Positions 1-37,574 of a stretch of 37,574 bases of DNA are shown one piece after another (position 1 is the first letter of the stretch; each line of letters opens with the position of its first letter). The translations under genes were made by a program, and so were the position numbers. The notes under the pieces are model-generated. The model did no database searches, was not told where the DNA came from, and saw nothing but the letters and a program-made list of their open reading frames with translations. Source of the DNA: Candidatus Neomarinimicrobiota bacterium (GTDB taxonomy: Bacteria; Fidelibacterota; UBA8477; JABMPR01); contig JAYEKW010000113.1 of the NCBI GenBank assembly GCA_034716895.1, positions 1-37,574 of the forward strand. Direction: 5' to 3'.

Positions 1-75
1 CTCCATCCTCAATCCTATTTCGAAGAGTTAGGCGAGAACTGGTAAGTTTAATCGCAGATATTCTCATCATCAACC

Positions 76-96
76 CCCACGACTAATAATCGTGGG
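76..96. repeat. short hairpin near the window start
   Basis: A perfect 7-bp inverted repeat (CCCACGA / TCGTGGG) encloses a 7-nt AT-rich loop. It lies upstream of the histidine kinase gene, in sequence with no convincing ORF. There is no T-run after it, so an intrinsic terminator is unlikely. It could be the end of a dispersed element or a regulatory stem-loop. Confidence 0.4.
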
Positions 97-216
97 TGAG
101 CTTCAATAATTCCATATTTTCTCATTTATCGTGAAAAACCGGTGCTTCATCCCCCCAATGAACTAACTTCTCGAAATCACCCGATATACCCTTTACCATC
201 AATTACATTAAGCGCT

Positions 217-1302
217 ATGCAAATGAATCTGGTCGCCACATTAAAAAGAATATTCAAAAAAAACTGGGTGCAGCATTTCGTCTTCTGGATTGCTCTGGTC
301 ATTTTGTTTGCGCTGTTCAGAACCATCAGAAATGATAATATCGTCCTGGCCTGGCGCACCCTGCTTTTTGAGTTGATCCCCTTCAGTGGGGTAGCCAGCG
401 CAGTATACATTAATCTCAATATTCTGCTCCCCAGATTTCTGAGCACCAAACGTTACTACATCTATGGATTCGGACTGTTCAGTATAGCCTTGTTGAATGC
501 GATCGTTGTATATATCATTTTTACCGTTTTTGGACCATTTATGGGTGACTTGGGACACGGTCCTCACCCCAATCGCTGGATGTTTTTCCCCGCTTATATG
601 ATGATGCAGTTTATTTTTGTCAGTATTAGCTCATTCTTTCACTTTATTCGGGAGAATAATAGGTTAACAGAGATTGCACTGTCTGTGACAGAGATCGAGA
701 GTAATCGTCTGCGAGCTGAGTTGAATTCTCTGAAAGCCCAGATCAACCCGCATTTTTTGTTTAACACCCTCAATAATATCTACTCCTACAGCCTATTCAA
801 ATCTGAGAAAACACCTGAGATGATCCTCAAACTTTCCGGTCTGATGAATTATATCATCTATGAATGTCAGGCGGATCAAGTTGGGCTGAGCAAGGAGATC
901 GATTTTATCCGTAATTATGTGGAGCTGGAGAAGATGAGGGTCGAGGATACACTGGAGATCAAACTGGATATTCAGGAAAATCCCTACGATTTTCAGATTG
1001 CTCCGCTCTTGTTTGTTCCCTTCCTGGAAAACGCGTTTAAGCATGGTGTCAATATCCAGGATCAGCAACCCTATATTCGGCTTCAACTGGAGGTAAGCGC
1101 ATCCGGTCTCCTCCATTTTGAATGTGAAAATCTGCAGGATGATACTGAACTTGATGATCCTCAGGAGAAAAGTGGTGGGATCGGGCTGGAAAATGTTCGA
1201 AAACGACTGGAACTTCTCTATCCAGGTGCCTGTGAACTTAAGATTGACCGCGGACTCAATAAATTTCAGGTAAATTTAAAGATTCAACTAAAGGATAGTT
1301 AG
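217..1302 (+). CDS. LytS/YehU-type sensor histidine kinase
   Basis: This is an inner-membrane sensor kinase of the His_kinase (PF06580) plus HATPase_c type, which phosphorylates a LytTR-family regulator. The N-terminus has four predicted membrane segments and no recognisable sensor domain. A short coiled linker leads to the H-box INPHFLFNTLNNI with the phospho-acceptor His. The ATP-binding lobe has the N-box PLLFVPFLENAFKHGV and the G-box GGIGLENVRKRLELLYPG. The frame is open back to a GTG at 142, but those 25 residues look non-coding, and the family usually begins just before the first TM helix. I therefore start at ATG 217 (ATG 223 is also possible). No clear Shine-Dalgarno precedes any of these starts. 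The stop abuts the response regulator start, so the two are co-transcribed. The signal sensed is unknown. Confidence 0.9.
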   Translation: MQMNLVATLKRIFKKNWVQHFVFWIALVILFALFRTIRNDNIVLAWRTLLFELIPFSGVASAVYINLNILLPRFLSTKRYYIYGFGLFSIALLNAIVVYIIFTVFGPFMGDLGHGPHPNRWMFFPAYMMMQFIFVSISSFFHFIRENNRLTEIALSVTEIESNRLRAELNSLKAQINPHFLFNTLNNIYSYSLFKSEKTPEMILKLSGLMNYIIYECQADQVGLSKEIDFIRNYVELEKMRVEDTLEIKLDIQENPYDFQIAPLLFVPFLENAFKHGVNIQDQQPYIRLQLEVSASGLLHFECENLQDDTELDDPQEKSGGIGLENVRKRLELLYPGACELKIDRGLNKFQVNLKIQLKDS

Positions 1303-2037
1303 ATGATGGACAAGCCCAAAAAGTTAATTCGCTGTCTGATCATTGATGATGAGGCTCCTGCCAGACGGGTTGTAGCTAAATACCTGTCTGACCTTTCCGG
1401 ATATGAGGTTTCCGCTGAATGCAAAAATGCCTTCGAAGCTCTGGAAGCCCTTAAAGAATTTGAACCGGAGTTGATCTTCCTGGATATCAATATGCCCAAA
1501 TTAAGCGGACTGAAAATGCTGGAGTCTCTGAAAAATCCACCGCTGGTAATCATCACAACCGCCTATCGAGAGTATGCAGTGGAGGGTTTTGAATTGGATG
1601 TTGTGGACTATCTGCACAAGCCATTTTCACTACCCCGTTTTATCCAGGCTCTCAATAAGGTGCAGGATCGTCTTAGCCAGCAATCCACTACAGGTGATTC
1701 AGATCCGGAGAAAAATGATCCGGGTTTTATTTTTCTGAAACATGAAGGTGAAATGATTCGCATCGATGTGCAGAATATTGAGTATGTGGAGGCAGTGGGA
1801 GATTATGTCCAGGTTGTTGCCTCTTCAAACAAGTATCTGACCTACCAATCCATGAAAAAGACCATGGCTCTTCTTGGTGAGCGCCACTTTTACAGAGTCC
1901 ACAAATCATTTATTGTTAATCTTGGTAAAGTTAATTCCATCAGTGGCAATATGATATTCCTGAGAAAAAGATCCATTCCAATAGGCGGAAATTATCGTGC
2001 AGGATTCATGAAGATCATCAAATCACACATGGCTTAG
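1303..2037 (+). CDS. LytTR-family response regulator
   Basis: A two-domain transcription regulator, partner of the kinase just upstream. Residues 9-125 are a receiver domain with the acidic pair D15/D16, phospho-acceptor D61 (in LIFLDINMP), the TT switch near 85-86 and K106. Residues 145-244 are a LytTR DNA-binding domain (IEYVEAVGDYVQV, then FYRVHKSFIVNL, then IPIGGNYR). Its 244 aa are typical of the LytR/AlgR class. It starts directly after the kinase stop, with AAGGATAG as a plausible ribosome site; either of two adjacent ATGs could be used. Such pairs often regulate the neighbouring locus, so the TonB receptor gene 88 bp downstream is a candidate target, but this is inference. Confidence 0.93.
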   Translation: MMDKPKKLIRCLIIDDEAPARRVVAKYLSDLSGYEVSAECKNAFEALEALKEFEPELIFLDINMPKLSGLKMLESLKNPPLVIITTAYREYAVEGFELDVVDYLHKPFSLPRFIQALNKVQDRLSQQSTTGDSDPEKNDPGFIFLKHEGEMIRIDVQNIEYVEAVGDYVQVVASSNKYLTYQSMKKTMALLGERHFYRVHKSFIVNLGKVNSISGNMIFLRKRSIPIGGNYRAGFMKIIKSHMA

Positions 2038-2085
2038 GGAAATATCATCATGGCGGAACATTAATGCACTTCCATCGTCAAATCT

Positions 2086-2106
2086 TTTCACTATAGTTAA
2101 GTGAAA
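2086..2106. promoter_or_regulatory. inverted repeat upstream of the TonB receptor gene
   Basis: Seven-bp arms TTTCACT and AGTGAAA flank ATAGTTA, 20 bp upstream of the receptor start. The central ATAGTTAAG resembles a single LytTR half-site, but I do not see the second direct repeat that such regulators normally need. Possible operator, low certainty. Confidence 0.3.
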
Positions 2107-2125
2107 GTCATATCAAGAAAAATTT

Positions 2126-4489
2126 ATGAAAAAGAACCTGCAATATTTAGTCACCATCCTCCTCATGTTTATCATGTTGGGACAGGTATTCGGGCAATCC
2201 AAATACGGTCGGTTGAATGGTTTTCTCCGCGATGCTGAAACCGGTGAACCGTTGCTTTATGCAAATGTGAGTTTGAAAAACACGGGTATTGGCGCCGCTT
2301 CTGACAATTCCGGATACTATATCATTACCAATATTCCTCCGGGGAACTACACATTACAAATCATGATGATGGGGTACAACCACACAGCCAAACAGATAGT
2401 GGTGATTGCTGGTTTGGAGGAGCGACATGACTTTGAGATTCAACCTTCTTCACTTGAAGGCGAGGAAGTTATCGTTACGGGTGATCGGCAACGCTTCGAA
2501 AAGCAAATAGAAGTCAGCTCTGTCAGTCTAAGTATGCGGGATGTGAAGACCATGCCGGCTTTTGTAGAGGCTGATATTTTTCGAACACTGCAACTTTTAC
2601 CGGGAGTACAGTCTTCCAGTGATTTTTCATCAGCCCTTGTTGTTCGTGGAGGAAGCCCTGATGAAAACCTGATCATGTTGGATGGTATTGAGATCTATAA
2701 CCCCTTTCACCTGGGGGGTGTATTTTCCACTTTCAACGCCGATGCTATTGCTGATGCGAAGTTTTTGGCTGGTGGTTATCCAGCCTACTATGGCAATCGG
2801 ATATCATCAGTGCTGAGCATTACTGGTCGCGAAGGTGATTCCCGCAAGCATAAATTATTCAATAGCCGTAAACTGGGTAAATTTTTTGACGTGAGTCAGG
2901 TCAGGGGTGAAGTAAATCTGCTCAGTTCCAAATTGCTGGCGGAAGGACCTTTGTTGAAAGGATCCTGGATGTTATCCGGCAGACGAACCTACTTTGATCA
3001 AGTCGCCCGCTTGTATTATTGGTATAAAGATGAGCCAATGGAGTGGAAGTACTATTTCTATGATGTCCAGGGCAAGATCATTCAGAATATCAATCCCACT
3101 AATCGTCTGACATTTTCACACTATGCCGGGAAGGACCGGATCTTTTTTGAGATAGGTCGAGCTGAAAATGAAGTGAATTTCAATTGGGATTGGGGCAATA
3201 CAACCAATAGTTCTGAATGGCGCTGGGTTCCCAATTCGAAGTTTGTATCTACGCTTTCTTTTGCTAATACAGTTTATGAATTTGATGTAGATATGGAGTT
3301 CTCCACAACCGATACCGCAGGACAGTCCACATCATCAAACATTGTTGTTTTTAATAAGATCGATGACTGGACTCTGAAAGAAAACCTGGATTGGTTCGTT
3401 TCGTCAGAGCACACGCTCACGACGGGATTCGAAATCAAGGATCTAGGTGTTGATTTTCGGCTATCACAAGGGGAACAGGATATAATCGATGAACACGAAA
3501 AAAACATGATCTATAGCAGTATTCTCCAGGAACGCTGGCAGCCTAATCCAGTGGTCATGTTTCAAGCGGGTCTGCGTGTATCAAAATATTCCGCACATGA
3601 AAACTTGTACTATGAACCACGTCTCGGTTTCAAGTATCTGCTTTCGACGGATCTGGCTTTGAAGGGTGCCTGGGGTAAGTACAATCAGTTCATCTTTACT
3701 GCCCAGGATGAAGATGCTATTCTCAGTATCGTTGATTTCTGGAATCCTATCCCCGAAAACTATAAAGCAAAATCAGTTGAACACTATATCCTCGGGCTGG
3801 AACAATGGCTGGGTGAAGGCTGGTTCGCCAGTCTGGAAGGCTACTATAAACCATACAGCAATACGCTGGTCATCAATCCCAATCAGGATTTTCTGGACCA
3901 GGATGATGATTATACCGAAGGAACAGCTGAAATCTATGGCACGGAGGTCCTGCTGAAGAAAAGCAGTGGGAAGATGACTGGTTGGCTGGGTTACTCCTAT
4001 ATGGTAAGTAGCCAGGAGTTTGATTTTAACGGAGACGGTGAGATCATTGAAAGTGATGGGGAAGTTTATAGCTCTAAATACGATCAACCTCATTCGCTCA
4101 ATCTGGTGCTGAACTATGCCTTGAATAAAAAGAACTCATTTGGACTGACCATGACCAGCAGTAGTTCCAACCTCTATACTCCCACCGTTGCTTATGTCCC
4201 GACTCAGAATGGCACATTTGGGTATAATCTCACAAACCCTTATGCAGATTTTTCTGAGCTCAAAGGGTTTCGAAATTCAGCCCGTTATCCAAATTATTTC
4301 AGGATGGATGTGAGTTACTCCCGGCAGATCCAGCCGTTTGGAATAGAGGGTCTATTTAAGATCCAGGTGATCAACGCCACCAATCATTTTAATACATTCT
4401 TTTACAATTGGGATCTTGAAGAGAAAACGGTGGAAGGTATTGGTATGTTTCCCTTCTTTCCCACTTTTGGTGTAGAGTTCAAACTGTAG
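2126..4489 (+). CDS. TonB-dependent outer-membrane receptor with carboxypeptidase-regulatory-like domain
   Basis: An outer-membrane transporter of 787 aa. Residues 1-24 form a signal peptide (basic start, hydrophobic core, cut near VFGQ). Residues 28-108 are a CarboxypepD_reg-like beta-sandwich (DAETGEPLLYANVSLKNTG, IPPGNYTLQI), typical of Bacteroidetes-type receptors. The plug domain follows at about 125-235, with the motifs LQLLPGVQSSSDFSSALVVR and DGIEIYNPFHLGGVFSTFN. The remainder is a beta-barrel rich in alternating aromatic residues, ending FPTFGVEFKL. An acidic loop near 640, DFNGDGEIIESDGE, resembles a calcium-binding turn. The gene is followed 8 bp later by a DUF4249-like lipoprotein, the usual companion of this receptor subtype. 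Unlike SusC it has no SusD partner, so the cargo is not necessarily a glycan and remains unknown. Confidence 0.93.
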   Translation: MKKNLQYLVTILLMFIMLGQVFGQSKYGRLNGFLRDAETGEPLLYANVSLKNTGIGAASDNSGYYIITNIPPGNYTLQIMMMGYNHTAKQIVVIAGLEERHDFEIQPSSLEGEEVIVTGDRQRFEKQIEVSSVSLSMRDVKTMPAFVEADIFRTLQLLPGVQSSSDFSSALVVRGGSPDENLIMLDGIEIYNPFHLGGVFSTFNADAIADAKFLAGGYPAYYGNRISSVLSITGREGDSRKHKLFNSRKLGKFFDVSQVRGEVNLLSSKLLAEGPLLKGSWMLSGRRTYFDQVARLYYWYKDEPMEWKYYFYDVQGKIIQNINPTNRLTFSHYAGKDRIFFEIGRAENEVNFNWDWGNTTNSSEWRWVPNSKFVSTLSFANTVYEFDVDMEFSTTDTAGQSTSSNIVVFNKIDDWTLKENLDWFVSSEHTLTTGFEIKDLGVDFRLSQGEQDIIDEHEKNMIYSSILQERWQPNPVVMFQAGLRVSKYSAHENLYYEPRLGFKYLLSTDLALKGAWGKYNQFIFTAQDEDAILSIVDFWNPIPENYKAKSVEHYILGLEQWLGEGWFASLEGYYKPYSNTLVINPNQDFLDQDDDYTEGTAEIYGTEVLLKKSSGKMTGWLGYSYMVSSQEFDFNGDGEIIESDGEVYSSKYDQPHSLNLVLNYALNKKNSFGLTMTSSSSNLYTPTVAYVPTQNGTFGYNLTNPYADFSELKGFRNSARYPNYFRMDVSYSRQIQPFGIEGLFKIQVINATNHFNTFFYNWDLEEKTVEGIGMFPFFPTFGVEFKL

Positions 4490-4497
4490 GTGATGCG

Positions 4498-5640
4498 ATG
4501 AAATTTACAAATCAATGGGTATTGAAATTATTCCTTATTCCTTTTTCCGTTTTTCTTGTACAGTCTTGTACTGAAGAGTTAAGCATCGCTAATTTTGAGG
4601 ATGCATTTAAAAATTATGAACAGGAACTCCGCATCGAGGGAATGCTTGATCTGACTGATTTTTCCCGATCGGTGATCCGGGTAGATAAAACGATATTGAT
4701 TACTGATACATCTCTTTACAATGGAATTGACGATAACGGAGACTGGGAATCCTACACCGACCTGAATGGTAATGGTCGCTGGGATGAGGATGAGCCGCTG
4801 AATGATGATGTGGGCATTAAACAACATGGTCCCCATGGTGAGTATGAAGGGCGGGGGAATGGTCAACCTGATCCAGGTGAACCCCATATCGATGACTATA
4901 TTGAAATTTTACCCCAAATCCATGATTCAACCATGACATCGGTCATTTTGCGGGAATCTGGCGCGCTGGTTGCTGAATTTAAATGGTCCTGGCAGGCAGG
5001 CTACTTTGATGAGAGCTTTGGTGGGCGTGGTCCGTCCTCTGAAGTTGTTAAAAACACTTATATCAGGTACACTTATGGGGGGTATATACCAACACTCCAA
5101 TTTTCAGAAGTAGTGCTGGTGCCGGGGACAGAATATACAATGGAACTGACTACTGCAGATGGCAGGATCATTACAGCCTCCACCATACCCGTAGATGATC
5201 CCCTGAATGTACAGTGGCCCGGAACAACGCAGGAAGTCGATACCATCAATGTTTCAACGCTTAACTATGCCTCTCTAACCTGGAATACACCCATTGAGAC
5301 AAATTTTTGTGGAGTGATCATGGATGAGGTCTTCACTGCAGATTCAGTCCGTGGGTTTTACTCAGCTTTGGCAGTTGCTACAAGCCTTGATACTTCAAAT
5401 GGCCTACCTCTCTATCCAGCCAATTTTATCGGGATTCCTCTGGGGCTTTACAAAATGGTATTGGAATCGTATAGTTATGAATATGGGAATTATGTGTATT
5501 CGGGCCTGCCTTTAAGAGACCGGGGACTTTCCAACTGGCGGGATCAGGATGGAAACGTAGTTCTGGGTGCCTTTGGAGCAAAATCACCCATTGAATTTTA
5601 CCTGCGCTTTGTTGCTCCTCCGGATCCACCCAATGGTTGA
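4498..5640 (+). CDS. DUF4249-like lipoprotein with calcium-loop insert
   Basis: A surface or periplasmic lipoprotein of 380 aa. The signal peptide ends in the lipobox VQSC (Cys24). Order downstream of the TonB receptor (8-bp gap), size and the beta-rich body (for example EVVLVPGTEYTMELTTADG followed by a proline-containing strand) fit the DUF4249 family, which pairs with such receptors; the assignment rests on context and pattern rather than a profile search. Residues about 76-133 carry an insert of aspartate/asparagine loops, DLNGNGRWDEDEP and GRGNGQPDPGEPHID, resembling dockerin or thrombospondin-type-3 calcium loops. The product probably assists uptake by the receptor. The last 43 bp overlap the 3-prime end of the convergent EpmA-like gene. 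Confidence 0.75.
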   Translation: MKFTNQWVLKLFLIPFSVFLVQSCTEELSIANFEDAFKNYEQELRIEGMLDLTDFSRSVIRVDKTILITDTSLYNGIDDNGDWESYTDLNGNGRWDEDEPLNDDVGIKQHGPHGEYEGRGNGQPDPGEPHIDDYIEILPQIHDSTMTSVILRESGALVAEFKWSWQAGYFDESFGGRGPSSEVVKNTYIRYTYGGYIPTLQFSEVVLVPGTEYTMELTTADGRIITASTIPVDDPLNVQWPGTTQEVDTINVSTLNYASLTWNTPIETNFCGVIMDEVFTADSVRGFYSALAVATSLDTSNGLPLYPANFIGIPLGLYKMVLESYSYEYGNYVYSGLPLRDRGLSNWRDQDGNVVLGAFGAKSPIEFYLRFVAPPDPPNG

Positions 5641-6602
5641 AGAAAAAATTGACGTATATCTGATTCACCGGTAAGGACCATTAACAAACGTTCGATGCCG
5701 ATGGCAATACCACCTGTGGGCTTCATCTTTCCCACAGCTTTGATCAGATCCTCATCCACGGGATGGGGTGGGTACCCGAGAATCTTGCGCTCCAGGTTAG
5801 CATCCTTAAAACGTTTGATCTGTTCTTTTGAATTAATTAACTCACTAAAAGCATTGCCAATCTCGACTCCCTGGATATAGAGTTCGAACCGCTCAGCCCA
5901 TTGGGGATCAGACGCTTTGATCTTGGAAAGAGCAGCCATGGAAGCGGGGTAATCATAGACGATTTCGGGTTGACTTATTCCAAGCTTAGATTCAATCAGC
6001 TTCATCCAGACTCGAAAAAAGATGTCCTCAAAAGGTTCATTCTCAGGGATCGATTCATTTAAGACCTGCCGGGCTGCTCTAAGCCAATACCTTTGGTTCC
6101 TCAACCCCTGCTCTAGATCCAGGTCAGCATATTTGTGAAAGCAGTCACTGACGGAAGTGCGTTGAATACTCTGATCCCAGCTGAACCCGGGAGGGGTATC
6201 AATAGATTTAAAATCTTCACTCAGGGTGTGTAATAGGGCATCGACATCATCCATGATATCCTGATAATTTCCAGGACGGTACCATTCCAACATATTGAAT
6301 TCAGGGTGATGTTGGGGGCCAAGCTCACCATGATTGCGGAAAACCCTGGCAATTTCAAAGACTTTCTCAAAACCGTTGCCCAGCGCTTTCTTGATCGCAA
6401 ACTCAGGAGAAGTAGGAAGGTAGTATTCCTGAATTTCGTTTCCATGGTCAAGATAACTGGTTTTAAAGCCATGGAGATGGACCTCTATCCCGGGTGAGGG
6501 CACCAACAGGGGAGTCTCCAGCTCAAAGAAGCCTTGCTCCATAAACCATGTGCGGATCAGATTTATTAAGGCGCGTTTTTGTTCGATGCGGTGTCTATTC
6601 AT
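5598..6602 (-). CDS. epmA: EF-P lysine ligase EpmA/PoxA-like (class II LysRS catalytic domain only)
   Basis: A 334-aa stand-alone class II lysyl-tRNA-synthetase-like catalytic domain without the N-terminal anticodon-binding OB fold, the hallmark of EpmA (also PoxA/GenX/YjeA), which attaches (R)-beta-lysine to elongation factor P. Visible are the substrate-binding segment YYLPTSPEFAIKKAL, class II motif 2 (FEIARVFRNHGELG then HHPEFNMLEWYRPG) and motif 3 (GGIAIGIERLLMVLTG). Length matches E. coli EpmA (about 325 aa). A short basic Gly-rich tail, LGGSGGATKRR, follows the conserved end and lies in the overlap with the convergent lipoprotein gene. Neither EF-P nor the aminomutase EpmB is in the window, so alpha-lysine or another substrate cannot be excluded. 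Start at ATG 6602 leaves a full catalytic domain. Confidence 0.88.
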   Translation of the reverse strand: MNRHRIEQKRALINLIRTWFMEQGFFELETPLLVPSPGIEVHLHGFKTSYLDHGNEIQEYYLPTSPEFAIKKALGNGFEKVFEIARVFRNHGELGPQHHPEFNMLEWYRPGNYQDIMDDVDALLHTLSEDFKSIDTPPGFSWDQSIQRTSVSDCFHKYADLDLEQGLRNQRYWLRAARQVLNESIPENEPFEDIFFRVWMKLIESKLGISQPEIVYDYPASMAALSKIKASDPQWAERFELYIQGVEIGNAFSELINSKEQIKRFKDANLERKILGYPPHPVDEDLIKAVGKMKPTGGIAIGIERLLMVLTGESDIRQFFLQPLGGSGGATKRR

Positions 6603-6905
6603 GGACCCAATATGTAATAATCATGCGTGGTTTCAAAACATTGCTCTCTAAACACCCCACGATTATACGCCCCTCAAACTCGGCTATGCCTCGAACAAAG
6701 GTTCCTTATCCGTAGCTCACACTGGAGCTCCAATCCAACCCTTTTCAATGAACTCAGATCACTCAGAGTCCTTACTCCCCAACCCCCAACCAAATTCACC
6801 ACTCACCACTCATCACTCATCACTCGTCACTTGTCACTCGTCACCCACCCCAACCTCCCAACCATAAACTCATTGAACTCATCAACTCACAAACTATTTT
6901 GAACA
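6603..6905. other. intergenic region between divergent epmA-like and polX genes
   Basis: About 300 bp with no credible gene. An open frame at 6627-6902 has a composition dominated by Ser, Thr, Leu and His that comes from the repeat inside it. It should hold divergent promoters, but I cannot point to convincing -35/-10 pairs. It contains the heptad repeat at 6801-6849, then a looser run of AACTCAT-like words up to the polX start. Confidence 0.6.
6801..6849. repeat. tandem 7-bp repeat (ACTCATC-type), seven units
   Basis: Seven consecutive heptamers without spacing errors: ACTCACC, ACTCATC twice, ACTCGTC, ACTTGTC, ACTCGTC, ACCCACC. Units differ by one or two bases. The array is C-rich on this strand and G-poor, and does not look coding. 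It lies 57 bp before polX. Confidence 0.85.
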
Positions 6906-8597
6906 ATGAATAATTCTCAAATCAGCGCCCGTATCAAACGTCTGTCTGCCATGATGACCCTTCTGGATGATAATCCACACAAGATCAGGGCTTTTGAAAA
7001 GGCCGCTCGCATCATCAGCGAGCATCCGGAAGAAATGGGTGTCCTCATTGATGAAGATCGTCTTAAAGCAGTCAGTGGCATTGGTGATACTTTGGCACAT
7101 ATCATCCTTTATTATGCTAAATCAGGAGGACCCGGGTTTGAAAAAGAATTGGAAGATCGCCTGCCAACCGGATTACCTGTCCTGCTCGATCTGAAAGGAC
7201 TGAGCCTGAAAAAAGTGCAAACCCTCTGGTTGGATCATGAGATCAGCAATATTACACTGCTGGAAGAAGCTTGCCGATCCAATACACTGGCTGGCTGGAG
7301 CGGTTTTGGCTCAAAACTGGAGCAGTTGCTTCTAAAATCCATTGCGTTTAAAGCAAGACATGTCAGCGATTTTCATTTAGATCTGGCATTGAAAGTGAGC
7401 CAGCTCTGGCACCAAAAATTGGCATCGCTGCCTTCGGTCAAACGGGTAGAACTCACTGGAAGACTTCGCCGACGCGATGACTTGATCAGGAGTGTTGACT
7501 TTATTGTGGAAGCCGATCTAGCTGTCCTGAAAAATGATCTTATACAATTCCAAAATTTTGATTTCACACATATTGAACCCATCTCGTTGAAGGATGACAC
7601 CGGTTTGCCCATTCAGCTTTGGATCAGCAGCAGTTCCGATTTTCAGTTGCGTCAGCTCGTGCTTACGGGGGGATCCGCTTATCTTGAGAAGATCAACTCA
7701 GCTTTAAGGGTAAAGGGTCTGACTCATGACCAGGGAAGCCGTGCCGATCTGGATGCGACAGGTCTAACTGAAGCTACTCTCTGTGAAGTCCTTCATATCC
7801 AATGGATCGAGCCGGAGCTGAGAGACAATTTTGATAGTTTTCCGCCAGATCGGACCCTGATCCAGGTCCAAGATATCAAAGGGGTCATCCACGCTCATTC
7901 CACCTGGAGCGATGGTAAAAATAGTTTGGAGCAGATGGTTAGAGCTGCCCGTGATCTGGGCTACCAGTATCTGGGCATCAGTGATCATTCTCAGGCAGCC
8001 TATTATGCAAATGGGCTAAAACCGGATCGAGTTAAAAAACAATGGGATCACATTGATAAACTAAATGACCAGTACCCGGACATCCATATTTTCAAGGGGA
8101 TCGAAGCAGATATTCTCAGTGATGGTCGTCTGGATTATGATGAGGAGTTACTGGCAGGTTTCGATCTTGTTATTGCCTCGATTCACAGCCATTTCCATTT
8201 GGATCGGGACAAACAAACAAACCGGATCATCAGGGCTTTACAAAGTCCCTTTACAACCATATTGGGACATCCTACAGGTCGCATGTTACTGTCTCGGGAG
8301 GGTTATGATCCTGATTTGCCCAGTATCATTGAGGCGGCTGCTGAATACGATAAGATCATCGAGATCAACACCACCCCTAAACGGCTTGACCTGGATTGGC
8401 GATATGCTGCCCTGGCCCGGGAAAAAGGTGTGAAATTTTCCATCAATCCTGATGCACACAGCTCAAAAGGTTTGGAAACAATACCCCTGGGAGTTTCCAT
8501 GGCTCGTAAGGGTGGATTGGGTCCAGAAGACATCATTAACACCCTGTCAACGAGTGAGTTGACCAACTATTTGAGAAAGCACCACTGGACAAAATGA
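6906..8597 (+). CDS. polX: PolX-family protein: HhH, degenerate pol-beta-like domain, intact PHP phosphoesterase
   Basis: This 563-aa protein has the full PolX architecture (B. subtilis PolX is about 570 aa): an N-terminal 8-kDa/HhH region (AVSGIGDTLAHI, near 54-65), a pol-beta-like palm (about 160-310) and a C-terminal PHP domain (about 325-560). The PHP metal ligands are all present: H329 and H331 (IHAHSTWSD), D336, D360-H361, E400 (GIEADI), H427, H455 and D516-H518 (NPDAHS). The palm is degenerate. The usual GSLRR...DxD reads GRLRR...RSVDF, so the first catalytic Asp is S196; the third Asp (normally in VDxR) is Q237; and FTGSxxHN reads LTGGSAYLEKIN. I infer a 3-prime exonuclease or AP-endonuclease-type repair enzyme that has lost polymerisation. 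It overlaps nth by ATGA, so the two are translationally coupled. Confidence 0.9.
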   Translation: MNNSQISARIKRLSAMMTLLDDNPHKIRAFEKAARIISEHPEEMGVLIDEDRLKAVSGIGDTLAHIILYYAKSGGPGFEKELEDRLPTGLPVLLDLKGLSLKKVQTLWLDHEISNITLLEEACRSNTLAGWSGFGSKLEQLLLKSIAFKARHVSDFHLDLALKVSQLWHQKLASLPSVKRVELTGRLRRRDDLIRSVDFIVEADLAVLKNDLIQFQNFDFTHIEPISLKDDTGLPIQLWISSSSDFQLRQLVLTGGSAYLEKINSALRVKGLTHDQGSRADLDATGLTEATLCEVLHIQWIEPELRDNFDSFPPDRTLIQVQDIKGVIHAHSTWSDGKNSLEQMVRAARDLGYQYLGISDHSQAAYYANGLKPDRVKKQWDHIDKLNDQYPDIHIFKGIEADILSDGRLDYDEELLAGFDLVIASIHSHFHLDRDKQTNRIIRALQSPFTTILGHPTGRMLLSREGYDPDLPSIIEAAAEYDKIIEINTTPKRLDLDWRYAALAREKGVKFSINPDAHSSKGLETIPLGVSMARKGGLGPEDIINTLSTSELTNYLRKHHWTK

Positions 8598-9262
8598 AAG
8601 AGTCAATCAAAAACAGGCAATCCAGGATGCGGCTTATTCTGGACCGATTATATGAGTCATATCCGAACTCACACTGCAGTCTTGATCATCGCTCACCCTT
8701 TCAGTTGCTGATCTCAACCATGTTATCAGCTCAGTGTACTGATGATCGGGTCAATAAAGTGACACCTGAATTGTTCAAGTTTTATCCTACAGCAGCGGCT
8801 ATGGCTGGAGCTTCAGTTGAGCATTTGGCTGAGCTTGTCCACTCCACCGGTTTTTATAATAGCAAGTCCAAGAACATGAGTGCTTGCGCCAGGATGTTGC
8901 TGGAAGAACATGGTGGTGAAGTTCCCGGTGATCTGAAAACGTTGATCAAGATACCTGGAGTAGGTCGAAAAACGGCAAATGTTGTGTTGGGAACGGCTTT
9001 TGGCATTCCAGGCCTTGTCGTTGATACTCATGTGATTCGCCTGGCCAATCTTCTTGAATTCACCACCCACAGTGACGCAGTAAAAATTGAACGTGAATTG
9101 ATGTCCATCGTCGATGAAGAACACTGGGTGATGTTTACTCACCTCATTATTGATCATGGACGAGCCGTTTGTATTGCCAGACGTCCTCAATGTCACGTCT
9201 GTGTGCTTGCTGAATACTGTCCATCGGTTTTGCCCGACGAAGCTATCAGAAAAAAGAAATAG
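8594..9262 (+). CDS. nth: endonuclease III (DNA glycosylase/AP lyase)
   Basis: A base-excision repair enzyme that removes oxidised pyrimidines and cleaves the abasic site. All signatures are present: the helix-hairpin-helix LIKIPGVGRKTANVVLG with catalytic Lys126, the catalytic Asp144 in VVDTHVIRL, and the 4Fe-4S loop C193-x6-C200-x2-C203-x5-C209 at the C-terminus. At 222 aa it is close to the E. coli enzyme (211 aa). The ATG overlaps the polX stop (ATGA). Coupling to a PolX-type nuclease suggests a shared role in processing abasic or blocked ends. Confidence 0.96.
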   Translation: MKESIKNRQSRMRLILDRLYESYPNSHCSLDHRSPFQLLISTMLSAQCTDDRVNKVTPELFKFYPTAAAMAGASVEHLAELVHSTGFYNSKSKNMSACARMLLEEHGGEVPGDLKTLIKIPGVGRKTANVVLGTAFGIPGLVVDTHVIRLANLLEFTTHSDAVKIERELMSIVDEEHWVMFTHLIIDHGRAVCIARRPQCHVCVLAEYCPSVLPDEAIRKKK

Positions 9263-9266
9263 ATTA

Positions 9267-9542
9267 ATGGACACATCGATCAGTTTTCGAGTTACCGGCA
9301 GGGTCCAGGGGGTTGGATTCAGAGCTTTTATTCAGCGAACCGGGCAACAATTAGGTCTTTCTGGTTGGGTCAAGAATAATGCAGATGGTTCTGTTAGCGG
9401 CTTGGCAGAAGGAGAACAAGGACTCTTAGTGGAATTCATGAAACAGGTGAAGATTGGGAATCGCTGGTCAAGTGTAGACGGGTTGGAAGAACAGCCACTG
9501 AGATACAGTGGTGAGTTTTCAGGTTTTGAAATTCGGTATTAG
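9267..9542 (+). CDS. acyP: acylphosphatase
   Basis: A small (91 aa) cytosolic enzyme hydrolysing carboxyl-phosphate anhydrides such as acetyl phosphate. The phosphate loop VQGVGFR with catalytic Arg19 and the second motif GWVKNNADGSV with the catalytic Asn are both clear, and the chain ends in the expected FEIRY strand. The same frame is open further upstream to 9150, but that stretch lies inside nth. The ATG at 9267, four bases after the nth stop, gives exactly the family length. It probably forms one transcript with polX-nth. Confidence 0.94.
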   Translation: MDTSISFRVTGRVQGVGFRAFIQRTGQQLGLSGWVKNNADGSVSGLAEGEQGLLVEFMKQVKIGNRWSSVDGLEEQPLRYSGEFSGFEIRY

Positions 9543-9686
9543 GAATCTGTGCTGGTTCAATTTATTTAGTACAGTTACTTGAAATATATTGCGCCCTGGG
9601 GCTAAGTGCCATATTTGGCATAAAACTCTCTGCGCTTTGCAAACTCTGCGAGGGGAAAAAATATTACAAATATAAAGGATAAATAA
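9543..9686. other. intergenic region with hairpin and CTCTGCG direct repeats
   Basis: Contains a 6-bp stem-loop (GTGCCA-TATT-TGGCAT, 9606-9621) followed by two CTCTGCG words 15 bp apart (9627 and 9642). The wording resembles the dispersed intergenic repeats seen elsewhere in this window. AAAGGATAAATA ahead of 9687 serves as the ribosome site of the next gene. Confidence 0.4.
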
Positions 9687-9917
9687 ATGGAAAAGATCAT
9701 TGGTGAAGTTGAACGAAGCGAGACTGAGAAAATCATTATTCAGGTAAAGGAATTCAAAGGACGTACCTACGTTGACTTTCGGATTCACTATCTGGCAGAT
9801 GAGGATGAATGGCGTCCAACCCAGAAGGGCATCACAGTTGCCCCTGCACTTTGGGAAGGTTTTAAAAAACATGTAGATGAAACCGATAAATTCCTGGAAA
9901 CTGAAGGGATGATATAG
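9687..9917 (+). CDS. PC4/p15-like single-stranded DNA-binding protein
   Basis: A 76-aa protein matching the bacterial branch of the transcriptional coactivator PC4 (PF02229) family. It has an N-terminal strand set (EKIIIQVKEFKGRTYVDFR), a turn with paired acidic/aromatic residues (DEDEWRPTQKGITV) and a C-terminal amphipathic helix starting APALWEGFKKHV. PC4 proteins dimerise and bind ssDNA or melted duplex, and in bacteria are thought to act in transcription or genome protection. Position after polX-nth-acyP hints at DNA maintenance, but a 144-bp gap with a stem-loop suggests a separate promoter. AAAGGA precedes the ATG. Confidence 0.85.
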   Translation: MEKIIGEVERSETEKIIIQVKEFKGRTYVDFRIHYLADEDEWRPTQKGITVAPALWEGFKKHVDETDKFLETEGMI

Positions 9918-9918
9918 G

Positions 9919-10716
9919 TTACTCTCTCAGCAACTCTCGTCTGAGTTGCATTTTTTTTGTAAAGAATTGTCGATAAACGATGGTCAGTATAATTATGTTG
10001 GCCATCGTTGCTGTTGTAAACCACATGTACATGATCATGATCTGATAGCGTACAGCAATAATTGGGTCAATACCAGCCAGAATCTGTCCGGTCATGACCC
10101 CGGGAAGCTGAACCAGGCCGACAGTCATCATGGTGTTAATATTTGGAATAAGGGCGGCCTGAATGGATGCTTTCATGGCATCATAAACTGCCAATTTAGG
10201 CGTTGCCCCCAGAGCCAGGAGTGTTTCGATTTCCTTTTCACGATGCCTTAATTCACCAACAAAACGATTAGCTGTGAGTGAGGTTGAGTTCAGACCATTT
10301 CCAATGATCATACCGCCAATCGGTATAGCCGCATAAGGTGAGAACCAGGGCTTAACATCAAGGATAAAGAGCAAAATAGTTCCCAAGATCAGGATCGCTG
10401 ATCCGAGTAAAGCAACAAACATGGCTGAAAAAAAATGAGGAATATCATTTTTTTGACGTCGGGTTCCTTCATAACTGGCGATGAGGATCATAATAAAAAG
10501 CAAGCTGAGCATAAATGCCCAATGTTGTTGATCAAAAAACCAGGTCAAAACGTAACCCATAAGAGTCAGTTGTACAAATGACCTGAGGGTACCAATAAGC
10601 AGAGTCTGTTCCAAGCCCAGCTTCCACTTCCTGATCAAAAATAAAGAGAAGGCGATAAAAAATAGGGAGACGATAAGATCGTTCCAGGTCAGGACATAGA
10701 AATCAGGTCTCATCAT
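9919..10716 (-). CDS. fetB: FetB-type ABC transporter permease (UPF0014)
   Basis: An integral membrane protein of the UPF0014/YbbM family, about 265 aa with roughly seven hydrophobic segments. Family hallmarks are LRSFVQLTLMGYVL, IPIGGMIIGNGLNSTSLTANR, ETLLALGATPKLA and QLPGVMTGQILAGIDPI. The E. coli homologue FetB forms with FetA an exporter that relieves iron and peroxide stress. The frame is open to 10749, but that would put a 47-bp overlap inside the ATPase gene; the ATG-ATG pair at 10716/10713 gives a normal 11-14 bp overlap and family-like N-terminus. The stop is one base from the stop of the convergent PC4-like gene. Substrate by homology: iron or another metal, not shown by sequence. 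Confidence 0.9.
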   Translation of the reverse strand: MMRPDFYVLTWNDLIVSLFFIAFSLFLIRKWKLGLEQTLLIGTLRSFVQLTLMGYVLTWFFDQQHWAFMLSLLFIMILIASYEGTRRQKNDIPHFFSAMFVALLGSAILILGTILLFILDVKPWFSPYAAIPIGGMIIGNGLNSTSLTANRFVGELRHREKEIETLLALGATPKLAVYDAMKASIQAALIPNINTMMTVGLVQLPGVMTGQILAGIDPIIAVRYQIMIMYMWFTTATMANIIILTIVYRQFFTKKMQLRRELLRE

Positions 10717-11440
10717 CGGCCCCGCTTTCAAGTAGCCCGGCTTTTTCAAAAATTGTTGCCTGGTCTAGTGCTTTAAAAGAACCATTTCCCACTATTTTAC
10801 CCTGGGATAACACGATCACCCGTTGTGCGTAGCGACGCATAAGCTGGTGGTTATGAGAAACTGCAATTACAGTCAGGTTCAAGGTCTTGCGTAGTCTGTT
10901 TACCAGATCCATGATGGACCTGGAAAGCTTTGGATCCAGGTTGGATGTGGGCTCATCCAATAGCAATACTTGAGGGTGATTCAATAAAGTTCGTGCCAGA
11001 GCAAGTCGCTGTTGTTCCCCACCGGAAAGATCTTTGGCATTATGAGTCAATTTGATATTGCCCATTTCCACTTGTTCAAGCGCGTTACTGAGGTCATGGT
11101 CAATGGTTTGGGCAATGGTTTGATCCCAACGACCAGCAACCAGCAGGTTCTCTTTTACACTGCCGGAGAACACCACTGGATTTTGGAAGAGGATTCCCAC
11201 ATTTTTGCGCAAACATTGAATATCATTATCAATATCCTGACCGCGAAAGTTGATCTGTCCCCAAGTTGGACTGGCCAGAGAATTGAACATTCTGAGTAAC
11301 GAGCTCTTTCCGGCTCCTGAGGCTCCAAGGACAGCCAGAAATTCACCTTTCTGAACTTCAAAACTGACTCCGCTAAGGATTTTGTTTCCACCGGCCTCAT
11401 AGGCAACATCTGTGAACTGGAAAAGTGATTGGTTCTGCAT
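10703..11440 (-). CDS. fetA: FetA-type ABC transporter ATP-binding protein
   Basis: A 245-aa ABC ATPase. It has Walker A GASGAGKSSLLRM, a Q-loop in GILFQNPVVFSGSV, signature LSGGEQQRLALARTLL, Walker B VLLLDEPTSNLD and the switch His in VIAVSHNH. Gene pairing with the UPF0014 permease immediately downstream identifies it as the FetA-like partner. Translation is coupled by the short overlap. It is transcribed divergently from the glutaryl-CoA dehydrogenase gene, with a 135-bp shared intergenic region. No strong Shine-Dalgarno is seen before the ATG. Confidence 0.9.
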   Translation of the reverse strand: MQNQSLFQFTDVAYEAGGNKILSGVSFEVQKGEFLAVLGASGAGKSSLLRMFNSLASPTWGQINFRGQDIDNDIQCLRKNVGILFQNPVVFSGSVKENLLVAGRWDQTIAQTIDHDLSNALEQVEMGNIKLTHNAKDLSGGEQQRLALARTLLNHPQVLLLDEPTSNLDPKLSRSIMDLVNRLRKTLNLTVIAVSHNHQLMRRYAQRVIVLSQGKIVGNGSFKALDQATIFEKAGLLESGADDET

Positions 11441-11470
11441 GGTATGATATTATTCGTTTATCGAACCGAA

Positions 11471-11483
11471 AGAAATGATTTCT
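11471..11483. promoter_or_regulatory. 13-bp palindrome between divergent fetA and gcdH genes
   Basis: AGAAAT-G-ATTTCT is a perfect palindrome in the 135-bp divergent spacer. A similar word, TCATTTCTAT, recurs at 11515-11524. It could be an operator for either gene. AT-rich palindromes arise easily by chance, so the call is weak. Confidence 0.25.
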
Positions 11484-11575
11484 ATAAAAGTTTCTGAAAA
11501 CAGGTTTAGGATAATCATTTCTATTTTCCTGGATTACCCCGTGCTTACCTTTAATGCTCAAAATGGAGATAGTGC

Positions 11576-12751
11576 ATGTCTGCTAGAATTGTTGGTCCTG
11601 ATTATTTTAATATTTCAAGCTTACTGAGCGAAGAAGAGATTGCTGTCCAAAACATGACCCATGACTGGGTGCAAGATCGGTTTAAACCTACTGTTGCCAA
11701 ACATTTTCGCGAGGGAACCTTTCCCATGGATCTGCAGACTGAAATGGGTGAAATGGGATTTTTTGGTTCCAGTCTACCTGAAGAATATGGAACGGCCGGT
11801 TTAAACAATGTAGCCTATGGACTGATGATGCAGGAATTAGAACGAGGAGATTCTGGTCTCCGTAGTTTTGCTTCAGTTCAGGGTGCCCTGGTTATGTGGC
11901 CCATCTGGAAGTATGGTTCTGTTGAGCAAAAAGATAAGTGGCTACCTTTACTGGCCTCAGGCAAGAAAATCGGCTGTTTTGGACTCACAGAACCGGACTT
12001 TGGATCCAATCCCGGAGGAATGCTCACTCGAGTAAAGCAGGATGGCGATAGTTTTATCCTTACTGGAACCAAAATGTGGATCACCAATTCTCCAGTGGCT
12101 GATGTGGCTCTGATCTGGGCTAAAGCTGAATCAGGTGAGATTCAGGGTTTTCTGGTGGAACGTGGAATCGCTGGATTTGAAACACCTCAGATCAAAGGGA
12201 AGCTTTCACTCCGCGCCTCTATCACGGGTGAAATTGTACTTGATCATTGCCGGATCCCACTGGAAAATCGACTTCCGGATGCCAATGGACTGCGTGCCCC
12301 CTTGAGCTGCCTTACCCAAGCTCGCTACGGGATCAATTGGGGTGTGATGGGAGCCGCCATAGATTGTTATGAAGAAGCAGTGGAATATGCCAAAACCAGG
12401 ATTCAGTTCGATAAACCCATTGCAGCCTACCAGCTAACCCAGCAAAAACTGGCTGAAATGCTGAATGAGATCACTAAAGCGCAACTCATGACGCTACAAT
12501 TAGGCCGTCTGAAAGATCGTGGAACCATGAATCACAAACAGGTCAGTCTTTCAAAAATGAATAATGTCCGTATGGCTATCGAGATTGCTAGATCAGCCAG
12601 AACAATTTTGGGAGCTAGCGGTATTACTGATGAATATGTAGCCATGCGCCATGCTGCAAATCTGGAGTCAGTTCTGACTTATGAAGGAACCCATGAAATG
12701 CACACCCTGGTGGTTGGAGAGAGCATCACCGGTATTCCGGCTTATCGTTGA
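11576..12751 (+). CDS. gcdH: glutaryl-CoA dehydrogenase (acyl-CoA dehydrogenase family)
   Basis: A flavoenzyme oxidising and decarboxylating glutaryl-CoA to crotonyl-CoA in lysine, hydroxylysine and tryptophan breakdown, passing electrons to ETF. The 391 aa follow the GCDH pattern closely: SGLRSFASVQGALVMWPIW (with the Arg that pairs with the glutaryl carboxylate in known enzymes), CFGLTEPDFGSNPGGM, TGTKMWITNSPVADVALIWA, KLSLRASITGEIVLD, QARYGINWGVMGA and the catalytic base Glu370 in TYEGTHEMH. The combination FSLRAS/YGIxWGVxGA separates it from ordinary medium- or short-chain dehydrogenases. It is a single-gene unit here; its electron acceptor genes etfBA lie about 22 kb away in the same window. 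Confidence 0.92.
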   Translation: MSARIVGPDYFNISSLLSEEEIAVQNMTHDWVQDRFKPTVAKHFREGTFPMDLQTEMGEMGFFGSSLPEEYGTAGLNNVAYGLMMQELERGDSGLRSFASVQGALVMWPIWKYGSVEQKDKWLPLLASGKKIGCFGLTEPDFGSNPGGMLTRVKQDGDSFILTGTKMWITNSPVADVALIWAKAESGEIQGFLVERGIAGFETPQIKGKLSLRASITGEIVLDHCRIPLENRLPDANGLRAPLSCLTQARYGINWGVMGAAIDCYEEAVEYAKTRIQFDKPIAAYQLTQQKLAEMLNEITKAQLMTLQLGRLKDRGTMNHKQVSLSKMNNVRMAIEIARSARTILGASGITDEYVAMRHAANLESVLTYEGTHEMHTLVVGESITGIPAYR

Positions 12752-12787
12752 AACTTTTGGACACCTGGGTGTTACAAAAAGGGATAA

Positions 12788-12830
12788 TGGAAACCTGGAA
12801 ACTAGAAAGTCGAAACTTGGAATGGAACCT
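12788..12830. repeat. degenerate GGAAACT-type short tandem repeat
   Basis: Between gcdH and galE there is a run of near-repeats of 7-8 bp: GGAAACCT, GGAAACTA, GAAAGTC, GAAACTT, GGAATGG. It is purine-rich on this strand. It is less regular than the array at 6801 but has the same period and the same intergenic setting. Confidence 0.5.
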
Positions 12831-12899
12831 AACCACCTCGGCTTTGCTCGGTGTGACGGACTGTTAATTTTAAAATATATTTAACATGAAAGAATCATT

Positions 12900-13916
12900 A
12901 TGTCTAATATCTTAGTTACTGGCGGTGCCGGTTACATTGGCAGTCATACCGTCCTGGAATTGCTTGAGAATGGGGATCAGGTTATTGTGGTTGACAACCT
13001 GTCCAATAGCAGTCGTGAGTCATTAAGGCGGGTTGAGGCGCTTACAAAGAAGCATGTCACCTTCCATGAAGTTGATCTATTAGACAAATCAGATCTGAAT
13101 CAAGTATTCGAACAGCATGAATTGGACGCAGTTATTCATTTTGCTGGATTTAAGGCAGTCGGCGAATCAGTGACCATTCCCCTTAAGTATTACCAGAATA
13201 ATTTAACAGGTACTTTGAATCTATTGGAGGTGATGAATCGCCATTCTGTAAAGCGGCTGGTCTTCTCATCTTCAGCAACGGTCTATGGTGACCCGGCATC
13301 TGTGCCTATCACCGAAGATTTTCCTGTCTCAGCCACGAACCCCTACGGGCGCTCTAAACTAATTATCGAAGAGATGCTACGGGATCTCACCGTTTCTGAT
13401 GCTGAATGGGATATTGCCCTCTTGCGCTATTTTAATCCGGTGGGCGCCCACAAGAGCGGTCAGATCGGAGAGGACCCCAACGGAATTCCCAATAACCTGA
13501 TGCCATATATTTCACAAGTGGCAGTGGGCAAGCTTGAGCAGCTTTCCATATTTGGCGATGATTACAAAACCCCCGATGGAACAGGTGTTCGTGACTACAT
13601 TCATGTTGTTGATTTGGCTAACGGGCATTTGAAAGCCCTGGAGTATCTATCGGGAAAACCAGGTCTGGTCACGGTAAATCTGGGAACCGGAAGTGGTTAT
13701 AGTGTTTTGGAATTGATCAAAGCCTTTGAAAAAGTTTGCGGGAAATCTGTAGCCTATCAGGTTGTTGGTCGACGCTCAGGAGATATTGCCCAATGTTATG
13801 CCGATACTCATAAAGCTGCCGATCTTTTAAGCTGGAAAGCCACCAGAGGTATTGAGGAGATGTGTGAAGATTCCTGGCGCTGGCAATCAAACAATCCTCA
13901 GGGTTATGGAAATTAA
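12900..13916 (+). CDS. galE: UDP-glucose 4-epimerase
   Basis: An extended short-chain dehydrogenase of 338 aa interconverting UDP-glucose and UDP-galactose, supplying sugars for the envelope. It carries the NAD-binding motif [11 protein letters not shown] (7-17), the catalytic Ser in FSSSATVYG, the Tyr149-x3-Lys153 pair in NPYGRSK, and the GalE-specific segments [30 protein letters not shown] and [12 protein letters not shown]. Length equals E. coli GalE (338 aa). It is convergent with the putative metal exporter gene with only 7 bp between stops and no terminator hairpin visible there. Confidence 0.96.
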
Positions 13917-13923
13917 GGATTAT

Positions 13924-14955
13924 TTAAGCAGCAAGAACGAGCCAGATAATCCCCACCAGGATCCCCACGATCAGATTAATACCCTTCACTTTCAGGAAAT
14001 CAAGTCTGCTGAAAGCCAGGAGCGGCAGCATACCGTGTCCATCCTGGACGATAGAACTTACTACAAGAGTACTCAAAGGAATCAGCTCCTTTGAAAATAA
14101 AGTTACGAACAGCAGGTGAGGTCCCGAAGAGGGAATGATGCCCACCAAAGCAGAGAGTATAGTAACCTGCAGTCTGCTTTCCTCGATCAGGGCTGCCAGA
14201 TCCATGTGGTCATTTGTATAGTGAATAACCCAAAGTGCAGCAAAGGTCCAGGCAAATAGTGCCGGGAGATGCTCTCTGGTCACATGTTTCCAGAGATGAT
14301 CATGGATAAAATGTTTCGAGCTGCTCGCTACGATCCAAATTCCGATAACTCCTACGAGCATAAAAGTGATGCGCTTCCAGTTCCATATTTGAGGACCCAG
14401 GATTCCGGCAGCTAGTAGTGAAATAAAAAGAAGCAAACCAAATAACAGGATAACCCGGGTGCTCTCGGACCAAGATGAGCGGAATGTCTTCCAGCCCGGT
14501 AAAAGGGGCATAATGTTGGAATCGTGAATGACCATTTTCTCACAACGATCCTGCTGAAGGTGATCCAGGCCTGTTTTAAATATCCGGTCCACCAGCCACC
14601 CGCTGATCATGGCAATACCAAATAAAATGATTGAGATCAATAGTGCCTTCCCGGGAAACATGGCAAACATTACGAAAGCTTCATCGCCACTGGTAGCGAT
14701 CATGGTAGCCACGATCGCTCCTAAAGAAAACATACGGTGGCTGTAGAGAGTCACTGCTGCAAAAGCACCGAGGCAACCAGGCATTACCCCCAGGATCGCA
14801 GCCAAGAAATATTGCATCCAGCCTTTTTGACGACAGAAGTAGGCTTCCCATTTCCCTTTGGATATCACATTGAAGTATTCAACCACCAGCATCATGACAA
14901 AGACGAAAAAACTGATACTAAGTGCATGTTTCAGGACTGGCAAAAGTGTGTTCAT
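13924..14955 (-). CDS. putative ten-TM heavy-metal exporter (ArsP_2/DUF2899 family)
   Basis: A 343-aa polytopic membrane protein. Two homologous halves of about five TM helices flank a hydrophilic centre (about 125-175). The first half has MPGCLGAFAAVTLYSH then SLGAIVATMIATSGDEAFVM; the second has IPSSGPHLLFVTLFSKELIP then SSIVQDGHGMLPLLAFSR. This pattern is that of PF11449, named a putative heavy-metal (arsenic or manganese) exporter. From memory, some relatives have selenocysteine; here the frame contains an ordinary Cys61 in the PGC motif and no in-frame UGA. The substrate is not shown. It is divergent from topA over 174 bp. Confidence 0.8.
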   Translation of the reverse strand: MNTLLPVLKHALSISFFVFVMMLVVEYFNVISKGKWEAYFCRQKGWMQYFLAAILGVMPGCLGAFAAVTLYSHRMFSLGAIVATMIATSGDEAFVMFAMFPGKALLISIILFGIAMISGWLVDRIFKTGLDHLQQDRCEKMVIHDSNIMPLLPGWKTFRSSWSESTRVILLFGLLLFISLLAAGILGPQIWNWKRITFMLVGVIGIWIVASSSKHFIHDHLWKHVTREHLPALFAWTFAALWVIHYTNDHMDLAALIEESRLQVTILSALVGIIPSSGPHLLFVTLFSKELIPLSTLVVSSIVQDGHGMLPLLAFSRLDFLKVKGINLIVGILVGIIWLVLAA

Positions 14956-15037
14956 GTTTTACTCATTTCGTTTATCTGGCAAGCGTTTATGATGCACTCC
15001 TTTGATGGGGTGAAATTTGGAATCGTTACAAATAATA

Positions 15038-15057
15038 TATGCCGAAAAGGAGGCATA
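15038..15057. promoter_or_regulatory. stem-loop in the exporter/topA divergent spacer
   Basis: TATGCC-GAAAAGGA-GGCATA forms a 6-bp stem with an 8-nt purine loop. It is followed by CCAGGTATTGCTTTTCCATAGGTGG, which can pair partially. A structured leader for topA or, on the other strand, the exporter is possible. I compared it by eye with manganese and NiCo riboswitch consensuses and saw no match. Confidence 0.25.
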
Positions 15058-15129
15058 CCAGGTATTGCTTTTCCATAGGTGGCGGAATATTATCCGTGAC
15101 TTGAAATATTTGAAGTCAAAAGGAAGCCC

Positions 15130-17391
15130 ATGTCTCAAAATCTTATCATCGTCGAATCACCCTCTAAAGCCAGTACAATACGAAAATATTTGGGGGATGA
15201 ATATAAGGTTCTTTCCACTGTTGGTCATATTCGAGATTTACCCAGAACCCAATTAGGAGTAGATCTTAAGGAAGATTTTAAACCGCTGTATGTCATCATA
15301 CCTGGCAAGAAAAAGAATGTTGAAGCCCTCAAGGAAGCTGCCCGGAAGGCTACTCAAGTCTTTATCGCGACTGACCCTGACCGCGAAGGTGAGGCCATTG
15401 GTTGGCATGTGACCCGCATCTTGAAAAATCTGAATAAGCCTACTCACCGCGTCATGTTTTTCGAAATCACCAAAAATGGCGTTCTCGAGGGGATGCGCAA
15501 TGCTACAGAACTCGATATGAATCTGGTTAATGCCCAGCAAGCTAGACGTATCATTGATCGCCTGGTTGGATTCAAGGTCAGCCCTTTTCTGTGGAGAGTC
15601 TTATACTCAGGTTTGAGCGCCGGTCGAGTCCAGTCGGTTGCTTTGCGGCTGATCTGCGAAAGACAGGAAGCGATCGATCGATTTGAACCCCAGGAGTACT
15701 GGACCATTAAAACTGAGGTTGAGACCGAACAGAAGCATTCTTTTTCGGCTGAGCTTCAAAAAGTGGACGGAAAAAAAGCGATCATCTTAAATGAGACAGT
15801 CGCCATGGCGCTTCGTCACGAGCTAAAGGAAGAAACTTTCACGATCAGTTCCGTGGAGAAGAAGCGAGTTCGTCGCAATCCCAGAGCTCCTTTCACTACC
15901 AGTACTATGCAACAGGCTGCTTTTCAGAAATTAGGATTCACTACCAAGCGAACCATGACCCTGGCTCAGCAGCTTTATGAAGGTATCACACTTCAGGATG
16001 GTGAAACCACCGGTTTGATCACCTACATGCGTACTGATTCAACACGTGTGGCCAGCTCTTCAGTTGAGACTATCAGGGCTCATGTTCTAGAAACCTTTGG
16101 CGCAAAATATTTGCCGGCTAAAGAACGCCAGTTTGGGAAAAATAAAGGTAAGATCCAGGATGCTCACGAAGCCATCAGACCATCAAACCCGGCCCTTCAC
16201 CCTGATGTTGCCAAAGCTTCATTGACAGGTCCTCAGGCAAAACTTTATGATCTGATCTGGCGACGTTTCACTGCTTCGCAAATGGCAGTGGCAGTATTCG
16301 ATCAATCTGCTATTGAGATTCAAGCAGGATCACGGTTTGGATTGAGAGCTGCTGGCTCTGATCTGGTCTTCGATGGATATCGGAAGGTTTATTTTGAGAA
16401 GGAAACAGAAAAAGAAAGTCATCTTCCCTCTGATCTAAAAAAAGGTGAACTCCTGGAACTGCTCCACGTGGATACGGATCAGCATTTCACCCAGCCCCCA
16501 GCCCCCTACACTGAAAGCAGTTTAGTGAAAGTGCTTGATAAAGAAGGTATTGGTCGCCCCTCAACATATGCAAATATCATCTCCGTGGTCCAGGCCAGAA
16601 ACTATGTGCAATCTGAGAAGCGTAAACTTTTTCCCACAGAATTGGGCAAAGTGACCAACAAGTTGCTGATTGAGAATTTCTCAGATCTGGTTAATACAAC
16701 CTTCACCCGAGAGATGGAAAGTCGCTTGGATAAGGTGGAAGAGGGTTCGCTTACCTACCTTGACATTATGCAGGAATTTTGGGCTCTATTGGAAAAATGG
16801 CTGGCAGACTCATCTAAATCCTATAGTGAAATTAAGAAATCTCTGCAAGAGGATAGTGGAGAGGTCTGTGAAAAATGCGGGAAACCGATGGTCATTAAAT
16901 GGAGTAAAAATGGTCGGTTCCTGGCCTGCTCTGGTTTTCCCACTTGCCGAAATGCTCGACCCTTGGATAGTCCAAAGCCAGGCGAGGGAGGCGAAGATGA
17001 AGAAGCTAAAGATTATGGGAAATGTGAGAAATGTGGATCACCTCTAATCCTTAGAGACGGTCGTTATGGCAAGTTCTATGCTTGCTCAGCCTATCCAAAG
17101 TGTAAATTCACCAAACCCTTTACCATATTGATGCCCTGTCCCAAGCCCGATTGCAAAGGCGAAATATCACCGCGACGTTCCAAACGGGGTCGGACTTTTT
17201 ACGGTTGTACAAAATATCCTGATTGTGATTTTGTCAGTTGGGATCCACCAATTGCCCATGTATGTCCGGCTTGTCAAAATCCCTATATGGTGGTCAAGTC
17301 AACTAAGAAAAAGGGTGATTACGCCCTGTGTCCCAAGTGTAAGCACGAGATCAGTGTCTCTGATATTGAAGACTCAAAAGCAAAAGACTGA
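15130..17391 (+). CDS. topA: DNA topoisomerase I (type IA)
   Basis: Relaxes negative supercoils. This is a 753-aa protein. The Toprim domain opens with LIIVESPSKASTIRKYLG and includes ATDPDREGEAIGWH, the metal-binding DxDxE; the active-site Tyr lies in GLITYMRTDSTRV; HEAIRPS and GIGRPSTYANIISVVQ follow. The C-terminus (about 575-740) has four Cys4 zinc-ribbon modules of the topoisomerase type, for example CEKCGKPMVIKWSKNGRF and CPKPDCKGEISPRRSKRGR; the last, CPACQ...CPKCKHE, is the most divergent. AGGAAG precedes the ATG. It is followed 33 bp later by glyS. Confidence 0.97.
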   Translation: MSQNLIIVESPSKASTIRKYLGDEYKVLSTVGHIRDLPRTQLGVDLKEDFKPLYVIIPGKKKNVEALKEAARKATQVFIATDPDREGEAIGWHVTRILKNLNKPTHRVMFFEITKNGVLEGMRNATELDMNLVNAQQARRIIDRLVGFKVSPFLWRVLYSGLSAGRVQSVALRLICERQEAIDRFEPQEYWTIKTEVETEQKHSFSAELQKVDGKKAIILNETVAMALRHELKEETFTISSVEKKRVRRNPRAPFTTSTMQQAAFQKLGFTTKRTMTLAQQLYEGITLQDGETTGLITYMRTDSTRVASSSVETIRAHVLETFGAKYLPAKERQFGKNKGKIQDAHEAIRPSNPALHPDVAKASLTGPQAKLYDLIWRRFTASQMAVAVFDQSAIEIQAGSRFGLRAAGSDLVFDGYRKVYFEKETEKESHLPSDLKKGELLELLHVDTDQHFTQPPAPYTESSLVKVLDKEGIGRPSTYANIISVVQARNYVQSEKRKLFPTELGKVTNKLLIENFSDLVNTTFTREMESRLDKVEEGSLTYLDIMQEFWALLEKWLADSSKSYSEIKKSLQEDSGEVCEKCGKPMVIKWSKNGRFLACSGFPTCRNARPLDSPKPGEGGEDEEAKDYGKCEKCGSPLILRDGRYGKFYACSAYPKCKFTKPFTILMPCPKPDCKGEISPRRSKRGRTFYGCTKYPDCDFVSWDPPIAHVCPACQNPYMVVKSTKKKGDYALCPKCKHEISVSDIEDSKAKD

Positions 17392-17424
17392 CAGATTATT
17401 AAAAATTGAGAATGCGAGAAGAGA

Positions 17425-18759
17425 ATGACACAATTAGATAGTTTTGATAAACTGGTATCCCTGGCAAAACGCCGTGGTTTTGTTTTCCAATCAAGTGAGA
17501 TCTATGGTGGGATCAATGCCTGCTACGACTATGGTCCTTTGGGCGTTGAACTGAAACTGAACGTCAAACAGATGTGGTGGAATGCCATGACTCGTGAGCA
17601 TGATAATATTGTGGGGTTGGATGCTGCAATTCTCATGCACCCGAAAGTCTGGGAGGCCAGTGGTCATGTTGGCGGGTTTACAGATCCATTAGTTGATTGC
17701 AAAGCCTGCAAGACTCGCTTTCGGGCAGATACCCTGTCTGAGGAAACCCTGAAGTCGCATGTTTGCCCTGACTGCGGCGGTGAGCTTACTGAGTCCCGCC
17801 AGTTCAATCTCATGTTCAAAACTCAAATGGGAGCGGTTGAAGATACTGCATCCGATATTTATTTAAGACCAGAAACAGCCCAGGGTATTTTTGTGAACTT
17901 TCCTAATGTTGTCGATACTTCCCGTCAGCAGATCCCTTTTGGAATTGCCCAGATCGGGAAAGCTTTCAGGAATGAGATCACTCCAGGAAACTTTATTTTT
18001 CGAACCCGTGAGTTTGAGCAGATGGAAATGCAGTTTTTTGTTAAACCGGATGAATCTGATGAATGGTTTGAGACCTGGAAAGAACGTAGAATGAGCTTCT
18101 ATGATACCATCGGGATCAGTCGTGAGAATTTACGTTTTGAAGAACATGGACCTGATGAATTGGCTCACTATGCTCGTGCTGCATATGATATTGAATATAA
18201 ATTTCCCATTGGTTGGAGTGAATTGGAAGGAATTCATAATCGTGCTGATTTTGACCTCAAGCAACACGAAGAGCATTCTGGGAAAAGTATGGGATATCGG
18301 GATCCACATACCAATGAAAAGTATACACCATACATCATAGAAACCTCGGCTGGTTGTGATAGGATAGTTCTGGCTATTCTGTCCGAGGCCTATGAGGAAG
18401 AAACTCTGGAAGATGGATCTGTGAGAACTGTCATGCATTTTCACCCCCGGGTTGCCCCGATCAAGGTGGCTATTTTGCCCTTGGTAAAAAAAGGTGGCCT
18501 CAAAGAATACGCAACAGAATTGAAAGATCAGTTAAAACGTCATTTTAATGTTTTCTATGATGAGAAAGGTGCTATAGGCCGCCGTTATCGTCGGATGGAT
18601 GAAGCTGGAACCCCGTTTTGTGTGACCATAGATTTTGAAACGCTGGAAGATCAGGCTGTGACCGTAAGGGATCGGGATAGTATGGAGCAAATAAGAGTAC
18701 CAGTCGCTGATCTGCATACCTGGCTTGCTGAGAGGATTCTGATCACCGAATTATTTTAA
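17425..18759 (+). CDS. glyS: glycyl-tRNA synthetase, dimeric (alpha2) class II type
   Basis: Charges tRNA-Gly. The 444 aa match the single-chain type (archaeal/eukaryote-like, also in many bacteria), not the GlyQ/GlyS tetramer. Motifs are [77 protein letters not shown] (motif 2) and [14 protein letters not shown] (motif 3). A zinc-like knuckle CKACKTRF...CPDCGG lies at about 93-121. The anticodon-binding domain follows ([33 protein letters not shown]). GAAGAGA precedes the ATG. It is probably co-transcribed with topA. Confidence 0.96.
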
Positions 18760-19119
18760 TCAACCGTCACGAGATGGCGGTATTCCTTCAGGAATGGAAT
18801 GGTTCATGAGTACATGTCTGTCTAGTTTTCCCACTAAGCCTCATTGTGGTCTCTATGATCGTGATGCACCAAATCCGTGATGATCGAAAGAACCAGAGCT
18901 GAAAGAAACCCAGCAAACAGGTTTGTAAAAAAACAATCAAAACTGATTATAGCTACTTGTTGTGGCTTCGATGCCTTGTATATTGCACGACGTGATTAGG
19001 CGAGAGATAAAGCAAACGTTCCACTTCAAGCAGCAACTTCCTGAGCCACTTCGAATGAAATTAATTGGTGCACCAAATGGTGCACTTTTCGTATGATATA
19101 CACAGAGAGATAGGTGTCA
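18760..19119. other. intergenic region between glyS and the zinc-ribbon gene
   Basis: About 360 bp without a credible gene. It holds a small stem-loop ATTCCT-TC-AGGAAT (18782-18795), two occurrences of GCACCAAAT (near 18866 and 19070) and the stronger hairpin at 19068-19085. TATGAT at 19092 is a possible -10 box for the next gene, without a good -35 at standard spacing. Confidence 0.5.
19068..19089. terminator. GC-rich hairpin followed by TTTT
   Basis: GTGCACC-AAAT-GGTGCAC has a perfect 7-bp stem and a 4-nt loop, followed directly by TTTTC. It could end the topA-glyS transcript 310 bp downstream, or form a 5-prime structure or operator for the zinc-ribbon gene that starts 31 bp later. The T-run is short. 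Confidence 0.4.
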
Positions 19120-19833
19120 ATGAAAAATGTATTAAAGTCTCTGATTGATCTCCAGGAAATAGATCGCCAACTCTTCGAGATCGAAGAGAAAAAGGGTAGT
19201 CTTCCTGCCCAGGTTGAAAAACTGGAATCCCAGGCCGTCTCAATAAAAACTGAGTTAGCGAGCGCCCAATCTTCTCTTGATGAGAATCAGAAGGAATTGA
19301 CAAGTATCAAGGGCACCCTTATGGATGCAGCAGCGAAAGTCAAAAAATATCAGGATCAGCTGTATCTGGTTACGACAAATCGGGAGTACGATGCTCTTAC
19401 CAATGAGATTGAAACGGTAAAATCCGGGATGATCGAAATGGAAAACAGGCAGTTTATTCTTGAATCTGAGATAGAAACGCTGGAAGAGTCTGTGGCTTCA
19501 TCAAAGGAGCAGAGTACAACTTTTGTTAAGCAGTTGGAAGCAAATCGTGATGAATTGAAAGAGAAATCTGATCTCACCGATGTCAAACAGAAAGAATTAG
19601 AAATTCAGCGAGAAGCTCTGGTAAAGAATATCAGTCAACGTTATCTACGAAAATATGAACGTATCCTCAAAGCTCGTCGGCGGGCGGTCGTGGCTATTGA
19701 ACGTTCTGCTTGCGCTGGATGCCATAAACAACTTTCACCTCAAGTCGTATATGATATTCGGCAGATGGATAAATTTATCGAGTGTGAAAATTGTGGACGT
19801 ATCCTGGTGCATATTCCCAAGGATGAGGTGTAG
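19120..19833 (+). CDS. coiled-coil protein with C4-type zinc ribbon (CdsZ/zf-RING_7 family)
   Basis: A 237-aa protein. Residues 1-170 form a long antiparallel coiled coil rich in Glu, Lys and Gln (starts LKSLIDLQEIDRQLFEIEEKK). Residues about 190-235 form a zinc ribbon with two CxxC pairs (ACAGCHKQLSPQVV and FIECENCGRIL). This is the PF02591-type family widespread in bacteria. Members such as Chlamydia CdsZ have been linked to type III secretion; otherwise they are described as nucleic-acid-binding or uncharacterised, so no specific role is assigned. A GTG two codons upstream (19114) is in frame, but TAGGTG spaced before ATG 19120 favours the latter. A strong intrinsic terminator follows. Confidence 0.88.
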   Translation: MKNVLKSLIDLQEIDRQLFEIEEKKGSLPAQVEKLESQAVSIKTELASAQSSLDENQKELTSIKGTLMDAAAKVKKYQDQLYLVTTNREYDALTNEIETVKSGMIEMENRQFILESEIETLEESVASSKEQSTTFVKQLEANRDELKEKSDLTDVKQKELEIQREALVKNISQRYLRKYERILKARRRAVVAIERSACAGCHKQLSPQVVYDIRQMDKFIECENCGRILVHIPKDEV

Positions 19834-19870
19834 TTCGGTTCTTTCGCGTCTCCAAGGAGAACTTTTATAT

Positions 19871-19907
19871 AAAAAAATGATCCGCTTATGCGGGTCATTT
19901 TTCTTTT
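19871..19907 (+). terminator. intrinsic terminator after the zinc-ribbon gene
   Basis: A 9-bp stem, ATGATCCGC / GCGGGTCAT, with loop TTAT, is preceded by a run of A and followed by TTTTTCTTTT. It is nearly symmetric, so it could act in both directions. It separates the zinc-ribbon gene from rnpB, implying rnpB has its own promoter in the 40 bp that follow or reads through. Confidence 0.85.
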
Positions 19908-19947
19908 AGATCGATTCAATCAGCTTATTTTGCAAGTGCTTTTTAAT

Positions 19948-20401
19948 ATGGGTGGATCGGGCAGTCGCCTGGCAAATGCTGGGAGGAAAGTCCGGACTCC
20001 GCAGGACAGGTTGCCCATGTTTGGAGCATGGGACTCCACCGATCTGGTGGGGATGGAAAGTGCCACAGAAAAGATACCGCCTATCTACGCCCTTCGGGCT
20101 TCGGCAGGCAGGTCCCTTATATAAATGAATAGAGCGGGCTTGCCCACCGGAGCTCGCAGAGCGTAGGTGGGTAAGGGTGAAATCGTGAGGTAAGAGCTCA
20201 CGCCGTGGTCAGGCAATTGACCATGTGGGAAAACCCCAGCCGGAGCAATTCCAAGCAGAAGAGATTGGTGGTCCGCCATATCGTCATGAACGATACTCTT
20301 CGGGTAGGAAGCTGGTATCACAGCGCAAACTGTGATCCAGACCAATGGCTGCCTCATTTTCTCTGAAAATAAGACAGAATCCGGCTTATAGATCCATCCA
20401 T
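19948..20401 (+). ncRNA. rnpB: RNase P RNA, class A, with enlarged P12
   Basis: The catalytic RNA of RNase P, which removes tRNA 5-prime leaders. Universally conserved blocks are in order: GAGGAAAGTCCGGACTCC (CR I, P4 5-prime strand), AAAGTGCCACAGAAAA, GGTGAAATCGTGAGGTAAGAG, GGAGCAATTCC, and ACAGAATCCGGCTTATAG (CR V, P4 3-prime strand). Helix P1 forms between ATGGGTGGATC (19948-19958) and GATCCATCCAT (20391-20401), which sets the ends; both were judged by pairing, not mapped. The RNA is about 454 nt, longer than the usual 350-400, because P12 (20080-20171) is extended by about 70 nt of repeat-like sequence. A T-rich tail follows the 3-prime end. Confidence 0.96.
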
Positions 20402-20811
20402 TATTTTGATTATTAATTTCTTCAATAATTATAATTTTGGTCATCTATGATGATATCGTATGAGAAGTTATAAAACGCCCATAATAGTTTTTTGTGATAT
20501 GAATTTTGACTTTTTGACCTTTGACGCTCTCGCAAAAAGCCCCTCTCGCACGTCTACGCTCTACAAGCTTCGCCGCACAGGCAGAGCGCGCAGAGCGTTG
20601 TATTGAGTTCATCGAAATGACGCGATGTGTTGATATATATGGTTTTAGGCTTGTTCACTATATGTGGTTGTATTTAATGGTTTCAGGGTACATTTTATGA
20701 ATTCTCAGATACTTCTAGCGCTTTCGTCACCTTTGACTTAAGCCAAGAAAATGAGCTTGTTTTTCTCGTGAAAAAAACCACAATAAAGTTTATACTACAG
20801 ACCTGTTAATT
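20402..20811. other. intergenic region between rnpB and recJ with repeat-like GC-rich patch
   Basis: About 410 bp without a credible gene. The patch 20553-20600 (TCTACGCTCTACAAGCTTCG and following) is GC-rich and resembles the insert in rnpB P12 (TCTACGCCCTTCGGGCTTCG). The rest is AT-rich and should contain the promoter of the recJ-mazG run, but no box stands out. Confidence 0.5.
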
Positions 20812-22518
20812 ATGGAAAAAATATGGATCATCCAAGATAGCCCTCAAGCTGAAATAGATACCCTGGCGACTTCTCTGGGTGTTTCGACTGTGGTAGCTGG
20901 CATCCTCTGGCGCAGGGAATTAAGATCCATTGACCTTGCCCGGGAATTCTTCAATCCTTCAATCGCTCGCTTACTGGATCCTTTTTTGATGCTCAACATG
21001 GAAACCGCAGTTGCCGAGGTTTCCAAATGTCTGGATGCACATCAAACCATCCTGATCTTTGGCGATTATGATGTAGATGGCACAACAGCCACCTCTCTTT
21101 TGCATCTTTTTCTTCAGTCAATCGGCGGTAAATCAGAATATTATATACCGGATAGGACAAAAGAAGGCTATGGGGTGTCGCACAAGGGCATTGATTATGC
21201 AGCCGAGATTGATGCCAAATTGATCATTACCTGTGATTGTGGGATCACGGCAGTTGAACAGACTGAATATGCCAATTCAAAAGGCATAAAAATGATGATA
21301 ACCGATCATCACATACCCGATAAAAAACTTCCTGACGCTGTCGCAATTTTGAACCCAAAACAATCCGATTGTGAATATCCTAATAAAGATCTCTGTGGTG
21401 CAGGTGTTGCCTTTAAGCTGACCCAGGCATTGAGCCAAAGTCGTGGTCTGGCTCCAGAGCAAGCCAACCAGAATCTTGATCTGGCGGCTATTGGTACAGC
21501 AGCTGATATTGTGCAAGTTATCGGTGAGAATCGTATCATCGTAGGCGAAGGACTCAAACTGATCGGACATGGGAAACGTCCTGGGATCAAGGCTTTGAAG
21601 AAAGTCGCCGGTATCACCCGGGATGAGGTGGCGGTATCTGATGTACTATTTGGCCTGGGACCCCGGATTAATGCTGTTGGACGCTTGGGGGAAGCCATGC
21701 GTGCAGTCCATCTGATGACAACTGACACCCAGTCTAAAGCACGTGAATTATCGGCTGTTCTAAATTCCGAAAATGAAGCCCGGAAAACGGTGGAAGCCAA
21801 AATCTTCGATGAAGCTGTCTTGCAGGCGAACTCCAAATCTGATCCTCGGGCCAAACGATCTCTCGTACTATCCCAGGAAGGTTGGCACCATGGGGTGATT
21901 GGCATTGTGGCTTCAAAGCTGAAAGAACGCTATTATGTGCCGACTGTTATCATTGCTGTGAACGATGGTGTGGGAAAAGCATCAGCCCGCAGTATCAATG
22001 GCTTTGACCTACATGCCGCATTTTCACAATGTGCAGATCTACTGGTGACCTTTGGCGGACACACCATGGCGGCAGGCATGACCATTGATCCAGAAAATAT
22101 AGAGGCTTTCGAACAACGTTTTCAGGAAGTTGCACTGGAGCAGATAACCGAAGAAATGATGCGACCCCGGTTGAAGATCGAGTCTGTGATAGAATTGGGC
22201 CAAGTCAATACGCAGCTATTGGAAACCCTGCGTCGTCTGGCTCCTTATGGACCTGGAAATATGCGACCACTGTTTGCCAGCCAGAATCTGGAAGTGATCG
22301 GATATCCGCGTCCCAAGATCGTGGGAAAAAATCATCTAAAATTCAAAGTTAGGCAGGGTCGGACCGTTTTAGATGCCATTGGGTTTGGGATGGCTGAAGA
22401 TCTTGAATTATTATACGCCAATAAGCCGTTAGAGATGGCTTACGCACTTGCTGAAAATGAGTGGCAAGGACGCAAAACCATTCAATTGGAACTAAAAGAT
22501 ATTCGACTGATGAATTAG
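20812..22518 (+). CDS. recJ: single-stranded-DNA-specific exonuclease RecJ
   Basis: A 5-prime to 3-prime ssDNA exonuclease for recombination and mismatch/base-excision repair, 568 aa. The DHH core is complete: ILIFGDYDVDGTTATSL (motif I), a CDCGIT segment, MITDHHIPDKKLPDAVAILN (DHH motif III), LGPRINAVGRLGEA and, in the DHHA1 domain, HHGVIGIVASKLKERY and LLVTFGGHTMAAGM. The C-terminal OB-like domain follows. Length is normal (E. coli 577 aa). It heads a run of seven closely spaced genes; the fabH start lies 8 bp after its stop. Confidence 0.96.
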   Translation: MEKIWIIQDSPQAEIDTLATSLGVSTVVAGILWRRELRSIDLAREFFNPSIARLLDPFLMLNMETAVAEVSKCLDAHQTILIFGDYDVDGTTATSLLHLFLQSIGGKSEYYIPDRTKEGYGVSHKGIDYAAEIDAKLIITCDCGITAVEQTEYANSKGIKMMITDHHIPDKKLPDAVAILNPKQSDCEYPNKDLCGAGVAFKLTQALSQSRGLAPEQANQNLDLAAIGTAADIVQVIGENRIIVGEGLKLIGHGKRPGIKALKKVAGITRDEVAVSDVLFGLGPRINAVGRLGEAMRAVHLMTTDTQSKARELSAVLNSENEARKTVEAKIFDEAVLQANSKSDPRAKRSLVLSQEGWHHGVIGIVASKLKERYYVPTVIIAVNDGVGKASARSINGFDLHAAFSQCADLLVTFGGHTMAAGMTIDPENIEAFEQRFQEVALEQITEEMMRPRLKIESVIELGQVNTQLLETLRRLAPYGPGNMRPLFASQNLEVIGYPRPKIVGKNHLKFKVRQGRTVLDAIGFGMAEDLELLYANKPLEMAYALAENEWQGRKTIQLELKDIRLMN

Positions 22519-22526
22519 AGGAAAAA

Positions 22527-23519
22527 ATGAGAAAAGCATATATCGATTCTGTTGGAATGTATGTTCCACCTAAAATTGTGACCAATCAGGACCTGGAAAA
22601 AGTAATGGACACTTCTGACCAGTGGATCAGGGAGCGTTCTGGCATCCAGGAACGGCATCACGTAGATGGGGAATGTACAACTGATCTTGCCCTGAAAGCT
22701 GCAGAAGAAGCACTTGAAAAAGCAGGTATGACAGCTGAGGACGTGGATCATATCATCTTTTCAACAATGGCCAGCGATTATTTTGTTCCGGGTGGAGGTC
22801 CCATGATGACCAGACGACTGGGCATACCGGGAACGCCGGCAGTAGACATTCGTATGGCCTGTTCCGGATTTATATATGGACTGTCCATAGCTAAAGCATT
22901 TATTGAATCAGGAGCCCATGACAATGTGTTGCTCATCACCTCTGAAGTGCAGTCGGTAGCCCTGGATTTTTCTACAGCGGGTCGGGATACTGCCGTTCTC
23001 TTCGGGGATGGAGCCGCTGCTGTTGTTATCAAAGCAACAGAAGAGGATCACGGTCTACTTTCAGTTGTTACTCATTCAGATGGACGTTACGCTGAAGATC
23101 TGATGCTGCGGACACCCTCTACTCTGGACAATCCCTTTCTTACTCATGAACTATTGGATAAAGGTTATGGGCGCGTCAGTATGAATGGTCGCAGTGTCTT
23201 TAAGCACGCGATTACAAAATTTCCAGCAGTGATCAAAGAGGCTTTAGCAGTAGCTGGTGTTGAGAAAGATCGGGTGAAACTGGTTATACCGCATCAAGCT
23301 AACCTACGCATCACAGAGGCTGTTGCAAATCGTCTGGAGCTGGAGCTTTACAAAGTAGTCTATTCAAATATTCATAAATACGGAAATACGACCTCTGCCT
23401 CGATTCCCATTGCCCTTTACGAAGCCATGGCTGAGGGTAAGATCGAGCGCGGAGATATTATAGTCGTTGCCTCATTTGGTGCCGGATTTACCTGGGGTGC
23501 TTCAGTGATTAAATGGTAA
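22527..23519 (+). CDS. fabH: 3-oxoacyl-ACP synthase III
   Basis: Starts fatty-acid synthesis by condensing an acyl-CoA with malonyl-ACP. The 330 aa carry the catalytic triad: Cys112 in RMACSGFIYGLS, the His in VIPHQANLRI and the Asn in KYGNTTSASIPIAL. The glycine-rich end FGAGFTWGASVIKW is typical. The frame is open back into recJ (22461), but ATG 22527 has AGAGGAAA just upstream and gives the canonical N-terminus (RKAYIDSVGMYVP), with Cys112 numbered as in E. coli. The unusual neighbours (recJ before, an acyl-CoA dehydrogenase after, no plsX or fabD) leave open a role in making branched or specialised starter acyl groups. Confidence 0.95.
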   Translation: MRKAYIDSVGMYVPPKIVTNQDLEKVMDTSDQWIRERSGIQERHHVDGECTTDLALKAAEEALEKAGMTAEDVDHIIFSTMASDYFVPGGGPMMTRRLGIPGTPAVDIRMACSGFIYGLSIAKAFIESGAHDNVLLITSEVQSVALDFSTAGRDTAVLFGDGAAAVVIKATEEDHGLLSVVTHSDGRYAEDLMLRTPSTLDNPFLTHELLDKGYGRVSMNGRSVFKHAITKFPAVIKEALAVAGVEKDRVKLVIPHQANLRITEAVANRLELELYKVVYSNIHKYGNTTSASIPIALYEAMAEGKIERGDIIVVASFGAGFTWGASVIKW

Positions 23520-23555
23520 TTGGTGTTTATTGTTTGAGATGAGAGGGATGTTGAA

Positions 23556-24704
23556 ATGAAACCGTACTTCCAGGAAGAGCACCACATGCTACAGGATATG
23601 GTGCGTGATTTTGCTGCAAACGAAGTCGCCCCAATTGCCGAAAATCTGGATAAAGAAGAACGCTTTCCCCTGGAATTGATTCCAAAACTGGCAGAATTAG
23701 GATTGCTGGGCATCCCTTTCCCGGAGCAGTATGGGGGAGCCGGGATGGATACACTGGCATATACCCTGGTTATTGAGGAGTTGGCAAAAGTTGATTCCTC
23801 CGTTGCAATTACTGTGGCAGCTCATATTTCACTGGGTACTTATCCCATTTTTTTATTTGGAAGTGAAAAGCAAAAAAGTCAACACCTTGAAAATCTTATC
23901 ACCGGTAAATATCTGGCCTGTTTTGGATTGACAGAGCCTGAGGCAGGTTCAGATGCAGGTGGCACAAAGACAACAGCAGTTCGAGATGGAGATGACTGGA
24001 TCATCAATGGATCCAAGAATTTTATCACCAATGCCGGTTACTCTGGAGTCTGCAATCTGACTGCAGTCACGGATCCCTCATCAAGACGACCGGGCGGGAT
24101 ATCTGTTTTTATGGTAGACCCTGAGACACCCGGTTTCACCATTGGACCACCCGAAAAGAAGATGGGTTGGCGAGGGTCTGATACTCGGGCATTAACCTTC
24201 GAGAATATGCGTGTTCCTAGTGACGCACTTCTGGGAGAGTTGGATGTCGGCTTTAAACAAATGATGTCAGCTTTGGTTGGGGGTCGTATCAGTGTGGCGG
24301 CACTTTCACTTGGTTTGGCAGAAGGTGCTTTGCAGGCAGCCTTGCAATATGCTGATGAACGAGAGGCGTTTGGAAAAAAAATTCACCGGTTTCAGGGGAT
24401 TGGACTGCAGTTATCTGAGATTGCCATGGAGATCGAAGCCGCCAGGCATCTGGTTTACTATGCCAGTTACCTCAAAGATCAGGGTGAAAACGTGGTGAAA
24501 GCAGCAGCTATGGCCAAGTTGAAAGCCTCGGAGATTGCTGTTCAAGCCACCAACTTTGCAGTTCAAGTTCATGGTGGTTATGGATACATCAAGGAATTTC
24601 AGGTCGAGCGTTTTTTTAGAGATGCCAAGGTCCTGACCATAGGAGAAGGTACTTCGGAAGTTCAAAAACTTGTTATTTTGAAGCAGCTCTTGAAAGGATT
24701 ATAA
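23556..24704 (+). CDS. acyl-CoA dehydrogenase (short-chain/butyryl-CoA type)
   Basis: An FAD enzyme of 382 aa making the 2,3-enoyl-CoA; electrons go to ETF. It shows PFPEQYGGAGMDTLAYTLVI, CFGLTEPEAGSDAGGTKT, INGSKNFITNAGYSGV, KKMGWRGSDTRALTFENM, REAFGKKIHRFQGIG and QVHGGYGYIKEFQVERFFRD, with the catalytic Glu364 in IGEGTSEVQK. The short substrate-pocket sequence and Glu position fit the short-chain (butyryl/branched-chain) group; exact chain length cannot be read. It lies 36 bp after fabH and 7 bp before pgpH. It is distinct from the glutaryl-CoA dehydrogenase at 11576. Confidence 0.93.
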   Translation: MKPYFQEEHHMLQDMVRDFAANEVAPIAENLDKEERFPLELIPKLAELGLLGIPFPEQYGGAGMDTLAYTLVIEELAKVDSSVAITVAAHISLGTYPIFLFGSEKQKSQHLENLITGKYLACFGLTEPEAGSDAGGTKTTAVRDGDDWIINGSKNFITNAGYSGVCNLTAVTDPSSRRPGGISVFMVDPETPGFTIGPPEKKMGWRGSDTRALTFENMRVPSDALLGELDVGFKQMMSALVGGRISVAALSLGLAEGALQAALQYADEREAFGKKIHRFQGIGLQLSEIAMEIEAARHLVYYASYLKDQGENVVKAAAMAKLKASEIAVQATNFAVQVHGGYGYIKEFQVERFFRDAKVLTIGEGTSEVQKLVILKQLLKGL

Positions 24705-24711
24705 TTACTCC

Positions 24712-27015
24712 ATGTTGGCTCAGTCAAAAAAGATCGTCGGTGACGAAAAAAAATATCACATCTGGCTTAGAATAAGTCAAGTCACTCTAATCATAATATT
24801 GCTCGTTGTCTCTGCCCTATTCTTTCCAAAGGGAAAAATGTTTCAATTCGATTATGATGTGGACCAGATCACAACAGAGACCATCATTGCCCCCTTTGAT
24901 TTTGATATTCTGAAAACAGAAAGTGCTCTGGAACAGGATAGACAAGCTCGCGAAGATGCTATCCTGCCGGTCTTTATTTGGGATAATAAAAGCCGGGATA
25001 TAGTAAACAAAAATCTAGATCAGATTCGGAATCAGTTGTCCCTTTGGTATCAGGCTGAGAAGGATCTTAATTCAAAACGAAGCTATTGGAAAACGATCTC
25101 AGACAGTATAGCATCAGATTCCATGTTTATTCAACTTCAGGATGACTCGCTCCATGTTTTAAACATAAAATATGGTCTTCAGGACAGGGGTTTGAAAGAT
25201 TTGGGAATTCCCCGGTGGAGCTTCTTTCTGGAGAAAGGACCCTCAACCCGCCAACTGATCAATTCAGTAAAACAAGCCATTTTGCCCCAGTATATGTTGG
25301 GAATAATTGGGGATTTGCCACCGGATAATAGCCATATGCAGATCACTATGATCATGCGCGGTAAAGAATCCAGTCGCAATCCGCAGGACTTCCGTGATAT
25401 GGGACAGGCTTGGGAAAGCGTTCAGCGAGTACTTACAAATAACTACAAAAACAGTGACGCTCATTTACTCCAATTGGCTGAAGATGTGGCACGTGCGGTT
25501 ATGGTACCCAATCTGAACTACTCAACCGAGCTTACGGAAAACCGGAAAGCAGAAGCTCATAACCTGGTTCCCATCAGTACTGGCAAGGTCTTTAAAAATG
25601 AACGGATCGTAGATGCTAATACTCGGGTCACGGTGCAAATCAAACAAAAGCTTGATTCACTTGAAAAAGAATATATACGTCGGGGTTATGGAGAATCGGC
25701 TGCCAATCGCTTGATGACCTTCATGGGGAAGATCCTGCTAACTGCTTTTTTGCTGTTTTTCTTTTTTGCGTATCTCCAGACCTATCGGAATCAGATCTAC
25801 AATGACATAAAACTAATCGCCTTGGTTGGGATCATTATTATTCTGATGCTGGCTCTGGCTCACACTATTGTGTATCAGATGCAATGGTCTGAATTTTTTA
25901 TCCCCATGAGTATTGCAGCGATGATCTTCACAGTTGTTTTTGATGGCCGGATGGCATTTATCATTATGGTAACACTGACCCTGCTTACGGGTATCATTTT
26001 AAGCAACAACATCCCCTTTATTGTCGCCAACCTTTTTGTTTCGTCACTGGCTATTTACACAGTGCGCAGGCTAAGATCACGATCTCAGATCTTGTGGAGT
26101 ATCCTGGCTGTTACGTCAGGTTATGTGGCCGTTATTGCTGTCTTTGAGATGATCAAGTTCAGTAGCTGGGACTCTGTTATGGAGCACATGATCTTTGCAA
26201 CAGCGAACGGTTTCCTGTCTCCACTACTGTCCTATGGATTTCTGGTTTTGATTGAACGAGTATTCAAGATAACGACTAATCTGACTCTGCTTGAGCTACT
26301 TGATTTTAACAATAAACTGTTGAGCAATTTGGCTATGAGGGCACCAGGCACCTTTAAGCATAGTATTGATGTAGGTAATCTTGCAGTAGCTGCTGCTGAG
26401 GCAGTTGGCGCAAATTCGCTACTGGCCAGAGTCGGTGCATATTACCATGATATCGGTAAGGCTGTAAAGCCGGAATATTTTATTGAAAATCAACTACGTG
26501 GAACCAATAAGCATGAAAAACTTTCACCCCGATTAAGCGCAACGGTGATTGTGGCACATGTTAAAGATGGGGTCAAACTGGCCAATAATTTCGGTTTGCC
26601 TGCTATTGTCGCTGATTTCATTCCAATGCATCATGGCCGCACTCGGGTGGAATATTTTTATCAACAAGCATTAGAACGTGCCAAAGAAACAGGTTCTGAG
26701 ATCAATGAAGCAGACTTTCGGTATCCCGGACCGAGACCCAATACCAGAGAAACCGGTATCCTCATGCTGGCCGAAGCCATTGAAGCAGCTTCTCGCTCGG
26801 TCAAAAATCCAAACCCGCAACGCATCGAGTCACTTATGGATACCATCATTGAAAGTCGCATCAAAGGTGGCGAGTTAACAAATTGTCCCTTAACATTTCG
26901 AGATCTTGAGAATATTAAGGGTGCTATGATGCCGGTGCTCATGGGAAGCATGCATAAGCGGATCGAATATCCCGGACAGCGCAAAAAACTGCACATTCTG
27001 GATGATGAAGACTAA
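24712..27015 (+). CDS. pgpH: 7TM-HD family cyclic-di-AMP phosphodiesterase PgpH-like
   Basis: An inner-membrane protein of 767 aa. It has one TM helix near 20-42, a large extracytoplasmic 7TMR-HDED domain (about 45-335), seven TM helices (about 340-520) and a cytoplasmic HD hydrolase domain (about 540-745). The HD ligands are visible in FKHSIDVGNLAV, GAYYHDIGKAVKPEYF and IPMHHGRTRVEYFY. Characterised PgpH proteins degrade c-di-AMP to pApA. The order pgpH-ybeY-corC is a widely conserved arrangement. No c-di-AMP synthase gene is in the window. Seven bp separate it from the preceding stop. Confidence 0.93.
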   Translation: MLAQSKKIVGDEKKYHIWLRISQVTLIIILLVVSALFFPKGKMFQFDYDVDQITTETIIAPFDFDILKTESALEQDRQAREDAILPVFIWDNKSRDIVNKNLDQIRNQLSLWYQAEKDLNSKRSYWKTISDSIASDSMFIQLQDDSLHVLNIKYGLQDRGLKDLGIPRWSFFLEKGPSTRQLINSVKQAILPQYMLGIIGDLPPDNSHMQITMIMRGKESSRNPQDFRDMGQAWESVQRVLTNNYKNSDAHLLQLAEDVARAVMVPNLNYSTELTENRKAEAHNLVPISTGKVFKNERIVDANTRVTVQIKQKLDSLEKEYIRRGYGESAANRLMTFMGKILLTAFLLFFFFAYLQTYRNQIYNDIKLIALVGIIIILMLALAHTIVYQMQWSEFFIPMSIAAMIFTVVFDGRMAFIIMVTLTLLTGIILSNNIPFIVANLFVSSLAIYTVRRLRSRSQILWSILAVTSGYVAVIAVFEMIKFSSWDSVMEHMIFATANGFLSPLLSYGFLVLIERVFKITTNLTLLELLDFNNKLLSNLAMRAPGTFKHSIDVGNLAVAAAEAVGANSLLARVGAYYHDIGKAVKPEYFIENQLRGTNKHEKLSPRLSATVIVAHVKDGVKLANNFGLPAIVADFIPMHHGRTRVEYFYQQALERAKETGSEINEADFRYPGPRPNTRETGILMLAEAIEAASRSVKNPNPQRIESLMDTIIESRIKGGELTNCPLTFRDLENIKGAMMPVLMGSMHKRIEYPGQRKKLHILDDED

Positions 27016-27051
27016 TCGATTCCACAATAAAATTCTGATGTTTTAACTCCC

Positions 27052-27477
27052 ATGCAGATTGAGGTCATTGATCCTGATCCCCAGACAGACACCAGCTTGT
27101 TTAAGCGAGGTGTTGAACTGGTTTTTAAGGGCGAGCATAAAACAGCTGAATATGTAAACATTGTTTTTCTAAAACAGGATGAACTTCGTCATTTTAAAAA
27201 GGAATATTTTGATCGGGATGTGTACACCGATGTTATTGCGTTTAATTTAAATGACCCCGACGAAACAATCGAAGGTGAGATTTACTTATCCATGCAACAG
27301 ATCACTCTAAATGCAATTAAATATAAAACTGACCCAAGGGAAGAATTGTATCGAGTGCTGATCCATGGCTGCCTACATTTATGCGGGCATGAAGATGAGA
27401 CACAGGGAGAAAAAGACCAGATGACCCTGCTGGAGGATAACTATTTGTCTAAGATTAAAAATTTAAAACCCAAATGA
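27052..27477 (+). CDS. ybeY: endoribonuclease YbeY (rRNA maturation factor)
   Basis: A 141-aa zinc-dependent RNase involved in 16S rRNA 3-prime processing and ribosome quality control. The conserved core DVIAFN...EGEIYLS precedes the metal motif RVLIHGCLHLCGHEDETQ. In most bacteria the ligands are H-x3-H-x5-H; here positions are H105, H109 and D115, an Asp in place of the third His, a variant I recall from Bacteroidetes YbeY. Length is normal. It overlaps corC by ATGA, so the pair is translationally coupled. Confidence 0.94.
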   Translation: MQIEVIDPDPQTDTSLFKRGVELVFKGEHKTAEYVNIVFLKQDELRHFKKEYFDRDVYTDVIAFNLNDPDETIEGEIYLSMQQITLNAIKYKTDPREELYRVLIHGCLHLCGHEDETQGEKDQMTLLEDNYLSKIKNLKPK

Positions 27478-28772
27478 ATTATACCGAGCTAATAGAATCA
27501 CCCTTACTGTGGCAGGGAGTAGCCTTTTTTGTGTTGCTGGGAATTTCTGCATATTTTTCAGGCTCAGAGACGGCCCTGTTTAATCTTAAACTAAATGATG
27601 TTGAAAAGTTAAAACACGATCTTGCTCCATCTTCCCGACTTATTGTCAGACTATTAAAATCACCCAAACGACTATTGATCACAATTCTATCTGGAAATAC
27701 AATTGTCAACGTGGCATTAGCTTCTATGGCAGCTTTTATCGCAGCCGGAATTGCCAAAGAAAGTGGCTTTAATCAGATTATAGCCTTGGCGATTGAAACA
27801 GTTGTACTTACCATTATTCTGGTCATTCTGGGAGAGATAACACCCAAGGTAATGGCCATGCGTTACTCCCTTGGATTTGCATCCCGGATCGCTGGTAGTT
27901 TAGCTTTTATATTCAAGTTGTTTTCACCTATTGCTCAAATCGTTTATACACTGGTTGAAAAAATGGTGAATTTGTTGGGAGTTCAACCTGAGGAGAATTT
28001 TGTCTCGGATGAAGAGATCAAAGCACTGGTGGAATTAGGACAGGATCAAGGTGTCATTGGTGAGGATGAGAAGGAAATGATCCATTCCATTATTGAATTT
28101 GGTGACACTCAGGCAAAAGAGATCATGATCCCACGACCAGATGTGGTTATGTTCCATACGGAAATGAGTCGTGAAGATGTATTAACGATCATCCGAGAAT
28201 CAGGTTTTTCAAAATACCCGCTATATCGAGACCAGATCGATCAGATCAGGGGTATTGTCTTTATCAAGGATATATTGCCCTATCTGCATAGCGGTTCCAA
28301 ACGTATTAATCTTGAGCGTTTAGCTCGGCCGGCCATGTTTGTTCCAGAGCATCAGTTTATTGATGAACTCCTTCGCGAGATGCAACACCAGAAACAGAAG
28401 TTGGGTATTGTGGTCGATGAGTATGGCGGGTTTTCAGGGATGGTTGCTGTAGAAGATATTATTGAAGAAGTTTTAGGTGACCTAAAAGATGAGATCGATG
28501 ATTTTACAGAGAAAACGGAAATAGTCCCAATCAAAAAAGACGTATACATGATTGAGGCAGCCACTCCGCTAGATGATGTTGCGGAGATCCTGGGCATTGA
28601 ATTTTCCAAAGAACGTGATTATGACTCTATGGGAGGTCTCATATACTTTAGTTTGGGAAATATTCCTGATCAAGGTGATTTCATTGAATACTCCAACTAT
28701 AGATTTGAAGTCATCTCCGTTGTGAAAAATCGAATTGAAAAAGTTAAAGCTAGTAAAAGAAAAGCAAAATAG
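27474..28772 (+). CDS. CNNM/CorC-HlyC family membrane protein (DUF21-CBS-CorC)
   Basis: A 432-aa protein. An N-terminal DUF21/CNNM transmembrane domain (about 10-190; SGSETALFNLKL, ILSGNTIVNVALASM, LGEITPKVMAMRY) is followed by a pair of CBS domains (about 205-330; EIMIPRPDVVMFHTE, KYPLYRDQIDQIRGIVFIKD, LGIVVDEYGGFSGMVAVEDI) and a C-terminal CorC_HlyC domain (about 345-425; DYDSMGGLIYFSLG). Relatives are magnesium/cobalt exporters or regulators; the haemolysin label is historical. It resembles GldE-type proteins of Bacteroidetes as well. It is coupled to ybeY by overlap and abuts mazG. Confidence 0.92.
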   Translation: MNYTELIESPLLWQGVAFFVLLGISAYFSGSETALFNLKLNDVEKLKHDLAPSSRLIVRLLKSPKRLLITILSGNTIVNVALASMAAFIAAGIAKESGFNQIIALAIETVVLTIILVILGEITPKVMAMRYSLGFASRIAGSLAFIFKLFSPIAQIVYTLVEKMVNLLGVQPEENFVSDEEIKALVELGQDQGVIGEDEKEMIHSIIEFGDTQAKEIMIPRPDVVMFHTEMSREDVLTIIRESGFSKYPLYRDQIDQIRGIVFIKDILPYLHSGSKRINLERLARPAMFVPEHQFIDELLREMQHQKQKLGIVVDEYGGFSGMVAVEDIIEEVLGDLKDEIDDFTEKTEIVPIKKDVYMIEAATPLDDVAEILGIEFSKERDYDSMGGLIYFSLGNIPDQGDFIEYSNYRFEVISVVKNRIEKVKASKRKAK

Positions 28773-29579
28773 ATGGTTGAGAAATCCAAGTTAAGTGTTG
28801 CAGAAGAGATCATAAGATTACAGGAAATTGTCATCCGCCTGCGAGCACCGGATGGATGTCCCTGGGATCGGGAGCAAACACCTGAGAGTTTAACTTCCTA
28901 TTTGATCGAGGAGGCTTACGAAGTAGTCGAAGCTATCGAAGACGGGCTGCCTGAAGAATTGCAAACTGAGTTGGGTGACTTGATGTTGCATGTGGTCATG
29001 CAGACTCAACTGGCAGAAGAAGCAGGCCAATTTAAACTCCAAGACAGTCTGGCTTCCATCAATGAAAAATTGATCCGACGTCATCCCCATGTATTCGGTG
29101 AGAATAAGCATGAAACCAGGCGAGTGGAAGATGCACTGGAGAATTGGGAGAAAGTTAAAAAAAGTGAGGGCCGAAAAAGTTGGGTGGATGGTGTCCCCCG
29201 CAATTTACCAGGTTTAATCCGCGCTCAACGGATTCAGGAAAAGGCTTCCAACGTCGGTTTTGATTGGAATGAAGTTTTACCAGCACTTGAAAAGTTCCAT
29301 GAAGAAATCGATGAGCTTGTGGAAGAATGGCGTCTAAGAAACAAACGTCGGGCTCGTGAAGAGTTTGGTGATGTTTTATTTGCTCTGGTAAATGTTGCAC
29401 GCTTAATGAAAATAGATAGTGAAACTGCCATGCGGCAGGCTATTGACAAGTTTGATGCAAGATTTCGTGCTTTGGAAACTGTTTTTGAATCTGAGCAAAA
29501 AGATATTGAGGCGGCGACCCTGGAAGAGATGGACGAAGTGTGGGACCGCATAAAACATAAAGTTGACTTTCGTAAGTAA
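28773..29579 (+). CDS. mazG: nucleoside triphosphate pyrophosphohydrolase MazG
   Basis: Hydrolyses (deoxy)NTPs to monophosphates, clearing aberrant nucleotides. This 268-aa protein is the full two-domain MazG. The N-terminal repeat has LRAPDGCPWDREQTPESL, then the metal motif EEAYEVVEAIED with ELGDLMLHVVMQ. The second repeat has EKFHEEIDELVEEW and EEFGDVLFALVNVAR, so the ExxE...ExxD pattern is present twice. It starts directly after the corC stop and is the last gene of the recJ run, fitting with the sanitation and repair theme. Confidence 0.95.
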   Translation: MVEKSKLSVAEEIIRLQEIVIRLRAPDGCPWDREQTPESLTSYLIEEAYEVVEAIEDGLPEELQTELGDLMLHVVMQTQLAEEAGQFKLQDSLASINEKLIRRHPHVFGENKHETRRVEDALENWEKVKKSEGRKSWVDGVPRNLPGLIRAQRIQEKASNVGFDWNEVLPALEKFHEEIDELVEEWRLRNKRRAREEFGDVLFALVNVARLMKIDSETAMRQAIDKFDARFRALETVFESEQKDIEAATLEEMDEVWDRIKHKVDFRK

Positions 29580-29627
29580 TAACTGGGTGAAGCGTTAATT
29601 ACTTAATTCTTGTATAAGATCATCAGG

Positions 29628-29633
29628 TATAAT
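29628..29633 (+). promoter_or_regulatory. candidate -10 box for the HTH/lysine-rich gene
   Basis: A consensus TATAAT sits in an AT-rich 142-bp gap after mazG. The -35 region (around TTAATT, 29603) is poor and at long spacing, so this is only a candidate. The -10 lies 94 bp before the start codon and 33 bp before the inverted repeat. Confidence 0.35.
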
Positions 29634-29665
29634 TATTTATAATAAAATCCTTGTCAATGACAGGC

Positions 29666-29681
29666 TAAAACTCTAGTTTTA
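29666..29681. promoter_or_regulatory. inverted repeat in the leader of the HTH/lysine-rich gene
   Basis: Perfect 7-bp arms TAAAACT and AGTTTTA flank CT, 40 bp before the start codon of a DNA-binding protein gene. A second pair, TTGTCAATGACAG, lies just upstream. A candidate autoregulatory operator; it lacks the T-run of a terminator. Confidence 0.35.
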
Positions 29682-29721
29682 TCCCTAGTTAGAATTAATC
29701 ATAATTTCAGGAGGTGTACTT

Positions 29722-30093
29722 ATGGCTGAAAGCTCAGCTAAAGGAAAACAGGGAAAACGTTATACGGCAGATGAAAAAGCTGAGATCGTACAATTTATTG
29801 CTGCTTATAATGCCGAGAACAAAAGAGGCGGCATGAAAACAGCCAGTGAGAAATATGGTGTTTCAGTTGTTACCCTCAGTAACTGGGGTAAAAAAACCAG
29901 AGGTAACAAAAAAAAGAAAACTACTGCTAAAGCTAAGATCAAGAAAGGTGCAGCAAAAAAAGTTGTTAAAACTGCAGCAACTAAACAACCAGTAAATGAA
30001 GATCCAGACGCAGTACTCGGTCGACTTCAAGGCATTAGAGCAGAGATTGCAACTCTTGAGAAAGAATACAACACGCTTAAGAAAATACTTTAG
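29722..30093 (+). CDS. small HTH protein with histone-H1-like lysine-rich linker and C-terminal coiled coil
   Basis: A 123-aa basic protein. Residues 12-57 match the helix-turn-helix of IS3-type transposase OrfA proteins (KRYTADEKAEIVQFI, then ASEKYGVSVVTLSNWGKK). Residues 58-88 are a low-complexity Lys/Ala/Thr tail like histone H1 or bacterial H1-like proteins (NKKKKTTAKAKIKKGAAKK). Residues 97-123 form a leucine-containing coiled coil (LGRLQGIRAEIATLEKEY). No transposase catalytic gene or terminal repeats accompany it. It has the strongest ribosome site of the window, AGGAGGT six bases before ATG, its own leader and a perfect terminator, so it is probably abundant. I infer a domesticated DNA-binding, perhaps nucleoid-associated, protein; function unproven. 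Confidence 0.85.
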   Translation: MAESSAKGKQGKRYTADEKAEIVQFIAAYNAENKRGGMKTASEKYGVSVVTLSNWGKKTRGNKKKKTTAKAKIKKGAAKKVVKTAATKQPVNEDPDAVLGRLQGIRAEIATLEKEYNTLKKIL

Positions 30094-30134
30094 ACATCTG
30101 TAAATATATCAATGGCATTAATTTGCCGAAGATT

Positions 30135-30162
30135 AAAAGGGTGAGACTGGTCTCACCCTTTT
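30135..30162. terminator. bidirectional intrinsic terminator
   Basis: AAAAGGGTGAGAC-TG-GTCTCACCCTTTT is a perfect 13-bp stem with a 2-nt minimal loop and A/T runs on both sides. It lies between the convergent HTH/lysine-rich gene and the PAP2 phosphatase gene and can end both. Confidence 0.92.
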
Positions 30163-30171
30163 CAATGCGGG

Positions 30172-30708
30172 CTAAAAAAAGTATAAGATAGAATGGATGA
30201 GTAATACCCAGACCGTGCCGTGAAGCCAACCGGCAACAACATCAAGTGGAAAGTGGGCTCCGCAATACACTCTGGAGTAACCGACAAGGAGTGAAAGCGG
30301 TATCATGATCCCAAATGTCCAGGGGAAAACCAAACCAAATCCCAGAGTGAAAGCCATCGTGTTAGAAGCATGATTTGACGGGAATGATTTACGACCCTTA
30401 TTCATGACACCCAAAGACCTGATATCCAGGTATTGTTTACTCGGCCTGATCCGATCAGTTCTCCTCTTGATAAAGCGAGTGTTCAGAACATCAGCAATAC
30501 CGGCCCCGACTCCTCCAGTCAATAACGCTAATAATCCAGATTCCCAATTTTTGTAGATAAGTACCATGGCGAACATCAGTATCGGTAAAAGCCATTGATA
30601 AGGATCGGAGACTGTGATCATAAAACGATCTAATCTACGGTGTCCCCCCTGGCCTGTGATCAAAAAGGTCAATTTCTTTTCAAATGAGGATACAGGAAGT
30701 TTTAACAT
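30172..30708 (-). CDS. PAP2-family membrane phosphatase
   Basis: A 178-aa inner-membrane phosphatase with about five TM segments. The three phosphatase motifs are present: K-x6-RP in KRRTDRIRPSK, PSNHASN (a PSGH variant) and SRVYCGAHFPLDV (SR-x5-H-x3-D). Relatives dephosphorylate undecaprenyl pyrophosphate, phosphatidic acid or lipid-A-type phosphates; which one cannot be told from this sequence. The PSNH form and short loops are common in the undecaprenyl-type group. The ATG at 30708 follows an intergenic region of 360 bp, and the gene ends at the shared terminator. Confidence 0.9.
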   Translation of the reverse strand: MLKLPVSSFEKKLTFLITGQGGHRRLDRFMITVSDPYQWLLPILMFAMVLIYKNWESGLLALLTGGVGAGIADVLNTRFIKRRTDRIRPSKQYLDIRSLGVMNKGRKSFPSNHASNTMAFTLGFGLVFPWTFGIMIPLSLLVGYSRVYCGAHFPLDVVAGWLHGTVWVLLIHSILYFF

Positions 30709-31068
30709 GCTCCAAAAATGGATACTTAATCATACATTTACTACTATTTTTATGAGCGTATTGATAGGGCGATATTTATTTTATCAAGTAAGTGAAACTG
30801 GTTTTTAAATGTGAAGTGGTGAGTACCACCAATAGGCAATTTGGGGACCTCACTATTAAGCTGGCCTGAGATAGCCGGTTGCATCAGGAGTCATCACCTC
30901 GCAGCAGTGTAATTTCTTTTGCCACGAAGACAAAAAGGCTCAAAGAGCCATTCAGGGATTTTATAGAACATAGTGCCTTAGTGACTTTGTGGCTATATAT
31001 GTAAAATATACTTACGGATAACATGGGCCGGTTTAATATGGATCGAAATACAAAATAGGGGAAAGATT
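30709..31068. other. intergenic region between divergent PAP2 and AphA-like genes
   Basis: About 360 bp. A short frame at its left edge (to 30808) crosses into the PAP2 gene and looks spurious. The main content is the foldback element at 30919-30995. AGGGGAAAG at about 31057 is the ribosome site of the AphA-like gene. Confidence 0.5.
30919..30995. repeat. foldback repeat (TTGCCACGAAGAC... / ...GACTTTGTGGC)
   Basis: Arms of 23 bp at 30919-30941 and 30973-30995 are inverted copies with 17 of 23 positions matching, around a 31-bp centre. The words GCCACGAAGAC and TTAGTGACTTTGTGGC recall intergenic repeats common in environmental FCB and related genomes. There is no ORF inside, so it is a MITE- or REP-like non-autonomous element if mobile at all. 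Confidence 0.65.
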
Positions 31069-31788
31069 ATGCGAATTATCAAAATAACCTGCTTAAGTCT
31101 GGCTTTAGTGTTGACTGCCTGCCAACCCGTTCAACCAACTGCTGTCCATGAAAAGGTAAAAGGACAATTAAAAGTTGGCTTTGATATTGACGATACGGTT
31201 CTATTCTCAAGAGATAATTTTCTAAAAGCACCTCAGATGAGTTCTGATCCTGATCATCTTGATTTTGGCTGGGTCAATGAACATGATAGCCTTTATTCTG
31301 TGATCATTGAACCTGTAGCAGATCTTATTGGGTTTTTAAAAGCTCATGGGCACGAAGTTTACTTTATTACAGCAAGACCTGGTATAAATGGGGAGGTTGT
31401 TGCCAGATTCTTAAGCTCGGAGTTGGGTTTCACAATTGAAAAAGATAAAACTCTATTTTTTGCACCCAAGAGACGGGATCCTCAAACAGGATTTAAATAT
31501 ACCACCAAACATGAACTGATCACCAGCCTTGGCTTACACATCTTTTATGGTGATTCAGATACTGATATGGTGGCTGCCAGCATTGCAGGAGTCAGGGGTG
31601 TGCGAGTAGTGCGGGATTCACGATCGGTGGTGGCTTATAGCCGAAACTATTTTGGAGATACAAGAACCACACCTACGAAGGATGCTCCTTACACAGAGGA
31701 AACCTACCAAAAATTTCTAGCTGGCAATGTAGGTCCCTATGGTGAGACGATCTTCCCAATCTATGAGTTGCCCAAATTTACAGAATAA
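31069..31788 (+). CDS. class B (AphA-like) acid phosphatase, predicted lipoprotein
   Basis: A HAD-superfamily phosphatase of 239 aa. The signal peptide ends with the lipobox LTAC (Cys18), so the enzyme should be membrane-anchored and periplasmic or surface-exposed. Motif I is GFDIDDTVLFSRDNF with nucleophile D39 and acid/base D41; then YFITARP (motif II), a Lys in TTKHELITSLG, and YGDSDTDMVAASIAGVRGVR (motif IV). The VLFS and late RVVRDSRS-like segments are particular to class B AphA. E. coli AphA is a soluble tetramer, so lipidation is a departure. Role by family: nucleotide and phospho-ester scavenging. It converges with the glycosidase-like gene over 15 bp. Confidence 0.88.
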   Translation: MRIIKITCLSLALVLTACQPVQPTAVHEKVKGQLKVGFDIDDTVLFSRDNFLKAPQMSSDPDHLDFGWVNEHDSLYSVIIEPVADLIGFLKAHGHEVYFITARPGINGEVVARFLSSELGFTIEKDKTLFFAPKRRDPQTGFKYTTKHELITSLGLHIFYGDSDTDMVAASIAGVRGVRVVRDSRSVVAYSRNYFGDTRTTPTKDAPYTEETYQKFLAGNVGPYGETIFPIYELPKFTE

Positions 31789-31803
31789 AAATATCTCTCG
31801 GTA

Positions 31804-34425
31804 TCAATTAAAAACGGGAACGATCTCCATACTTTTTAAGCGAAATTGATTCAATTTGCCATTCATATTCTGCACTGGCAAAGTCTCCTGGTTCAGGATT
31901 AAAGTATTCTGACCGGCTTGGAATTGTGCTTTCAGCCAGGCGCTTTCTTCCCAACTATCCCATGAACCAGTATGTGGGAAACTGACCATTTGTTCCAACC
32001 ACCACTCATTAATCGTGAGTTTGGCTAAACTACAGGTGTTGCCCGTACTGATGGATCCAGACCCATTACTGTAAAAAAACCGTAGGAGGTAATTCCCCCC
32101 TGAGGGCACTGAGAAGTCCATTTTGATAAAGGCTATATCTTGTCCCAATTCAACATAATAGGGCTGCTCTGGGGCTAAAAGCACCATGGCAGAGGGTCCC
32201 CGGTAATAAGGTTGACCTGGCAAGCTCAGGGTAGTTGTTGAATCCATCGCTCGCAGCGTGTAAAAACCCATCAAACTATCCGGCAGGCTCGTTGGGGAAC
32301 TGGTCAGGGTATCTAAAATTTGACCATTTACTTCTAAAAGACTTACCCCGGTTTCGCTCCACCAGATCAGCGTATCTGCAGACCAGGAGGTCTTTGGGAT
32401 TTTGGGAAGCAGGTGTTCTACACGTTCTATTTTAGAGGGGCTGGTATCCCGGTTTTGCTTTAGCTCGATCATAATATCAAGTGGCTCGCCCCTTAATGGA
32501 ATCGGTTTACCGGGGTGTTGTTGAGTGCCATTCACAGAAATAGCTGAGATTGATGACCCACTGCCTTTCAGTATGATGGAAAGGGGTGTATCATGTAAAG
32601 CTAGATTGGTAATTGAGAAATGATCCCACTGGAAGGGATTGTTTGGTGCCAGAACCAGTTCAAACTCTTTCAGACCAAAATCGTAATTGACGGAGAGACC
32701 AAATAGACCCTTGTAGATTGCTCCCAGCCAGGCGGCATCACTCCACAACTGTCGGTCAGAATTGATCTCGGTCTGATCAGGCCTGCCTGAAGCGTATTCA
32801 AAATTTTCACGATGGGTTAGAAAAAGGGCTGCTGACCTGATCAAACCATTAAAACTATGGTGGTAAGCCTCCTGGTTCTCAACTTGTTTGGCAGCCAGAA
32901 GTGCATAAGCTTCCACAAAGGGCCAAATTGCCTTGTTGTGATAGGGTGGTGAATGCGGCAATTGATGAGAGATCACAGGGCTGCCATACTGACTGCGGGG
33001 ATAGGTGCTTACGAGTTGTGCAGCCACTTGAGCAAATGAATTACAGAATAGAATACCTAATGATTCGCCAAGCAGGTCACGGTGAGCAGCAGGCAACCAG
33101 GCTGGGCTCGAGATCACATAGCTGGAAGGGGCACCGAGCGATTCATTCCAAAAATGTCTGAGAATATTATGATCAAGTCGCGTAACCAGCTCCGGCCAGG
33201 ACCGGGCACCATCAGAATTATTGTTTGCCAGGGCTAATCCAATTTCTAAAGCGCGCTTAAAGATAACATTAGTGGAAAGAGCCTGGGAGGCATGAATATC
33301 TGCTGGAGACATCCACTCAGAATAGGTTTGCTCACGCCAATCCTCAAAACTGGTTTCACCAAGCAGCATTCCCGATACCGGATCGCGATTCCAGAGCAGG
33401 TCTTCTTTTAGAGCATTGATGATCGGTTCTCGAATCTCATCCAACCAGGCGTGATCACCGGATGCTAAAAAAACTTCCCAGGCAGCCAGGGTCCACAGGT
33501 GGCGGTCACTGGAAATCGGCCAGGAACCACCGGTGCCAGTATCCTGGATGATACGCTTATTTGGGCTCAATTTTGCTCTTAAACTGGCTTTGACATTCTC
33601 CGGAAAGAGATAAGCCAATGAGAGCATGGCTGAGTAGGAAATGTCTCGGGTCCAAACACCCCGCCACTTCTTCCCTGCTGAAAATGCACTATCACTCCGA
33701 ATGTTCAGGATCGTTTCTTCCAGAGCCAGGTTGGTCAGAGCTTCCAGGAGTGGTGCCTGGGGACTGGAAAAGTGTGGGAGCTCTGATATATCTTCTGTTA
33801 GAGCCCATGTACGTGAACCAGTATCTGTATCTGGCGGCTCAAAACGGAGGCTGAGTTTATAGATCGAATCCAGCTCTGAATCATCAAACCGTAAGTGATC
33901 CAAGCCATTGGGGTCATCCCAGATCCACGTCATGGGAGCGGTTCCTCCAGCCAGGTAGAGACCCTCAAAAGAGTTGGCATAAATCGTATCATTTGTGGGA
34001 GTTATGTAGAAACCGGAATTTGTAAATGCCGTCAGTACCGGTCTCAGATCAACCCGAAAATGGACGTTGGCAGCATGCTCAAGGGGAGGGGGATCTCCAG
34101 GAATCACGGGTGCATGAATGCCAAAGCTAAGGGTGGGAGCATAAAACTCACTGATCCCCCGAGGTACTATGAGCTGATGATCCTGGCCAAATCCAGCCTC
34201 ATTGTCACGCCCATTCAAACTCAGTTTAAAAATGATGGGCTGCGACAGAGTTTGATCAGTCTCCATTGGGTAATTGGACTCAAGCTGAGTAGGACTAAAG
34301 GCTAGGGCTGTAAATTTGCCTTCCAGCACACGATCCGCTTTAACCTGGAATCCATCAGGATCTGTTTCGCAACTGTAGAACAGGCAAAATGCTAGAATGA
34401 GAATAGAGAAATATTTAAAATTCAT
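31804..34425 (-). CDS. lipoprotein with six-hairpin glycosidase-like domain and C-terminal carbohydrate-binding-like domain
   Basis: An 873-aa lipoprotein (lipobox FYSC, Cys19). Residues about 30-215 form a beta-sandwich. Residues about 225-620 look like an (alpha/alpha)6 barrel of the six-hairpin glycosidase superfamily: KKWRGVWTRDISYSAMLSLAY (about 252-272), GGSWPISSDRHLWTLAAWEV (about 299-318), GETSFEDWREQTYSEWMSP and RQLWSDAAWLGAIYKGLFGL. The conserved acidic residues in RDISYS and SFEDWREQ are candidate catalytic acids. A beta-rich region follows (about 620-720), then a galactose-binding-like (CBM6/35-type) C-terminal domain (SGGNYLLRFFYSNGSG, WEESAWLKAQFQAGQNTLIL). I cannot name the GH family. 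It probably degrades an oligo- or polysaccharide at the cell surface. There is no SusCD pair alongside. Confidence 0.78.
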   Translation of the reverse strand: MNFKYFSILILAFCLFYSCETDPDGFQVKADRVLEGKFTALAFSPTQLESNYPMETDQTLSQPIIFKLSLNGRDNEAGFGQDHQLIVPRGISEFYAPTLSFGIHAPVIPGDPPPLEHAANVHFRVDLRPVLTAFTNSGFYITPTNDTIYANSFEGLYLAGGTAPMTWIWDDPNGLDHLRFDDSELDSIYKLSLRFEPPDTDTGSRTWALTEDISELPHFSSPQAPLLEALTNLALEETILNIRSDSAFSAGKKWRGVWTRDISYSAMLSLAYLFPENVKASLRAKLSPNKRIIQDTGTGGSWPISSDRHLWTLAAWEVFLASGDHAWLDEIREPIINALKEDLLWNRDPVSGMLLGETSFEDWREQTYSEWMSPADIHASQALSTNVIFKRALEIGLALANNNSDGARSWPELVTRLDHNILRHFWNESLGAPSSYVISSPAWLPAAHRDLLGESLGILFCNSFAQVAAQLVSTYPRSQYGSPVISHQLPHSPPYHNKAIWPFVEAYALLAAKQVENQEAYHHSFNGLIRSAALFLTHRENFEYASGRPDQTEINSDRQLWSDAAWLGAIYKGLFGLSVNYDFGLKEFELVLAPNNPFQWDHFSITNLALHDTPLSIILKGSGSSISAISVNGTQQHPGKPIPLRGEPLDIMIELKQNRDTSPSKIERVEHLLPKIPKTSWSADTLIWWSETGVSLLEVNGQILDTLTSSPTSLPDSLMGFYTLRAMDSTTTLSLPGQPYYRGPSAMVLLAPEQPYYVELGQDIAFIKMDFSVPSGGNYLLRFFYSNGSGSISTGNTCSLAKLTINEWWLEQMVSFPHTGSWDSWEESAWLKAQFQAGQNTLILNQETLPVQNMNGKLNQFRLKSMEIVPVFN

Positions 34426-34700
34426 ATTTAGGTCCTTATCGCTCCTCTAAACTAATGAGTGTCTGTCTATAAACTCAATATTAAAAACCGTTGCTTGGTT
34501 GACGGATAATCAATATTCCAGATGAGATGACCACTTTGGAGCCGCAATTGGTATTCCATAATATGAATGATCAAACCCACAGTAAAGCTTGTGTCTGCAC
34601 ATGGAAAGGATTCTTGAGATCTCAATATTTCGGGTTGACGGTGATACCCGATCCGAGACAGAGACGGTCATGGAAAAAATATGGAAGTGTAAAGCAGCTA

Positions 34701-34728
34701 TTGAATTTCAATTTGCGGACAATATATT
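34701..34728 (+). promoter_or_regulatory. candidate sigma-70-type promoter of etfBA
   Basis: TTGAAT (34701-34706), a 16-bp spacer and TATATT (34723-34728) form a reasonable -35/-10 pair. The predicted start point falls within the palindrome immediately downstream, the geometry expected for repression. Confidence 0.5.
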
Positions 34729-34750
34729 ACGAACCGACCAGTCGGTATGT
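34729..34750. promoter_or_regulatory. TetR-type palindromic operator at the etfBA promoter
   Basis: The core ACCGAC-CA-GTCGGT is a perfect 6-bp-arm palindrome. Arms extended to 10 bp (34729-34738 and 34741-34750) match at 8 of 10 positions. The shape and the ACCGAC/GTCGGT half-sites resemble operators of TetR-family regulators of fatty-acid and acyl-CoA catabolism. No TetR gene is in the window. Confidence 0.6.
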
Positions 34751-34863
34751 TGAAATATTTTGCTTATTGACCCTCACAATCTATCTTTCCAATTCAACCA
34801 AGCTTTACTGATAGTTAATCAAGCGGGTCACTAAAGAATCGATCAATTTAGGAGGAGCTGATA

Positions 34864-35619
34864 ATGAAAATCGTAGTATGTGTCAAGCAGGTGCCTGATA
34901 CTGAAACAAAGGTCGTCATTGGAGCCGATGGACTGTCTATCGATCCCGGGGACGTGAAATATGTGATAAACCCTTACGATGAATATGCAGTGGAAGAAGC
35001 TTTAGCGCTCAAAGAAGCAGCTGGCGAAGGTGAGGTCATTGTTTTGACTCTGGGAGGTGAGGAAGCTCAACCTGCCATGCGCACAGCGATGGCTATGGGA
35101 GCCGATAGCGGTATTTTGCTTAAAGCTGAGAATGCGGCATTAGCCGACGGTTTTTCTATAGCAAAAACCCTGGCTGAAGAGATTCGGGGTTTGGAGCCAG
35201 ATCTGATCCTGGCTGGGAAAATGGCAATTGATGGTTATGGATACCAGGTTGCTACTATTATCGGTGAATTATTGGAGATGCCCGTACTGTCTACAGCCAA
35301 ATCACTGGAGATCGCTGATGGAACAGCTACCGTGATTCGGGATATTGAAGGTGGCAAGGAAACAATAACCGCCGGGACTCCCTGTGTGATCACTGCAGAA
35401 AAAGGTTTGAATGAACCACGTTATCCGGCTCTCAGAGGTATCATGCAAGCCAAGCGTAAACCGCTTGAGGTCAAGGAAATCTCCCTGGCTGAAGAAGGCA
35501 TTGAGATCTTGGAAATGAGCTATCCACCGAGAAAACCAGACGGGCGTATCGTGGGTGAAGGTCCAGAAGCTGCTACTGAATTAGTCAAACTGCTTCGTGA
35601 TGAAGCTCAGGTCCTTTAG
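34864..35619 (+). CDS. etfB: electron transfer flavoprotein beta subunit
   Basis: A 251-aa AMP-binding subunit of the soluble ETF dimer that accepts electrons from acyl-CoA dehydrogenases. It starts MKIVVCVKQVPDTETKV and contains NPYDEYAVEEALALKE, MAMGADSGILL, LAGKMAIDGYGYQVATIIGE (nucleotide-binding loop region) and NEPRYPALRGIMQAKRKP. AGGAGG lies eight bases before the ATG. It precedes etfA by 9 bp in a two-gene operon and presumably serves the two dehydrogenases found at 11576 and 23556. The sequence fits the ordinary (non-bifurcating) group, though this needs structural comparison. Confidence 0.96.
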   Translation: MKIVVCVKQVPDTETKVVIGADGLSIDPGDVKYVINPYDEYAVEEALALKEAAGEGEVIVLTLGGEEAQPAMRTAMAMGADSGILLKAENAALADGFSIAKTLAEEIRGLEPDLILAGKMAIDGYGYQVATIIGELLEMPVLSTAKSLEIADGTATVIRDIEGGKETITAGTPCVITAEKGLNEPRYPALRGIMQAKRKPLEVKEISLAEEGIEILEMSYPPRKPDGRIVGEGPEAATELVKLLRDEAQVL

Positions 35620-35628
35620 GAGGTCATT

Positions 35629-36597
35629 ATGAGTAAAATATTAGTTTTTGCAGAACAACGTAATGGTCAATTAAAATCCTACGCTTTGGAAGCAATATCA
35701 GAGGGTCGTCGCCTGGCAGATGCTGCCGGAGGTGAACTTGCAGTCTGTATTGTTGGATCTGATTTAGCTGGAATGACCGCCACTGTCGCGAGTTACGGTG
35801 CCGATAAGATCTTGGCTGCAGATGATGGTTCATTAGCTGTGTATTCACCGGGAGCTTATGCCAATTTGCTCAATGATGCTTTAACTGCCACTGCCGCTAC
35901 CGTCATGCTGCTCAGCTCATCGGCTATGGGTCGGGAACTGGGAGCTTTGCTTGCAGCAAAAGCAAATGCCAGTTTATTGAGTGATGTTATTGAAACTGCC
36001 TGGGATGGTGACCACCTGGTAGTCAAACGTCCCGTCTATGCCGGGAAAGCTTTTCTCAAGATTGCTGTTAAAAGAGCACCAGTCTTTGTTACGCTACGGC
36101 CCAATGTATTTGAGGCGGTTGAGCAATCAGGTAGTGGGACGGTTGAAAATATTTCTGTCGGCGGAGGTGATAATTCTGTTACTGTAATTGACACGAGCAT
36201 GACAGCTTCCACACGTCCCGAATTGACCGAAGCAAGTATCATTGTATCAGGTGGTCGCGCCATGGGTGGGGCAGATAAATTCGGTGTCATCGAAGAACTG
36301 GCCGATACACTTGGAGCTGCAGTTGGGGCTTCCCGCGCAGTTATTGATGCTGGTTGGAGAGCTCATGCGGATCAGGTTGGTCAAACCGGAAAAACCGTTT
36401 CTCCCAACCTGTATATAGCCTGTGGGATATCCGGTGCCATCCAGCATTTGGCCGGCATGAATTCTTCCAAATGTATTGTCGCCATCAATACTGATCCTGA
36501 AGCACCGATATTTAAAGTTGCTGACTATGGTATTGTGGCTGATTTGTTTGAGGTTGTCCCTGCTCTAAATGCAGCAGCAAAGGAGCTGTTAGGGTAG
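35629..36597 (+). CDS. etfA: electron transfer flavoprotein alpha subunit
   Basis: A 322-aa FAD-binding subunit. The N-terminal domain begins [14 protein letters not shown]. The C-terminal FAD domain has [47 protein letters not shown] and [20 protein letters not shown], followed by [20 protein letters not shown]. Length is typical. The etfB stop codon overlaps the AGGAGG ribosome site of this gene, so translation of the two is closely linked. An intrinsic terminator follows. Confidence 0.96.
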
Positions 36598-36620
36598 GCG
36601 TTTTTTCCTTGTTGTAACAT

Positions 36621-36655
36621 AAAGAGGCTGGTATTGTACTGGCCTCTTTTATTTG
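36621..36655 (+). terminator. intrinsic terminator after etfBA
   Basis: AAAGAGGCTGGTA-TTG-TACTGGCCTCTTT forms a 13-bp stem including two G-U pairs with a 3-nt loop, followed by TTATTT. It lies 23 bp after the etfA stop. Confidence 0.9.
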
Positions 36656-36714
36656 AATGAGTTATTTGGCTGAAACGAGAAAAAATGCACCAGTTAGAAT
36701 TGACATGAGGAAAT

Positions 36715-37383
36715 ATGCTTAACCCTAATGGAATACTGTTTGATCTTGATGGCACTCTGGTGGATACCAGCCGTGATATTTCTGCAAATCTTAACCGCGC
36801 TTTTGAAGCATTGGGATATCCACGCTTGACCCACGAGAAGATCCTTTCTCATGTGGGGTATGGTGCCCACTTTTTGGTTCAACAATGCCTTCAGACGCAT
36901 CGGCCAGATGTCAAAGTGGATGATCAATTGGTAACAGAGATATGGGAAAAATTTCGGGACTTTTATCATATCCATATTATTGATGACGCCCAACCATATC
37001 CCGGTGTCATCGAATTCTTAAAGCGAGAGCAGCGTCGTCCCATGGGAGTGATCTCGAATAAGCCGCAGGATATGGTCAGGGCAGTATTAAAAGGGCTTGA
37101 TCTTCTCCAATATTTCAAGTTCAGTTGGGGACGGGATACTTTTCCTGTTTCAAAGCCTGATCCGGAAATTATCCGCTATGGTGTTCACGAACTGGGCTTT
37201 GATGATCCAGGACAGGTGTGCATGGTAGGTGATAATCAGGTCGATACGATTGCAGCCAAAGGAGCCGGTGCTGTATCAGTTGCGGTTACTTATGGTTTCA
37301 CCCCTTCTGCACGATTGGAACAAGAGGAACCGGATTATCTTTTAAATAGTTTCCCTGAGTTTGTTGAAGCCCTCAGAAGTTAG
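36715..37383 (+). CDS. gph: HAD hydrolase, phosphoglycolate phosphatase-like
   Basis: A 222-aa cytosolic HAD subclass IA phosphatase. It has motif I ILFDLDGTLVDTSRD (nucleophile Asp10, Asp12), a helical C1 cap (LNRAFEALGYPRLTHEKILS), motif II GVISNKPQ, the motif III Lys in SKPDPEIIRYG, and motif IV MVGDNQVDTIAAKGAG. The pattern is closest to Gph/PgmB-type enzymes. 2-phosphoglycolate, formed when 3-prime-phosphoglycolate DNA ends are repaired or by oxygenation reactions, is the usual substrate, but HAD substrate calls from sequence are unreliable. TGAGGAAAT precedes the ATG, and the etfBA terminator upstream implies its own promoter. Confidence 0.85.
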   Translation: MLNPNGILFDLDGTLVDTSRDISANLNRAFEALGYPRLTHEKILSHVGYGAHFLVQQCLQTHRPDVKVDDQLVTEIWEKFRDFYHIHIIDDAQPYPGVIEFLKREQRRPMGVISNKPQDMVRAVLKGLDLLQYFKFSWGRDTFPVSKPDPEIIRYGVHELGFDDPGQVCMVGDNQVDTIAAKGAGAVSVAVTYGFTPSARLEQEEPDYLLNSFPEFVEALRS

Positions 37384-37451
37384 ATAAACAAAGAATCTCC
37401 CTGAAATAACAAGAATTGGTCTGAAAGTGTAGGCTTGACATGACACTATTA

Positions 37452-37546
37452 GTCTTTGCGAGCGTATTAAGCGTGGCAATCTCTGAGTCATGGTACTCCA
37501 CAGCTCTGAGGTTACCGCAGTCGACTGATATCTCTTTCGCAAAGAC
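37452..37546. repeat. REP-like element with 10-bp terminal inverted repeats
   Basis: GTCTTTGCGA at 37452-37461 and TCGCAAAGAC at 37537-37546 are perfect inverted copies around about 75 bp that include GCGTGGCAATCTC and a GAGGTTACCGCAGTCGACTG segment. The wording resembles the dispersed GTCATTGCGAGCG...GTGGCAATCTC family known from many bacterial genomes. No ORF lies inside. Confidence 0.7.
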
Positions 37547-37574
37547 AATTTAAGGTATTGCCTTTATCTTTAAG

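Follow-up and report, generated by a model that had tools for sequence, protein, structure and literature searches.

A noncanonical PolX beside nth in Candidatus Neomarinimicrobiota, with an altered polymerase site and an intact PHP nuclease site

Noncanonical PolX are known from the work of Prostova et al. (2022, NAR; PMC9226535) as family X proteins with an altered catalytic triad, a degraded dNTP site and an intact PHP site. They made up 27.5% of the PolX set in that study and many of them, though not all, also carry deletions in the palm and fingers. Those of two Deinococcus species are without polymerase activity and are strong Mn-dependent 3′-5′ exonucleases, and the polymerase site of D. 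radiodurans PolX binds no metal; template-dependent synthesis by this protein (triad AEE), an earlier report from another laboratory, was not reproduced (PMC9226535). In phylogeny their main cluster is that of Bacteroidetes and Deinococcus. Several independent origins of noncanonical PolX were already reported, and the neighbourhood analysis of the same study names LigD, ZapA, MutS2 and others, nth not being among them (PMC9226535). A 2026 survey concurs with this picture (PMC12926913). For the nuclease half of the protein, residues F440, R469, R474, N498, R503 and K545 of B. subtilis PolX have been found to be required for PHP nuclease activity (Rodriguez et al. 2019; PMC6616362).

The locus described here lies on a stretch of 37,574 nucleotides, hereafter the window, from a Candidatus Neomarinimicrobiota bacterium (contig JAYEKW010000113.1 of assembly GCA_034716895.1). 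It carries the only PolX copy of its genome, with the following features.

6906–8597, + strand: polX, noncanonical family X DNA polymerase/PHP nuclease, 563 aa (open reading frame, Pfam, NCBIfam, PDB and alignment)
6906–7145, + strand: 8-kDa HhH domain, residues 1–80 (HHH_8 match; genus mean identity 0.75)
7101–7103, + strand: codon for Ile66, which takes the place of Pol beta Lys72, the dRP-lyase nucleophile (alignment)
7437–7655, + strand: palm region, residues 178–250, catalytic triad altered (alignment)
7458–7502, + strand: GRLRR...RSVDF motif, with S186 changed to R, the first Asp replaced by Ser196 and the second, D198, kept (alignment)
7614–7616, + strand: codon for Gln237, in place of the third catalytic Asp (alignment)
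7659–7697, + strand: degraded dNTP-binding motif VLTGGSAYLEKIN (alignment)
7857–8585, + strand: PHP nuclease domain, residues 318–560, with all nine metal ligands and all six DNA-path residues retained

The protein has full-length PDB matches to D. radiodurans PolX (2W9M, 2.8e-85) and T. thermophilus PolX (3AU2, 6e-73). A Foldseek search with its predicted fold ranked 2W9M and 3AUO at the top; the fold model comes from an input alignment three sequences deep, with a mean pLDDT of 61 and a pTM of 0.43, and its side-chain positions are unreliable. Pfam matches cover HHH_8 and PHP and there is none for the polymerase-palm domain, which is consistent with a core that would be degenerate. The NCBIfam PolX model gives 401 bits, slightly below its cut-off of 426 bits.

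Aligned with T. thermophilus PolX (D198, D200 and the third Asp), the triad of the window protein reads S196, D198 and Q237, and the set of three acidic palm metal ligands of canonical PolX is absent (S196, Q237). In the DNA, GRLRR starts at 7458 and RSVDF at 7488, with the codons for S196 at 7491–7493, D198 at 7497–7499 and Q237 at 7614–7616. Where T. thermophilus has GSARR the window protein has GRLRR (GS to GR), and its dNTP site shows a steric gate changed from Y to V, GS changed to GG, K263 changed to S and the N279 equivalent changed to L. The LTGGSAYLEKIN motif begins at residue 253 (7662). The palm interval is 73 residues long, against 76–79 in canonical rows, and the fingers 55 against 57–69, both with boundaries that differ from those of PMC9226535. 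All nine PHP ligands are present (H329, H331, D336, H361, E400, H427, H455, D516 and H518, or HHDHEHHDH), as they are in every altered row of the alignment, and the equivalents of the B. subtilis DNA-path residues, mapped by motif and a constant offset, are F430, R459, R464, N488, R493 and K535, invariant in the genus. An earlier note on this DNA had claimed these triad changes (Ser196 and Gln237 within GRLRR...RSVDF), a degraded nucleotide-binding motif and a complete PHP metal site. The alignment bears out all three, with VLTGGSAYL standing where T. thermophilus PolX has YLTGSKAHS and each of the nine ligands in place. The segment 7455–7661, to which it assigned the change, does enclose the triad motifs but ends one base short of the LTGGSAYLEKIN/LTGG motif, at 7662.

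Three traits, namely substitution of catalytic acids, substitution in the dNTP site and an intact PHP site, mark the window protein as a noncanonical PolX, in which, by analogy with the studied relatives, synthesis would be absent and the PHP domain would be a Mn-dependent 3′-5′ exonuclease. With the group of PMC9226535 it shares the altered Asp triad and dNTP site, the intact PHP ligands and the five-domain layout. It differs in its apparently mild deletions (the palm is 4 residues shorter than in T. thermophilus over the same interval), in its occurrence in Neomarinimicrobiota beside nth and without NHEJ genes, and in that canonical DDD PolX of its phylum fall in the same branch. The closest solved relative, and the best PDB match in both sequence and fold, is D. 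radiodurans PolX (2W9M), which has likewise lost the first Asp, keeps nine of nine PHP ligands and lacks a Lys72 equivalent (E there), but has a larger palm deletion, AEE instead of SDQ and about one third identity. The PolX of T. thermophilus and B. subtilis share the domain order and the PHP nuclease, with all B. subtilis DNA-path residues conserved, whereas they are active polymerases with DDD and the dNTP pocket in place. A plasmid-borne PolX of Legionella adelaidensis (L093, 532–2070) has the triad SDH and is annotated as DNA polymerase/3′-5′ exonuclease PolX. The class has been known since 2022; this example adds another phylum, the linkage to nth and a loss that was probably independent.

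In a survey of 245 Neomarinimicrobiota genomes, full-length relatives were found in 13 genomes of the genus, including that of the window, giving 14 proteins as one genome has two copies. Outside these 13, a C-terminal PolX fragment occurs in one more genome, and full-length relatives occur in a few other families. Triad position 1 is S, R or A in all 14 genus proteins, position 2 (198) is always D or E, so that one metal ligand remains, and position 3 is Q, N or H in 13 and E in one. Elsewhere in the phylum the sister family has NNR or NNH, one further family NDD and two others DDD. As judged from these residues, the predicted loss of the polymerase site is clade-wide and graded across the phylum. 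Chance or sequencing error as its source is ruled out, since 13 further full-length genus proteins, from other genomes, carry the same class of change with intact frames.

The locus also links polX to nth and is organised as follows.

5598–6602, − strand: epmA/genX, encoding EF-P lysine aminoacylase, upstream of polX and divergent from it
8594–9262, + strand: nth (endonuclease III); its start and the polX stop share ATGA (8594–8597)
9267–9542, + strand: acylphosphatase gene, next in the same gene run (Pfam)

Across the genus, polX and nth either overlap (ATGA) or are a few bases apart, with the acylphosphatase gene following and epmA divergent upstream. Three congeners (G235/L077, G236/L072 and G240/L065) lack polX and have nth 65–75 bases after epmA at the same site; this clean absence implies that polX is dispensable and that Nth does not depend on PolX. 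The order in the sister family is polX, a GCV_T-domain gene and nth, in G201 polX is followed by nth, and in G023 (L079, 5291–10085) a canonical DDD polX precedes a GCV_T-domain gene, a transglutaminase-like gene and nth. The linkage is thus seen in four families and, because one of these has a canonical PolX, predates loss of the polymerase site within the order of the window. The proposal that the protein works with the overlapping nth gene holds as gene linkage, in the genus and in other families, and not as a functional partnership. Elsewhere in the window, an intergenic heptamer array (TCACTCA/TCACTCG) lies at 6796–6849, upstream of polX, similar arrays occurring on five contigs of the same genome (C24, C35, C113, C165 and C239), and an 873-aa open reading frame (31804–34425, − strand) has no Pfam match.

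In a tree built without the palm and fingers columns and without Bacteroidota rows, the window protein falls together with the altered PolX of D. radiodurans and Alphaproteobacteria (29 rows, 100/97). Two canonical Neomarinimicrobiota PolX (L017 and L018) neighbour the order of the window within this branch of otherwise altered proteins. A single clade of all altered rows is rejected, moderately (AU p 0.035; 0.020 without D. radiodurans and 0.039 also without L016). Since canonical DDD PolX of the phylum branch inside the altered group, an independent loss of the polymerase site in the Neomarinimicrobiota lineage is suggested by the tree; barring a regain of the triad, repeated loss is the simpler interpretation. 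Plasmid records gave no Bacteroidota PolX, a scan of genome contigs returned Neomarinimicrobiota only, and a scan of viral contigs with the genus alignment gave no match.

At the position of the Pol beta Lys72/Pol lambda nucleophile the window protein has no lysine (Ile66) and is therefore predicted to be without a Lys72-type dRP-lyase. Among the first 43 rows, the equivalent lysine was present in 15/15 canonical PolX and missing in 27 of the 28 altered ones. Added canonical rows from Listeria (I), Staphylococcus (V) and a viral contig (R) also lack it, a total of 3/20 canonical PolX. A general joint loss of this lysine and the triad, which would have contrasted with the N-terminal domain described as unaltered in noncanonical PolX (PMC9226535), was dropped in view of these canonical exceptions and of only three phylogenetically independent pairs (p 0.5).

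Taken together, the window protein is very probably a noncanonical PolX in which a polymerase-dead Pol-beta-like core serves as a DNA-binding scaffold for a working PHP nuclease. The same observations could also reflect early decay, with polymerase activity gone and the whole protein drifting toward a pseudogene. Indeed, conservation within the genus is lowest in the palm and fingers (mean identity 0.49 and 0.47, against 0.59 for the thumb, 0.75 for the 8-kDa domain and 0.77 for PHP), and polX has been lost in three congeners. Yet each of the 14 genus copies is full length and free of internal stops, the PHP catalytic and DNA-path residues are invariant, and almost all domain comparisons, those of the palm among them, give a dN/dS well below 1, which largely refutes decay and leaves it scarcely credible. 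For pairs with usable dS the values are 0.06–0.15 for PHP, 0–0.10 for the 8-kDa domain, 0.16–0.22 for the palm and mostly 0.20–0.32 for the fingers; a single fingers value of 2.2 is unreliable (dS 0.03) and more distant pairs are near saturation. In a pair of canonical PolX of the same phylum, the palm is the best conserved domain (0.90). These figures fit a palm and fingers that would form a relaxed but constrained scaffold, evolving faster than the rest of the protein. The earlier note had read the protein as now a nuclease, perhaps of a distinct repair subfamily instead of random decay, and had asked whether the losses are clade-wide. All 14 full-length genus proteins are altered and in frame, and the alignment, the clade-wide state and purifying selection with a retained PHP site support a PolX that has probably lost its polymerase site and kept its nuclease; the subfamily, clade-wide and selected as it is, matches the noncanonical PolX of PMC9226535 and is not new. 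Polymerisation could alternatively persist through D198 and a displaced acid, for example D230 or D204, as D/E at 198 and D230 are conserved throughout the genus and the AEE protein of D. radiodurans was once reported active. This is highly improbable: degradation extends to the dNTP pocket, with its steric gate, GS cis-peptide and N279 equivalent, N occupies triad position 2 in the sister family, and the Deinococcus noncanonical PolX are inactive, that of D. radiodurans with a metal-free polymerase site (PMC9226535).

A further question is which DNA ends such a nuclease would process. In other phyla, noncanonical PolX show a statistical association with Ku/LigD NHEJ (PMC9226535), and plasmids of Bradyrhizobium and M. 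huakuii carry ligD beside an altered polX, so that the window protein might process the ends of double-strand breaks instead of acting in base excision repair. However, no match to Ku or LigD was obtained in any of 20 genomes (its own and 19 relatives), with a positive B. subtilis control, and an NHEJ partnership through these proteins was rejected; the conserved neighbour is nth. Ends could still go through alternative pathways, and break processing remains an unlikely, though not negligible, reading. As to other repair genes, polA and an xth gene are present in the genome of the window, while nfo was not found there or in any of 12 genomes of the genus that were searched. With xth present, there is a second candidate AP endonuclease besides PolX, and a role for PolX as the sole one was rejected.

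Lyase cleavage by endonuclease III leaves a blocked 3′ end. In the mechanism that we propose, the Pol-beta-like core of the window PolX would perform no synthesis and would hold DNA as a scaffold, while the C-terminal PHP domain, by analogy a Mn-dependent 3′-5′ exonuclease, AP endonuclease or 3′-end-cleaning enzyme, would trim or unblock the 3′ ends generated by Nth in base excision repair, trimming being an activity of its relatives; the gap would then be filled by Pol I. That the protein trims 3′ ends alongside Nth, ahead of Pol I, is a tentative proposal drawn from gene linkage. Somewhat more doubtful is a fuller history in which polX joined nth while still a polymerase, lost its site independently of the Alphaproteobacteria and Deinococcus proteins, and is now a 3′-end-cleaning nuclease dedicated to Nth repair and not an NHEJ factor.

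The window PolX alone does not alter the known picture of the family. It extends polymerase-dead PolX to another phylum and suggests repeated loss of the polymerase site within a single branch. It also provides a natural case of a PolX that occurs with a base-excision glycosylase and without NHEJ, and thus lets one ask whether the conserved role of PolX may be general 3′-end trimming rather than NHEJ in particular.
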